Program-made: the position numbers and the translations under genes
Shown: positions 1 to 53,826 of the stretch, piece after piece
Numbering within the stretch: the first letter of the stretch is position 1
Layout: each line of letters starts with the position of its first letter
From: Methanoregulaceae archaeon
GTDB lineage: Bacteria > Armatimonadota > Fimbriimonadia > Fimbriimonadales > Fimbriimonadaceae
DNA length: 53,826 nt
Assembly (NCBI GenBank): GCA_020850325.1
Contig: JADZEW010000023.1
Coordinates: 1 to 53,826, forward strand
Reading direction: 5' to 3'
Notes under the pieces: model-generated
Told to the model about the DNA's origin: nothing
Seen by the model: the letters and a program-made list of their open reading frames with translations, nothing else
Databases searched by the model: none

Positions 1-119
1 CAAGATAGCGTTCGACTCCCGCCGCGGACGACGCGTGCACACTCTCGCTATGGGCCTCGATTAGCCCAAGGGGAATCGTGCCTTCCCGCGTCGTTCCCGA
101 CTCGCAGTGTTTTACTAGG

Positions 120-395
120 GGAAGGTGGGGACTCTCCTCCCTTTGGAGGGAGGACCTTCATGCTCTCGCGCGAAGCGGTGGGGTGGTAGAGTCTGCGGGT
201 ATCACCCCATCCCCGTTCGCCAATGCTCACAGTCGCTCCCTCGCAAGGGGAAGCGCGGATTCATCCTACCCTTGCAGGGGAGGACCTTCGCGCTATGGCG
301 CGAAGAGGTGGGGTGGTAGGCCGCGGATAATCACCCCATCCCTGTTCGCTAACGCTCACAGGCCTTCCCCTGCAAGGGGAAGGTCGGATTTGAGG
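120..395. repeat. Dispersed repeat cluster (GC-rich hairpin family C)
   Basis: This gene-free stretch holds several imperfect copies of a repeat built from short inverted arms of the type CCTTCCCCTGCAAGGGGAAGG, a GCGCGAAG..GTGGGGTGG block and an ATCACCCCATCCC block. The same blocks occur in the opposite orientation at 49738-49862 and 53408-53710. The repeat ends just before the stop codon of the sigma factor gene on the minus strand, so it may form its 3' transcript end. Apparent open frames across it are not convincing genes. Bases 1-119 show no gene. Confidence 0.75.
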
Positions 396-1529
396 TTAGT
401 TCGGGTTCGGCGTGATCGTGAAGCCCTGCGCGGCGAGTTCCTGGCCGATGTGGCGGAGCTTCTTCATCGCGCGAAGCTCGATCTGGCGCACTCGCTCGCG
501 AGTGACGTTCAGTTCGGCACCGACTTCTTCCAGCGTCCGCGAGCGGCCGTCGTCCAAACCGAAGCGCAGGCGCACCACGTCGCGCTCTCGGCTCGTCAAG
601 CGGCCGAGGATGCCGTCCAGTTCTTCGCGCCGGATGAGCGTCCACGTGACGTCACTCGGCGTCGGCATGTTCGTGGAGTGCACGAAGTCGCCGATCGAGC
701 TGTTGTCTTTCTCGCCGACCGGAGTCTCGAGCGAAATCGGCTCGACGGCCACGCGCATCATTTCGCGCACGCGGTCGATCGAAAGCCCAACCTCGCGGGC
801 GATCTCCTCCTCGGTCGGTTCCCTCTGCAACTCCTGCTGCAGACGAGACGCCGTCTTGACCACCTTGTTGATGAGTTCGGCGACGTAGACCGGGATGCGG
901 ATCGTGCGGCCCTGGTTGATGATCGCGCGGGCAATGGCGCGGCGAATCCACCACGTGGCGTACGTGGAGAATCGGAAGCCCTTCCGCCAGTCGAACTTCT
1001 CGACCGCGCGAATCAAGCCGAGGTTGCCTTCCTGGATGAGGTCGGCGAGCGGGATGCCGCGCGCGTTGTACTTCTTGGCGATCGACACCACGAGGCGCAG
1101 GTTCGACTCGATCAGGTGCTGCTTGGACGCTCGGCCCTCGCGGCGGATGATCTCGATGTCGAACTCGGTGTACCCCTTGTGCTCGCGCTTGAGAAGTTTG
1201 AGCGCGTCGACGTACTTCCCCTGGTCGACCAGATCCTTAGCCTGGACCTTCTTCGCAAGATCTTCTTCCTGACCCGGGGTCAGCAGGTGGGCGCGCCGCG
1301 TCTGGCGCATCCACATCTCAAGTTCTTCAGAATCGTCGGGTGGCGGGGCCTCACCCTCTTCTACCTCTTCGAGTTCCTCAAGATCGAGCAAATCCTCATC
1401 GGTCTCGGCAGCAGGATCGTCGAGCATCGGGCGCGTGTTCGCGTCGGCAAATGAATGCCGACCCGGGGTACGTACCGTGATCGCTCTCCCGCGTCGGGGC
1501 GTTGTGGCAACTCCGTTTTCTCCAGCCAT
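396..1529 (-). CDS. rpoD: Primary-type RNA polymerase sigma factor (RpoD/SigA family)
   Basis: Sigma-70 family factor of 377 residues that directs RNA polymerase to promoters. After an acidic, low-complexity N-terminus (about 37-70), region 1.2 begins near residue 71. Region 2 covers about 138-215 and contains [14 protein letters not shown], the [18 protein letters not shown] core-binding helix and the [17 protein letters not shown] -10 recognition helix. Region 3 follows, and region 4 (about 308-362) has [20 protein letters not shown], the helix-turn-helix for the -35 element. Length and the near-canonical regions 2.4 and 4.2 fit a housekeeping or close group 2 factor, but a genome may hold several, so primary status is inferred. 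There is an AAGGAG-type ribosome site about 13 bases before the ATG. Dispersed repeats follow the stop codon. Confidence 0.95.
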
Positions 1530-1621
1530 TCTGGTTATCGTTCTCCTTCTTTGGCGCCTGTGCGCCGTTGCCTCAACGATTCGCCGTTGAATCGGTCAGC
1601 AGCCTTCATTTCCAGGCTTCT

Positions 1622-1649
1622 CTTATAACGTAACACGACTCTTGCCCAA
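1622..1649 (-). promoter_or_regulatory. Candidate promoter for the sigma factor gene
   Basis: Read on the minus strand there is TTGGGC, a 16-base spacer and TATAAG, about 95 bases before the sigma factor start codon. This is a by-eye match to a sigma-70 promoter with a weak -35 element. The rest of 1530-1789 shows no gene. Confidence 0.35.
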
Positions 1650-1789
1650 ATGCAAGAAAACCGCTAAAAATCGACGGAAGTTTCTGCCGGGCGGGTTGAA
1701 GTCGGTCTACAATGTGTATACGCTGGCGCGACAAGCCTCGTGCCAACCTGCAATTAGACGCTGAATCGGTCGTCAGAAGTTGCATCTTC

Positions 1790-2842
1790 CTAAGACTTCT
1801 GGCCCAATCCCCGCACATTTTCCACGGCCGCGGCCAGTGCCCTCGCCAAACCCGCCGCCGAAGCCTCGGTGTTCGTCTCACCAAAGCTGATACGTACGGT
1901 TCCGCGGTTCCATTCCGGAGGAACCCCAAGAGCCCGCAAAACCGGGCTCTCGAGTTCATCGATCTCGGAACTGCAGGCCGCCCCGCTGGAGACGGCGTAG
2001 CCCGCTTCGTCGAGCTCGATCACCAGGGTCTCGCCTTGCACACCAAGGAAGCTGAGGCTAAGGATGTGGGGTGATTGGCGCGGAGCATCATTCACCCGCA
2101 TATCCGGCACGTAGGCGAGCCGCTCAAGAACAACCTGCCGTAGTCGGCTCGCATGGGCGTGGGCCGCTTCTTGGCGCTCGATCGCCCGCTCCATGGCGCG
2201 GCCGAAGCCGACGATGCCCGGCACATTCAGGGTCCCGGCTCGGAGGGTGCCTTCCTGGCCTCCGCCGAGGATCATCGGGTCGATGACCCCTTCACGAATG
2301 TACAGCGCGCCCACACCCTTGGGCCCGCCGATTTTGTGGGCGCTGAACGACGCCCAGGCCGCATCTCCAACCGACCAGGGGACCTTACCGATTGCTTGCG
2401 TCGCATCGACGTGGAGTTTGTAGGGAGTGCCCTGCAGCGTCGGCATACCACCGGTCTCGTTGTTCACGGCCATGACGGCGATTTCGAAGTCGTCCCAAAC
2501 TTCAACTTCCCAGCCCTGCATCTTAAGCAGGGACCCACGTGCGGGCACCCGCAACGAACTGTGTTCGATCGGGCTGACCGCCATGTTCACGTTGGCGCGC
2601 AACACCCAGTTGTTCGACTCGGTCGCCCCGGAGGTGAACACGATCTGGTACGGACTCTCTGCGCCGATGCACTGGGCAATCCGATAACGCGCCTCCTCCA
2701 CGGCGTCGCGGGCCTGCCGCCCGAACTGGTGGATCGAATGGGCGTTCCCGGGCACATCACGCCAGTAGGGGGCCATCGCGTCGATGACCTCGGGAGCCAC
2801 CGGAGTGGTTGCCGCATGATCGAAGTAGCGGCTCAGATCCAT
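1790..2842 (-). CDS. Cysteine desulfurase (class V aminotransferase fold, NifS/IscS-like)
   Basis: PLP enzyme that takes sulfur from cysteine for Fe-S clusters or thiolated tRNA. I place the start at MDLSRYFDHAATTP, whose ATG overlaps the TGA of the upstream gene by one base. Visible landmarks are FTSGATESNN (69-78), His94, HVDATQ (144-149, with Asp146 and Gln149), the PLP lysine in SFSAHKIGGPKG (Lys170) and the catalytic cysteine in SSGAACSSE (Cys290). At 350 residues it is shorter than the usual 380-400. The loss lies between His94 and NNETGG (127-132), where a strand and loop of the large domain are trimmed. No IscU- or SufU-type scaffold is adjacent, so its sulfur acceptor is unknown. Confidence 0.93.
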   Translation of the reverse strand: MDLSRYFDHAATTPVAPEVIDAMAPYWRDVPGNAHSIHQFGRQARDAVEEARYRIAQCIGAESPYQIVFTSGATESNNWVLRANVNMAVSPIEHSSLRVPARGSLLKMQGWEVEVWDDFEIAVMAVNNETGGMPTLQGTPYKLHVDATQAIGKVPWSVGDAAWASFSAHKIGGPKGVGALYIREGVIDPMILGGGQEGTLRAGTLNVPGIVGFGRAMERAIERQEAAHAHASRLRQVVLERLAYVPDMRVNDAPRQSPHILSLSFLGVQGETLVIELDEAGYAVSSGAACSSEIDELESPVLRALGVPPEWNRGTVRISFGETNTEASAAGLARALAAAVENVRGLGQKS

Positions 2843-3879
2843 CAGGGCACAGGCTCCCGATGGCATCCCCATCGGCTATCGCGCGGCCAACCGCCGTCGT
2901 CGAGATCGACATCCCCCTGCGGCACGACCTCCATCCCCATTTCGACGCGTTGCTGCCAGTAGCGGCGCTCGGTGGTTTTCCACAATCGGGCAATCCAGTG
3001 GGCGTAGCGCGGCCCAAGCCGGTCGGCGCTCCAGCCTCCGGGGCCGTAGCACTCGAACGTAACCGACTTGATCCGATCGCCCGCGTACTCCTCGACCACC
3101 CGGGCAAAACCTCGCAGGAAAAGCGTAGCTGTGCTGGCGACCTCCAAGGGTTCGCCCTCATACACGGCGCCGAGAGCGATGACTCGGTTGACCTTCCCAG
3201 CGCGCTCGACGCGCACCGAAAAACTTCCCTCGGCGTGCGGTATGACCTCAAACCAGTCTTCGCCTGCGGCGAGTTCGTATGGGCCCTCCTCGTCGTGGAG
3301 CGCATCCAACAGTTCGCCGAACATCGGGTCGTCATCCTCGAAGAGAGACTCCGCCTTGAGTTCCTCCGGGCTCGTGCCCACCAGATGGTCTACCTCAACT
3401 TCGCGCACTCCGAGGTCCGAATCGGGCGGCAGGCCCTCTTCGTCGAGCCACTCGTCCAGTTCTTCTATCTCACCGGGCGAGAGCACGGCATGCTGTCGAA
3501 TCACCCGGCGGTTCGCCCGCTCCTGCGTGCCTCGCTCGACGTAAACCGGCCCGCCGGACATCTCTTCCCACTCGCCGTCCCAGAACCGCTCGACAAAGGC
3601 TTCGAGGATGGTGTCGTCCTGGTAATCCTCGACGAGGCGATAGAACGGGGTTAGCAGCCAGCACAGGCAGTTTGCTGCCGCTTCGGGATCCTCGAAGTGC
3701 TCGTGCCAGTGCTCGCCCGCCCAAACAATCAGTTCCGATTCCTCATCGGTGATCCAGACTTTGAAGGCCGGAGCGGCAATCTCCAGCGCGCGGTCATCCT
3801 GATGCACCTCAATGCCCTCGGTATCCAACAACCGCTCGCGAATCTCCTGTTCCGCCTGAATCCAAAGCGCACTGGCCAT
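2842..3879 (-). CDS. Acidic conserved-type hypothetical protein, coupled to cysteine desulfurase
   Basis: A 345-residue protein I do not recognise. It is strongly acidic and rich in Glu, Asp and Trp, with no signal peptide or membrane segment, so it is probably cytoplasmic. Its stop codon overlaps the start of the cysteine desulfurase gene (TGATG), so the two are almost certainly cotranscribed and translationally coupled. That suggests a related role, but nothing in the sequence shows one. The start has a reasonable ribosome site (AAGGAAGAG) a few bases upstream. Confidence 0.8.
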   Translation of the reverse strand: MASALWIQAEQEIRERLLDTEGIEVHQDDRALEIAAPAFKVWITDEESELIVWAGEHWHEHFEDPEAAANCLCWLLTPFYRLVEDYQDDTILEAFVERFWDGEWEEMSGGPVYVERGTQERANRRVIRQHAVLSPGEIEELDEWLDEEGLPPDSDLGVREVEVDHLVGTSPEELKAESLFEDDDPMFGELLDALHDEEGPYELAAGEDWFEVIPHAEGSFSVRVERAGKVNRVIALGAVYEGEPLEVASTATLFLRGFARVVEEYAGDRIKSVTFECYGPGGWSADRLGPRYAHWIARLWKTTERRYWQQRVEMGMEVVPQGDVDLDDGGWPRDSRWGCHREPVP

Positions 3880-3992
3880 GCTCTTCCTTACATGGTACGC
3901 CGAATGACTCCTTCGGCATTGCGGACGTCCTTTGGACTGACGTCGGTCCGTATCGCGTGATTAGTTCGTCAGTGTCTCCATAGAGGGACCCA

Positions 3993-4568
3993 ATGTTCAA
4001 GAACCGACTCGAAGCGTTTAGCGACGGCGTACTCGCGATTGTCATCACGATCATGGTGCTCGAGCTCAAAGTGCCTCACGAGGCAACTTGGGAGGCGCTC
4101 AGACCCATTGTTCCTGTGTTTTTGAGCTACGTCTTGAGCTTCGTGTACGTGGGCATCTATTGGAACAACCACCACCACATGCTCCACACGGTCGAGAAGA
4201 CGACAGGGCCGATGCTGTGGGCCAATCTGCACCTGTTGTTCTGGCTCTCTCTCTTTCCATTTGCCACGGCATGGAGCGGCGAGAACGGCTTCGGCGCCGT
4301 ACCGACCACGTTTTACGGGATCGTGCTCCTCATGGCGGCGGTCGCCTACTTCATTCTTCAGAGTCTGATCGTCAAGCAGCAGGGGCCAGAGTCTCGGCTG
4401 GCGATCGCCATCGGTCTCGATGTGAAGGGACGAGCGTCGGTCGTGCTCTATGCGGCGGCGATCCTCTTGTCGTTCGTCAATCATTGGATCTCGATGGCGA
4501 TTTTTGTGCTCGTCGCGATCATGTGGATCGTGCCGGATCGGCGCATCGAGCGAGCGCTGACCGACTGA
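3993..4568 (+). CDS. TMEM175-family potassium channel-like membrane protein (DUF1211)
   Basis: Integral membrane protein of 191 residues. The N-terminus has the family signature RLEAFSDGVLAIVITIMVLEL (residues 4-24), the first helix with the FSDG motif that lines the pore in TMEM175 channels. About five or six hydrophobic helices follow, and YVGIYWNNHHHMLH (51-64) is the typical histidine-rich second-helix region. Bacterial members are single-repeat proteins that form tetramers and conduct potassium. It is divergent from the acidic protein upstream, and the glycosyltransferase gene starts 31 bases after its stop. Function is by family only. Confidence 0.88.
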   Translation: MFKNRLEAFSDGVLAIVITIMVLELKVPHEATWEALRPIVPVFLSYVLSFVYVGIYWNNHHHMLHTVEKTTGPMLWANLHLLFWLSLFPFATAWSGENGFGAVPTTFYGIVLLMAAVAYFILQSLIVKQQGPESRLAIAIGLDVKGRASVVLYAAAILLSFVNHWISMAIFVLVAIMWIVPDRRIERALTD

Positions 4569-4599
4569 GTCTCTCTCGTTTGGGCGGTATCCTTGCCCG

Positions 4600-5298
4600 G
4601 TGCCCGAGGACACTGCTCCGCAAGTCACGGCCATCGTTCCCGCGAAGAACGAAGAAGCGACGATCGCCGAGGTTGTCGAGCGGTTGCTGGCGCTTCCCTT
4701 GCGGATGCAAGTGATCGTGGTGGACGACGGCAGCACCGACCGCACGCCGGAGATCCTCGCCGGCTTTGGGGATCGGATTGTCGTCGCGCGGAACGAAGTC
4801 TCGGGCGGAAAGGGCGCGGCCATTCGCAAGGCGCTGCCGCTGGCGACGGGTGAGGCGGTGATCATCCAAGACGCCGACCTTGAGTACTTCCCTGAAGAAA
4901 TTCCGTCGGTTGTGGGGCCGATTCTGGCAGGCAACGAGGCGGTGGTCTACGGAACGCGCTTCGCCCACGGTTTGCCGAAAGGCATGGCTCTGCCCAACAA
5001 GATCGTGAACAAGCTGCTGGCGTGGGCGGTGGGATTGCTTTACTTCCGCAAGATCACCGACGAAGCGACCTGTTACAAGGCGTTCCGACGCGATGTGCTG
5101 CTCGATATGCACTTGATCTGCCATCGGTTCGAGTTTTGTCCGGAGGCGACGGCCAAGGCGATCCGCCTCGGGCACCGGATTCACGAAGTGCCGATCCGGT
5201 ATGAGCCGCGCACCAAAGCCGCGGGCAAAAAGATTCGTTGGACCGACGCGCCGGAAGCGTTTTGGACGCTCTTGCGGCATCGGTTTGGGAAGTTCTGA
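4600..5298 (+). CDS. Glycosyltransferase family 2 (dolichyl/polyprenyl-phosphate sugar synthase-like)
   Basis: A 232-residue GT-A fold enzyme likely to move a sugar from a nucleotide donor to a lipid or glycan acceptor at the inner face of the membrane. It opens with VTAIVPAKNEEATIAEVV and VIVVDDGSTDRTPEIL, the nucleotide-binding half. GGKGAAIRKAL and the metal-binding IIQDADLEYFPEE (the DAD variant of the DXD motif, near residue 92) follow. There is no C-terminal membrane helix, as in single-domain DPM1-like enzymes. It starts with GTG and lacks a Shine-Dalgarno site. Instead TATCCT lies 6 bases before the start, suggesting a leaderless transcript. Confidence 0.92.
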   Translation: MPEDTAPQVTAIVPAKNEEATIAEVVERLLALPLRMQVIVVDDGSTDRTPEILAGFGDRIVVARNEVSGGKGAAIRKALPLATGEAVIIQDADLEYFPEEIPSVVGPILAGNEAVVYGTRFAHGLPKGMALPNKIVNKLLAWAVGLLYFRKITDEATCYKAFRRDVLLDMHLICHRFEFCPEATAKAIRLGHRIHEVPIRYEPRTKAAGKKIRWTDAPEAFWTLLRHRFGKF

Positions 5299-5410
5299 GT
5301 TCCGCAAGGGGCGTCCGATGCGGCGGCACGATACATCCGCCGGCTACGAGGGGGATGTCTGGGTTCCACGAGATGCGCGGGGGCGTCGTACCGCGCAGGT
5401 GATTGGGTTT

Positions 5411-5465
5411 CCCCACCCCCCAGCCCCCTCCCCTCGAAACGAGCCATTCGAGGAGAGAGGGAGTA
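5411..5465. repeat. Dispersed GC-rich inverted repeat (family A variant)
   Basis: The sequence pairs CCCCCTCCCCTCGAA with TTCGAGGAGAGAGGGAG around a short loop. It is related to the CCCCTCCTTTCC..GGAGAGGAGGGG repeats found at 10965-11060, 11486-11679 and 19361-19406. It sits between the glycosyltransferase and the HEAT-repeat gene. The rest of 5299-5502 shows no gene. Confidence 0.65.
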
Positions 5466-5502
5466 CTCACGCGCCTTGTTTGGGAACCTAACGAGGTGAG
5501 CT

Positions 5503-6627
5503 GTGCGTTCCCTGGGTATGAGGCGCACCATCGCTGGAGTGCTGCTCGTGGGGTTGTGGCTTGTTGGAGCCACGGCACAGGCCCAATCGAATCGACCCGA
5601 GTGGTTGCGAAGGCCCATCACGCGAGAGCAGGTCGAGGCCCTCTACGATCAAGACAACTGGCCAATGCGCTCGTCCATGCTCACCCCTGGCCCACCCATT
5701 CCCCGTGAAGCTGCCGTGCGCATCTGGCCAGCGAGGGACGAGCAACTGCTCGAACTCCTGCCCACCTACCCACAATGGGTCACCGAGGAAGCACTCCTTC
5801 GAAAGACTCCCGGCGTTGTCCCCGTACTCCTAAAGTCGCTCGAGAGGAACCCTAGTGGGCCGGGCGGCAACATCATCCCAACCCTCGCTAAGATTCCCGG
5901 CAAGGCCAGCCTCGACGGACTCACTGCGCTTCTCAACTCCAAGACTCCGGAGCGCAGGCAAAGAGCCGCGGTCGCGCTAGAGGAATCTAGGCGGCTACCC
6001 AAGATGCTGGTTCCCAAGGTCGTTGCTATGTTCGAGAACGATTTGAAGGCGGACTTCAGACTCGCGTGCCGACTGATTCCCAGCTGTCTGCGGCTGGCCC
6101 CCGCGACGAGGGCGATCCCGGTTTTGCGTGCAATCCGGGCAAAGGCAGCCGCGGCCGAGAGGGATCCCGACTCCGAGAGCGGGCTGTTTGCGGTATGGGA
6201 TTACGGCGACTCGCGCCAGATCCGAATTCTCTCCGACATCTGGCTCACATCACTGGGTGACACGGCGGCGATTGCGCGGGTGCGGCCCGTCCTGCATGGT
6301 GATCGCGACGGCTTCCTAGGTGTCCAAGTTGTTCAATGTCTGGCCGAGCGCGTCGGCAAATCCGAGCGAACAACCCTTGAAGCTGCGTTGACCGCTCCGT
6401 CAAGCAGAACCCGCGAGATGGCCGCGCTGTACCTCGGCAAGTTTGGCGACAAGCGCTCGGTGAAGGCGCTGCGAGCCGCCGCGAAGGTCCCCGCTCCCGA
6501 CGAAGCGAACGGCTGGCGAGACAGGATCCGACGGCTGATGATCGAAGTCGCCGACACGATCGAGCGCGGGCAACCCTACACGCCCAAGTTCCGCACAGGA
6601 ACCCCGGTGCCTTGGTGGCGACGATAA
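5503..6627 (+). CDS. Secreted HEAT-repeat-like protein
   Basis: A 374-residue protein with an N-terminal signal peptide (RRTIAGVLLVGLWLVGATAQAQ) that should export it. The mature part is a run of short amphipathic helices typical of HEAT-like repeats, for example the stretches around GLTALLNSKTPERRQRAAVALEE-type helices and TREMAALYLGKFGDKRSVKAL. Such solenoids usually bind proteins, and no catalytic motif is visible. The GTG at 5503 and the ATG at 5518 are both possible starts. GAGGTGAG just before 5503 favours the former, while signal peptide geometry suits either. Confidence 0.78.
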   Translation: MRSLGMRRTIAGVLLVGLWLVGATAQAQSNRPEWLRRPITREQVEALYDQDNWPMRSSMLTPGPPIPREAAVRIWPARDEQLLELLPTYPQWVTEEALLRKTPGVVPVLLKSLERNPSGPGGNIIPTLAKIPGKASLDGLTALLNSKTPERRQRAAVALEESRRLPKMLVPKVVAMFENDLKADFRLACRLIPSCLRLAPATRAIPVLRAIRAKAAAAERDPDSESGLFAVWDYGDSRQIRILSDIWLTSLGDTAAIARVRPVLHGDRDGFLGVQVVQCLAERVGKSERTTLEAALTAPSSRTREMAALYLGKFGDKRSVKALRAAAKVPAPDEANGWRDRIRRLMIEVADTIERGQPYTPKFRTGTPVPWWRR

Positions 6628-6656
6628 TCTGACGCAGGCAGTATCCTAACCGGAAC

Positions 6657-8588
6657 ATGCTGGGCGTCCTGATCACCCTTGTCTTCTCCGTAGCCATGAT
6701 CGGCTGGGGACGGCTGTTGGTCGGCAAGCACATCGAGCATCTCCACCCCGCCGCGGGCACGGGCATCTGCGGGCTCGTCGGGCTGGGCAGCGTCGGTCTG
6801 CTGACCCTCTTCATTGGGCTCCTCCCGGGCGGACTCAAATGGGGCATCGGGGTTGTCGGATTGCTGGGAGTGATCGGCGCGGTGAACCTCGTTCGCCACC
6901 CGGTGCGTATCATCGGACGCCGCCCGGAGGGGCCTGAATGGGTCGCCGTTGCCGCCGTCATCTTGCCACTCTTTGTGGGGCTGATCGGCGCACTCGCCCC
7001 CAGCACCGCGCTCGATTGGGACACGATCGCTTACCATCTCGCCGTTCCAAAGATGTGGCTGGCCGCCGGGCAGATCGAGCCGGTCAGCTTCATCCACCAC
7101 AGCAACTTCCCCTTCACGGTGGACAACCTCTTTCTTTGGGGGCTGGTCTGGGGCGGCCAAGCGGGCGCGAAGGCATTCACGATCAGTTACACGCTGCTCG
7201 GCGTGTTGACCTTGTTTGGGCTGGGTCGCCAGTATTGGGGACCCCGCGCTGGACTCATTGCCGCCGCCGCGTTCGCCACCGCCCCGGTCATCGTTTGGGA
7301 GACCGGCACCGGTTATCTGGACGTCGCGCACGGCCTTTACGCGGGTTTAGGTGCGTGGTTGCTCCTGCGTTCGCTCACCCACGATGAGCCGTGGCTGCCC
7401 GGGGCCATCCTCCTCGGGTTTGCGATCGGCACAAAGTACACCGGCCTCGCGTCAGCAATGGCTCTGGCGATCGTTGCTGGTCAGCTGGTCTGGGACTCTT
7501 GCAACCGAGGTCGGGCACTTCGGACGGTCGGTGTTTCGGCGCTGATCGCGCTCGCGGTAGGCGGAGCTTGGTACGCGAAGAACTTTGCGTGGACCGGCAA
7601 CCCGGTGTACCCCTTCCTGTATGAACACTTCGGCGGTAAGAACTGGGATCAGAACCAGGCTGATGTTTATCGGAATGAGCAGGACACGTTCGGCGTACCG
7701 TGGGAAGGTACGTGGACTGTTCCCCACGCGGTGCTCGGTCTCGCCTACCAGCCCGGGCGCTACGTGAATCCCGGCCAGAAACTGGTCATCGACGAGCAGG
7801 GCCGCGCATCTGGGGCGACCGGCAATCCGCTCGGTGCAATCGGGCTTCCGATTTTGCTGGGCTTGTTCGCGGGGGCGCTCGGGACGCGTCGTCGAGAACT
7901 CGGTCCGGCGCTGCTTTGGGCCGCGCTCGGGTTATCGGTGTGGGTGGTGCTGAGCCAACAAAGCCGGTACGCGGTCAGCTTTGCCCCCGTCCTCGCATTG
8001 GCATTGGGGGCATGGGCGACTTCGCCTCGCCGAACGATCTTGGTGGGGGCGGTCCTAACGTTGCAGTTCTTGATCACCGGCTTTTGGGCGAAGGAGATGC
8101 TGCTCGACCCCGACCGCATCCGCGTGGCGTTGGGTGCCACTCCGGCACCGGAGTACCTGCGGCAGAAGCTGGGATTCTATGAGGCCGCCGAAGCGATCAA
8201 CCAGGGCACAGGAAAGGTCGCGCTTTACGACGAAGTCTTCGGCTTCTATCTGGATGTTCCCTACTACTGGGCGAGCTACGGGCACTCGACCGAGATGGGC
8301 TATGCCACCATGACCTCAAGCGACGACCTCATCGCCAGCTTCCGCAAGCTGGGCATCGAGCGGGTCTACGTCAACTTGCGGATGAGCGACCCTGAGTTTG
8401 TGCGCCGGTGGGTCGGCGCGATGGGGCTCGGCGAAACCCCCGGGCCGCTGCCTGAAGCCGAACGCGAGTCGCTGGTGGGGGACGTCCAAGGTCGGTGGAA
8501 GGTGTTCCTCGCCGACGCGGTTGCCGAGGGCGAACTGCGCGTGACGCAGACCTTCCGGGGCGGCGTGCTGTTCGAAGTCGTCGACTAG
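6657..8588 (+). CDS. Multi-pass GT-C type glycosyltransferase (GT39/ArnT-like)
   Basis: A 643-residue protein with many predicted membrane helices. After two N-terminal helices comes the first periplasmic loop with STALDWDTIAYHLAVPKMWL, where acidic residues and a YHL..P element match the lipid-linked-sugar glycosyltransferases of the GT-C fold. Another feature is the FNRP-like region GNPVYPFLYEHFGG. The C-terminal 100-150 residues look soluble. Substrate is unknown; the nearby family 2 enzyme could make its lipid-linked donor. TATCCT lies 9 bases before the ATG with no Shine-Dalgarno site, so the transcript is probably leaderless. The gene overlaps the convergent thyX by 4 bases at the stop codons. 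Confidence 0.85.
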   Translation: MLGVLITLVFSVAMIGWGRLLVGKHIEHLHPAAGTGICGLVGLGSVGLLTLFIGLLPGGLKWGIGVVGLLGVIGAVNLVRHPVRIIGRRPEGPEWVAVAAVILPLFVGLIGALAPSTALDWDTIAYHLAVPKMWLAAGQIEPVSFIHHSNFPFTVDNLFLWGLVWGGQAGAKAFTISYTLLGVLTLFGLGRQYWGPRAGLIAAAAFATAPVIVWETGTGYLDVAHGLYAGLGAWLLLRSLTHDEPWLPGAILLGFAIGTKYTGLASAMALAIVAGQLVWDSCNRGRALRTVGVSALIALAVGGAWYAKNFAWTGNPVYPFLYEHFGGKNWDQNQADVYRNEQDTFGVPWEGTWTVPHAVLGLAYQPGRYVNPGQKLVIDEQGRASGATGNPLGAIGLPILLGLFAGALGTRRRELGPALLWAALGLSVWVVLSQQSRYAVSFAPVLALALGAWATSPRRTILVGAVLTLQFLITGFWAKEMLLDPDRIRVALGATPAPEYLRQKLGFYEAAEAINQGTGKVALYDEVFGFYLDVPYYWASYGHSTEMGYATMTSSDDLIASFRKLGIERVYVNLRMSDPEFVRRWVGAMGLGETPGPLPEAERESLVGDVQGRWKVFLADAVAEGELRVTQTFRGGVLFEVVD

Positions 8589-9415
8589 TTCGAGCGCAGC
8601 TTCGCGATCTTCGCTTCGAACTGCTGGCGGCCTCGCTCGTCAAGCTCGACCGTTTCGCCAGCGAGCATCGCGCCCAACGCCTGGGCCTCGCTGCGGGAGA
8701 ACTTCACCGCGTGCAGCCGATGCTCCTCGAAAGCCTCGTAAGCCAGCGGAGCGACCGCCTTGGCGCACTTGGCCATCGCTTCCGCGTACACCCGGATCTC
8801 GTATTGCGCGTGCGAATCGAGCCGTAGCGCCAAGAAGTGGAAGAGGTTGTGGAGGTCGCACTGCCAATACCACTCCGTATAGAGCGACAAGGGCAAGTTG
8901 TTGCGGGCGATTTCCCGCGCCAGGCCCCGCTCGATCATCCCTTCGTAGTGGGCGTAAACCTGAGCCTGGTCCTCGGCCATCTCGGCGATCATCGCTTGGG
9001 CTTCGGGCACGATTTCGTCGTTGCGCGCTTGCTTGTTGTCATCACTCTGGCCGCGCATCTGCTCGGGATCGGGCAGATAGAACTCGTCCTTCATGATCGA
9101 GTAGCGGCCGGAGATTTCATTTAGCCGCGCGGTGCGGTGGCGCACCCATTGACGCGCGACGAAGATCGGCATCTTGGCGTGGAAGGTGAGGATCACCTGC
9201 TCAAAGGGCGAAGTGTGCTCATGGCGCATCAGGTAGTTGATGAGGCCGCGGTCCTGGCGGAAACTCTTGGTGCCTTCGCCGTAGCTCACCCGCGCCGACT
9301 GGACGATCCGCTGGTCGCTGCCCATGTAGTCCACGAGCCGCACAAATCCCTTGTCCAGAACCTGGATCTCCTGATCGAGCAGGGCCTCTGCCTCTTCCAC
9401 GACGATTCTCGCCAT
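8585..9415 (-). CDS. thyX: Flavin-dependent thymidylate synthase ThyX
   Basis: Makes dTMP from dUMP using FAD, NADPH and methylenetetrahydrofolate. The diagnostic ThyX motif appears as RHRTARLNEISGRYS (92-106), with Arg in place of the common Ser at the sixth position. MRHEHTSPFEQ (63-73) is the FAD/folate-side histidine region, and WQCDLHNLFHFLALR-type sequence further on is the dUMP-binding region. At 276 residues it is slightly longer than the 220-250 of many ThyX proteins. CATAAT lies 6 bases before the ATG, consistent with leaderless transcription. Its pairing with B12-dependent NrdJ in the window shows a folate-sparing, oxygen-independent route to DNA precursors. Confidence 0.95.
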   Translation of the reverse strand: MARIVVEEAEALLDQEIQVLDKGFVRLVDYMGSDQRIVQSARVSYGEGTKSFRQDRGLINYLMRHEHTSPFEQVILTFHAKMPIFVARQWVRHRTARLNEISGRYSIMKDEFYLPDPEQMRGQSDDNKQARNDEIVPEAQAMIAEMAEDQAQVYAHYEGMIERGLAREIARNNLPLSLYTEWYWQCDLHNLFHFLALRLDSHAQYEIRVYAEAMAKCAKAVAPLAYEAFEEHRLHAVKFSRSEAQALGAMLAGETVELDERGRQQFEAKIAKLRSN

Positions 9416-9437
9416 GGGATCATTATGGTGGGGAGGC

Positions 9438-9580
9438 TTGTTGGCGTGTTAGCCAGTTGGTGAGTTGGTGTGTTGGTGTGTTGGTGTGCTTGCGTGTTGG
9501 GAACGGATTCGGAGCGCTGGCCCCCTATCCCCTAACAGACCAACAGACCAACAGACCAACACGCCAACACGCCAACAACC
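9438..9580. repeat. Octamer-type tandem repeat arranged as a long inverted repeat
   Basis: The left part (9438-9500) is a run of units like TTGGTGTG and TTGGCGTG. The right part (about 9533-9580) is a run of the complementary units CCAACAGA and CCAACACG. The two runs could pair into a long stem around a loop near 9501-9532. The array fills the gap between two minus-strand genes and may end transcription of the upstream one. A shorter copy of the same array lies in frame inside nrdJ (14766-14790). Confidence 0.8.
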
Positions 9581-10093
9581 CTACGACGCCAATCCGCCCA
9601 GCTTCCGACGCACCAGCGACAGTCCCAGCCGACACGCTTCGAACTCCTCGCTCAGCTTCCGGAACACCGGCGCTTCGTCCGCGTATCGTCCGTGGTCGAA
9701 GGTCGACACCACGTAGTAGCTGTACGCGCCTTGCTTCTCGCAATCGATCACCCGGTCGGGGGCGGGCAGGGCTTGCAGCTGCTCGGGGAACATGCCGCTC
9801 CAGAACAGCAGGAAATCGCCCACGTGCTTGTGGACCTCCCGCTCGCGGTCGAACGAGCTGGCCTTCAGCCGCACATCACCTTCCGCGACCATTTCAGTGA
9901 CCGCCTTAATCGGCCGGCCGGATTCGTCGCGGAGCTTGTAGATGCCGTCAAAGTGGAGGAACTCCACCAACATCTGGCCGAGATAAGTCTCGATTTGCTC
10001 GTCTTTCAGACCCAGCGTGTCCCAAAGCGAGGCATGTACCGCCTCGCGGAACCACTGGCTGATCATCTTGGTCGATTCGATTCGTTCATGCAT
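9581..10093 (-). CDS. Hypothetical protein, 170 aa
   Basis: I do not recognise this protein. It has no signal peptide or membrane segment and is mixed alpha/beta by appearance, with notable aromatic content (FLLFWSGMFPE, YSYYVVSTFDHGRY). There is no obvious metal or nucleotide motif. The last segment, FEACRLGLSLVRRKLGGLAS, looks like a terminal helix. It lies between the repeat-filled gap before thyX and the GIN-domain lipoprotein, with over 100 bases on each side, so it is probably transcribed alone. The frame is well supported by length and codon bias. Confidence 0.72.
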   Translation of the reverse strand: MHERIESTKMISQWFREAVHASLWDTLGLKDEQIETYLGQMLVEFLHFDGIYKLRDESGRPIKAVTEMVAEGDVRLKASSFDREREVHKHVGDFLLFWSGMFPEQLQALPAPDRVIDCEKQGAYSYYVVSTFDHGRYADEAPVFRKLSEEFEACRLGLSLVRRKLGGLAS

Positions 10094-10200
10094 GGGTCCA
10101 CCTCGTCTTCCGATGAACGGTCGCGCTTGAAGCGCTTAGCTTCGGTATTCCATACAGACTGCGCAAAGTGCAGTTCGGGTTCGGTGAATCGACGAGATGA

Positions 10201-10224
10201 CCCTCTCCCGAGCCGGGGAGAGGG
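10201..10224 (-). terminator. Hairpin after the GIN-domain lipoprotein gene
   Basis: CCCTCTCC and GGAGAGGG form a perfect 8-base stem around an 8-base loop, 9 bases past the stop codon on the minus strand. There is no T-run, so it is either a Rho-aided end or a small member of the family A repeats. The remainder of 10094-10200 shows nothing recognisable. Confidence 0.5.
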
Positions 10225-10232
10225 CTCTTCGG

Positions 10233-10883
10233 TTACTCCTTCTCGATCGAGCCCGCGCCATCGACGCTCTTCGTCACCGTCGGATTCCCGCGGTACCGAA
10301 TCTCTCCCGCGCCCGCCAGATCGGCGTCGAGCGTCTTGCTCGCCGAGACATGGATCTCACCCGCGCCGCTGACCGAGGCCTCTACCGACTCCGCGTCCAG
10401 CTCATACGCCGACACGTCTCCCGCCCCGCGGATGCTGAAGGTCGCCTGCTCGACTTTTCCAGCGAGCACAAGACCGCCCGCGCCCGAGATCTTCGCCGCG
10501 AACGACTTACCGTGAATACCGCGAACGTTGGCATCGCCCGCGCCCTGAATCTCCAGCAGCTCGAGCGACGGCGTTTGAATGACGATCTTGTACTCGGTCG
10601 GCGAGACCGGCTCCTTGGTATCGATGATCAGCTTGCCGCCCTCGACCCGTGTCTCCACCAGCTTGGCGATGTTGTCGTCGGTCTTGATCGTGACCTTGAC
10701 CGCCGGCCCGACCTCGATATCCAGCTCGCCCGCTCCCCGAAGTTCGACTTCGGAGAACTCCCCGACCTTGCGGTCCTCGCTGACGACCTTCCCCGAGCCC
10801 TTGACCCCGTGGTTGAAGTTGAAATGACAGCCCGAAAGGGCGAATGCCGCCGCCGCGGCTCCGATGGCAAATGCGATCTTCAT
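10233..10883 (-). CDS. Putative lipoprotein with head GIN domain (DUF2807)
   Basis: A 216-residue protein with a lipoprotein signal peptide ending in the lipobox LSGC (Cys about 19). It would be lipid-anchored outside the cytoplasmic membrane. The rest is the DUF2807 beta-helix, recognised by its recurring GAG motifs: RGAGELDIEVG, QGAGDANVRGI, SGAGGLVLAG, RGAGDVSAYEL, SGAGEIHVSAS, AGAGEIRYRG and DGAGSIE. These form rungs about 20 residues apart. The family is common but of unknown function. GGAGG precedes the ATG, and a TAGCAT hexamer lies 6 bases before it as well. Confidence 0.9.
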   Translation of the reverse strand: MKIAFAIGAAAAAFALSGCHFNFNHGVKGSGKVVSEDRKVGEFSEVELRGAGELDIEVGPAVKVTIKTDDNIAKLVETRVEGGKLIIDTKEPVSPTEYKIVIQTPSLELLEIQGAGDANVRGIHGKSFAAKISGAGGLVLAGKVEQATFSIRGAGDVSAYELDAESVEASVSGAGEIHVSASKTLDADLAGAGEIRYRGNPTVTKSVDGAGSIEKE

Positions 10884-10964
10884 GCCTCCATGCTAACGCG
10901 CGTTCGGCGGGGGGTAGGTCGGATGGCCCCTCGGGGAGAAATGAGGGTGGGTCTAAAGTCTCCG

Positions 10965-11060
10965 AGCCCCCTCCTTTCCTTGGAGAGGAGGGGGTTGGGG
11001 GTGGAGAGGCATTAGCCCCCTCCTTTCCCCCGGGAGAGGAGGGGTTGGGGGTGGAGAGGC
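10965..11060. repeat. Two tandem copies of family A inverted repeat
   Basis: Copies at 10965-11010 and 11014-11060 each read AGCCCCCTCCTTTCC, a short centre, GGAGAGGAGGGG and then TTGGGGGTGGAGAGGC. The first part is an imperfect hairpin and the trailing part is conserved but unpaired. The region is between divergent genes, and nothing else is recognisable in 10884-11098 apart from a -10 hexamer at 11088-11093. Confidence 0.8.
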
Positions 11061-11098
11061 AGTACGAACTTCTTACCCAACGAGCGTTACACTAAGAC

Positions 11099-11479
11099 AT
11101 GGCTCGTCACCTGAACAAGTCGCCCGAGGCGCGGGACCGTGCCCGGGAGCTTCGGAGCAACATGAGCACGAGCGAGAAGGTGTTCTGGGGGATGGTGCGA
11201 AAGGACGCGCTGGGCCATCGCTTTCGTCGGCAGGTACCGGTTGGACCCTATGTGCTCGATTTCTACGCCCCAAGCGCTAAGCTGTGCGTTGAGATCGACG
11301 GCGAACAACACGTGGAGCGTAGCAACCAGGACGCCGCTCGGGACCGATATCTGGCCGATCTTGGGATCGCTACGCTTCGCATTCCGTCGCTCGATCTGTT
11401 CGACTCGGATCCGCGGATGTTAACGCACTGGATGAAGGAACTTGAGCGCCTGCTCGCCGAGCGCTCGGAGCCCGCATAG
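11099..11479 (+). CDS. DUF559 domain protein (Vsr-like endonuclease fold)
   Basis: A 126-residue protein of the DUF559 family, which shares the restriction-endonuclease fold of very short patch repair nucleases. Family landmarks are SPEARDRARELRSNMSTSEK at the N-terminus, GHRFRRQVPVGPYVLDFYAP (41-60, including the conserved Asp of YVLDFY), LCVEIDGEQH (63-72, containing the acidic E-x-D and His of the active site) and RDRYLADLGIATLRIP (80-95). These fit a metal-dependent nuclease, but the biological target is unknown. TACACT lies 5 bases before the ATG, suggesting a leaderless message. Dense dispersed repeats bracket the gene on both sides. Confidence 0.88.
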   Translation: MARHLNKSPEARDRARELRSNMSTSEKVFWGMVRKDALGHRFRRQVPVGPYVLDFYAPSAKLCVEIDGEQHVERSNQDAARDRYLADLGIATLRIPSLDLFDSDPRMLTHWMKELERLLAERSEPA

Positions 11480-11485
11480 CCCTAT

Positions 11486-11780
11486 AGCCCCTTCTTTTTT
11501 GGAGAGGGGTCGGATTGGGGGTGGAGAGGTTCTATCTGCAGGATTCCTGCAATCACAAGTCTAGAACCTTACATCCATCGGACTCTCCCTCCCTAGCCCT
11601 CCCTCTCACCGGAGCGAAAGGGAGGGAACCGGAAAGCCCCCTCCTTTCTCCGGAGAGGAGGGGGTTGGGGGTGGAGAGGATCATGATCTCTAGAATATAG
11701 ATTCTGCAATCTAGAATCCAAAATCCCAAGGACTCTCCCTCCCTAGCCCTCCCTCTCATCGGAATGAAAGGGAGGGGAAC
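11486..11780. repeat. Nested array of dispersed repeats (families A and B plus a TCTAGA-rich element)
   Basis: This gene-free stretch alternates two families. Family A copies are at 11486-11530 and 11635-11679. Family B copies, starting GGACTCTCCCTCCCTAGCCC and ending in AAAGGGAGGG, are at 11580-11628 and 11730-11777. Between them lie AT-rich segments with repeated TCTAGAATC and ATTCTGCAATC words (11531-11579 and 11680-11729). No convincing coding frame crosses it. The nesting suggests repeated insertion at a tolerant site. Confidence 0.8.
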
Positions 11781-11782
11781 CC

Positions 11783-12007
11783 CTACCACCACGGCTCGAG
11801 CGGCCAGTCGATCGCTCGGATGCGGGCGATCTCGGCGTCCACTTCGTCGCGGGTCATCACATCGCACCCCCGCGCAGGCAGCCCGCGGCGGTTGCCGGCT
11901 TTGCGCACCACGAACACCGTGTAGGTCGGCCAGTCCCGATCGTGGCATCGGTCTTGGATGTAGTAGAGCGCCATGATTGAGTTGCAGCATTCATGCCGAT
12001 CCGCGGG
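11783..12007 (-). pseudogene. 3' fragment of an unrecognised gene lacking its start
   Basis: The frame is open from 12007 to the stop at 11783 and reads like a real protein: ADRHECCNSIMALYYIQDRC, then DWPTYTVFVVRKAGNRRGLP and an acidic tail ending in PLEPWW. Codon use is like the host. An ATG exists at 11974, but the sequence before it (RHECCNSI) fits the same protein, and a stop codon lies only four codons further up, beside the end of the AT-richer orphan gene. I therefore read it as a gene whose 5' part was replaced when that segment arrived. A short intact protein starting at 11974 (63 aa) is the alternative. Function unknown. Confidence 0.5.
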
Positions 12008-12013
12008 CTAACT

Positions 12014-13717
12014 TCAGCGGATCTCTTGCTCAAATGACTCACTGAGTACAGACGCCAGTTCGTTGAATACATCTTCGAATGCCTCATCTAACAAGGTGTC
12101 TGATAAGGATGTGACAACGTAGTCTTTCCAATCAAGGCTCATTCGGATCGTGTACTCGCCTATAGGATCATGGTTGACTATGGCATCGAAGCAATCTACA
12201 AAGCGGCGTCCGGATGCAACCAGCGTGCAAATCTGCTCCCACTCGCGCAAGCTGGCAACAAATGGCCTTACAAAGTGCTTGCTCTTTAGCTCTTCGACAT
12301 CCTTAAAGAGCTTCCTGAACTTTTCATTGAATGCCTGCTGAACGTACATGAAAGCAAACGCATCATCCAGTACTATGACTCCAAGATGCAGGCGAGTGAG
12401 ATTCTTGTTCTCCACTACTAAAGACTTGAATGACTTGGCAAGTTGATCATGAGCTTTCGTGAATACTTTACTTGACATGATCATGTTCGAAAAGATTAGA
12501 GAGGTATCTGCCGTTAAGTAGTCTGCTTTTAGTGAATCTGCTTTTACTTCTAACGCAGCTAGTACTAGATTGTCTTGAATTCGAAAATCATGTCCGGGAT
12601 GGTTCTCTTTAGTGGCAGTTACCACCGACCCGCTCTTAGAGTGCTTCGCAGCAGCATCAGCAATGTCGCGAGCGTAGGCTTCCAAAGCGAGTCCAAGGTA
12701 CTCTCGAAAGTGCTGTCGTTCATCATGATGAAGGGAATCGGCGATCAGATCAAAGATCCCGCTTCCGAGAAAGCACGCAAGAGACGTAAAGTCGAGGATA
12801 ATGTGATCGTCAGACAGCTGCAACAGTGGTTTCTTGTCAATACATGTCAGGAATCGATGAGAGCCCTGAGAGAACTCCCATGCAAGTTGATCCAGTGACG
12901 TGGTCAATGCGTTCAACGTACGATCAACTCTAACCTCATCCCATCTGAAATTCTTGAAGAAAACACTTCTTGATAGGCCAGGTTGCGTCTTCAAGGTGAG
13001 ACCAGATTGTTGATAGTTCGCGAGAAGGACCGAAGCCGCTAGACGCCAGAGGTCCTGGGGTTCACACTGCAAGCGATCGTAACAACTGGCTGCTAGGGCA
13101 TCAATGGTCCTGCCATCGCGCTGGTATTCCTTTGGTAAATAATGAAACAGGAGTCGGTGACCTCGTATGAGTTCAGTATCTGCAGATATCGGTTGATCAG
13201 ACTTAGCAGTCCTAAGCAGTTGCACTGCAATCCGTGATTCATGTTGAAAAGGATTTATGTTTCGTGCTGTGGTTGCTGCCGTGGCGCGTTTGGTAGAAGT
13301 ATCTCCGAGAAAGCTCGATACATGTAGTAATAACTCTCCGAACTCAAAGCGGTCTGCCGGGTCCAAGAGCGAACGGGTTGCGTCTTGATGGGTGCGGTCG
13401 CCGTAGGTTGCCAGAAGCAGATATGTTAGGTGTAGTTGTCGACGGCTGATGAAGACCCAAGACTCTGACTTGAGATCAATACTGCTTTTCTGGAGTAGTT
13501 CCGGGGCGAGGAACTGACTTAGTGCCCACTGCTGATCGCTATGCCAGCGTCTCCCGTTGGTCAATGCGCATGCAACTCTAGCTAAAGGACGCAAGGTCTC
13601 TTCGGCCCGAAAGCGCTTGACGCGGTCTGTAAGTTCCGCTAACGAGAGTGGTTGTAAGGCGAAGCAGGAGGCGTCCAGATGGATGAGAGTTCTAGGCGCG
13701 TTAGGTGGCGGACGCAT
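12014..13717 (-). CDS. Orphan protein with PD-(D/E)XK-like nuclease signature; candidate acquired defence gene
   Basis: A 567-residue protein I cannot assign to a named family. Residues 338-350 (REYLGLALEAYAR) resemble the helix that precedes the core in many restriction-fold nucleases. HDFRIQDNLVLAALEVKAD (376-394) then gives Asp377 or Asp382, Glu390 and Lys392 in D...E-x-K spacing. AHDQLAKSFKSL (422-433) matches the usual following helix with a conserved Gln, and HLGVIVLDDAF (444-454) looks like the next core strand. The N-terminal 330 residues are helical and unassigned. Most of the gene is visibly richer in A+T and in rare codons (TTA, AGA, ATA) than its neighbours, a sign of transfer. 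There is no Shine-Dalgarno site; the start lies 10 bases after an nrdJ tail remnant. Nuclease activity is inferred. Confidence 0.7.
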   Translation of the reverse strand: MRPPPNAPRTLIHLDASCFALQPLSLAELTDRVKRFRAEETLRPLARVACALTNGRRWHSDQQWALSQFLAPELLQKSSIDLKSESWVFISRRQLHLTYLLLATYGDRTHQDATRSLLDPADRFEFGELLLHVSSFLGDTSTKRATAATTARNINPFQHESRIAVQLLRTAKSDQPISADTELIRGHRLLFHYLPKEYQRDGRTIDALAASCYDRLQCEPQDLWRLAASVLLANYQQSGLTLKTQPGLSRSVFFKNFRWDEVRVDRTLNALTTSLDQLAWEFSQGSHRFLTCIDKKPLLQLSDDHIILDFTSLACFLGSGIFDLIADSLHHDERQHFREYLGLALEAYARDIADAAAKHSKSGSVVTATKENHPGHDFRIQDNLVLAALEVKADSLKADYLTADTSLIFSNMIMSSKVFTKAHDQLAKSFKSLVVENKNLTRLHLGVIVLDDAFAFMYVQQAFNEKFRKLFKDVEELKSKHFVRPFVASLREWEQICTLVASGRRFVDCFDAIVNHDPIGEYTIRMSLDWKDYVVTSLSDTLLDEAFEDVFNELASVLSESFEQEIR

Positions 13718-13727
13718 AGTGGTGGGT

Positions 13728-13784
13728 CTAGCTACATCCGTTCGTCTCGCCGCAGCTGTCGCGCTTCAGACAGACGCCGTTTCG
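13728..13784 (-). pseudogene. Displaced, diverged remnant of the nrdJ 3' end
   Basis: On the minus strand these 57 bases encode RNGVCLKRDSCGETNGCS and a TAG stop. The intact nrdJ 677 bases away ends [18 protein letters not shown] and TAG. The two differ mostly at silent positions, plus Cys to Arg and Ser to Asn, and similarity stops abruptly upstream. The pattern suggests descent from an nrdJ of a related lineage rather than a recent local copy. The orphan nuclease-like gene begins directly after it. The rest of 13785-13855 shows no gene. Confidence 0.8.
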
Positions 13785-13855
13785 TTCTGACTTCGACGGT
13801 CGATTCAGGGATTTGGGCGCACGAGGACTTATGCAATCAGGAGTTAGGCTTGTGA

Positions 13856-14338
13856 TCATTTCCCCTTCGCCGCCTCCCGCTCCATCAGCAACTTCGCCGT
13901 GTAGCCGCCGCGCATGTTGCCAGCGTCGTCCATGATGATCCAGTCCTCGACCGCATCTTGCTTCACCTGGACCGCGTCGCCAAGCTTCAGGTTCTTGGCG
14001 TAGATCGGGTCGTTGCCGAGGGTGCCAAAGAAGACCCCTTGCTCAAACTTCTCAACGTCCACCCACATATGCTCCGCCGAGTCGTTTGCGGGGAAGGATG
14101 TCTTGATGGAGAAGGTGACTTGGCCGGTGGTCTTCGCTTGCTGCTGCTGCAGTTCGCTGATGAACTCCGGCAGGGAAGCCCGCGCCTTCGCTTCGGCCGC
14201 GGCCAACTCGGGATCGTTGTCCTCCACCGCGCTCACCGGCGGCTCGCCGTCACGGTAAAGGCTCCCTTCTGGTCCGCTCTTCGTCGAGGAACAGGAGATA
14301 CAGAAGACGAGAACGCAGAGGAAGGCAAGGTTGCGCAT
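13856..14338 (-). CDS. DUF2314 lipoprotein
   Basis: A protein of about 160 residues with a lipoprotein signal peptide (MRNLAFLCVLVFCISC, lipobox ISC) when started at 14338. A longer frame to 14389 adds residues that do not look like a signal. The C-terminal part carries the DUF2314 pattern: AEHMWVDVEKFEQGVFFGTLGN-type strands, then LGDAVQVKQDAVEDWIIMDD and GGYTAKLL. DUF2314 proteins (YegJ type) have no known biochemical role. The gene sits exactly between intact nrdJ and the displaced nrdJ tail remnant, so it is the cargo of that duplication. It is 67 bases downstream of nrdJ on the same strand. Confidence 0.85.
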   Translation of the reverse strand: MRNLAFLCVLVFCISCSSTKSGPEGSLYRDGEPPVSAVEDNDPELAAAEAKARASLPEFISELQQQQAKTTGQVTFSIKTSFPANDSAEHMWVDVEKFEQGVFFGTLGNDPIYAKNLKLGDAVQVKQDAVEDWIIMDDAGNMRGGYTAKLLMEREAAKGK

Positions 14339-14404
14339 CATGTCTCTTAAGTAGCGCGAACGACCCGTGGATTCCTGCAGCACCTGCAATCTTCTCCAAC
14401 GAAA

Positions 14405-18163
<3,759 letters not shown>

Positions 18164-18236
18164 CCGTGTTCCTCTCGTGTTCTACGCTCCGCCGAGTTCC
18201 CTGGAATCCAAATCTAGGGCTGGTGCGGGCGCGAAA

Positions 18237-18252
18237 CCACCATATCTTGGGG
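18237..18252. promoter_or_regulatory. Candidate NrdR box upstream of nrdJ
   Basis: Read toward nrdJ, CCCCAAGATATGGTGG matches the NrdR consensus (ACACWATATATWGTGT) at most core positions. It is extended by an AAACC/GGTTT outer inverted repeat. It lies about 75 bases before the nrdJ ATG, in the expected promoter zone of an otherwise gene-free 225-base gap. Only one box is seen, whereas NrdR sites usually come in pairs, so this is tentative. No B12 riboswitch motif was seen here. Confidence 0.35.
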
Positions 18253-18388
18253 TTTGCAGAGTATCACGACGAGACAGCGGGAAAGAAAGACGCGGCGTTC
18301 TTCCCCAAGTTTTTGGAGAAATGGGGAAAAGCCGGGCCGGTCGGGGGATAAGTTCTGGGGAGTTCCTTACCTAGTAGACTCAGGGAGA

Positions 18389-19348
18389 ATGGAATACCGT
18401 CGCATGGGCCGATCTGGCCTGCAGCTTAGTGTGCTTTCTTACGGGTCGTGGGTTAGCTTCCACAACCAAGTCGATGTTGGCTCCGCCGTCGAACTGATGA
18501 CCGCGGCGTACGACGCGGGCATCAACTTCTACGACAACGCCGAAGTGTATGCGCGAGGGGCCAGCGAGACGGTCATGGGCGAGGCACTCAAGACGCTCGG
18601 CTGGCGACGCGGCAACTATGTGGTCTCCACCAAGTTCTTCTGGGGACTGCATGATGGGCCTAACGAGAAGAACACCCTCAACCGCAAGCGGCTGATGGAG
18701 GCGATCGACGGCTCGCTAGAGCGGATGCAGCTCGACGAGATCGACCTCGTCTATTGCCACCGCGATGAGGTGGAGACGCCCGTGGAGGAGATCGTCCACG
18801 CGTTCCACGATATGATCGTCGCCGGCAAGGCGCACTACTGGGGCACCTCGGAGTGGACGTCGACCCGGATTATCGAAGCCTGGCGTTACGCCGAGCGGCA
18901 CGGACTGCATCGCCCGGTGGTGGAGCAGCCGCAGTACAACCTGGTGGAGCGGCGCAAGTTTGAGGGCGACCTCAGCGTGGCGCTGGAGCATTGCGGCATC
19001 GGCACCACCACTTGGAGCCCGCTGGCGAGCGGACTGCTCACCGGCAAGTACAACGACGGCATCCCTGAGGGAAGCCGCCTTGCGCTGGAAGGGATGGAGT
19101 GGCTGCAGGGGATCGTCACACCGGAGCGGATCGAGAAGGTGCGTCAGTTCGAGGCCGTAGCCAAGGACCTCGGCTGCACCAACTCGCAGCTTGCGATCGC
19201 ATGGTGCGCGAAGAACCCGCGCGTCACATCGGTGATCATGGGCGCGACGAAGATGTCTCAGCTCGAGGACAACCTCGGCGCGCTGGGCGTGCTGGAGAAG
19301 CTGGACGAAGAGACGATGACGCGGATCGACGGGATCTTCGGGAACTAG
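18389..19348 (+). CDS. Aldo/keto reductase, Kv-beta-like (AKR6 type)
   Basis: NADPH-dependent TIM-barrel oxidoreductase of 319 residues. The start is the ATG at 18389 ([21 protein letters not shown]), preceded by GGGAGA and by TAGACT 8 bases upstream; a longer open frame reaches back to 18254 but has no support. The catalytic tetrad is visible as Asp and Tyr of [12 protein letters not shown], Lys of VSTKFFWG, and the position of the usual His is [14 protein letters not shown], where Asn or His varies in the Kv-beta subgroup. [16 protein letters not shown] and [20 protein letters not shown] closely resemble voltage-gated potassium channel beta subunits. Real substrates are unknown; reactive aldehydes are likely. 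Confidence 0.92.
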
Positions 19349-19360
19349 GACTGGGCAGAG

Positions 19361-19406
19361 GAGCCCCCTCCTTTCCTTGGAGAGGAGGGGGTTGGGGGTG
19401 GAGAGT
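19361..19406. repeat. Family A inverted repeat between convergent genes
   Basis: A near-perfect copy: AGCCCCCTCCTTTCCTTGG, AGAGGAGGGGG and the trailing TTGGGGGTGGAGAG. It lies 12 bases after the aldo/keto reductase stop, where it could act as a transcript end. The rest of 19349-19450 shows nothing. Confidence 0.8.
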
Positions 19407-19450
19407 CGCTGGCTCGACGCATCCTTCGTCCACAACCGTCTAGGCACAAG

Positions 19451-19855
19451 CTAGCGCGCTTTTCGCCGCATGGTGAACTGCTCGACTCGACCACCGGGAC
19501 CACCTTCCAACTTGACCTCGATCGCTTCGCCCGTTCGAATATAGGTAATCAGCTTGGGCCAGTCGTTCTCGGGGTCGGCCCAGACCACGCTTTGCTCGCC
19601 GAGACTCTCGAGATTGAAGACGTGAGGCTCGCGTTTGGGCAGGTGGACTTCGTAGATCAGGATGCCGTCCCGCTCGGCGAGCACGATGAACTCGCGATTG
19701 GTGAGTTGGCCGTCGGTCACCACTCGGCTGGTAGCCAGCACAACGCCGCCGGCAGGAGCCGCAAACACCTCATCGATGGTCCCGCCGAAGGCGGATCCGG
19801 TCCACGCTCCTTCGAGCCAGGCAAGGCGGTCGATCCTCGGTTCGTCGGCAGTCAT
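19451..19855 (-). CDS. DUF6265-like beta-barrel protein
   Basis: A protein of 134 residues from the ATG at 19855 (MTADEPRIDRLAWLEGAWTG); an ATG six bases earlier is also possible. The open frame extends to 19951 but would run into the Mpg gene upstream. The pattern LAWLEGAWTG, a middle REFIVLAERDGILIY, VVWADPENDWPKLITYIR and a final strand matches the DUF6265 family, small lipocalin-like barrels of unknown function. The aromatic and WADPENDWPK motif is the most conserved element. There is no signal peptide. It follows mpg on the same strand by 29 bases and is probably cotranscribed. Confidence 0.75.
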   Translation of the reverse strand: MTADEPRIDRLAWLEGAWTGSAFGGTIDEVFAAPAGGVVLATSRVVTDGQLTNREFIVLAERDGILIYEVHLPKREPHVFNLESLGEQSVVWADPENDWPKLITYIRTGEAIEVKLEGGPGGRVEQFTMRRKAR

Positions 19856-19884
19856 CAGCATCCATCCTTGTCCGAGCGCGGAGC

Positions 19885-20472
19885 CTATCGTACACCCTTC
19901 GGGAGGGGCCGACTGACCCATCTCAGCTGTTCCGCGTCCATAAAGCGCCAAGGCAGGTCGTCACCCTTGCCCAGCGCGAGGCCGATTCGGGTTCCGATGA
20001 GGATTTGTCGCGGCGGTTCGCCGGGCTCTAATCGCACGGCACCGCCTGCGAACAGGTCCAGCCCATCGTGGCGCCGGTCAAGGCCGAAGGCGGCGGCGAG
20101 TTTGCCGGGACCAGACAGCAAGTCTTCATCGCGTTTCGCCTTGGGGCGTCTCGATCGCATCGTCTCAAGGCCGGTGAGCGGCTCGGCGGCACGGATCAGG
20201 ATCGCGGCCGCGTAGCCCGGCTCGTGGGCGACCACGTTCAGCATCCAGTGGTTGCCGTACGTGAAGTAGACGTAGGCGTGGCCGGGTTCGCCGAACATCG
20301 TGGCGCAGCGAGGCGTCTGGCCACGGTGGGCATGGCATCCGGGATCGTCTGGGGTGCGGTACGCCTCGACTTCGACGATGCGGGCGGTGAGGTCACCCGC
20401 GCGTAGCACCCATCCAAGCAACTTGGGCGCCGCGGACAGCACGTCACGCCTTAAAAGTTCGCGCATCTCCAC
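19885..20472 (-). CDS. DNA-3-methyladenine glycosylase (Mpg/AAG family)
   Basis: Monofunctional base-excision enzyme that removes alkylated purines. Of 195 residues, the family core is seen as ARIVEVEAYRTPDDPGCHA (Glu of VEVEAY is the catalytic base), HAYVYFTYGNHWMLNVV (with the intercalating Tyr and substrate-pocket residues), AILIRAAEPLTG, LLSGPGKLAAAFGL and the C-terminal TRIGLALG. All key elements are present, so it should be active. GTG at 20472 and ATG at 20466 are both possible starts. It is divergent from the phosphodiesterase gene with only 45 bases between them. Confidence 0.95.
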   Translation of the reverse strand: MEMRELLRRDVLSAAPKLLGWVLRAGDLTARIVEVEAYRTPDDPGCHAHRGQTPRCATMFGEPGHAYVYFTYGNHWMLNVVAHEPGYAAAILIRAAEPLTGLETMRSRRPKAKRDEDLLSGPGKLAAAFGLDRRHDGLDLFAGGAVRLEPGEPPRQILIGTRIGLALGKGDDLPWRFMDAEQLRWVSRPLPKGVR

Positions 20473-20517
20473 CGCCCAATTGTGATCGAGACGTTAACGT
20501 TCGGTACATTGAGGAGC

Positions 20518-22413
20518 ATGATCGCGCTTGCACTTGCGGCTTCGCTTATCAACCTTCCCGCTTACGCTGGGCCAAAGCTCGTCCTCATCTCGTGGGATGG
20601 CGCGCCGGCGTTCGTCATCGAGCGATTAGTTCGTGAGGGGAAGCTTCCGAACGTGGCTAAGCTCGCGCAATCCGGCGTCCACGCGAAGTCGGTCATTCCT
20701 GCATTCCCCAGCAAGACGGCGGTCGGCCACGCGGCGATCTTCACCGGAGCGTGGGGTGATGTCAATGGCATCACCAACAACTCGGTGCCTCGGACCCCGG
20801 TAAGTGACTTCACGATTCTGGAGACGCGGTCAGGCTTTGACAGCCGCTCGCTGACCGCCGAGCCCGCGTACATCACGCTTGCCAAGGCGGGATGGAAGGT
20901 CGCGGCCCTCTCGGCAACCCAAGCTTATCCTGCTGAACCCCATGTTGAGAACCTGAAGCGCGCCGGAGCGGCTGATCGATATGTTCAATATTCAGGCTTT
21001 GAATCTGAACTTTCAGCGGCCCAGATGATCGATGTGAAGGCATTTGATCAGACTCCGACGACATGGAGGTCGAACGTGCCTTTGATGACGGGTAAGTCAT
21101 TGGCATTCACCTTCAAAGTCGCCGACAACGTATTCTTCGGCATGGCCTACGACAGCCCGGACGATCCCAAAACGGGGCTCGACACGGTCGCGTTGCGGAC
21201 CAGCAAGGACTCCGCACAGGGTCAGATCATTCTGAAGCCCCATGAGGCCCGCGAAGACTCGACCATGTGGAGCAAGCCCGTGAGAATCCGCTCGGGCGAA
21301 CGGCAGGCGAACACCGCGTTCCGCCTCTTCGAACTGGCGGCAGATGGCTCGAGCATGGCGCTCTACACCCGCAAGGCCAGCGCGCTTCCGGGGGCGAACA
21401 CCCCCGAGCAACTTGCCGAGTACTTGGACAACTACCCTGGCTTCCACGACGATGCCTTCACGCCGTACCAGCGAGGACTCTTCGGCAAGCCGTACTACGA
21501 AGGCGGCAGCGGCCAAGCCGAGGAGCGGCTTCTGGAGGTCGTTCAGTCGGACTGCGACTACTTGACCGCGGGAATCAAGTTTGCGCTGAATCGCTACCAG
21601 CCGGATGCGCTCTTCCACTACACGCCGATGTCGGACAGCGCGGGCCACACCTGGATGGGGTTCCTCGACCCCGATGTGCCGGGAACCGACCCGAAGGTCC
21701 GCGAGTTCCTCTGGCGCTGCTATGAACGGGTGTTCCAGAAGCAAGATGCGTGGCTCGGGAAGATTCTGGATATGGTGCCTGCCGATACCGTCGTGACCCT
21801 CGTCAGCGACCACGGGATGGAGGGTGTGACGCACTACGCCAACGTCAACGCGATCCTCGCTCAAGCAGGCTTGCTGACCTTTGATGAAGGCGGTCGGCTC
21901 GACCTGACCAAGACCCAGGTATGCGCGCCGCCTTGGGCGGACTTCGGGTTGGTGGTCAACACGACCGATCGGAAGGGCGGCATCGTCCCCGTTGAGAAGA
22001 AAGCCGAGGTCTTGCGCAAGGCAACCGCCGCGTTGCTCGCGGCGCGCGACGACCAAGGCAATCCCATCGTGACCACCGTCCTCGACGCCAAGCAGCGCGC
22101 CGGACTGGGCATCGGCGGGGCCGCCGGTGCGGATGCCTTTATGGACTTCGCGCTGGGGCTCTACCCTTCCACGCGACGTTCGGCCAAGTTCACCGACGCG
22201 ATGTCGGGGCCGGATGGAGTCCATGGCTTCGTGCCGTACCGCACCAAGATGCACACGATCTGGTACGCCCGGGGGGCCGGATTGGCGAGCGGAGTCCAGT
22301 TGCCGATGCTGCGGCAGGTGGATATCATGCCGACCTTGGCGGCGGCTCTCGGGTTCCCAGTGCCGCCGCAGGCAATCGGGGTCGCGGTGGCGCAGGCGCT
22401 CAAGAAGCCCTGA
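20518..22413 (+). CDS. Secreted type I phosphodiesterase / nucleotide pyrophosphatase family protein
   Basis: An exported metallohydrolase of the alkaline phosphatase superfamily, 631 residues from the ATG at 20518, which has GAGGAGC upstream and starts a clear signal peptide (MIALALAASLINLPAYA). The core is LVLISWDGAPAFVIERL (first metal Asp), FPSKTAVGHAAIFTG (nucleophile Thr or Ser and metal site), HYTPMSDSAGHTWMGF (metal-binding Asp and His), TLVSDHGMEGVTHY (Asp-His pair) and a final His in PDGVHGFVP. It likely cleaves phosphodiesters of nucleotides or lipids outside the cytoplasm. Similar proteins are annotated as ectonucleotide pyrophosphatases. The sugar-transporter permease genes follow 29 bases later. 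Confidence 0.9.
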   Translation: MIALALAASLINLPAYAGPKLVLISWDGAPAFVIERLVREGKLPNVAKLAQSGVHAKSVIPAFPSKTAVGHAAIFTGAWGDVNGITNNSVPRTPVSDFTILETRSGFDSRSLTAEPAYITLAKAGWKVAALSATQAYPAEPHVENLKRAGAADRYVQYSGFESELSAAQMIDVKAFDQTPTTWRSNVPLMTGKSLAFTFKVADNVFFGMAYDSPDDPKTGLDTVALRTSKDSAQGQIILKPHEAREDSTMWSKPVRIRSGERQANTAFRLFELAADGSSMALYTRKASALPGANTPEQLAEYLDNYPGFHDDAFTPYQRGLFGKPYYEGGSGQAEERLLEVVQSDCDYLTAGIKFALNRYQPDALFHYTPMSDSAGHTWMGFLDPDVPGTDPKVREFLWRCYERVFQKQDAWLGKILDMVPADTVVTLVSDHGMEGVTHYANVNAILAQAGLLTFDEGGRLDLTKTQVCAPPWADFGLVVNTTDRKGGIVPVEKKAEVLRKATAALLAARDDQGNPIVTTVLDAKQRAGLGIGGAAGADAFMDFALGLYPSTRRSAKFTDAMSGPDGVHGFVPYRTKMHTIWYARGAGLASGVQLPMLRQVDIMPTLAAALGFPVPPQAIGVAVAQALKKP

Positions 22414-22442
22414 CCAACGGCGGGGCGTCATAATGGCGGCTG

Positions 22443-23327
22443 ATGCGTCGACGTACCCTGCCGTTCATCTTGGGGTTCCTCGCCCCCGCGGCGATGCTGT
22501 ACGTCGGGCTCGTGGTCTGGCCGCTGATCCAGACCTTTCGGCTGTCCCTGTTCACGACCAGCGGCCTCTCGACCAAGGTCAACTACGTGGGGGCCAAGAA
22601 CTTCGAGCGGCTCGCCGCCGATGAGGCGTACCGCCAGACGCTTTCGAACGGGCTGTGGATGCTCGTCGTATCAGGCATCTTCTTGATCGCGGGCGGAGTT
22701 GCTTTGGCGCATCTCTCGGTCGGTAACCACCGCTCGGCCCGAGCACTCCGCGCGACCATCCTGATCCCGCAGGTCATGTCGCTGGTCGTGGTGGCAATTC
22801 TATGGATGTTCTTGTTCAACCCCTCGTTCGGCCCGGTCGATGCGATCGTCCGGTTGATGAGGATCGAGCCTCCGCGGAGTGGCTGGCTGGGCGACCCCGG
22901 CACCGCCCTGCCGAGCGTCACCGCGGCATTCATTTGGTATGCGCTGGGGTTCTACGCGCTGCTGTTCACGGCGGGCTTGCGGCAGATTCCCGAGGAGATC
23001 AACGAGGCGGCCGAACTCGATGGCGCGCGGGGTTGGTTCCGATTTCGCAAGATCACCTGGCCGCTGCTGTGGTCGGTCAAGCGAATCGCCGTGACCTACG
23101 TGGTCATCAATGTGATGAACGTGTTCGCGCTGGTTCAGATCATGACGACCGGCGGACCCGACCGGAGCTCCGAGTCGCTGCTCACCTACCTGTATGAGCA
23201 GGGCTTCCGCAACTCCCAGTTCGGCTACGCAGCGACGATCGCGGTCGCAAACTTTATGCTGGCGATGATCTTGAGCTTAGGGGTCCTGTTCTGGTTCCGT
23301 CGGTCGCCGGAGGTCGGGCGACGATGA
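22443..23327 (+). CDS. ABC sugar transporter permease, MalF/UgpA type
   Basis: Inner membrane permease of 294 residues with about six helices. The N-terminal helix includes GFLAPAAMLYVGLVVWPLIQTF, typical of carbohydrate (CUT1) permeases. The EAA motif that docks the ATPase is EEINEAAELDGARGWFRFRKITWPLL. The start ATG has CATAAT 8 bases upstream and no Shine-Dalgarno site, suggesting leaderless transcription. Its stop overlaps the next permease by 4 bases. Neither a substrate-binding protein nor an ATPase lies nearby, so those must be encoded elsewhere; the sugar is unknown. Confidence 0.93.
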   Translation: MRRRTLPFILGFLAPAAMLYVGLVVWPLIQTFRLSLFTTSGLSTKVNYVGAKNFERLAADEAYRQTLSNGLWMLVVSGIFLIAGGVALAHLSVGNHRSARALRATILIPQVMSLVVVAILWMFLFNPSFGPVDAIVRLMRIEPPRSGWLGDPGTALPSVTAAFIWYALGFYALLFTAGLRQIPEEINEAAELDGARGWFRFRKITWPLLWSVKRIAVTYVVINVMNVFALVQIMTTGGPDRSSESLLTYLYEQGFRNSQFGYAATIAVANFMLAMILSLGVLFWFRRSPEVGRR

Positions 23328-24133
23328 AGATCCTTCGCGGCGCGATCATCGCGCTCATGGTGCTGGCGATCGTCGGGCCCCTGGTGTGGGTTGCAATGAA
23401 CTCGGTAAAGACCAACACCGAACTGTTCGGTTCGCCGTGGTCGCCACCTAAGGTTCTGGCGTGGGACAACTTTAGCCGGGGTTGGAACGAAATCGGCGCC
23501 CGGAGCTTCGTGAACTCGCTGATCGCCACCGTGGCGACGTTGGTGTTCTTGCTGCCGATTGGCGCGATGGCGGCCTACATCTTCGCGAAGTTCCCGTTCC
23601 CGGGCCGCGGAACCGTCTACGCGCTGTTCCTTGGCGGCATGATGTTCCCGAACTTCCTCGTCGCAATCCCGCTGGTGCTGCTCTATCGCGATCTGGGTCT
23701 GCTCAACACGATGCACGGGCTCGTACTGGCGTACGTCGCCTACTCGCTCTCTTTCACCATCTTCGTGCTGACCGGTTTCTTTCAGGCGATTCCCGAAGAA
23801 CTCCGAGAAGCGGCGGAGATCGATGGCGGCTCACCCTCTCGCACCTTTTGGACGGTGATGTTCCCGCTCGTCCGCCCCGGACTCGTGGTGGTCGGTATCT
23901 TCAACGCCATCGGGCTTTGGAACGAGTATCCGCTGGCGATGGTCTTGCTAAGCGGCGAGAACAGCACGCTGCCCCTCGGCATCGCGAGCATGGCGATGGC
24001 CCAGAACTACCGGGCCGACTGGACAGGGCTGTTCGCGGCGACGCTAATCGCGATGGTGCCGGTGCTGATCGTCTATCTCAAGTTCCGCGAGCAGTTGCAG
24101 GAAGCGATGGTGGCGGGCGCGGTGAAGGGCTGA
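23324..24133 (+). CDS. ABC sugar transporter permease, MalG/UgpE type
   Basis: Partner permease of 269 residues, overlapping the first by ATGA. Six helices are apparent. The EAA loop reads PEELREAAEIDGGSPSRTFWTVMFPLVRPG, the standard CUT1 form. FILTGFFQAIP-like sequence before it and the GLWNEYPLAMVLLSGEN region after it fit the family. It forms the transmembrane channel with the upstream protein. A perfect inverted repeat begins at its stop codon. Confidence 0.93.
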   Translation: MKILRGAIIALMVLAIVGPLVWVAMNSVKTNTELFGSPWSPPKVLAWDNFSRGWNEIGARSFVNSLIATVATLVFLLPIGAMAAYIFAKFPFPGRGTVYALFLGGMMFPNFLVAIPLVLLYRDLGLLNTMHGLVLAYVAYSLSFTIFVLTGFFQAIPEELREAAEIDGGSPSRTFWTVMFPLVRPGLVVVGIFNAIGLWNEYPLAMVLLSGENSTLPLGIASMAMAQNYRADWTGLFAATLIAMVPVLIVYLKFREQLQEAMVAGAVKG

Positions 24134-24161
24134 GTTCCTGGATGCGGCATCCAGGAACTCA
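24131..24161. terminator. Bidirectional hairpin between convergent genes
   Basis: TGAGTTCCTGGATGC and GCATCCAGGAACTCA form a perfect 15-base inverted repeat around a single G, starting in the permease stop codon and ending 9 bases before the PEP-CTERM gene stop. No T-run follows on either strand, but the position and strength make it a plausible two-way transcript end. Confidence 0.65.
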
Positions 24162-24170
24162 GCAAACGAA

Positions 24171-24980
24171 CTACTTGCGCCGGCGTCGGATTGCAGCGAT
24201 CGCGCCGACACCGAGAACGGCGAGGGTTGCCGGCTCGGGCACCGGGTTGCCAACGGGTCCAAGAGCAGCCACATCGTTCGCCGACAAGACCGTGTCGTAG
24301 AAACCGAGCAGGCTGATCTGGCCGATTCCGTTGTCACCGTCGTTGTCGCCGAGGATGTCCGTCCACGAAGCGAACGCATCGTCGTAGGCGTACAGCGCCC
24401 AACGGCCATCAGTACCGCCGCTGAGGGCAACCTGGTGGACAAAGCCGCCGTTCAGATAGAAGTTCATCTGGTTCGCGCCTTGGTCGACCGTGATGACGAC
24501 CCGATTCCACTGATTGCGCTCGAAGGTTCCGGCGTACACGCCAGAGATTCCCAGTCCGCTGTCCGAAGCTCGGATGAAAGCATCTCCGTCATTCTGGTTA
24601 TCGTGGTTGGTGTTGTAGAACGAGACCCAATCACCGACGCTTGTGACCTTCAGGTCGAAGAGCATCGAGTACTGGTTGACATAGGCGCCTCCACCATTCA
24701 CGGCCATCCCATGACGGGCGCGGAAGAACTTCTCTTGGTTGGCGACATCATCGAAGTTCGCGACCTGCTTAGTAACACTGCCAACGGTCTCGGTCGAGTA
24801 GGTAGCTGGCACGATCACGCTACCCGTGCGGCCGGCGCGAAACTCCAGGTCTTGGGCGGTGCCAAAGCGATTGACGATCGGCGCAAGGCTGCCGTTGAAG
24901 TCATAAACGCTGACGGGCAACGGGTTGGCGATCGCCGACACGGTGGCGGCCATCAAGATCAAACTCAGGGTATGTTTCAT
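24171..24980 (-). CDS. PEP-CTERM sorted extracellular protein with LamG-like domain
   Basis: Exported protein of 269 residues from the ATG at 24980, which has a strong GGAGGAG site; a longer frame to 25004 is not needed. The signal peptide is MKHTLSLILMAATVSAIA. The middle resembles a concanavalin/LamG beta-sandwich (FDFNGSL-like start, WNRVVITVDQGANQMNFYLNG, then ISLLGFYDTVLSANDVAAL). The C-terminus is a textbook PEP-CTERM sorting tag: VPEPATLAVLGVGAIAA followed by RRRRK. Such proteins are processed by exosortase (EpsH/XrtA type), expected elsewhere in the genome. Likely a surface or matrix protein. Confidence 0.9.
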   Translation of the reverse strand: MKHTLSLILMAATVSAIANPLPVSVYDFNGSLAPIVNRFGTAQDLEFRAGRTGSVIVPATYSTETVGSVTKQVANFDDVANQEKFFRARHGMAVNGGGAYVNQYSMLFDLKVTSVGDWVSFYNTNHDNQNDGDAFIRASDSGLGISGVYAGTFERNQWNRVVITVDQGANQMNFYLNGGFVHQVALSGGTDGRWALYAYDDAFASWTDILGDNDGDNGIGQISLLGFYDTVLSANDVAALGPVGNPVPEPATLAVLGVGAIAAIRRRRK

Positions 24981-25086
24981 GCATCTCCTCCGTAACCCAT
25001 CCACTCTGCAAGGGCGAGATTAACCAGAGGTCAGGAGTCGGTTAAGCGATCATGAAGTTGACCCACAAACATGAGCAGGGCCCGCG

Positions 25087-25401
25087 GTGATGGCACCGGT
25101 AAACCTGCTCTTCCTCGGTGGAGCACTGTTCTTTGGCGGGCTCGTCATCAGTGGATTCGCGTTTGTCCCCGGCACCTCCATCGCGGTCATCGGAGTCGTC
25201 CTGATGGTCGTTCATGCCGTGCAGAAGCGCCGCGACCCTTACTCACTCTCCGCGTTGCACGAACTCGATGAGCAGGAGGAGGTTCGCCGCCTTCGGGAGC
25301 AGATGGGCAAGCCCGGTTCCGAGGACGTGGTTTGCCCTCACTGCATGAATGTTTATCCCGCGGAACTGCCGGTCTGCCCGAACTGCCAGCGGAGCGCATA
25401 G
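25087..25401 (+). CDS. Small membrane protein with C-terminal zinc ribbon
   Basis: A 103-104 residue protein (start GTG 25087 or ATG 25090). Two hydrophobic helices occupy about 4-50 and are followed by a charged coiled segment (LHELDEQEEVRRLREQM). A zinc-ribbon then reads CPHCMNVYPAELPVCPNC. The two CxxC pairs should bind one zinc. Family unknown; the layout suggests a membrane-tethered sensor or scaffold. It stands alone between a divergent PEP-CTERM gene and the next secreted protein. Confidence 0.75.
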   Translation: MMAPVNLLFLGGALFFGGLVISGFAFVPGTSIAVIGVVLMVVHAVQKRRDPYSLSALHELDEQEEVRRLREQMGKPGSEDVVCPHCMNVYPAELPVCPNCQRSA

Positions 25402-25450
25402 TGGGATTCTGCGACAAAGTGCCCACGAAGCGGCCGACGCTGGCGTAGAC

Positions 25451-25456
25451 TATAAT
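25451..25456 (+). promoter_or_regulatory. Candidate -10 element (TATAAT)
   Basis: A perfect TATAAT lies 26 bases before the ATG of the secreted protein gene at 25482. An AGGA-type ribosome site sits between them, so this gene has a short conventional leader. No clear -35 is seen. Confidence 0.5.
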
Positions 25457-25481
25457 CGTCCGAATCAGCGAGGATTCCTAC

Positions 25482-26204
25482 ATGAGAAAGTTTCGATTAT
25501 TTGGCTTGATGCTCGTTGCCGTAGCGGCAACTGCCTTTGCAATGCAGGATGAGTTCCTGCTGACGCGCACTTACAAGGAAGGCGACAAAGATACGTATAA
25601 GCTCGCCGTAACAGCGAACATGTCGCTCGGCAGCGCCGACATCAACATGCTCATGAACCAGACCGTTAAGAAGACCTACGAAACCGGCGAAGCCGACATC
25701 GAGACGCAGATTGCCGAAATGCGCATGAGCTTCGGTGGTCAAGAGATGCCGATGCCTGATCAAGACATGCCGGCAATCGTGCAGAAGTTCGACAAGTTCG
25801 GACGCCCGGTGGGCCAGCCTCAGGGAGCCAGTGGCGGAATGGCTGGTGGCATGATGAGCCAGATGTCGTTCATGCGCTATGCGGGCTTTACCGGCGAGAA
25901 GCCGCTGAAGGTCGGCGAGACGTTGAAGATCGATGCCAAGGATGAGAAAGACGAGTCGCACACGACCGGAACCGTGTTGCTTGAGAAGATTGCCGACGGC
26001 GTCGCCTTTATCACGTCGAATCTCGAAGTGAAGAACAAGCAGACGGGCAGCGGCGCCCCGATGAAGATCGCGATGAAGAGCCAGGTTCTGGTTGCTTCGG
26101 GCAAGTTGCACAAGGTCGATGGCGACGTCACGAACCTCCCGGACACGGGCCAGGGCATGACCGTCGACTCGGTCAAGCTCATCATGGAGCGCACCACCAA
26201 GTAA
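25482..26204 (+). CDS. Secreted hypothetical protein
   Basis: A 240-residue protein with a signal peptide (RKFRLFGLMLVAVAATAFA). The mature chain starts DEFLLTRTYKEGDKDTYKL and is predicted to be mainly beta, with a methionine-rich middle (GGMAGGMMSQMSFM). GEKPLKVGETLKI and the final VDSVKLIMERT resemble outer-layer proteins of the DUF6263 kind, but I am not sure of that link. No catalytic motif is visible. It has its own promoter and a strong terminator and is therefore a single-gene unit. Confidence 0.75.
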   Translation: MRKFRLFGLMLVAVAATAFAMQDEFLLTRTYKEGDKDTYKLAVTANMSLGSADINMLMNQTVKKTYETGEADIETQIAEMRMSFGGQEMPMPDQDMPAIVQKFDKFGRPVGQPQGASGGMAGGMMSQMSFMRYAGFTGEKPLKVGETLKIDAKDEKDESHTTGTVLLEKIADGVAFITSNLEVKNKQTGSGAPMKIAMKSQVLVASGKLHKVDGDVTNLPDTGQGMTVDSVKLIMERTTK

Positions 26205-26224
26205 CGTCATCTCCTCAACTGAGT

Positions 26225-26263
26225 AGAGTCCTCGCATTGATTGATGCGAGGACTCTTTTCTTT
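26225..26263 (+). terminator. Rho-independent terminator
   Basis: AGAGTCCTCGCAT, loop TGATTG and ATGCGAGGACTCT form a perfect 13-base stem, followed by TTTTCTTT. It lies 21 bases past the stop of the secreted protein gene and is the clearest intrinsic terminator in the window. Confidence 0.92.
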
Positions 26264-26292
26264 AGAGGGCCTTGCTACAATAGCGGTTGACG

Positions 26293-26685
26293 ATGATCAT
26301 CGCCGGTCTAATGGTGGCTATCGCGCTCATCCTCTTTTGGCTGGGGCTGTATGTCTATGGTCTCTACGCCTTGGGGCGATGGCTCGCGAAGCGCTACCGA
26401 CTTCAGTGGTCACCGTTGACGATGGCGTTCTTCTTCGGCGCATGTTCGCTGGTGGTGGCCTTGCCCTGCTTGATGGTCGATCTGGAGCCGATCTCAAAGG
26501 CGACGCTTGTCTTCGCGATGTGGCTGCTTCATGCCCATCCGCCCGCGGTCGGCTACTGGGCGACGGTAGAAACTCAGCGCGAGCGCGACATCGTCCGATG
26601 GGAGCGCTCGGTCGACGAGTGGATAAACGAGTTCGAGAAGACTCCGCCCGCATGGCTCAGCGAACTGGAAAAGCCAGACAACTGA
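26293..26685 (+). CDS. Small membrane protein, unknown
   Basis: A 130-residue protein with three or so hydrophobic helices: MIIAGLMVAIALILFWLGLYV, MAFFFGACSLVVALPCLMV and ATLVFAMWLLHAHP. A charged, probably cytoplasmic C-terminal tail follows (ETQRERDIVRWERSVDEWIN). No known family is recognised. TACAAT lies 11 bases before the ATG at 26293 (5 before a TTG at 26287), suggesting leaderless expression. Confidence 0.65.
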   Translation: MIIAGLMVAIALILFWLGLYVYGLYALGRWLAKRYRLQWSPLTMAFFFGACSLVVALPCLMVDLEPISKATLVFAMWLLHAHPPAVGYWATVETQRERDIVRWERSVDEWINEFEKTPPAWLSELEKPDN

Positions 26686-26742
26686 GCCCTTCGATTGACT
26701 TTTGCCGTCCCTATGGGTGAACCTTGCGTTGCCGGAGGCACC

Positions 26743-27285
26743 ATGAGTCAAGCCGCAGTCTTGCAACCTACCGATCCCCTCGTCAAGAGTGCCTTTGTTC
26801 GGCTCGGACTTCGGGGCCCCACCGCTAGTTGCGTTGCCATCGGCACCGCCATCGACCTCCCCTTCACTCCGGAGCAGATCTGGCATGTACTCGAGGATGT
26901 CGAGAACTGGCACAAGTGGGCTGGCGGACTCCATGATCCGGGCCGTTGGTTGGAGGGCCGCCACTTTGAGGTGGGTTCGCGCTTCGAGCAGATTCGACGT
27001 CTCGGCCCTCCGATCGGTCGACAAGTGACGGTAGAGACGGTTCGTGAGGTGGTCCCCAACCAGATGGCCGCGTGGTGGGATGGCAACGGCGGCGTGCGCA
27101 ACGCGCACTTGTGGTCGCTGGAGGTCCGCCCCGATGGCCACACCCGCGTCTTCAATATCGAAGTGCTTTGCGGCCCCCTCGTGCTTCTTGCGAAACCGAT
27201 GCTTCGCACGCGCCTCCGTAAGCGCTTTATGGCCAGCCTTGAGGGTCTGAAGCGTGCTTTGGAACTTCAGACTGCGAAGTCCTAG
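26743..27285 (+). CDS. SRPBCC-superfamily (START/polyketide-cyclase-like) protein
   Basis: A 180-residue protein started at the ATG at 26743, which has GGAGG seven bases upstream. The fold is suggested by AIDLPFTPEQIWHVLEDVENWHKWAGG (46-60 region, the classic start of a polyketide cyclase/SRPBCC domain), a central set of beta strands and a long C-terminal helix. These helix-grip proteins bind hydrophobic ligands in a deep cavity. Ligand and role are unknown. The gene lies 57 bases after the small membrane protein on the same strand. Confidence 0.78.
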   Translation: MSQAAVLQPTDPLVKSAFVRLGLRGPTASCVAIGTAIDLPFTPEQIWHVLEDVENWHKWAGGLHDPGRWLEGRHFEVGSRFEQIRRLGPPIGRQVTVETVREVVPNQMAAWWDGNGGVRNAHLWSLEVRPDGHTRVFNIEVLCGPLVLLAKPMLRTRLRKRFMASLEGLKRALELQTAKS

Positions 27286-27330
27286 GCCAGCCCGCGTCAG
27301 CGAGCCCGCAAAGTGCGTAAAATCGTGCAC

Positions 27331-30300
27331 ATGCAGGCTTACCGCGCGTTGACCCTCGCATCGCTCGCTTTTGCGGCGTGTTCCGCCGTTGCCGATGAGG
27401 GAGCTTTCCTTCTCGCCCCCGATATCCACGGCGACCGCGTCGTGTTTACCCGTGAGGGCGATCTGTGGCTGGGCGACCTCGGCAACGGCCAGGCAAGGCG
27501 CCTCACCCGCCATGCCGGCATCGAAACCCGCGCCCGCTTCTCGCCGGACGGAAGCAAGATCGCCTTCCAGGGCCAATACGATGGCGGCGGATCGCAGGTC
27601 TACGTCATGCCCACCGAGGGCGGTATTCCTCAACGCGTCACCAACCGGATCAACGCGGCCATCATCGAAGATTGGACTCCGGACGGACGCAAACTGCTCT
27701 GTCGTGGCCCCGGTCCCGAGTTTGTATCGCAGCCCTTCATGGTTCCGGCCGCAGGAGGCCCCGAGGAACCCTTGCCCATAGAGCGTCTGGGCATGGGGCA
27801 GATGGGACCGGATGGGCGTCTCGCTTTCTGCCGGTACGCGGATATCTCGGGGGGAGCCTGGTTCCGGTATCAGGGCGGTTCGCGCAACGACATCTGGGTT
27901 GGCGATCTGACGACGCTCTCGTTTCGCAAGATCTTCGAGTCGAAGACCCAAGCGCAGTACCCTCAGTGGATTGGCGATCGGGTGTTCTTCGTCCACGAGA
28001 ACGACGCTACATGGACCATCAACTCGGTCGCCGGCAGCGGCGGTAGTGCGAAGCGCCACACATCGCCTTCGAGCGATGTCGTCTACGATCTGCAATCAGA
28101 CGGTAAGCGTCTCATCTACGTGCGCGGCAACGGCCTCGAGGTTTACGACCCGGCCGCCAACCAGACCCTGCCCGTCAAGCTCACGCTGAACAGCGACCGC
28201 ATCCACATGCGCGAGATGCGGGTGGACGTCGCGCCGGGCGTTGAGAGCTACTCGATTACGCCTACCGGCAAGCGGATCCTGGTCGAGTCGCGCGGGCAGA
28301 TCATCAATGTCCCCGCGAAGGAAGGCGAGGTCCGCGTTTGGAAGGCCATGCCGGGAGTGCGGCTCCAGAAACCGGAGATGTCACCCGACGGCAAGAAGGT
28401 CGCCTACGTCTCCGATGAAACCCGCGAGCAGCAGGTCTACGTAGCCGACGCCGACGGCAGCAATGCCAAAGCAATCACCAAGGACGGGGGACGCCAGATC
28501 GCGACCCTGCAATGGTCTCCCGACTCTCAATGGCTCGCGGTAGGCGACAGCGAAAGCCGCATTCGACTGGTCAAGGCGGACGGCTCGGAAGACTTCGAAG
28601 TCGCGCGGGCGCGGCGCAGCATGGTTCCACTGACCCACCGATTCTCGCCGGACAGCAAATGGCTGGTGTACGTCGAAGAGAAGCCGTGGACTTGGCAGCA
28701 GGTCAACGTCATCTCGATGATCGAGATCGGCACGAAGACCCGCCACCAAGTGACGAGCGGCCGCTTCCGCGATGACTACCCCAGCTTCAGCTCCGACGGG
28801 AAGTACCTCGTTTACGCCTCGTATCGTTCGCTTCCCTTTACCGCGGACAACATCCTCAGTCAGCTCAACAGCGCACCCGCAGCGATGTTGGTTCTGGTGC
28901 CGCTCGCCAAGACCACGCCCTCGCCGTTCCGTCCGCGCAACGAAGAGGAGGGAGTGACTCCTGAGAAGCCAAGCGAAGACAAGACGCTGAAGATTGACTT
29001 CGACGGGATTAAGGATCGGCTGATCATGGTGCCGGGCGTGTCCGCCGAGATCACGCAGGTCGAGATGGTCGGCGACCGCATCATTTACGCGGCCGGGAAC
29101 GCGATCAGTTTTTACGACGTGACGCCACGCGCCGGCGGGACGATCACCCCCGGAGGCTTCTTCCAGGTTTCCGCCGATGGCAAGAGCCTGATGATTAGCG
29201 GACCGCGCGTCGTTCCGATTGCCGGTAAGGACCTGCCCGCGACGGCGGGAGCCGTGAGCTATCAGGGCTTCAAGCTGGATGTGAACCCCGCACAGGAATG
29301 GGAGCAGATCTTCTGGGATGCGTGGCGTTTGTGCCGCGACTATTTTTACGTGCGTAACATGCACGGCGTGGATTGGAAGGCGGTCGGCGACAAATACGCT
29401 AAGCTGCTACCCCACGTGCGAGCGCGCAACGAGCTCACCGAGCTGATCCGCTGGATGCAAGCCGAGTTGTCGGTTGGCCACTCGTTCCGAGTCGACCCTC
29501 AGATCTTCGTCGCGCCGCCGGCAAGCACCCCGGCCTACTTGGGCATCGAGACCAAAGCTGAAGGTGGATTCCACCGCATCACCCACCTCTACGATGGCGA
29601 CGGCATGATGACCGGATCGCCGCTGCTCGAGCCGGGCCACGGCGTTGGCGTGGGCAGCTACATCGTGTCGGTCAACGGACAACCCGCGCCGGCGACGATG
29701 GACTGGCGGGAACTGCTGCGGGACCGGGCGGGTCAGATCGTATCGCTCGGCGTGAACACTCGGGCCAGCGCCGAAGGTGCGAAGACGATCTACGTTCGGC
29801 CCCACAGCGCCGCGGTGGAGCGTTCACTGTGGGAGCGCGACACGGTCAAGAAGCGGCGGCTGGTCGTCGATCAGCGCTCGGGCGGTAAGGTCGGCTACAT
29901 CTACCTCGGGGGCATGGTCGATCCCGACATGGAAGAGTTCATGCTCCAGTACTTGGGCCAACTCGACAAGGAAGCGCTCATCGTCGACATCCGCGAGAAT
30001 AACGGCGGCTACATCAGCGCGATTCTTGTTAATCTCCTCAAGAAGGAGACCTACCTTCGACGCTCCGAGCGCAACTCTCAAGAAGCCGGCAGCCGTTACC
30101 ATGATGCCTTTGAGGGTCACCTGTGCATGCTCATCAACGAGGACAGTTACTCCGATGGCGAGGGCGGACCGACCAACTGGCGATACGCCAAGCTGGGACC
30201 GCTGATCGGAAAACGCACCTACGGCGCGCTCGTGGGGTCAGCTCCTGCGTGGCCACTCGTCGATGGAGGAGCGATCCAGGTTCCTCGCTACGGCAACTAC

Positions 30301-30513
30301 CGAGAGGACACCGGTTGGGTGGTCGAAGGACCAGGCGTGGCGCCCGATATCGAGGTCGAGAACGACCCGAACTTGTGGGCTAAGGGCACCGACGCGCAGC
30401 TTGAGCGAGCCATCAAGGAAATGATGGATCGCATCTCGAAGCAGCCGATCAAGCGGCCCGTTCAGCCGCCCGATCCCACGTGGGGCAAGACCCGCGGCGG
30501 CGGCGGAAACTAG
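27331..30513 (+). CDS. Tricorn protease homologue (S41 family) with beta-propellers and PDZ domain
   Basis: Large exported serine protease of 1060 residues. I start it at the ATG at 27331: TAAAAT lies 7 bases upstream, and the product begins with a signal peptide (MQAYRALTLASLAFAACSAVA). A GTG at 27313 would add six residues. Two beta-propellers follow, with repeated RFSPDGSKIAF and SPDGKKVAYVS WD40/Tol-like blades. Next are a helical core (EQIFWDAWRLCRDYFY), a PDZ domain (about 720-800) and the S41 core with DIRENNGGYIS and the nucleophile Ser in NEDSYSDGEGG (about residue 941). It degrades peptides, probably periplasmically. It converges on and overlaps the fucosidase gene by 4 bases. Confidence 0.93.
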   Translation: MQAYRALTLASLAFAACSAVADEGAFLLAPDIHGDRVVFTREGDLWLGDLGNGQARRLTRHAGIETRARFSPDGSKIAFQGQYDGGGSQVYVMPTEGGIPQRVTNRINAAIIEDWTPDGRKLLCRGPGPEFVSQPFMVPAAGGPEEPLPIERLGMGQMGPDGRLAFCRYADISGGAWFRYQGGSRNDIWVGDLTTLSFRKIFESKTQAQYPQWIGDRVFFVHENDATWTINSVAGSGGSAKRHTSPSSDVVYDLQSDGKRLIYVRGNGLEVYDPAANQTLPVKLTLNSDRIHMREMRVDVAPGVESYSITPTGKRILVESRGQIINVPAKEGEVRVWKAMPGVRLQKPEMSPDGKKVAYVSDETREQQVYVADADGSNAKAITKDGGRQIATLQWSPDSQWLAVGDSESRIRLVKADGSEDFEVARARRSMVPLTHRFSPDSKWLVYVEEKPWTWQQVNVISMIEIGTKTRHQVTSGRFRDDYPSFSSDGKYLVYASYRSLPFTADNILSQLNSAPAAMLVLVPLAKTTPSPFRPRNEEEGVTPEKPSEDKTLKIDFDGIKDRLIMVPGVSAEITQVEMVGDRIIYAAGNAISFYDVTPRAGGTITPGGFFQVSADGKSLMISGPRVVPIAGKDLPATAGAVSYQGFKLDVNPAQEWEQIFWDAWRLCRDYFYVRNMHGVDWKAVGDKYAKLLPHVRARNELTELIRWMQAELSVGHSFRVDPQIFVAPPASTPAYLGIETKAEGGFHRITHLYDGDGMMTGSPLLEPGHGVGVGSYIVSVNGQPAPATMDWRELLRDRAGQIVSLGVNTRASAEGAKTIYVRPHSAAVERSLWERDTVKKRRLVVDQRSGGKVGYIYLGGMVDPDMEEFMLQYLGQLDKEALIVDIRENNGGYISAILVNLLKKETYLRRSERNSQEAGSRYHDAFEGHLCMLINEDSYSDGEGGPTNWRYAKLGPLIGKRTYGALVGSAPAWPLVDGGAIQVPRYGNYREDTGWVVEGPGVAPDIEVENDPNLWAKGTDAQLERAIKEMMDRISKQPIKRPVQPPDPTWGKTRGGGGN

Positions 30514-31889
30514 GGCGTCTTCAGCAGCCCAACGGTGTGCAGCGTCGGACACGCACGAGCGTCTTCGACGCGCACACGTACTGCGGAAGCGGTAACCGGT
30601 GCGGGCAACCGCAGGAGCCGCTTCCAGCCGACCGTCGTTCCCTTCGCGATCTCTCGCCAGCCACCATCGATGCGCGCTTCCACCGAGAAGCGCCGAATAC
30701 GCTGGCCGAGGGCCATGACTTCCTGAAGCATCACGACGTCGAACGTCTGCGGACGCATTTCCAGTTCGAGGGTTGCGGAGACCGTATCGTCGGGCGCGGC
30801 CCAATAGGTGTCATCGCGTCCGTCCACGACTCTAGACGCCTCGAACCCTCGGCCCCGAGAAACGCTCGACGAGACCTTTGCGCCGCGAGCGAAGTCGCGC
30901 GCGTACAGCCCCTTGATAAACGAGCCGAACTCGGCGAGCGCGGCGACGTCGTTCTCGTGGAGGATTCCGCGGCGGTCGGGCGGAACGTTCAACAGGAAGT
31001 TTGCGTTCTGGCCCACCGAGCGGAAGTAGAGATCGATGAGCGTGTCGCGGGACTTGACCTTGCTGTCTTGGTCGGCGTGGTAGAACCAGCCCGGCCGGAT
31101 CGACACGTCTGCCTCGGCCGGGATATAAAGCTCGCCGTCCTCCGCGCCCTCGGTAAGTTCCTTGTAGTGGGGAGTTCCCGGCACGTACCGATCCTTCTTG
31201 ACCATCGCCCAACAGGTGGGAGCCGAGTGGCCGGCCTCGTTGCCCACCCAGCGCACGTCAGGTCCCGCATCGCTGAAGATGCACGCTCCGGGCTGGTGCT
31301 TGCGCACCGTCTCGATGAACCGCGGCCAATCGTAGACCTGGCGCTTGCCGTTCGGACCTTCGCCGTTCGCACCGTCGAACCACACTTCGTCGATCGTGCC
31401 GTAGCCAGTCAAGACTTCCTCGAGCATCTTCACGAACACGTCGTTGTATTCGGGGGTCCCGTAGGTGGGGTGGTTGCGATCCCAAGGTGAGAGATAGACG
31501 CCGAGTTTGAGTCCGTGCTTGCGACAGGCGTTGCTGAGTTCGCGGAGGATGTCGCGCTTGTGGTCGGTTTGGGCGACGGTGTGGGTGCTGTACTTGCTGG
31601 GCCAAAGGCAGAATCCGTCGTGGTGCTTGGCGGTGAGAATCACCATCTTCATGCCGCCTGCTTTGAATGCCTTCACCCACTGCTCGACGTCGAGCGCCGT
31701 CGGAGCGAAGCTCTTGGGGTCTTCGCGGCCCTCGCCCCACTCCTTGCCCGAGAACGTGTTAGGGCCGAAATGGACGAAGGCGTACGTCTCAAGCCGGTGC
31801 CACGCGAGTTGGCGCGGGCTAGGAATCGGCATGAGCGGAGCAGGAGCGGCGGTTTGGGCGATCACGGTGGTCAGCAACATGGACAGCAT
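30510..31889 (-). CDS. Alpha-L-fucosidase (GH29), exported
   Basis: Glycoside hydrolase of 459 residues that removes L-fucose from glycans. A short signal segment (MLSMLLTTVIAQTAA) is followed by the TIM barrel: FVHFGPNTFSGKEWGEG, MVILTAKHHDGFCLWPS (strongly conserved HHDGF), LGVYLSPWDRNHP and the catalytic nucleophile Asp in IDEVWFDGANGEG. FLLNVPPDRRGIL is typical of the family. From about 345 on, a beta-sandwich domain (F5/8-type discoidin-like) may bind carbohydrate. TAAAAT is found 12 bases before the ATG. The acid/base residue is not assignable by eye. Confidence 0.93.
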   Translation of the reverse strand: MLSMLLTTVIAQTAAPAPLMPIPSPRQLAWHRLETYAFVHFGPNTFSGKEWGEGREDPKSFAPTALDVEQWVKAFKAGGMKMVILTAKHHDGFCLWPSKYSTHTVAQTDHKRDILRELSNACRKHGLKLGVYLSPWDRNHPTYGTPEYNDVFVKMLEEVLTGYGTIDEVWFDGANGEGPNGKRQVYDWPRFIETVRKHQPGACIFSDAGPDVRWVGNEAGHSAPTCWAMVKKDRYVPGTPHYKELTEGAEDGELYIPAEADVSIRPGWFYHADQDSKVKSRDTLIDLYFRSVGQNANFLLNVPPDRRGILHENDVAALAEFGSFIKGLYARDFARGAKVSSSVSRGRGFEASRVVDGRDDTYWAAPDDTVSATLELEMRPQTFDVVMLQEVMALGQRIRRFSVEARIDGGWREIAKGTTVGWKRLLRLPAPVTASAVRVRVEDARACPTLHTVGLLKTP

Positions 31890-32074
31890 GGGTGTCGCCC
31901 CATTTTAACCTTAGCGTGCCTGCGCTGACCCCAGGCTCATGCGGCGGTCGTTCCTCCGGTGGGCGCAGGGAGAGCACGCACCACGACCCCATTGCGATGA
32001 GACCTGGGACCAGCACGTCGATGGGTGGCGAGAGCTTAGCCACCGGCTGAGTGCGGCAGTATGCGCGAAATCAT

Positions 32075-32108
32075 GATCTGCTCAGATCTCGAAAATGTCG
32101 CCTATAAT
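32075..32108 (+). promoter_or_regulatory. imuB-dnaE2 promoter with palindromic candidate LexA operator
   Basis: GATCTG, a 2-base spacer and CAGATC form a perfect inverted repeat at 32075-32088. A consensus TATAAT -10 sits at 32103-32108, placing the palindrome at the -35 position. The start codon of imuB is 11 bases after the -10, so the message is probably leaderless. Because imuB-dnaE2 operons are normally under LexA control, this is the best candidate operator; the exact LexA motif of this lineage is unknown to me. The remainder of 31890-32074 shows no gene. Confidence 0.55.
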
Positions 32109-32119
32109 AGTAGACATAT

Positions 32120-33229
32120 ATGCACTATTTTGTGTATGTCCATCTCAGTCGGTTCTATCGGGACTCGCTCCCCAAGCTCCCCGATGGCGCAGTGATCGTC
32201 CACGACGGCAAGCGTGTCGTCGAGGTGTGCGAGCAGGCGAGAGGGATGGGGATCGTGGCCGGTTTCAGTCTGGTGGAGGCGAAAACCCTTGCCCACGGAT
32301 CTACGTTTGTTACCACCGAGCCCTTCTCGCAATGGGAAGCCGCGCGGCAAGCGTGGACCCAACCCTTGCGACGCTTCACAGAGCGCATCGAGATCCACGC
32401 GCCAAATGCCATTTCACTCGATCTTGGGGCTCATCCCGACCCCTATTCCCTGCTTGCCGCGATTCAAAACGCCATCCCCAAGCCGCATCGGATGGGCATT
32501 GGACGTGCGAAGTGGCTGGCTCACTTGGCGGCGAGGCATGGGGGAATCCACGCGGACTGGGTGGTTCGGCCCGATCGGATGCTTGCTCCCCTGCACGTGC
32601 GGGTACTTCCCTTTGCGACGGAGTTGACGCACCGGCTCGGATTCCTGGGCTGCCGCACGATCCGCGATGTCCAGGTGCTTTCTCTGGACACCCTGAAGAA
32701 CCAGTTCGGCGAGCTGGGCAGATCGATCCAGCTGGCGGCGATGGGACAGCTCAGCGACGAGCTTAAACCGAATGAAGGTCCTCCGACCGTGCGCGTGTAC
32801 CGGGAGATTCCTGACGGGATCGAAGACCAAGCCATGCTGGAGCGGCTGCTGCGGGATGTCGCGAAGGAACTCGCACGGGGGCTGGCGAATCAAGACCGGC
32901 GCTCAAGGGTCATCCATGCGTGGGTGAACGGGGAGAAGCTCGAGGTTGTCTCTCCGAAGCCGTTGCGCACAGCCACACAATTCCACTTAGTGCTCGTCCG
33001 CGAAATCCGCCCCGAAGAGCCCCTAAACGAGTTGGTGGTGGAGCTGCATCTGGAAGACAGTGGCCACTACACCCAGTATTCGATCGTCGACCCTCGCGAT
33101 CAAGATGCCGTCGAGGACGCGGTGCATCGGCTGAGGACCGTGTTTGGTGATAGCGCGATCTGCTGTGCCTCCGATGTCCAACTTCCCCGCCGAGTTCATG
33201 TGCTGCGTGCGTGGCAAGGGGGGACGTGA
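32120..33229 (+). CDS. imuB: ImuB-like Y-family polymerase homologue (SOS mutasome)
   Basis: A 369-residue relative of Y-family DNA polymerases that acts as the hub of the damage-induced mutasome with DnaE2. The N-terminus YFVYVHLSRFYRDSLPKLPD aligns with the catalytic HxDxDaF region of true polymerases, but both acidic residues are gone. The second metal motif is also lost (APNAISLDLG). This inactivity is the hallmark of ImuB. The little-finger domain spans about 240-360. No beta-clamp motif could be assigned with certainty. Its TGA overlaps the dnaE2 ATG by one base. No ImuA-like gene is present in the window. Confidence 0.85.
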   Translation: MHYFVYVHLSRFYRDSLPKLPDGAVIVHDGKRVVEVCEQARGMGIVAGFSLVEAKTLAHGSTFVTTEPFSQWEAARQAWTQPLRRFTERIEIHAPNAISLDLGAHPDPYSLLAAIQNAIPKPHRMGIGRAKWLAHLAARHGGIHADWVVRPDRMLAPLHVRVLPFATELTHRLGFLGCRTIRDVQVLSLDTLKNQFGELGRSIQLAAMGQLSDELKPNEGPPTVRVYREIPDGIEDQAMLERLLRDVAKELARGLANQDRRSRVIHAWVNGEKLEVVSPKPLRTATQFHLVLVREIRPEEPLNELVVELHLEDSGHYTQYSIVDPRDQDAVEDAVHRLRTVFGDSAICCASDVQLPRRVHVLRAWQGGT

Positions 33230-36200
33230 TGAGCGATCTTGCCCGCTGGCGCGAGCTCGGTGAATGGTGGAACGGCGAGTCATATCGCGAATACGCACAC
33301 ACCGTCGATGCACGCGGAATCCGCCGAGAGAGCATCTCGGACCTTGGCCCACTCATCCTGCCTAATCTCGGACAACAGCTCGAGGACACCGACCACAGCG
33401 AGGACTGGAGCCTGCGCATCCAAAAGCGACGCGAAGAGAAGATGGCACTTGTTCGGCTCTCTTACGGACTGCCCGAGCCGAAGAAAGTGAACTGGAACCG
33501 CCGCACGGTTGCTCAGCCCTATGTGCCGCTGCACGTGCTCTCGGGATACAGCTTTGGCCGCGGGACGATGCTGCCCGAAGAGGCAGTTGCATTTGGGGCG
33601 ATGGTGGGCTGTCCGGCGATGGCGATCACCGACCGCCACTCGCTGGTTGGGGCGATCGAGTTTGCCCACGCCTGTCGGCGTGCGGGGATCAAGCCCTTGA
33701 TCGGAGCTGAAATCGAACTCGAATCTGGCGGGCGGATCGTCTTGATCGCCCGCAGCCGTCGCGGCTACCGAAACCTCTCACAACTCATCACGGCTTGTCA
33801 TCTGAATCAACCACGCGGCTTTCCGATGGCTTCGTGGACCCTGCTCGAGCAGCACGCAGTGGATCTGCTTTGCCTAACCGGAGGACATGTCGGGCCGATG
33901 ATCATGCCGATGCTTCGCGGGAAGGATGATCAGGCGGCGCAGGTCTTCGATCGGCTGATTGGAGTGTTCGGCGAGCATCAGATGCGGGTCGAGATCGAGC
34001 GGACGTTCCATCCTTGGGAGATCTCGATGAACCGCCGGCTCGCTGATCTGGCGAGTTCACGCGGGGTGCGATGCGTTGCTGGCGGACTGGTCACGCACGC
34101 ACGCCCCGAACACGCCCCAGTGCAGGACATCATCGTGTGCATCGACACCCTCTGCGGCATCGAAGAGGTGCTCGGACGCAAACCCTTGCGCTCGCCTGGC
34201 CAGTCCGCATACGAAGCCCACCCGGATCGGCCCCTCAATGCGGAGCGCCACCTTCGCACGAGCGAGGAGATTCTGCATCTCTACTCAGACCATCCGGAGT
34301 GGGTTCAGGCAACGATCGATCTCGCGAACTGTTGCGATGACGATGTTCTGCCCGGGCGCACTTCTCTTCCTCCGCTTTACGACGACCCCAACCATGCTCT
34401 GACTGAGATCGTCGAAGCCGGTGCTTTCCTTCGGTATCCGAAACTAACCCATCCTCTCCGCAAGCGGATCGCTCGGGAAATCGATCGGATTCAGCGGCTC
34501 AACTTCGCCAGCCACTTCCTCACGATTTGGGATGCGTGCCGCTGGGCGGAGGAACAAGACATCCTCTTCAGCGGACGAGGCTCGGTCGTGGACTCGGTGG
34601 TTGCCTACTGTCTGGGATTGTCTAGGATCGATGCGTACTCCCACAGACTCCATTTCGACCGATTCTTACCCGAGGACGGCAGCAAGCGCCCCGACATCGA
34701 CATCGACTTTGAAGCGCATCGGCGTGAAGATGTTCGGCAGTATCTGGTGAAGAAGTACGGTAATGAGCGAGTCGCAACGGTCTCGGCGATTGGCGCGTTC
34801 TGCACCCGCGGCATCATCCGTGAAGTCGGCAAAGTGTTTGGGCTGCCGAACTCTTTGTTAGGCTTCCTCAGCAAACGCATTCATGCCGGAATCGCCCCGG
34901 ATCGTCTTGCCCATGCGATTGAATCTCGACCCGAGCTGCGAGAGAGCAACATCCCGATGGAGCGGCTGCATTGGATCATGACGCTGGCCGAGCGCATGAT
35001 GGACCTTCCCCGCAACATTCGTGCGCACTCGTCGGGAGTGGTGATCTCGCAGGAACCGCTTGCGATGACGGTTCCGGTGATGGACTCGGGCGGCGAGGCT
35101 GACGGCATACCGATCCGTATCATCCAGTGGGATAAGCGAAGCGCGAAGCACTACTTCGATAAGTTCGACATTCTGTGTCTGCGCGGACAAGATGTGCTGT
35201 CGGGCACCGAGCGGCGCATCCGCCTGCGCAGCCCGGATTTCAATGTCAATGGCGTCCCGGTCGATGATCCCCACACCTACGAAGCGATGCGTTCGGGTGA
35301 ACTGATCGGCATTCCCCAATCGGCCTCGCCCGCAATGCGCCAAGCCCACCAGCGCATCCGTACCAACAATCTACACGAGGCCAGTCTCGTGCAAGCCGGG
35401 ATTCGGCCGGGGGTAGGCGGAGCGGTGAAGCTCAACGAGATGATCGCCCGCCGCCGGGGGAAGCCCTACAGCTTCTCGCACCCCGATCTTGAGCAGATCC
35501 TCGGGCTGACCTACGGCATCGTCGTCTTCCAAGAACAGATCGATCAGCTGCTGCAGACCTTCGCGGGATGCACTTCGGGCGAAGCCGAGGAACTGCGCGA
35601 ACAGATCCACAAGCGGCGCAGGGAGGAGTACGGCGACGCCATCCGCGACGATCTGCGGCTGCGGATTCGTGAGCGGGGCTACTCCGAACCGGTCGCCGAA
35701 GAGGTCATTGATCTCGTCGCGGGGTTCAAGGGATACGGGTTTGCGCAAGGGCACGCACTTGCGTTTGCCGAGGTCTCAATCCGCTCCGTGTATTGTCAGC
35801 AGAACTTCCCCGCGGAGTACTTCGCTGCGCTGCTCGATGCCCAACCCGCGGGTTACTATGGCCCTTGCACCTTGGTCAACGAGGCACGCAGCCGAGGGGT
35901 AAAGATCTTGACCCCGGATGTGAACGAGAGCGAACTTGGGTTTCAGGTCGAAGACGTTCTCGCCTCGGGACTTTGGGTTCCTAATGGTGGGCTGCGGGTG
36001 GGGCTCAACCAGATCGATAATCTCTCCGAAGAGCTCAAAGCCCGGATCGTCGAGGCGTCGCTCACTCCTCAGGAGCCAGAGCAGCAGGACGTCTCCTCCG
36101 GACCGAGCAGCGCAGTAGCCGTCATGGAACGTACGGCAACCGGATCGATGACCAAGCGCCGCCGCTTCACGTCGTTCTTCGACTTTGTCGCCCGGATTCA

Positions 36201-36816
36201 ACCCGAGCGTGACGAACTCGAACAGCTCATCCTCTGCGGAGCTTTCGATTCCTTGCATGCTCATCGCCGGGCGCTGCTGTGGGCGATCCCCGATGCGATC
36301 GAGTACACCCGCCTAGTTCGCCCCATCGGTGGCTTGCCCCTTAGCTACGCCGAACCCACTCTGCGCGAAGACCTGCTCGATTTCTCAGACATCGAGAAGG
36401 CTCTGTATCAGCGCGCAACACTAGGTCTCGATGTCGACATGCATCTCATGGCCTACGAACGCGAACGTGTGCTACAGAAGGGAGGGCTCACCACTTCCGA
36501 AGCTCGTCGTCTGGCCAATGGAACGGCGGCGTTTGTGGTCGGTAATCCGATAAGGCTGCGATTTCCACCAACGCCAAGTGGGAAACGGGTCGTGTTCTTC
36601 GACCTCGAGGACGAGACCGGATTGCTGAACGTCACGTGCTTTGATCAGGTGTATCGACAGGATGGACACGCAATCGTATGCAGCCCGTTTGTGACCATTG
36701 TTGGCCACGCCCAGCATCGCGACGAGCACGTCGCGTTTCTTGCAGACCGGGTGTTTCCTTATCGTCCCACCCAAGCGAAACTACCAGATCGTCCAAACGG
36801 TTTCTGCATAGGCTAA
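33229..36816 (+). CDS. dnaE2: Error-prone DNA polymerase III alpha subunit DnaE2
   Basis: C-family polymerase of 1195 residues for lesion bypass during the SOS response. The start is the ATG at 33229, coupled to the imuB stop. After about 95 residues of unusual N-terminal extension comes a PHP domain (PLHVLSGYSFGRGTMLPEE, AMAITDRHSLVGAIEFA, KPLIGAEIEL) in which the second His of the metal-binding HxH is replaced. Polymerase landmarks are RLNFASHFLTIWD, FSGRGSVVDSVVAYCLG, RPDIDIDFEAHRREDV (catalytic Asp pair) and a helix-hairpin-helix region. An OB fold (KRVVFFDLEDETGLLNVTCF) ends the chain. Linkage to imuB separates it from replicative DnaE1. Confidence 0.93.
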   Translation: MSDLARWRELGEWWNGESYREYAHTVDARGIRRESISDLGPLILPNLGQQLEDTDHSEDWSLRIQKRREEKMALVRLSYGLPEPKKVNWNRRTVAQPYVPLHVLSGYSFGRGTMLPEEAVAFGAMVGCPAMAITDRHSLVGAIEFAHACRRAGIKPLIGAEIELESGGRIVLIARSRRGYRNLSQLITACHLNQPRGFPMASWTLLEQHAVDLLCLTGGHVGPMIMPMLRGKDDQAAQVFDRLIGVFGEHQMRVEIERTFHPWEISMNRRLADLASSRGVRCVAGGLVTHARPEHAPVQDIIVCIDTLCGIEEVLGRKPLRSPGQSAYEAHPDRPLNAERHLRTSEEILHLYSDHPEWVQATIDLANCCDDDVLPGRTSLPPLYDDPNHALTEIVEAGAFLRYPKLTHPLRKRIAREIDRIQRLNFASHFLTIWDACRWAEEQDILFSGRGSVVDSVVAYCLGLSRIDAYSHRLHFDRFLPEDGSKRPDIDIDFEAHRREDVRQYLVKKYGNERVATVSAIGAFCTRGIIREVGKVFGLPNSLLGFLSKRIHAGIAPDRLAHAIESRPELRESNIPMERLHWIMTLAERMMDLPRNIRAHSSGVVISQEPLAMTVPVMDSGGEADGIPIRIIQWDKRSAKHYFDKFDILCLRGQDVLSGTERRIRLRSPDFNVNGVPVDDPHTYEAMRSGELIGIPQSASPAMRQAHQRIRTNNLHEASLVQAGIRPGVGGAVKLNEMIARRRGKPYSFSHPDLEQILGLTYGIVVFQEQIDQLLQTFAGCTSGEAEELREQIHKRRREEYGDAIRDDLRLRIRERGYSEPVAEEVIDLVAGFKGYGFAQGHALAFAEVSIRSVYCQQNFPAEYFAALLDAQPAGYYGPCTLVNEARSRGVKILTPDVNESELGFQVEDVLASGLWVPNGGLRVGLNQIDNLSEELKARIVEASLTPQEPEQQDVSSGPSSAVAVMERTATGSMTKRRRFTSFFDFVARIQPERDELEQLILCGAFDSLHAHRRALLWAIPDAIEYTRLVRPIGGLPLSYAEPTLREDLLDFSDIEKALYQRATLGLDVDMHLMAYERERVLQKGGLTTSEARRLANGTAAFVVGNPIRLRFPPTPSGKRVVFFDLEDETGLLNVTCFDQVYRQDGHAIVCSPFVTIVGHAQHRDEHVAFLADRVFPYRPTQAKLPDRPNGFCIG

Positions 36817-36859
36817 CACGAGCGGTTCAGATTCTGGACGGTGCGCCGATAATCCAACC

Positions 36860-37633
36860 ATGCGCAACCTCGTCGGGCTGTTTGCGCCGTTGCCGACGCC
36901 CTTTACTGACGACACCTCGTCGATCAGCGAAGTACGCCTCGGGCGGCTGATCCGCCACTTCTTGGACGAAGGGGTGCAGGGGTTCGTGGTCGGCTCAACG
37001 GTGGGCGAGTTCAGCACCCTCTCGCTCGCCGAGCGCAAACATATGCTTGAACTCACCGTTCGCATGGCCGAAGGTCACCCGGTGATTGTCCACGCCACCT
37101 GCTTTGCAACGAGTCTCACATTAGATCTCGCCCAGCACGCCGCTCGCTCTGGGGCCAACCTGCTGATCGTCTCTCCCCCTCCCTTCGGAGAGTTCACCGA
37201 TGATGAGGTCTACCAGTTCATCGCGTTCGTCGCCCATCACGCGTCCCTACCCGTCGCCGTCGTTGATCCGACTCGCCGCATCACCGCCGCACTTCGCGAA
37301 CGCCTGGATGCGCTACCGACCGTGATGCAGACCGCGTCCGTCTCCGGGATCGCCGCCTTCTATCCCGAAGGCACCCACTCCGACCAGTTTGCTCTCAATG
37401 AGGCGCGCATCAGTCCGATTGTTACCCTAGCCCCGTGGCGCCTCTATCCCGATGCGCTCGCCCACTGGCTCCCCGAACCACTTCGCCACGCGGGAAGTGC
37501 AAGGGTCGTGAAGGCCGCGCTTGAACTCCAAGGCTTCGAATGCGGACCCCTCCGTGGCCCTCTCGCATCGCTCCAAGACTCGCTGCGAGGCGCGCTAACC
37601 GACTTTGCTTTGAACCACTCAGACGCGGCCTGA
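36860..37633 (+). CDS. DapA/NanA-family aldolase homologue lacking catalytic residues
   Basis: A 257-residue TIM-barrel protein of the dihydrodipicolinate synthase / N-acetylneuraminate lyase family. The N-terminal half is canonical: LVGLFAPLPTPFTDD, GVQGFVVGSTVGEFSTLSLAER (the GTTGE substrate loop as GSTVGE) and IVHATCFATSLTLDLAQHA. In the second half the Schiff-base lysine, expected in a segment like IVGIKDSSG, is replaced by TVMQTASVSGIAAF. The active-site Tyr before it is also missing (VAVVDPTRR). At 257 residues it is about 35 shorter than usual. It is therefore probably not an aldolase. GATAAT lies 6 bases before the ATG. Confidence 0.8.
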   Translation: MRNLVGLFAPLPTPFTDDTSSISEVRLGRLIRHFLDEGVQGFVVGSTVGEFSTLSLAERKHMLELTVRMAEGHPVIVHATCFATSLTLDLAQHAARSGANLLIVSPPPFGEFTDDEVYQFIAFVAHHASLPVAVVDPTRRITAALRERLDALPTVMQTASVSGIAAFYPEGTHSDQFALNEARISPIVTLAPWRLYPDALAHWLPEPLRHAGSARVVKAALELQGFECGPLRGPLASLQDSLRGALTDFALNHSDAA

Positions 37634-37645
37634 CGGTACGACGGG

Positions 37646-37651
37646 TATCCT
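37646..37651 (+). promoter_or_regulatory. Candidate -10 element of the tRNA gene
   Basis: TATCCT lies 26 bases before the mature tRNA 5' end, the same hexamer that precedes several leaderless genes in the window. No clear -35 element. Confidence 0.4.
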
Positions 37652-37677
37652 GCCCCGGGGTGCAAAAGCATCCATAC

Positions 37678-37750
37678 GGGCCCGTAGCTCAGGGGTTAGA
37701 GCGGGCGGCTCATAACCGCTTGGTCGTGGGTTCGATCCCCACCGGGCCCA
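37678..37750 (+). tRNA. tRNA with CAT anticodon (tRNA-Met, or tRNA-Ile2 after lysidine modification)
   Basis: A full cloverleaf of 73 bases. The acceptor stem GGGCCCG/CGGGCCC, D-stem GCTC/GAGC, anticodon stem GGCGG/CCGCT with loop CTCATAA (anticodon CAT), variable region TGGTC and T-arm GTGGG-TTCGATC-CCCAC all pair. The discriminator is A, and CCA is not encoded. The first acceptor pair is G-C and the anticodon stem lacks the three G-C pairs of initiators, so it is elongator Met or the Ile2 species; sequence alone does not separate them. Confidence 0.95.
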
Positions 37751-37757
37751 CCCTTCT

Positions 37758-39236
37758 TCACTGACCCGCCACGTCGAACAATAGAGGAGGACTGGCATTG
37801 CCGACTCGGTCGATCGCCGTCACCGCCACGCCCTCGATCTTGTCCACTTGAGTGAGCCGCACCATCGGATTGCCGCTGATCTGCTCCGTGCGCCACTGAC
37901 CCGCCCGGCGCACTTGCACCAGATAGAACCGGATCGGCTCACCTTCCGTGGTCCAAGATGCCTCAATCGAAGCCCCAACTGGCTTGCGATCGAGAAGACT
38001 CGGAGTTGCGGGCGGCTCTTCATCGAGCCAAGGTGAGGGCGGCACCAGCGCGGGCGCGGCATACAGTCCCCGCAGCAGTGCCGAGTTGATGCCTTTCCAA
38101 TCCCGCATAAACGTCTTCATGCTGAAGAAGACATTCCCTCCCGCGCCCTTCTCGCGGGTCAAACGAATCTGGTTCAGCAGTTCGCTGGTGTTCCAGTTGC
38201 CGTTCGCGGCGTCGAGGCGGCCCGAGTAGTTGCCGATCCACAGGTGGCGCTTCTGCTTGTTCTCGTCGCGCCAGTATTCGAGGAGTTTGGGGTAGCTCTG
38301 CGGCGTTTGGCTGATCGGCCAATAGAGCTGAGGGCTGAGATAGTCAAGCCATCCCTCGTGCCACCACTTCAGCACATCGGCATAGAGGTCGGCATATTGA
38401 TCGACCCCAGCCTTGATCCCCTCCGGGACTCCCGGGCGATAGATGCCGAAGGGGCTGATGCCAAACTTCACCCAGGGGCGCTCGGCCTTGAGCTGACGAT
38501 AGAAGCGCTCCACGAACTGGTTGACTTGCTCGCGGCGCCAATCATCGCGATCCAACGTTCCGCCTTCCGCCCGATACCGCTCGAAGCTGCCCTTGTCGGG
38601 AAAGTCGATCGCGCGTCCTTGGTTATCGCGCTCCTTGTAGGGATAGAAGTAGTCGTCGATGTGGATACCGTCGATATCGTAGCGCCGAGCGACGTCCATC
38701 ATCACTTCGACGGTGCGTTGCTGGGTGTCGGCTTCGGCCGGGTCCATCCACTGATAGCGGCCATAGTTGCGGACGGCGTGGCGATGCGTGGTGCCCACAT
38801 AGTTGCGGGCCGGGGTGCCCTTCGCCGCCGGATGCCACGCCCTATACGGATTGAACCAGCAGTGAAGCTCCAGGCCGCGCTTGTGCGCTTCTTGAACGGC
38901 GTAGGCTAGCGGATCCCAATACGGCTCGGGCGGTTTACCCTGCTGCCCGGTGAGGTACTCCGACCACGGCTCTAGCTTGCTCGGGTAGATCGCGTCAGCA
39001 GATGGGCGCACCTGCAACACCACGGCATTGAAGTTCAGCCGTTTCGCCGTATCGAGGATATGCTTGAGTTCGGCGATCGCCTTGTCGGTCGGGAGTCCCC
39101 GCTTCGATGGCCAGTCGATGTTATCGACCGTCGCCACCCAGGCTGCGCGAAACTCGCGCCTCAGCGCAGGCGGCAATGCCGCCGCATCTTGGCTCAACAT
39201 CGCGACTCCGGCAAGGCCTAAGGCAAGCAAACTCAT
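37758..39236 (-). CDS. Exported family 10-like glycoside hydrolase (GHL10, COG1649)
   Basis: A 492-residue protein from the ATG at 39236, which overlaps the amidase stop by ATGA; the signal peptide is MSLLALGLAGVAMLSQDAAA. The catalytic-like TIM barrel runs EFRAAWVATVDNIDWPSKRG, LNFNAVVLQVRPSADAIYPS, GLELHCWFNPYRAWHP, DIDGIHIDDYFYPYKERD and FGISPFGIYRPG, all hallmarks of the GHL10 (DUF187/YngK) family. A C-terminal fibronectin-like domain follows (about 420-492). The substrate is probably cell wall or another glycan. Position after an amidase gene supports a peptidoglycan link, though this is inferred. Confidence 0.9.
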   Translation of the reverse strand: MSLLALGLAGVAMLSQDAAALPPALRREFRAAWVATVDNIDWPSKRGLPTDKAIAELKHILDTAKRLNFNAVVLQVRPSADAIYPSKLEPWSEYLTGQQGKPPEPYWDPLAYAVQEAHKRGLELHCWFNPYRAWHPAAKGTPARNYVGTTHRHAVRNYGRYQWMDPAEADTQQRTVEVMMDVARRYDIDGIHIDDYFYPYKERDNQGRAIDFPDKGSFERYRAEGGTLDRDDWRREQVNQFVERFYRQLKAERPWVKFGISPFGIYRPGVPEGIKAGVDQYADLYADVLKWWHEGWLDYLSPQLYWPISQTPQSYPKLLEYWRDENKQKRHLWIGNYSGRLDAANGNWNTSELLNQIRLTREKGAGGNVFFSMKTFMRDWKGINSALLRGLYAAPALVPPSPWLDEEPPATPSLLDRKPVGASIEASWTTEGEPIRFYLVQVRRAGQWRTEQISGNPMVRLTQVDKIEGVAVTAIDRVGNASPPLLFDVAGQ

Positions 39237-39796
39237 GGTACTAGCTTGATGTTCGGTTCCCAGTGGCGAAGTCGTTCCCAATCGAATCCTTTGGGATCCG
39301 ACTTTCGCCCCTTCGGCTGGGCCACATACTCGTGGCTGGTGATGTAACGGACCGTCGGGAATCGCCGCTTCAGCATCCCCACGAGGTTGTCGACCACGCG
39401 GTACTGAGGCTCCGTGAACGGCTCAATGCCATCGTTCGGATTGACGATCTCGATGCCGATGCTGAAGTTGTTGACGCGCTCGCGCCCTTCTACGTCGCGG
39501 CTGACTCCCGCGTGCCAAGCACGATCGAAGGTCGAAACGTGCTGCACGATGCTTCCGTCTTTGCCGACCGTGAAGTGGGCGCTCACCCGCGCCTCCGGGT
39601 TCATGAACCACCGCGTGGTGCTCTCGAGGCTCTCGTTGACCGTCGCGTGCAACACGATCGTGTCGATGACCTGGTCCTCGCGCTGGTCGCAATGGGGCCC
39701 CTGAATCCACAGCAGGCGGTTGTATCCGGGGTCCTGCCAGCGAGTGGGCATCGCGTCAGGGCCGATCAGGAATCCCGAAGCGAGGAGGAGCATCAT
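39233..39796 (-). CDS. N-acetylmuramoyl-L-alanine amidase (Amidase_2/AmpD type)
   Basis: Zinc amidase of 187 residues that cuts the bond between muramic acid and the stem peptide. Zinc ligands are visible: His in IDTIVLHATVNES, His in FDRAWHAGVSRD and Asp in KSDPKGFDW. The RVSAHFTVGKDGSIVQHV segment and the IGIEIVNP block are standard. A short hydrophobic N-terminus (MMLLLASGFLIG) could be a weak signal peptide. The gene overlaps ExoIII upstream and the GHL10 gene downstream by 4 bases each, so the three form one operon. Confidence 0.93.
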   Translation of the reverse strand: MMLLLASGFLIGPDAMPTRWQDPGYNRLLWIQGPHCDQREDQVIDTIVLHATVNESLESTTRWFMNPEARVSAHFTVGKDGSIVQHVSTFDRAWHAGVSRDVEGRERVNNFSIGIEIVNPNDGIEPFTEPQYRVVDNLVGMLKRRFPTVRYITSHEYVAQPKGRKSDPKGFDWERLRHWEPNIKLVP

Positions 39797-40566
39797 CGGT
39801 CGAACTCCGCCCAGACCACGGTGTGGTCAGAGGGCTTATCCATACGACGTGGCTCGAGGTCGATCTGGCACGCGGTACACGCTCCGGCGAGTCCTTCGGA
39901 TGCGTAGATGTGGTCGATCCGCCAACCCTGGTTGCGCTGGACGGACGTGGTGATCACGTAGTCGAAGTACGTGTAGTGGCCGGGCCCCTGCGTGAAGCGG
40001 CGGAAACAGTCGCTCCAGCCCCAGTCCATGATCGCATCCAGGCGGCTAAACTCGTCGGGATGGTGGCCGACCTTGCCGTAGACCTTTGCGGAGTTGTAGA
40101 CGTCGTCGGGAGTGGGCGCAATGTTGATGTCCCCCATCCAGATCACGGGGTCGGACGGGCGGAATCGCTCGGCGATCATCGTCCGGAATCGCTCTAGCCA
40201 GCGAAGCTTGTAATCCCACTTGTCGCTGCCTACCTGCGTGCCGTTTGGCACATACGTGTTGATGATCGCAACGCCATCGACCTCGCCGATTATCACGCGG
40301 CAATCCTCGGGAAAGAGCGGATCACCCAACCCGAGCGAAACGCGCTGAAGCGGCTCGCGGCTGATAATCGCCACCCCGTTGAACCCCTTTTGGCCGTGGA
40401 TGGTACAGTGGTAGCCGATCTCCTCGAAGTCAGCCAAGGGGAACTTACTGTCCTCGCACTTGGTCTCTTGGACCACCATGACGTCCGGCTCATGCTCGGC
40501 AAGCCATTCCTGAACGATCGGCGCCCGCAGGCGGATCGAGTTCACGTTGTATGTAGCGACCTTCAA
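39793..40566 (-). CDS. xth: Exodeoxyribonuclease III (AP endonuclease)
   Basis: DNA repair nuclease of 257 residues. The EEP-fold motifs are complete: ATYNVNSIRLR (metal Asn), VVQETKCED (metal Glu), AIINTYVPNG (Tyr), IWMGDINIAPTPDDVYN (Asp and Asn), GWRIDHIYAS and the catalytic Asp-His near the end (KPSDHTVVWAEF). It likely starts with TTG at 40566, since no ATG fits. TAGCCT lies 9 bases before it, in keeping with leaderless expression. It heads the operon with amidase and GHL10. Confidence 0.95.
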   Translation of the reverse strand: MKVATYNVNSIRLRAPIVQEWLAEHEPDVMVVQETKCEDSKFPLADFEEIGYHCTIHGQKGFNGVAIISREPLQRVSLGLGDPLFPEDCRVIIGEVDGVAIINTYVPNGTQVGSDKWDYKLRWLERFRTMIAERFRPSDPVIWMGDINIAPTPDDVYNSAKVYGKVGHHPDEFSRLDAIMDWGWSDCFRRFTQGPGHYTYFDYVITTSVQRNQGWRIDHIYASEGLAGACTACQIDLEPRRMDKPSDHTVVWAEFDR

Positions 40567-40624
40567 GGTAGGTTGAGGCTACCCCGGCAACGAGCTACCT
40601 CATCAGGCCATGCCTCAAGTGAGA

Positions 40625-40648
40625 AGGGTCGCGACGAAGCGCGACCCT
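40625..40648 (-). terminator. Hairpin terminator
   Basis: AGGGTCGCG and CGCGACCCT form a 9-base stem with a 6-base loop, about 26 bases after the minus-strand gene that ends at 40674. On the minus strand it is followed by TCTC and a few T residues, a weak tail. Confidence 0.6.
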
Positions 40649-40673
40649 CCCAAGTTCATTTCAGCGCGCGGAA

Positions 40674-41420
40674 CTAGACGCCCTTGCCTTTGCCTTTACC
40701 CTTGCCTTGGCTCTTTGAGTTGCCCTTGCCATTGCCCTTCCCTTTGTCCATATCCTTGCTCTTGCTCTTGCCCGAGCCGGTTACCTTGACTTTGGAGTCG
40801 GCCTTGGTCTTGACCTTGGAGGAGGCCAGAGTGTAGTGAACCTTGGTCGGAGCGCTGACCTTCTGCCACTGCTCGAATCGGACATTCTGGCTCGATGCGA
40901 CCGTGGCCCAAGACCGCTCCTTCTGGTAGCGCGAATAGACGTCTTGGGGAGGCTTGTTCGTGAGCTTGCCGATCACGATCGCCCCGAGAACATCTTCCAG
41001 AGTTCCGCCACGTTGGCGAACGACTTGGATCTGAGTCTCCGGAACGCCGAAGCGCTCTCGATAGGAAGTCGCCCAGAATCGGTCTCGATCGAAGGCTCCT
41101 TGCTGACGGAGCTTGTTGAACTGTCCAGGGTGCATGCCGATGCGCTGTGCAATCTGGCCCCATCCAAGGCCCTGCTCGCGCATCTGCCACACCGTGGTGG
41201 GGCGCTGCCTGAAGTAGTAGGATCCCTCAAGAATCGGGGAGAGTTCATACACCGGCAGTCGAGTCTGCTGTTGCAACACGACGACCTCACGTGTATCGAT
41301 ACCGAACTTGTCGGCGAGTACGGCAACGGCAATGCGTTCGAGCAGATCGTCCGAACGAGCTGAAGCCGAAAGTGCGAGCATGCCCGCCATCAATCCTAAA
41401 CCAAGCGTTTTGCTCTTCAT
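40674..41420 (-). CDS. Secreted protein with lysine-glycine repeat tail
   Basis: A 248-residue protein from the ATG at 41420; an open frame extends to 41477 but the signal peptide MKSKTLGLGLMAGMLALSASA begins at the inner start. The central part (LERIAVAVLADKFGIDTREV, TTVWQMREQGLGWGQIAQRIGMHPGQFNKLR, GGTLEDVLGAIVIGKL) looks like two or three short helical units of a repeated kind. The final 60 residues are highly basic: SKVKTKADSKVKVTGSGKSK, then GKGNGKGNSKSQGKGKGKGKG. Such tails can bind nucleic acid, polyphosphate or cell wall polymers. No family is recognised. It appears to be transcribed alone. Confidence 0.75.
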   Translation of the reverse strand: MKSKTLGLGLMAGMLALSASARSDDLLERIAVAVLADKFGIDTREVVVLQQQTRLPVYELSPILEGSYYFRQRPTTVWQMREQGLGWGQIAQRIGMHPGQFNKLRQQGAFDRDRFWATSYRERFGVPETQIQVVRQRGGTLEDVLGAIVIGKLTNKPPQDVYSRYQKERSWATVASSQNVRFEQWQKVSAPTKVHYTLASSKVKTKADSKVKVTGSGKSKSKDMDKGKGNGKGNSKSQGKGKGKGKGV

Positions 41421-41496
41421 TTTGGAACTCCGGGATGCCCGAAGGCACCCGTTTGTTCCTACTCCAAAGAGCATCACTTTGGCCAGATTTCGAAAG

Positions 41497-43647
41497 TCAG
41501 GGCGAAGGTGGTATAGATCGGCGCTGGAAGATGCCCGGATCCAGGAACGGGATATCGAGTTTCTTCAGCGACTCCCGTGCCTTCTCGAGACGTGCCTTGA
41601 CTTCGGCGGGGGCGTTGTCGAGCGTATACATGGGCGCGTCGGCAGGCAACCGATCGTCGTTCAGTGTGCTTCGCACCGCGGCCTCGGGAGCCAGTTGGAG
41701 GCTCATGCGAATCGTCTTTCTCGTACCCAGCTTGAACTCCTTCAGGTCAGGCATAAATGCTCCGACCTCGGATCCGGCCGCGTCCTTGAACATCGTCATC
41801 ATCGCGACTTCTTCGGCGCCCGCCATCCCCATCATGCTGAGGAGCGGGTTCGCTCCTTGGGGCTGGAAGACGTAGTCGCTGGCCACCTTAGCGCTCAAGA
41901 AGCCCGCGCTCTGCAGACCATTCGGGGCGATCTCAGTCGGTTCTTCGCGGAAGTCCTTGTCCCCACCACCGGACATGAAGCCCTGCATCATCATTCCCAT
42001 GAACCCGCCGAGATCGCCCTCGCCAAAGGTGTCTGCGCCGGTTTGGATTTGGGGGTCGGCCCCGTAAACCATTCGGTTCGCAAAAACTAACTGAGCAGGC
42101 GTCATCGATGCGAAGGGAATCCGGGTTCCTCGTTCGAGGTCCAGCCGCTGAGCGGCAGGCAACGAACCATACAGAGCTAGGGCATCCCAGCTCTTTGGCT
42201 CGAGGCCAACACGCAACATGCTCGGTGCAACGAGTAGGGCGGCGAACATCGGCAGCGGGTTCCGCATCCCGAACTTCGGAGATCGGGCGGCAAACTCGGC
42301 CATCTTGACGAGCGGGATCGAGCCTCCGGCGTCTGCGCTCGCGAGCAACTCACCCAGCGCTACCCGGTTCACTCGGTCCGCCCGTGACCGTTCGCCATCA
42401 ACAGGGGCCAGGGTCCAGAATCCGGCCTCGGTAGTCTGATTGAACTGGGAGCGGGTTTCTAGCCGCTTTAGGAACTGGTTGATCGTCGTGTTCTCGTTCA
42501 AGGCATCCGAGTTTTCGACCGCATCGTCCGGCAGATTGGCAACCAGGGTTTGTTTGCGGTACTTCGCGGCCTGGATCAAGTAGTCTCCAACGAGGAACCC
42601 AAGCGGCTCGTATTCTTGCGGACGACTGGCGACACGCTTCAGTTCGTCCGACGGCTTGGCCGGAGAACCCATGAAAGCCTGGCTCATTCCAACCATCATC
42701 TTAGAGAACTCGCGACCAATGGGCGTCAGCTCGATCTTGGGACTGTCGTCCTTGGGAGCTGGCTTTGGCTTCTCTTCCGGCTCGTCATCTCCGCCAAAGC
42801 TGCCCAGCACATCGTCGATCATAAAGGTTGACGACTCGGCGAGCAGGATATTGCCCTCGCGATCGTACACCTTGACCTGAGCCTGCACCATGGCGTCACC
42901 CAGCATGCCGCCGTTTTGCACGGCCAACAGGACCTTGGCCGGCGGCTCGGTGATCACTTTCGCGCGCCGATCCAGCCCCATTCGCCGCATCCACGCCATC
43001 GCCCGCTCCGTGTCGGCATCGTTGTCGCCAACCACTTGCTCGGGTTGCGCCCGGGCCGACTTGTTGTGCTCGGCGATCATGTCTTGGATGAGCCTGGCGT
43101 TGGGAGTGAAAGCGCGCTGCATGCGAGTCGGTGCCGACGAATAGACAATGCGTCCCGACTCCGGCAGGTCAGCCAGCGTAGCCAGATCGAGCGGGCTTAC
43201 CAGCTGAGCCACCCGTATGCTACTGCCCCCAAAGGCGAAGGAAGGCAGCATGACTTCGTTCATCTGATCGGGCTTGGCCGGAGGCTTCATCTGACGCGCG
43301 ATCTCCGCCCGCAGCTTGCTCATCCGCTCGGTTCGACGCTTTGCGCGCGCGGCTTCGCGTACTGCCCGGTTAGGAACGAGAGTCCAATTGTTCCCGGAAA
43401 GCTCCCACGTACCTTCAGTGACCGACGCCACGCGCTTCATCAGTTCCCCTAGCGGTACTTTGTCAGCGTGAATCACCAGGATCTCATTGCGCATCGTTGC
43501 GGATACCAGCAGTGAGACATTTGTCTCCTTGGCGAGTCCGGCAACAGCTGCGGCAACCGTCGCGCCTCCGGTCGAGAAGGTGACGGGCGTGTCCGGGAGC
43601 GGACTCTGTCCAAAAAGAAGAAGGCTGACGATCGCCGAAATGCTCAT
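41497..43647 (-). CDS. Secreted protein with N-terminal STN-like domain
   Basis: A 716-residue exported protein. After a short signal segment (MSISAIVSLLLFGQS), residues about 20-95 (VTFSTGGATVAAAVAGLAKETNVSLLVSA...LGELMKRVASVTEGTWELSGNNWTL) match the secretin/TonB short N-terminal (STN) fold. The rest is not assigned. It includes Met/Gly-rich stretches (GGFMGMMMQGFMSGG) and acidic linkers, but no transmembrane barrel or secretin domain. It may be a stand-alone carrier of an STN-type module. The next minus-strand gene upstream ends 5 bases before its start, so the two are probably an operon. Confidence 0.75.
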   Translation of the reverse strand: MSISAIVSLLLFGQSPLPDTPVTFSTGGATVAAAVAGLAKETNVSLLVSATMRNEILVIHADKVPLGELMKRVASVTEGTWELSGNNWTLVPNRAVREAARAKRRTERMSKLRAEIARQMKPPAKPDQMNEVMLPSFAFGGSSIRVAQLVSPLDLATLADLPESGRIVYSSAPTRMQRAFTPNARLIQDMIAEHNKSARAQPEQVVGDNDADTERAMAWMRRMGLDRRAKVITEPPAKVLLAVQNGGMLGDAMVQAQVKVYDREGNILLAESSTFMIDDVLGSFGGDDEPEEKPKPAPKDDSPKIELTPIGREFSKMMVGMSQAFMGSPAKPSDELKRVASRPQEYEPLGFLVGDYLIQAAKYRKQTLVANLPDDAVENSDALNENTTINQFLKRLETRSQFNQTTEAGFWTLAPVDGERSRADRVNRVALGELLASADAGGSIPLVKMAEFAARSPKFGMRNPLPMFAALLVAPSMLRVGLEPKSWDALALYGSLPAAQRLDLERGTRIPFASMTPAQLVFANRMVYGADPQIQTGADTFGEGDLGGFMGMMMQGFMSGGGDKDFREEPTEIAPNGLQSAGFLSAKVASDYVFQPQGANPLLSMMGMAGAEEVAMMTMFKDAAGSEVGAFMPDLKEFKLGTRKTIRMSLQLAPEAAVRSTLNDDRLPADAPMYTLDNAPAEVKARLEKARESLKKLDIPFLDPGIFQRRSIPPSP

Positions 43648-43651
43648 GGGT

Positions 43652-45190
43652 CTAGTTGTGGAAGGTGGCTCGCACCATATCTAAGTCTAATACTCTGGCC
43701 GTGGCCGGGGGGTTGCCTTGGCTCCTTACGCGCACTTCGATCTGTCCAGAACTGGTCACGTAGTTGGCGGCGGCGAGGTTCGGGAAGGTCACCGTGCGCT
43801 CAAGCTGCGTCATACCCATCACTCCCACTGCATCGAACTGGCCGGTGGTCTTGTTCTTGAGCAAGACGTCGAAGCGACCCGTTCCCTTTCCCTTGATGGC
43901 AAGATCGACCCGGCTACGCGCCGTCTTCGTGGTCTCCGCAAGAACGGTGAAGTCGTATCGAGCCGTCCGCTGTATCTCCAGGCGTCGATCGTCAGCGTAG
44001 CGAAGATCGGCAATCGTACCAGAGACAAGTCCGTACAGCGAAGTCACACCCGTGAGCGGCGCACCTTTGCCGATCGACTCGCTTGGATCCAACACAAACA
44101 AACCTGAGTTGATATCCGAGATCACGACATTGCCACTCGCGAACCCGGCGTAAACGCCCCAGTTCCCATCGTACGAGTTAGCGTTGGTGCTCGTTGGGTA
44201 GGAATCAAAGAATCCCACCTCATTGAGCGCGAGTGGATTCGCTGCATTATAGACCCGCATTCCCGCCTTGTAGGCCGAGAGAAAGAGGTAGCCATCGCGC
44301 AAATGGGAGTTGTGGTCGATGGTGTTGATACCGCTAGCGAATCGGTGGGCTACGGCCGGGGCATCCAGATTAGCGACGTCGACAACGACGGTCGTACAAG
44401 AAGGCGTCAAGCTCCTGTTCTCATCGAACTCATCATTCACCATCAGGTAACGACCGTCGGGCGTCAGGGCGCCGCTGTGGCAATAGAAGTTCACCTGAGC
44501 TTCCGGGTAGTAGTTGAGGGATCCCCGATCAACCAAGGTTTCCGGGTTCGATAGATCCACGATGTACAGGCCGGAAATGCCGCAGAAGAAGAACCCTATC
44601 TGCTTCCCCGCATACGGACCACTCGTAAAGTTGCGGACCACGCAGTCGTGGACGTACTTGGTGGTCCATCGTCCAATCTCTACCAACGCGGTCGGGTTGG
44701 TGGCGTCCAGCACCAAGAAGCCCCGATTGGAGCCATTGACGAAGAGCCGGTTGGTCGAAGGATCGGCCTGAATCGTGTGAATGTTGTCGAGGCCGTTTCC
44801 GGTGTACGTCGCGACTAGGGTGGCTACACCGAGATCGATGTTGCGCAGATCGATGATCTGAATGCCTCCGCCCCCTTCCGTCACCGAGTAGCAGAAGTCG
44901 CCTAGCACCACATTCTCGTGCCAGAGACTGCTTGGACCCGGGATGTGCGCACGGATGATTGGGACGGAAGGGTTCGTGACTTCGACGATAGCCGTCCCGT
45001 TCCGAACTCCCATCGTCGCATACTCCCTGCCCGATGGCGAGCTGTAGCCATAGATGGCCGCTCCCGAAGTTGGCGAGCCCGGGAACTGGTCGAGGTCTAC
45101 GTGGCTGAGCAAGCGAACCCCGTTTCGCGGGTATTGAGCGAAGGACAATCCAGACAGCACAACCAACGCGCAGACGAGCAGCTTTCTCAT
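43652..45190 (-). CDS. Secreted LVIVD-repeat protein (choice-of-anchor B type)
   Basis: A 512-residue exported protein from the ATG at 45190, with signal peptide MRKLLVCALVVLSGLSFA. A beta-propeller of LVIVD-type blades follows: GTAIVEVTNPSVPIIRAHIPG, IQIIDLRNID, FLVLDATNPTALVEIGRW, GLYIVDLSNPETLVDRGSL and LFVLDPSESIGKG. The WHENVVLGDFCYSV and HDCVVRNF histidine motifs are typical of the choice-of-anchor B group. A C-terminal domain of about 100 residues (DFTVLAETTKTARSRVDLAI to the end) may be an anchor or beta-sandwich. TATACT is found 21 bases before the start. Confidence 0.88.
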   Translation of the reverse strand: MRKLLVCALVVLSGLSFAQYPRNGVRLLSHVDLDQFPGSPTSGAAIYGYSSPSGREYATMGVRNGTAIVEVTNPSVPIIRAHIPGPSSLWHENVVLGDFCYSVTEGGGGIQIIDLRNIDLGVATLVATYTGNGLDNIHTIQADPSTNRLFVNGSNRGFLVLDATNPTALVEIGRWTTKYVHDCVVRNFTSGPYAGKQIGFFFCGISGLYIVDLSNPETLVDRGSLNYYPEAQVNFYCHSGALTPDGRYLMVNDEFDENRSLTPSCTTVVVDVANLDAPAVAHRFASGINTIDHNSHLRDGYLFLSAYKAGMRVYNAANPLALNEVGFFDSYPTSTNANSYDGNWGVYAGFASGNVVISDINSGLFVLDPSESIGKGAPLTGVTSLYGLVSGTIADLRYADDRRLEIQRTARYDFTVLAETTKTARSRVDLAIKGKGTGRFDVLLKNKTTGQFDAVGVMGMTQLERTVTFPNLAAANYVTSSGQIEVRVRSQGNPPATARVLDLDMVRATFHN

Positions 45191-45283
45191 AAGGGATCCC
45201 GAGCCGACTTCAGTATAGCGACGGTTTTCGCGTGACGGTAGGGGGCACACGGGTGATTTAGCGACCCCGCACAAATCAGGACG

Positions 45284-46300
45284 TCAGTCCTTGCGGCGCA
45301 TGAGCGCGATCAGGAAGGGCGCACCAATGACTGCCGTAACGATGCCTACCGGCACTTCCGCGTTGGCGACGATACGCTGGGCGAGCAAGTCTGCGCCGCA
45401 TAGAAGGGCTGCACCAACCAGCCCCGCACCAAGCATCGAGTAGCGCCAGTCCACCCCGAGCAGCCTTCGCGCGATGTGGGGAGCGACCAACCCGAGGAAG
45501 CCGACGATTCCGATCGAGCCCACCGTGACCGCGACCATGATCGAGCCGATGAGCAACACGATCGGCCGGTGGCGATGCGGGTCGACGCCCAATCGCTGGG
45601 CGGTATCGTCGCCGATCGCGAGCACATTGAGTTGCTTGGCGTAGCGCAGAAGCAGGGGCGCGGTTATCGCGAGCACGGTCGCCATCGTCGTGACCCGGTT
45701 CCAGTGCGCGGGCGACATGTGCCCGAGCAGCCAGCCCAACACGACGTTGGAATCGTGGCCGCTCCACAGAAGAATCAACGAAAGCACCGACGACAGGAGC
45801 GCGCCGATCACGACGCCGGTGAGCAGCAGGGAACTCGGATCGAGTACTCCGCGCCTCATGCTGAGGCTCACCACGAGCGCAAGTGCGCCGAGACCGCCGA
45901 CGGTTCCCATCGCGAGCGGTCCGAGCCCGGAAAGCCAGCCGCCCCACCCAGCGCCGACGCCGAGCACGATGCCGAGCGCACCTCCGACTGCCGCGCCCGA
46001 AGACACACCGACGACGTACGGGTCAGCCAAGGGATTGCGGAAGAGCGCCTGAAAGGCGGAGCCCGTCATCCCCAGAAGCGCCCCCGCGCAGAGACAGGCC
46101 AGCACCCGGGGCAGCCGAAGCGCCCACACGATGTGCGACTGGGTGTCGTCACTGCGCTGGAAGATCGCGGTGATGATCTCGCCGGGGGTGAGCGAAATGG
46201 TGCCGATGCCCATGTGCAAAAGGGCCATCAGCACCACAAAACCGAGGAGAGCGGCTACAACCGCACGGCGAGACCATGCGCGCGCCGAGGGAGCAGCCAT
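45284..46300 (-). CDS. FecCD-family ABC permease for iron-siderophore or cobalamin
   Basis: Inner membrane permease of 338 residues with about ten helices. The family signatures are LRLPRVLACLCAGALLGMTGSAFQ (residues 62-85), the LADPYVVGVSSGAAVGGALG loop, GWLLGHMSPAHW, the ATPase-docking region GDDTAQRLGVD and GIVGFLGLVAPHIARRLLG. Substrate is iron chelate or vitamin B12; B12 would fit the NrdJ in this window. No ATPase or binding protein gene is adjacent. TAGAAT lies 6 bases before the ATG. A diverged broken relative sits beyond the RDD gene at 47313-47644. Confidence 0.93.
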   Translation of the reverse strand: MAAPSARAWSRRAVVAALLGFVVLMALLHMGIGTISLTPGEIITAIFQRSDDTQSHIVWALRLPRVLACLCAGALLGMTGSAFQALFRNPLADPYVVGVSSGAAVGGALGIVLGVGAGWGGWLSGLGPLAMGTVGGLGALALVVSLSMRRGVLDPSSLLLTGVVIGALLSSVLSLILLWSGHDSNVVLGWLLGHMSPAHWNRVTTMATVLAITAPLLLRYAKQLNVLAIGDDTAQRLGVDPHRHRPIVLLIGSIMVAVTVGSIGIVGFLGLVAPHIARRLLGVDWRYSMLGAGLVGAALLCGADLLAQRIVANAEVPVGIVTAVIGAPFLIALMRRKD

Positions 46301-46322
46301 GCCCCTATTCTAACCCCCCGTT

Positions 46323-46458
46323 CTAACCCGGTGCCGCCGCGCGGATGCGGGCGATCTGCTCGAACAGCTCTTCAGCGCGGTCGAGCGGCCACTGCGTTGC
46401 GGCGTCGCTCAGGGCATGTTCGGGATCGGGGTGAATCTCAAGGACCAGCGCATCCACG
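46323..46458 (-). pseudogene. Duplicated 3' tail of kdsA
   Basis: The last 44 codons of kdsA (VDALVLEIHPDPEHALSD to the TAG) are repeated here. About the first 75 bases from the stop are identical to the intact gene at 47652, with scattered changes beyond that. Similarity ends upstream of VDAL, where the frame continues in unrelated sequence. It lies 23 bases before the FecCD permease start, just as intact kdsA lies beside the broken permease copy. Confidence 0.85.
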
Positions 46459-46754
46459 GTCGGCCGCCAACGCTCGCCCTGATTCGTTCGCAGCAACCCT
46501 CCGTTCGGATTCGCAGCGACTAGATCGCCACCGCCACCGCAGACGAGGAGTAGCAAGTGGCCGGTGCTTGGCTAGATGTGCGCGGCGATCACGGATGCGG
46601 TGGCGTGGGAAGGGCACCACGCGAACTCGCCCGGGAGCTACGGGGTGAGCATTGACTGTCACTTGGGCGTGCTATTCTGGGGGTTGAGTTTGGATGATCA
46701 GTTGCTTGAGGTCGGCGTGCGCAACCGCTGGAATGACTGGCTCGTAACTTCACC

Positions 46755-47300
46755 ATGATGTACGCAACCATCTGGCAGCGAATTGCGGCGTTCATCATCG
46801 ATACGCTCGTCTTCTTGCCCTTGTTGCCGCTTATGTTCGTTGTGCATTCACGCGCGGGATTACTCTCCGTCAGTGTTGTAAGCGCGCTCGCGTACTTCGC
46901 CTATCAGGTCGGTCTTCATGCGCTCTACGGCCAAACGCTCGGCAAGCGGGTGATGCGCATTCGGGTGATCCGGATTGACGGTGTGAAGATTGGTTGGCGG
47001 GACGCGTTCCTCCGCTCGTCGGTCAAACTGGGCATCCAGGTGGTAAGTTCGATCGGGTTCGCGATGATGTTGTTTGCGATTCCCGCGTCGACGTTTCCGT
47101 TCGCGTCGATTGACGATCGAGTCGAAAACTACAAGCGATTTGGCCCCGAGTGGCGCACTCTATGGGACTATGTGTCATACGGCTGGGAGATCATCAACGC
47201 CCTCACCTTCTTCACCAACGCGCAAGGCCGAGTACTCCACGATATGATCGCGGGGACGGTCGTCGTCAAGGTCATCGATCCCGGAGCGACAGAGCAGTGA
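46755..47300 (+). CDS. RDD-family membrane protein
   Basis: A 181-residue integral membrane protein. The family pattern is clear: WQRIAAFIIDTLVFLPLLPL (Arg and Asp of the first helix), LYGQTLGKRVMRIRVIRIDG after the second helix, and QGRVLHDMIAGTVVV near the end (Asp in HDMIAGT). Some RDD proteins act in ion or proton antiport, but the role of most is unknown. It is on the opposite strand to its neighbours and separates the kdsA tail copy from the broken permease. TAACTT lies 5 bases before the ATG. The gap 46459-46754 shows no other gene. Confidence 0.88.
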   Translation: MMYATIWQRIAAFIIDTLVFLPLLPLMFVVHSRAGLLSVSVVSALAYFAYQVGLHALYGQTLGKRVMRIRVIRIDGVKIGWRDAFLRSSVKLGIQVVSSIGFAMMLFAIPASTFPFASIDDRVENYKRFGPEWRTLWDYVSYGWEIINALTFFTNAQGRVLHDMIAGTVVVKVIDPGATEQ

Positions 47301-47312
47301 GAGGGACGGCGA

Positions 47313-47644
47313 CCCCGAGCTAACGCCTCCGACATAAGGATCCGCAAGCGGATTGCGGAAAAAGGCTTGAAAGGCTGCGCTCGTCATGCCCAGCATCGCT
47401 CCTGCGACGAGGCACGCCAACACCCGCGGAAGTCGGAGCGCCCAGATGATGTGGCTGTTTGTCGAGTCGTCACGCTGGATGAGCTTCCAAAACCTGTCCG
47501 GGGCTGAGTGGAATCGTGCCGAGGCCCATATGCACCAGCGACATGGCGACGACGAAGGCCAGCAGTACCGCGACGGTCGCCCTGCTGGACCAAGGCGAAC
47601 GCGTTGGCCCTTCTGCGCCGGGGGGCGGGATAGCCAACCATCAA
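47313..47644 (-). pseudogene. Truncated, frameshifted FecCD permease remnant
   Basis: On the minus strand the frames cover only the first 100 or so codons of a FecCD permease: a helix VAVLLAFVVAMSLVHMGLG, then GTIPLSPGQVLEA, and after a frame change QRDDSTNSHIIWALRLPRVL, LVAGAMLGMTSAAFQAFFRN and PLADPYVGGVSSG. The frame breaks just before QRDDS. Similarity to the intact permease at 45284 is moderate, suggesting a separate permease rather than a recent copy. It stops 13 bases short of the RDD gene stop codon. Confidence 0.85.
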
Positions 47645-47651
47645 CGTTGTT

Positions 47652-48467
47652 CTAACCCGGTGCCGCCGCGCGGATGCGGGCGATCTGCTCGAACAGCTCT
47701 TCAGCGCGGTCGAGCGGCCACTGGGTCGCGGCGTCGCTCAACGCATGCTCGGGGTCGGGGTGAATCTCGAGAAACAGCGCGTCAACACCGACGGCAACCG
47801 CCGCTCTCGCCAAGGCGGGAATGCTGTCTCGGTTGCCCCCCGAAGAGGTTCCCGCTCCGCCGGGGCGCTGGGCCGAGTGGGTGGCATCGAAGCACACCGG
47901 AACTCCGAAACCGCGCATCACCTCGAGGCCGGGCATGTCCACAACGAGGCTGTTGTAGCCGAACGACGTCCCGCGCTCGGTCAGCATGATGCCCTTGGCG
48001 CCGAACGACTGCAACTTGTCGACAATATTCTTAGCGTCCCACGGGGCTAGGAACTGACCCTTTTTCACGTTCACGGGTCGCCCCGTCTTGGCGCAGGCCT
48101 CGAGCAGATCGCTCTGGCGGCAAAGGAATGCCGGGACCTGCAGGATGTCACACACCTCGGCCACGGGAGCCGCCTGATCGGGAAGGTGGACGTCGGTCGT
48201 CACCCGCAAGCCAAGTCGATTTTTGATCTCGGCCAAGATCGCGAGACCCGCTTCCAACCCTGCGCCGCGCGTCGTGTTCACCGACGTGCGGTTGGCTTTG
48301 TCAAACGAGGCCTTGAACATGTAGCCGAAGCCGTACTTGGCGCAGAGCACCTTCACGCCCTCGGCAACTTCAAAGCAGAGATCGCGCGATTCGGCAAGGC
48401 AGGGTCCGGCGATGATCGCGAGCCGGTCGCCCCCGAACTCGACGTCTCCGGCGCGAAAAGTCGTCAC
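47652..48467 (-). CDS. kdsA: 3-deoxy-8-phosphooctulonate synthase (Kdo8P synthase)
   Basis: Joins arabinose-5-phosphate and phosphoenolpyruvate to make Kdo8P for lipopolysaccharide. I start it at GTG 48467, which overlaps the upstream gene stop as GTGA and gives 271 residues, normal for the family; a longer frame is not supported. Motifs are IIAGPCLAESRDLCF, YMFKASFDKANRTS, RVTTDVHLPDQAAPVAE, FLCRQSDLLEA, VNVKKGQFLAPWDAKNIVDKL, MLTERGTSFGYNSLVVDM and CFDATHSAQRPGG. The Cys in IAGPC marks the metal-dependent class. It is the evidence for an outer membrane in this organism. Confidence 0.95.
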   Translation of the reverse strand: MTTFRAGDVEFGGDRLAIIAGPCLAESRDLCFEVAEGVKVLCAKYGFGYMFKASFDKANRTSVNTTRGAGLEAGLAILAEIKNRLGLRVTTDVHLPDQAAPVAEVCDILQVPAFLCRQSDLLEACAKTGRPVNVKKGQFLAPWDAKNIVDKLQSFGAKGIMLTERGTSFGYNSLVVDMPGLEVMRGFGVPVCFDATHSAQRPGGAGTSSGGNRDSIPALARAAVAVGVDALFLEIHPDPEHALSDAATQWPLDRAEELFEQIARIRAAAPG

Positions 48468-48898
48468 TTCTTGACGACCAACGTGGCCTTGGCCTTGGTA
48501 TCGGCGGGCGGCAGGCAGGTCGAATCGTTGCACTGCTGGTAGTCGACCGTGAACGCCAAGGGATGCGAGCCCACTTTCTTCGGAGCGACAAACTCGAACA
48601 AGATCGTCACAGTGCCTTCGTACACCGCGGTCGGCGTGCCGCCGAAGTCCTTCATGACGCCCTTCGGGTAGGTCACCTTCGTGAGCTTATAGCCCTTGGT
48701 GTCCAGCTTCAGTGTCACCGGGTTCTGGTAAGGATCGGATGGCGGATTCTGGTAGCCATGCCAGCCATCGACGAAGGTCACATGGGCTTTCGCCTTGACC
48801 ACCGCACCGGGCTTGACCATCTTCGGGAGTTCGATCTTGAACTCGGCCGGCTCTTGGACGGCCATTACAGCGAGTGCGAGGAGTGTCGTCATGTTCAT
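48464..48898 (-). CDS. Exported DsbD-alpha-like domain protein (disulfide corrector N-domain)
   Basis: A 144-residue protein with a short N-terminal hydrophobic segment (MTTLLALAVMAV) likely to act as a signal peptide. It matches the N-terminal domain of DsbD: FVDGWHGYQNPPSDPYQN, then FEFVAPKKVGSHPLAFTVDYQQCNDSTCLPPADT, in which the two Cys of QCNDSTC are the redox pair. The membrane core and thioredoxin domain of DsbD are absent, so it is a stand-alone electron acceptor or fragment-like module. Its TGA overlaps the GTG of kdsA. Confidence 0.82.
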   Translation of the reverse strand: MNMTTLLALAVMAVQEPAEFKIELPKMVKPGAVVKAKAHVTFVDGWHGYQNPPSDPYQNPVTLKLDTKGYKLTKVTYPKGVMKDFGGTPTAVYEGTVTILFEFVAPKKVGSHPLAFTVDYQQCNDSTCLPPADTKAKATLVVKK

Positions 48899-49063
48899 CT
48901 AACCGTTCTGAGCAGCGTCCATGCGCCAATCGAGACATAGACAGGCATCTTGGCGGGCGTACCAGCCGGAGTTTACTCTGACTCATTTTGACGTCAACGA
49001 GTCCATGGCTGTTTCATGTCCCATGCCTCAAGAACATCCTGCTCATTTCGGAGGATCTCATGA

Positions 49064-49080
49064 TATCCTGTACCTACAGG
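49064..49080 (+). promoter_or_regulatory. Candidate promoter of the pseudopilin gene with inverted repeat
   Basis: TATCCT at 49064-49069 is a plausible -10 element. CCTGTACCTACAGG (49067-49080) is a perfect 6-base inverted repeat overlapping it, at the likely start of transcription. It could be an operator or a 5' hairpin. The rest of 48899-49144 shows no gene. Confidence 0.35.
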
Positions 49081-49144
49081 AATGACGCCGGAGCTCGTCC
49101 GAAGGCAGACCGTCGGAAACACTCAGTGTCGGCAAGGAGAACAA

Positions 49145-49723
49145 GTGAACAAGTCGAGAGCAATCACGCTCGTTGAGATTCTCGTCGTGACGGCAATCGT
49201 GGGGACGCTACTGGCGATTCTGGTTTTCGCTCTTCGCCCATCGAAGGAGCGCGGGTTGGAAGCCCACGTCCGTGCCGAACTCCAGCAGTTGTGCACCGCA
49301 ATCAACCTGTATATGGAGGACCACGACGATGGGTATCCCATCTCGTTGCGGGCTGTGAAGGCACAGTTTCCCGAAGCACCCATCGAGCCAACCCGCGTCA
49401 AGGAGCGACTTCCTGGTTGTGGTTCAGGAAACCTGAATTACAACTACATGAGGAACATCGGTTTCCTCAGAGGTGAAGCTCGCTACCCTGCGAAGTACCC
49501 GTTTGACATCAAGGTGGATCCGATCGTCAGTGCCTTCTTCTTCTGCAAGCGAACGGGGGTCATGAAAGAGTGGTTCGCCTTAGACGGCGAGGGGAATCCG
49601 GTCCGCCAAGTCGGCGAGGAAGTCCTCGATCTGGGGGTTCGCCTCGACGGCTATGTCGGGTGGTTCGACACGAATACCGCCTTGTGGTCGCAAGAGTTTG
49701 CGCTCAAGGCCCACCGTCTCTGA
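49145..49723 (+). CDS. Type IV pilin-like/pseudopilin protein
   Basis: A 192-residue protein started at GTG 49145, which has AAGGAGA just upstream. The N-terminus is a prepilin: NKSRAITLVEILVVTAIVGTLLAILVF, with the conserved Glu five residues into the hydrophobic helix. The cleavage site, usually after Gly, is here after Ala (RA-ITLVE). LCTAINLYMEDHDDGYPIS is the usual next segment of a type II secretion or minor pilin in this group. The C-terminal domain has two Cys and is otherwise unassigned. It sits alone, so its assembly machinery is elsewhere. Confidence 0.85.
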   Translation: MNKSRAITLVEILVVTAIVGTLLAILVFALRPSKERGLEAHVRAELQQLCTAINLYMEDHDDGYPISLRAVKAQFPEAPIEPTRVKERLPGCGSGNLNYNYMRNIGFLRGEARYPAKYPFDIKVDPIVSAFFFCKRTGVMKEWFALDGEGNPVRQVGEEVLDLGVRLDGYVGWFDTNTALWSQEFALKAHRL

Positions 49724-49737
49724 GACCTAAGCTTCGG

Positions 49738-49862
49738 TCACCGGGACCACCCCACCTGTTCGCGCAAGCGCGAACTTCCTCCCCTGCAAGTGGAGGATCC
49801 GAACCTTCCCTTTGCAGGGGAAGGACTGTGGGCGCCAGCGAACAGGGATGGGGTGAATCCGC
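49738..49862. repeat. Dispersed repeat of family C
   Basis: Contains CACCCCACCTGTTCGCGCAAGC, GCGAACTTCCTCCCCTGCAAG, CCTTCCCTTTGCAGGGGAAGG and GAACAGGGATGGGGTG. The same blocks make up 53408-53710 and, in reverse, 120-395. It lies between convergent genes (pseudopilin and sdhB). The rest of 49863-49916 shows nothing. Confidence 0.8.
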
Positions 49863-49916
49863 GCGCTCATGTCTTCGCTATCGATCAGCGCAATCTCGAA
49901 CTGAGGTGGGTGCTTC

Positions 49917-50696
49917 CTAGACTAATCCCACCCACTTCTTCAAGCGGTACATCGTCGTATCGCGGTTGATCTGAGCGATCGCCTGGGTAAGCGGCACGCC
50001 CTTGGGGCACACCTTCACGCAGTTCTGGGCGTTGCCGCAGCCCGTGATGCCTTCCTCAGATGAGAGGTATTCCAGCCGCTCGTTCTCCATCGTTTTGCCG
50101 ATGGGATGGAGGTTGAACAGCAGCGCCTGAGCGACCGCGGCCGGGCCAACGAACTCGGACTTGTCATTCACCTGCGGGCACGCCTCTTGGCAGCAGCCGC
50201 AGGTCATACAGCGAGACAGCGCATAGCGCATCTGCCGAATCTGGTCGTCCTGCGGGGGTGCCATGCCAAGGTCGTACGAGCCATCGATCGGCACCCAGCC
50301 CTTGATCTTCTTCAGATTCTCGAACATCTTCGAGCGGTCGACGATCAGATCCCGAACCAGCGGAAACTTGGTCATCGGCTCGAGGGTGACTTCGAACACA
50401 TCGCCGTTCGGCTGGCCGACGTCTTCGATCAACGCGGTACATGCCTGGCGGATCATGCCGTTCACGTTCATCGTGCACGAGCCGCACACTTCTTCGAGGC
50501 ACGCCGCTTCCCACGCCGGCGGCTTCGTGGGTTTCCCATCGACCGTCCGCGGATCCTTGCGGATCTCCATCAGGGCCGAGATCACGTTCAGCTTCTCGCG
50601 GAACGGAATCTCGAACGTCTCCCACGTGACCGGCGCATCCTTCGCGGCCTGTCGGCGAATCCGCAGGCGGATCTTCGTGAACGTTGACATGCTCAC
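49917..50696 (-). CDS. sdhB: Succinate dehydrogenase/fumarate reductase iron-sulfur subunit
   Basis: Electron-transfer subunit of complex II, about 257-259 residues (start GTG 50696 or ATG 50690). The 2Fe-2S plant-type ferredoxin domain has CLEEVCGSCTMNVNG (about 64-78), and the C-terminal domain has CMTCGCCQEACPQ and CVKVCPKGVPLTQ for the 4Fe-4S and 3Fe-4S clusters. It resembles the B. subtilis-type SdhB. Normally sdhA and sdhC flank it, but neither is present in this window: the gene upstream is a DUF4139 protein and downstream is a repeat. It may be transcribed with the upstream gene, 35 bases away. Confidence 0.95.
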   Translation of the reverse strand: MSMSTFTKIRLRIRRQAAKDAPVTWETFEIPFREKLNVISALMEIRKDPRTVDGKPTKPPAWEAACLEEVCGSCTMNVNGMIRQACTALIEDVGQPNGDVFEVTLEPMTKFPLVRDLIVDRSKMFENLKKIKGWVPIDGSYDLGMAPPQDDQIRQMRYALSRCMTCGCCQEACPQVNDKSEFVGPAAVAQALLFNLHPIGKTMENERLEYLSSEEGITGCGNAQNCVKVCPKGVPLTQAIAQINRDTTMYRLKKWVGLV

Positions 50697-50731
50697 CTGA
50701 GTTTACGTGTTTTCGGGTCTGGTTTGCGTCC

Positions 50732-52156
50732 TCACCACTTCGTATTCACCGTGTAGGTGATGGTCTTGGTCTCGCCCGCCTTGAGGTCCACCTTGAACTC
50801 GATCGTGTTGGCGTCAAGCTTGGTGAATGGCATCGATTCGGAGCTGATCTTCCAGTCGCTCCAGTGGCGCTCCATCACGTGGACCGTCTCGGGCACGTCC
50901 TTGCGGTTGCGCACCTCGATCGAGAACGACTCCTCGGTTTGGTTGGCGGCGATGCGCCTGAAGTTCGTTCGCGTACGCGTGGCGCGGACGTCGAAGCTGC
51001 GGCCGACGGTCAAGCTGATTCTCTCATCCTTCGGCGTGTGGTCGATGTTGTCTTCGCCGAGCATTTGCACACTGCCGCTCTTGTCGCGTTGATACACCTT
51101 GACCGTGCCCTTCGGCAGCGGCATACCGAGCTTGTTTGCTTCGGAGTTGACGAACTCCACCTTGACCAGAGGCTTCACGTCACCCACGCCGACTGCGCCT
51201 TCTTGGGGATACCAGCCCCGGTAGGGTGCCATCGAGTCAACGATCAGCTTCTTGGTGTACTTGAGCCCGCTCGCATCCAGCAACGAGAGCTGCTTGATCT
51301 CCCGGTCGCGGATCGTGGCCGGGCGCTGGAGCGTGTACAGGTGGTACTCGAAGAGCGACTCCTCTTGAAATCCGCCGCCGCCGGCTGCACCGGCTCCGCG
51401 AGCCTTCATCATATCCGTCATCACTTCGGGTCGCGCGCGCTCGACATCGCCGGCCAGCAGCTTGAGCTTCGCGTCCTTGTACGTGGCTCCGCTGTTATTC
51501 GTCATCGTCACCCACCCGCGAAGGTCCGCGGTGCTGATGCCGTCCAGCTGGAGCACGTAGTCGGCCTTCCAACTGATGCCCTGGGTGAGATAACTGAGTT
51601 CGATCGGAACCGTTCCGGCCGCGGCGGCCTGAAGTTCCCAGAGAAGCGTCGGCTTGGAGATCAGTCCTTCAGGGAGCGACGTGACTTCGATTTCGCCGCT
51701 GGGGTTGAGCAAGATTCGCCCCTCGGCGGTGCGGATCACCATGCCGTTGTACGTCTGATTCTGGCCGCCGTTCGCGTTGCCCACGATCGCGGTGGGCGAG
51801 GAGAGCAGGGTTCCGACGACCACCTCACGTTGTCCGTTCGGCAACACACGGTGGAAGCGGACTTCCTTGCCTACCGCCTTGTTGAGAATCGCTTGAACGC
51901 TGATCAGGTCGTATTGGTAGTTCTGCTCGAGCACTTCGAACGCGTCGGCGCGGCCGAGCGAACGGATCGCCACCGAGTTGGTCTCGATCATCGCGGCAAC
52001 ATCCTCGACGGCGACTGACTGACGGCCGACCCGCAGCGACAGAGACCGGAGTTCTTTGACGAGGCCAAAGCCTTGGTTGTAAACGGTGACTTCGGGACCA
52101 TTGCCCGACGCAACGGCTTGGGCCAAGGCAGCAAAAACGAGTGAAGTGAGCATCAT
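50732..52156 (-). CDS. Exported DUF4139 domain protein
   Basis: A 474-residue protein from the ATG at 52156, with signal peptide MMLTSLVFAALAQAVAS; a longer frame to 52195 is not needed. It matches DUF4139-type mucoidy-inhibitor-like proteins: EVTVYNQGFGLVKELRSLSL at the start, ELSYLTQGISWKADYVLQLD in the middle and FSIEVRNRKDVPETVHVMER followed by LKAGETKTITYTVNTKW at the end. These are beta-rich proteins of unknown function, probably periplasmic. A Gly-rich loop (GAGAAGGGGF) is present. Gene order with sdhB looks incidental. Confidence 0.85.
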   Translation of the reverse strand: MMLTSLVFAALAQAVASGNGPEVTVYNQGFGLVKELRSLSLRVGRQSVAVEDVAAMIETNSVAIRSLGRADAFEVLEQNYQYDLISVQAILNKAVGKEVRFHRVLPNGQREVVVGTLLSSPTAIVGNANGGQNQTYNGMVIRTAEGRILLNPSGEIEVTSLPEGLISKPTLLWELQAAAAGTVPIELSYLTQGISWKADYVLQLDGISTADLRGWVTMTNNSGATYKDAKLKLLAGDVERARPEVMTDMMKARGAGAAGGGGFQEESLFEYHLYTLQRPATIRDREIKQLSLLDASGLKYTKKLIVDSMAPYRGWYPQEGAVGVGDVKPLVKVEFVNSEANKLGMPLPKGTVKVYQRDKSGSVQMLGEDNIDHTPKDERISLTVGRSFDVRATRTRTNFRRIAANQTEESFSIEVRNRKDVPETVHVMERHWSDWKISSESMPFTKLDANTIEFKVDLKAGETKTITYTVNTKW

Positions 52157-52223
52157 GCTCTTAGGACGTTGGGGCGGCGCAATCGAAACGCGCATTCCGA
52201 ATCGTGCGTCACACTAATCAATC

Positions 52224-53021
52224 ATGCTCGGACTTGCCTCGGCTCTTGCCCTCCTTTCGTTCGCGCCCGCCGAACCCATCACGTACCGGCTTCCTGAGAA
52301 CCCGCTGCAATACCAAGTGCAGGTCGAGTTCGACGGCTTTGTGCCCGTGCTCGGCGGCCAAGAGGGCGTGTTCGACGTGAAGATCGGCATGGTGGTGAAG
52401 AGTCTCAGCCCCGACGAGGAAAGGAATCCGCGTGCGGAGAGCGATCTCACCGAGTTGGAGGTCAAGTTCAACGGAGCGCCGCTTCCCTTCACCGTGGACA
52501 ACGTTCGGCCTTTCTTCCCGAAGAACGTTCTCTCGCACACCCCGCAAGGCAAGATCGTTAAGACGGACGCGCCCGACGTCTCGCTGCCGATCCGCCTGCC
52601 AGGGTTGGATGCGAAGCGATTCCCAGATATCACGTACTTGCCGATCGAGTTTCCGGAGGGGCCGCTCGAACCTGAGAAGTCGTTCAGCTTCGACAAGAAG
52701 TTCGGCGACAGCAAGGTCAGCTACACGGTTACGCTGAAGCGGCAGGAGGGCGAAACGCTCTTCTTGACTCTGAAGCTGAACCAGACTTACGAGACCTTGG
52801 AAGACGAAGCGAAAAACGTGGTGACCAAGCCCGAAGACGCGTTCGCGAAAGTCACGACGACCGTGACCGGGGAGGGCGAAGTTCAGTTCGACGTCAAGCA
52901 GGGCGTGGTGGTGAAGTCGAAGGTCGTTGCGGACGCGGTGAGCCAGGTGGTCGAGATTGGCAGCGAGGCAAAATCCGAGCGGAAGCTGAAGACGACGGTG
53001 ACGGTCTCGCTGAAGCCGTGA
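52224..53021 (+). CDS. Secreted beta-rich hypothetical protein
   Basis: A 265-residue protein with a short signal peptide (LGLASALALLSFAPA). The mature part is beta-rich and acidic, with repeated strand-turn patterns (YQVQVEFDGFVPVLGGQEGV, KVSYTVTLKRQEGETLF, EVQFDVKQGVVVKSKV). It resembles exported proteins of the DUF6263 sort in overall style, as does the product at 25482, but I cannot confirm homology. It is divergent from the DUF4139 gene and followed after 4 bases by a small membrane protein gene. Confidence 0.72.
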   Translation: MLGLASALALLSFAPAEPITYRLPENPLQYQVQVEFDGFVPVLGGQEGVFDVKIGMVVKSLSPDEERNPRAESDLTELEVKFNGAPLPFTVDNVRPFFPKNVLSHTPQGKIVKTDAPDVSLPIRLPGLDAKRFPDITYLPIEFPEGPLEPEKSFSFDKKFGDSKVSYTVTLKRQEGETLFLTLKLNQTYETLEDEAKNVVTKPEDAFAKVTTTVTGEGEVQFDVKQGVVVKSKVVADAVSQVVEIGSEAKSERKLKTTVTVSLKP

Positions 53022-53025
53022 GTTG

Positions 53026-53406
53026 ATGGAGACTTGGGCCGGCCGACGGATCCGCCGCATCTTCCTCGTGCTCACGGCGATGAAGTTCGCCATCCTGCTC
53101 TATAGTCTCATTTCGCCGTCATGGGCCAGAGTCCAGCTATCTCCGGGAGAGATCGGGGTAGTCCTTCTGTGGACGGTCGGTTCGGCGGTTCTCACTCTCG
53201 GAGTTCCGGCCCTGGTCGTTCTCGGCCCGTTTCGGCGCGTGCCTTGGCTCATTTGGCTCGTGCTGTACGAGGCGTGCATCGGTGTTTGGGGGCTGCTGAC
53301 TTGGCCCCAGCTCTACTTTCGAACCCCACTTTCGGTCGTCGACTTTGGGCTTTCCATCGCGCTCGTTTTCTATGCGTTTGCGTGGGTTAGGTTGCCGAAA
53401 GACTAG
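53026..53406 (+). CDS. Small integral membrane protein, unknown
   Basis: A 126-residue protein with four hydrophobic helices: RIFLVLTAMKFAILLYSLI, IGVVLLWTVGSAVLTLGVPALVV, WLIWLVLYEACIGVWGLLTW and VVDFGLSIALVFYAFAWV. No family is recognised. The start is the ATG at 53026 or a TTG one codon earlier, just after the stop of the secreted protein gene, so the two are almost certainly cotranscribed. Confidence 0.68.
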   Translation: METWAGRRIRRIFLVLTAMKFAILLYSLISPSWARVQLSPGEIGVVLLWTVGSAVLTLGVPALVVLGPFRRVPWLIWLVLYEACIGVWGLLTWPQLYFRTPLSVVDFGLSIALVFYAFAWVRLPKD

Positions 53407-53407
53407 G

Positions 53408-53710
53408 CGAGTCCCACCTCTTTTCGCAAACGCAAAGGTCCTTCCTCGGCAAGGGGAGGATGATCCTACCTTCCTCTTGCCGGGGAAGGCCCGTGAGCGA
53501 AGCGAACAGGGATGGGGTTACGGCGAGCCACGTATCTCCACCCCACCTCTTCGCGCAAGCGCGAAGGTCCTCCCCTGCAAGGGGAGGATGTTCCTTCCTT
53601 CCCCTAGCAGGGGAAGGCTGTGAGCGAAGCGAACAGGGATGGGGTGGCCAAGAGCCACAGCTATGCACCCCACCTCTTCGCGCCGGAGCGCGAAGGTCCT
53701 CCCCTGCAAG
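53408..53710. repeat. Three tandem-like copies of dispersed family C
   Basis: Units start with CCCACCTCTTCGCGCAAGCG or a variant, continue GAAGGTCCTCCCCTGCAAGG and end with GAAGCGAACAGGGATGGGGT. They recur near 53410, 53538 and 53665. The last copy is cut after CCCCTGCAAG at 53710, near the transposase fragment, which suggests that an insertion interrupted it. Confidence 0.8.
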
Positions 53711-53726
53711 ATAGCGTAAGAGGAAG

Positions 53727-53826
53727 TCAAGCGCTCAGTTCGATGTTCTTCTCCCAAGGGGTGTTTCTCTGCACGACGGCGATGGCTCTTCGTGCGAGTT
53801 TGTGCATCACGGCGCAGATGATGGTG
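53727..53826 (-). mobile_element. C-terminal fragment of an IS110-like transposase (runs off the window)
   Basis: On the minus strand the last 32 codons before a TGA read TIICAVMHKLARRAIAVVQR, then NTPWEKNIELSA. AVMHKLARRA is the typical C-terminal helix of IS110/IS116/IS902 transposases (DEDD recombinases). The body of the gene lies beyond the right end. IS110 elements lack terminal inverted repeats, so the element end cannot be fixed; the break in the repeat at 53710 is the likely boundary. Confidence 0.6.

What the first reader, a model, noticed from the sequence alone, without database searches (positions are those of the whole stretch)
12014..13717. Orphan, AT-richer gene with a PD-(D/E)XK-like nuclease signature in an accessory island
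Seen: residues 376-394 give D..., E390-x-K392; a preceding REYLGLALEAYAR helix and a following AHDQLAKSF helix fit the restriction-endonuclease fold. Codon use (TTA, AGA, ATA) differs from neighbours. It sits beside a DUF559 nuclease, a truncated gene, dense repeats and a displaced nrdJ tail. Inference: a horizontally acquired nuclease, possibly a single-gene defence or restriction factor not described before. The 330-residue N-terminal half has no family I recognise.
Basis: partly seen in the sequence, partly recalled or inferred. Interest (0 to 1): 0.72.

Follow-up and report, generated by a model that had tools for sequence, protein, structure and literature searches.

The report
Undescribed nuclease parked behind nrdJ
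A foreign-looking gene behind an essential DNA-building-block gene in an Armatimonadota bacterium encodes a member of a previously unnamed nuclease family whose relatives sit among anti-virus genes on plasmids, phages and phage satellites, so it is probably a virus-defence gene in a spot where such genes collect.

Summary
Window 12014-13717 (minus strand) is an intact 567-aa gene (GC3 0.49 against 0.87 in nrdJ) with no Pfam, NCBIfam, PADLOC or PHROGs family. I linked it to about ten distinct relatives. In eight aligned sequences, E346, D377, E390 and Q425 are invariant and K392 is kept in seven. A phage relative passes Pfam's NERD cut-off, so a PD-(D/E)XK nuclease core is well supported. AlphaFold with 2-4 sequences failed (pLDDT 36-40), so the fold is not shown structurally. 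Relatives occur beside TrlF/Abi/GASH genes on a Klebsiella plasmid, in a P4-like satellite that also carries an AriA/PtuA-like ATPase, in SPbeta-type phages, and beside CBASS-like genes in another Armatimonadota genome. The nearest relative also lies directly behind nrdJ. In this family the nrdJ 3' end often carries different AT-rich same-strand genes (TIR, Mrr, reverse transcriptase, Dsr1-like), some within 4-25 nt. The 'displaced nrdJ tail' is a real 56-nt second copy; the only other of 61 loci with one also has two stacked inserts. Best reading: a probable infection-triggered single-gene defence nuclease at a family-specific nrdJ insertion spot. Activity and defence are inferred; the hotspot statistics are modest.

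The parts
12014..13717 (-). Gene for the candidate nuclease, 567 aa (P0001)
   Evidence: Open frame; AT-rich, GC3 0.49; homologues
12866..13717 (-). N-terminal region, residues 1-284, no known family; proposed sensing part
   Evidence: No family hit; part of it aligns across the profile comparison, columns 87-519
12173..12865 (-). C-terminal region, residues 285-515, PD-(D/E)XK-type core
   Evidence: Invariant P297, G342, E346, Y348, D377, E390, Q425 in eight sequences; NERD hit in the phage homologue
12680..12682 (-). E346, helix glutamate preceding the core
   Evidence: Invariant
12587..12589 (-). D377, catalytic aspartate candidate
   Evidence: Invariant
12548..12550 (-). E390, catalytic glutamate candidate of E-x-K
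   Evidence: Invariant
12542..12544 (-). K392, catalytic lysine candidate
   Evidence: K in seven of eight; T in the G007 homologue
12443..12445 (-). Q425, conserved glutamine after the core
   Evidence: Invariant
13728..13783 (-). Second, decayed copy of the nrdJ 3' tail, ending 10 nt before the nuclease start codon
   Evidence: 86% over 56 nt to 14405-14460; score 72 against control maximum 34
13856..14389 (-). DUF2314 lipoprotein-like gene between nrdJ and the tail copy (second insert)
   Evidence: Pfam PF10077 3.3e-23
14405..18163 (-). nrdJ, class II B12-dependent ribonucleotide reductase, intact
   Evidence: Pfam Ribonuc_red_lgC 2.7e-128; ends [11 protein letters not shown]
14405..14460 (-). 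True nrdJ 3' tail, the spot behind which accessory genes collect in this family

Best explanation
The gene encodes a single-protein anti-phage nuclease with a NERD-like PD-(D/E)XK core at its C-terminus (about residues 285-515: E346, D377, E390, K392, Q425) behind a roughly 280-residue N-terminal region of no known family. It was acquired horizontally and sits in a spot at the 3' end of nrdJ where Fimbriimonas-type Armatimonadota collect accessory, often defence-type, genes. Proposed working: before the DUF2314 insert arrived, the gene followed the nrdJ stop by about ten bases and so was probably transcribed from nrdJ; the N-terminal region recognises a sign of infection and releases the nuclease, which cuts phage DNA or all DNA in the cell. 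Shown by sequence: the family, the motif, foreign composition, the nrdJ position in two genomes, and defence neighbours of relatives. Inferred: catalysis, trigger, target, protection, and expression from nrdJ.
For: Eight-sequence alignment: E346, D377, E390, Q425 invariant, K392 in seven. Three further relatives found by profile, E 3.8e-24, 1.0e-14 and 6.3e-4, read as E-[FC]-K. The SPbetaL4 relative matches Pfam NERD above the curated cut-off, 25.6 against 22.1 bits. Profile-profile link of the Armatimonadota pair to the plasmid/phage group: probability 91.9, E 7e-7, columns 87-519. Best PDB profile hit, weak (E 0.42) but in register, is the nuclease Can2. Contexts: TrlF, Abi (PADLOC PD-T4-5 4e-24) and GASH on a K. 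pneumoniae conjugative plasmid; P4-like satellite with AriA/PtuA-like ATPase; SPbetaL4/L6/L7; Cap2-like, CapV-like and JAB proteins beside the G139 relative. nrdJ spot: G007 relative 5 bp after the nrdJ stop, and TIR_2, Mrr/type IV, RT-UG/Drt8-like, Dsr1-like, nSTAND1, Fic and PIN_8 genes behind nrdJ in other genomes.
Against: No activity data. Structure prediction failed twice. The closest relative lacks the lysine (EVT). PADLOC does not know the family. Some relatives have uninformative neighbours (G136, G127, Paenibacillus plasmid). The nrdJ spot also holds non-defence genes (GNAT in G008, DUF2314 here).
Confidence: 0.68

Rival explanations
1. It is a modification-dependent (type IV-like) restriction endonuclease: the N-terminal region reads modified bases on incoming DNA and the C-terminal core cuts.
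For: No methyltransferase recognised among the ORFs around it, as for type IV enzymes. A true Mrr-type enzyme occupies the same nrdJ spot in G113 (PADLOC mREase_IV 2.6e-85).
Against: No match to Mrr, McrBC or other restriction models. No recognisable base-reading domain.
Confidence: 0.2
2. It is a selfish or counter-defence nuclease of mobile elements (toxin, competitor exclusion or plasmid stabiliser) rather than host defence.
For: Many relatives ride on plasmids, phages and a satellite.
Against: In the window and G007 it sits alone in the chromosome behind nrdJ with no recognised mobile-element core. Exclusion of rival phages by a prophage would itself be defence.
Confidence: 0.15
3. It is an ordinary DNA-processing or repair enzyme that happens to lie next to nrdJ.
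For: Two genomes of the family share the nrdJ neighbourhood.
Against: Only six of 291 phylum genomes carry it. 23% identity between two genomes whose NrdJ is 72% identical. Foreign composition, and relatives in other phyla on mobile DNA.
Confidence: 0.05
4. It is a decaying remnant without function.
For: The upstream tail copy is decayed and a DUF2314 gene now separates the gene from nrdJ.
Against: Full-length open frame of 567 aa with all catalytic candidates intact.
Confidence: 0.06

Closest known systems
Pfam NERD (PF08378), nuclease-related domain of the PD-(D/E)XK superfamily
   Same: The SPbetaL4 relative passes the NERD cut-off and the E...D...E-x-K...Q pattern fits
   Different: P0001 itself gives no NERD hit, and the long N-terminal region is not a described NERD partner that I could identify
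Can2 / Card1 CRISPR ancillary nucleases
   Same: Weak profile match (E 0.42) in the register of the nuclease core
   Different: No CARF domain detected (no Pfam hit) and no CRISPR locus noticed in the stretch read; different N-terminal region
Type IV methyl-directed restriction enzymes (Mrr)
   Same: Single gene, PD-(D/E)XK core, no methyltransferase seen; a Mrr gene occupies the same nrdJ spot in G113
   Different: No Mrr_N or Mrr_cat match for P0001
P2/P4 defence hotspots (Rousset et al. 2022, PMC9122126)
   Same: One relative (91% to the Klebsiella one) lies in a P4-like satellite with an AriA/PtuA-like ATPase
   Different: The window copy sits at nrdJ in the chromosome and is not in a satellite
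Core-gene-bounded defence hotspots (e.g. P. aeruginosa, PMC10250203) and gene-3'-end insertion sites such as SCC at rlmH (the latter from memory)
   Same: Variable defence-type genes next to a conserved gene; tail of the target gene duplicated
   Different: No integrase recognised and no flanking repeat found for single inserts; a tail copy was seen only where two inserts are stacked

Membership tests
PD-(D/E)XK nuclease superfamily | Conserved E / D / E-x-K / Q residues | tested here: met
   Eight-sequence alignment; K replaced by T in one member
PD-(D/E)XK nuclease superfamily | Alpha-beta-beta-beta-alpha-beta fold | tested here: inconclusive
   AlphaFold pLDDT 36 and 40
PD-(D/E)XK nuclease superfamily | Metal-dependent DNA cleavage | not testable with these tools
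   Needs a purified protein
NERD (PF08378) | Match above the family's gathering score | tested here: not met
   P0001 no hit; met only by the SPbetaL4 relative
Mrr type IV restriction enzymes | Mrr_cat / Mrr_N match | tested here: not met
Known PADLOC defence families | Match to a PADLOC model | tested here: not met
   Klebsiella and Paenibacillus relatives none better than E 0.027
Classical restriction-modification system | Cognate methyltransferase beside the nuclease | tested here: not met
   No methyltransferase recognised by eye among ORFs at 5-22 kb
Site-specific integrative element at a gene 3' end | Flanking direct repeats and an integrase | tested here: inconclusive
   Tail copy in window and G132 only, none behind single inserts; no integrase recognised by eye among window ORFs at 5-22 kb, no model search made

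The most novel reading that the evidence does not exclude
The 3' end of nrdJ in Fimbriimonadaceae-type Armatimonadota is a docking site for promoterless defence genes. An incoming gene arrives with its own copy of the nrdJ tail, so nrdJ stays intact, the new gene lands a few bases behind the stop and is driven by the nrdJ promoter, and older inserts are pushed down as a stack marked by decayed tail copies. P0001 would be the older insert of such a stack and the founder of an undescribed defence nuclease family.
Probability: 0.45. Interest if true: 0.68.

Novelty: new variant of a known kind. Interest (0 to 1): 0.52.

Why it matters
It adds a candidate single-gene defence nuclease family, absent from the defence library used here, that is spread over at least three phyla, plasmids, phages and a P4-like satellite and can be tested directly in E. 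coli and B. subtilis. It also points to an essential-gene 3' end as a collecting point for defence genes in a phylum in which I found no paper on defence islands, a place to look for more unknown systems.

Tried and rejected
Pfam, NCBIfam, PADLOC and PHROGs gave no family for P0001. tblastn of P0001 against plasmids and phages and two viral-contig scans were empty; the link came stepwise through the G007, Paenibacillus and Klebsiella proteins. A PDB search with A2 gave only a chance-level DptG hit. AlphaFold on the whole protein (2 sequences) and on residues 283-530 (4 sequences) failed, so no fold search was made. Idea that the nrdJ flank is more variable than other flanks: rejected, since same-genus pairs sharing a downstream ORF were 6/130 for nrdJ and 4/49 for thyX. 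Idea that tail repeats flank every insert: rejected, only two of 61 loci. Idea that the spot exists in all Armatimonadota: not supported, 16 nrdJ loci of other families show no AT-rich adjacent ORF. REP-type transposases as movers: not pursued; by eye one lies near nrdJ in G114 and others about 3 kb away in G007 and G127, and my motif count was not reliable. One search with a transposase family was uninformative. The nrdJ and SPbetaL4 literature searches found nothing on this.

Full report
OBSERVATION. The ORF at 12014-13717 (-) is intact, 567 aa and single-copy in the genome. It is AT-richer than its surroundings; GC3 is 0.49 against 0.87 for nrdJ and 0.82-0.84 for other neighbours, with TTA 1.9% against 0.2%, AGA 1.1% against 0.1% and ATA 1.1% against 0.2% in nrdJ. 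The 'displaced nrdJ tail' is real: 13728-13783 matches the true nrdJ end 14405-14460 at 86% over 56 nt, far above controls (72 against a maximum of 34). nrdJ itself is intact, and a DUF2314 lipoprotein-like gene lies between it and the tail copy.

FAMILY. P0001 has no Pfam, NCBIfam, PADLOC or PHROGs family. In 291 genomes of the phylum a single-sequence search found one relative, G007 (E 1e-18), which is contig MKRX01000002.1, Armatimonadetes bacterium 55-13. From there the family opened stepwise: G136 (weak, E 0.00125; hhalign 89%, E 2e-6), a Paenibacillus amylolyticus plasmid protein (E 0.02), a Klebsiella pneumoniae conjugative plasmid protein (E 6e-20 from the Paenibacillus one), Bacillus phages SPbetaL4/L6/L7 (E 3e-13 from the Klebsiella one), and two IMG/VR contigs. 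The weak Paenibacillus step is backed by a profile-profile comparison of the two Armatimonadota sequences with the three plasmid/phage sequences: probability 91.9, E 7e-7, over columns 87-519. A profile of eight sequences then found three more Armatimonadota members, G127 3.8e-24, G228 1.0e-14 and G139 6.3e-4.

ACTIVE SITE. In the eight-sequence alignment the invariant columns are R185, P297, G342, E346, Y348, D377, E390 and Q425. K392 is K in seven and T in G007. The pattern KP[LF]L...YLP...FG..FE.Y...SPD...EVK..R...P..Q in the plasmid/phage group is a textbook PD-(D/E)XK layout. The SPbetaL4 relative matches Pfam NERD above its cut-off (25.6 against 22.1 bits, E 1.9e-5); the Paenibacillus one gives E 0.0017 and the IMG/VR one E 5.4e-4, both below cut-off. 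The best PDB profile hit, not significant at E 0.42, is Can2, aligned in the nuclease register. Two AlphaFold runs failed (pLDDT 36 and 40), so the fold rests on sequence alone.

CONTEXT OF RELATIVES. The Klebsiella gene lies beside a TrlF-family ATPase, an Abi protein (PADLOC PD-T4-5 4e-24) and a GASH system. A 91% identical gene lies in a P4-like satellite: the contig matches E. coli P4-type elements with primase-helicase and polarity suppression genes, and its other end carries an ATPase matching AriA (1.2e-6) and PtuA, next to an HNH-like protein recognised by eye. The G139 gene lies beside a JAB protein, a Cap2-like protein (PDB 7tsq, 4e-6) and a CapV-like patatin (PDB 8zr9, 3e-22), that is a CBASS type II-like set. 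G136, G127, G228 and the Paenibacillus plasmid are not informative; G228 has a nucleotidyltransferase-like ORF next door.

THE nrdJ SPOT. The G007 relative starts 5 bp after the nrdJ stop. The two proteins share 23% identity while the two NrdJ share 72%, which suggests separate arrivals at one place rather than vertical descent. I therefore read behind nrdJ in the family. Different same-strand ORFs start 4-25 nt after the stop in many genomes, commonly AT-richer than nrdJ: a TIR_2 protein in G023 (2e-18), a type IV enzyme Mrr in G113 (behind a short ORF; PADLOC 2.6e-85), an RT-UG/Drt8-like reverse transcriptase in G115 (5.6e-19), a Dsr1-like protein in G150 (7e-32, second ORF), an unknown protein followed by an nSTAND1 ATPase in G013, Fic in G132 and GNAT in G008; further off, PIN_8 at +99 in G110. 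Four genomes not used in forming the idea gave one more case, G127, with an AT-rich 339-aa ORF at +6 (GC 0.42 against 0.60).

CONTROLS. AT-rich same-strand ORFs within 30 nt: 8/56 for nrdJ against 0/30 for thyX (P = 0.046). GC drop of 0.08 or more in the first 800 nt: 19/56 against 3/30 (P = 0.019). With the four new genomes, and with 16 nrdJ loci of other Armatimonadota families added to the control, 9/60 against 0/46 (P = 0.005). PADLOC on 15 thyX-adjacent ORFs gave one strong hit (PDC-S01) and three weaker PycC hits, so PADLOC hits alone do not separate the two flanks cleanly. Same-genus gene turnover is not higher at nrdJ than at thyX. The idea arose from most of the same data, so these P values are descriptive.

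TAIL COPIES. Only the window and G132 carry a second nrdJ tail within 10 kb, and both have two inserts in a row with the copy just before the second. Inference: a new insert comes in with donor nrdJ tail sequence and pushes the older tail and insert downstream. Homologous recombination in nrdJ on one side with an illegitimate join on the other would do this; such events are discussed in the natural-transformation literature (e.g. the papers listed, not read in full). A site-specific recombinase is not excluded. The P0001 start codon lies 10 nt after the tail copy, as expected if the gene once sat directly behind nrdJ.

VERDICT. Function is inferred. The insertion spot behind nrdJ is the more novel lead but has modest statistics. 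I found no paper describing either, within an open-access library only.

Noticed in passing
L172:3267-8986 (G139): A P0001-family gene sits next to a CBASS type II-like set (JAB, Cap2-like E1/E2, CapV-like patatin); the cyclase was not looked for.
   Followed up: partly
L054:536-2095 (G115): Reverse transcriptase of the RT-UG/Drt8 neighbourhood starting 11 nt behind nrdJ; best PADLOC RT_UG21 5.6e-19, possibly a new DRT type.
   Followed up: partly
L069:584-3989 (G150): 208-aa ORF plus 935-aa protein with Dsr1-like C-terminal similarity (PADLOC 7e-32), possibly a two-gene Dsr1 variant behind nrdJ.
   Followed up: partly
L168 (G127), 6 nt behind nrdJ: AT-rich 339-aa ORF beginning MKSVFVLMPFEESSKW, by eye like the TIR-like / nucleoside deoxyribosyltransferase-like class; no PDB hit.
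   Followed up: partly
window 10965-11776: Palindromic G/C-rich repeats with the unit GGGTTGGGGGTGGAGAGG; 20 exact 17-mers across the genome.
   Followed up: partly
window about 14560-14700: Near its C-terminus NrdJ reads [22 protein letters not shown], which looks like a similar repeat inserted in frame into the nrdJ coding sequence.
   Followed up: no
   Followed up: no
L061 and L062 (G017): Two extra ORFs ending in an NrdJ-like zinc tail (...SSTGCS / ...SSKGCS), each followed by a similar 531-aa gene: short NrdJ-tail proteins elsewhere in that genome.
   Followed up: no
L143 (G127) and L006 (G136): A subgroup of the family has a C-terminal C-x2-C...C-x2-C zinc-ribbon-like extension not present in P0001.
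   Followed up: no
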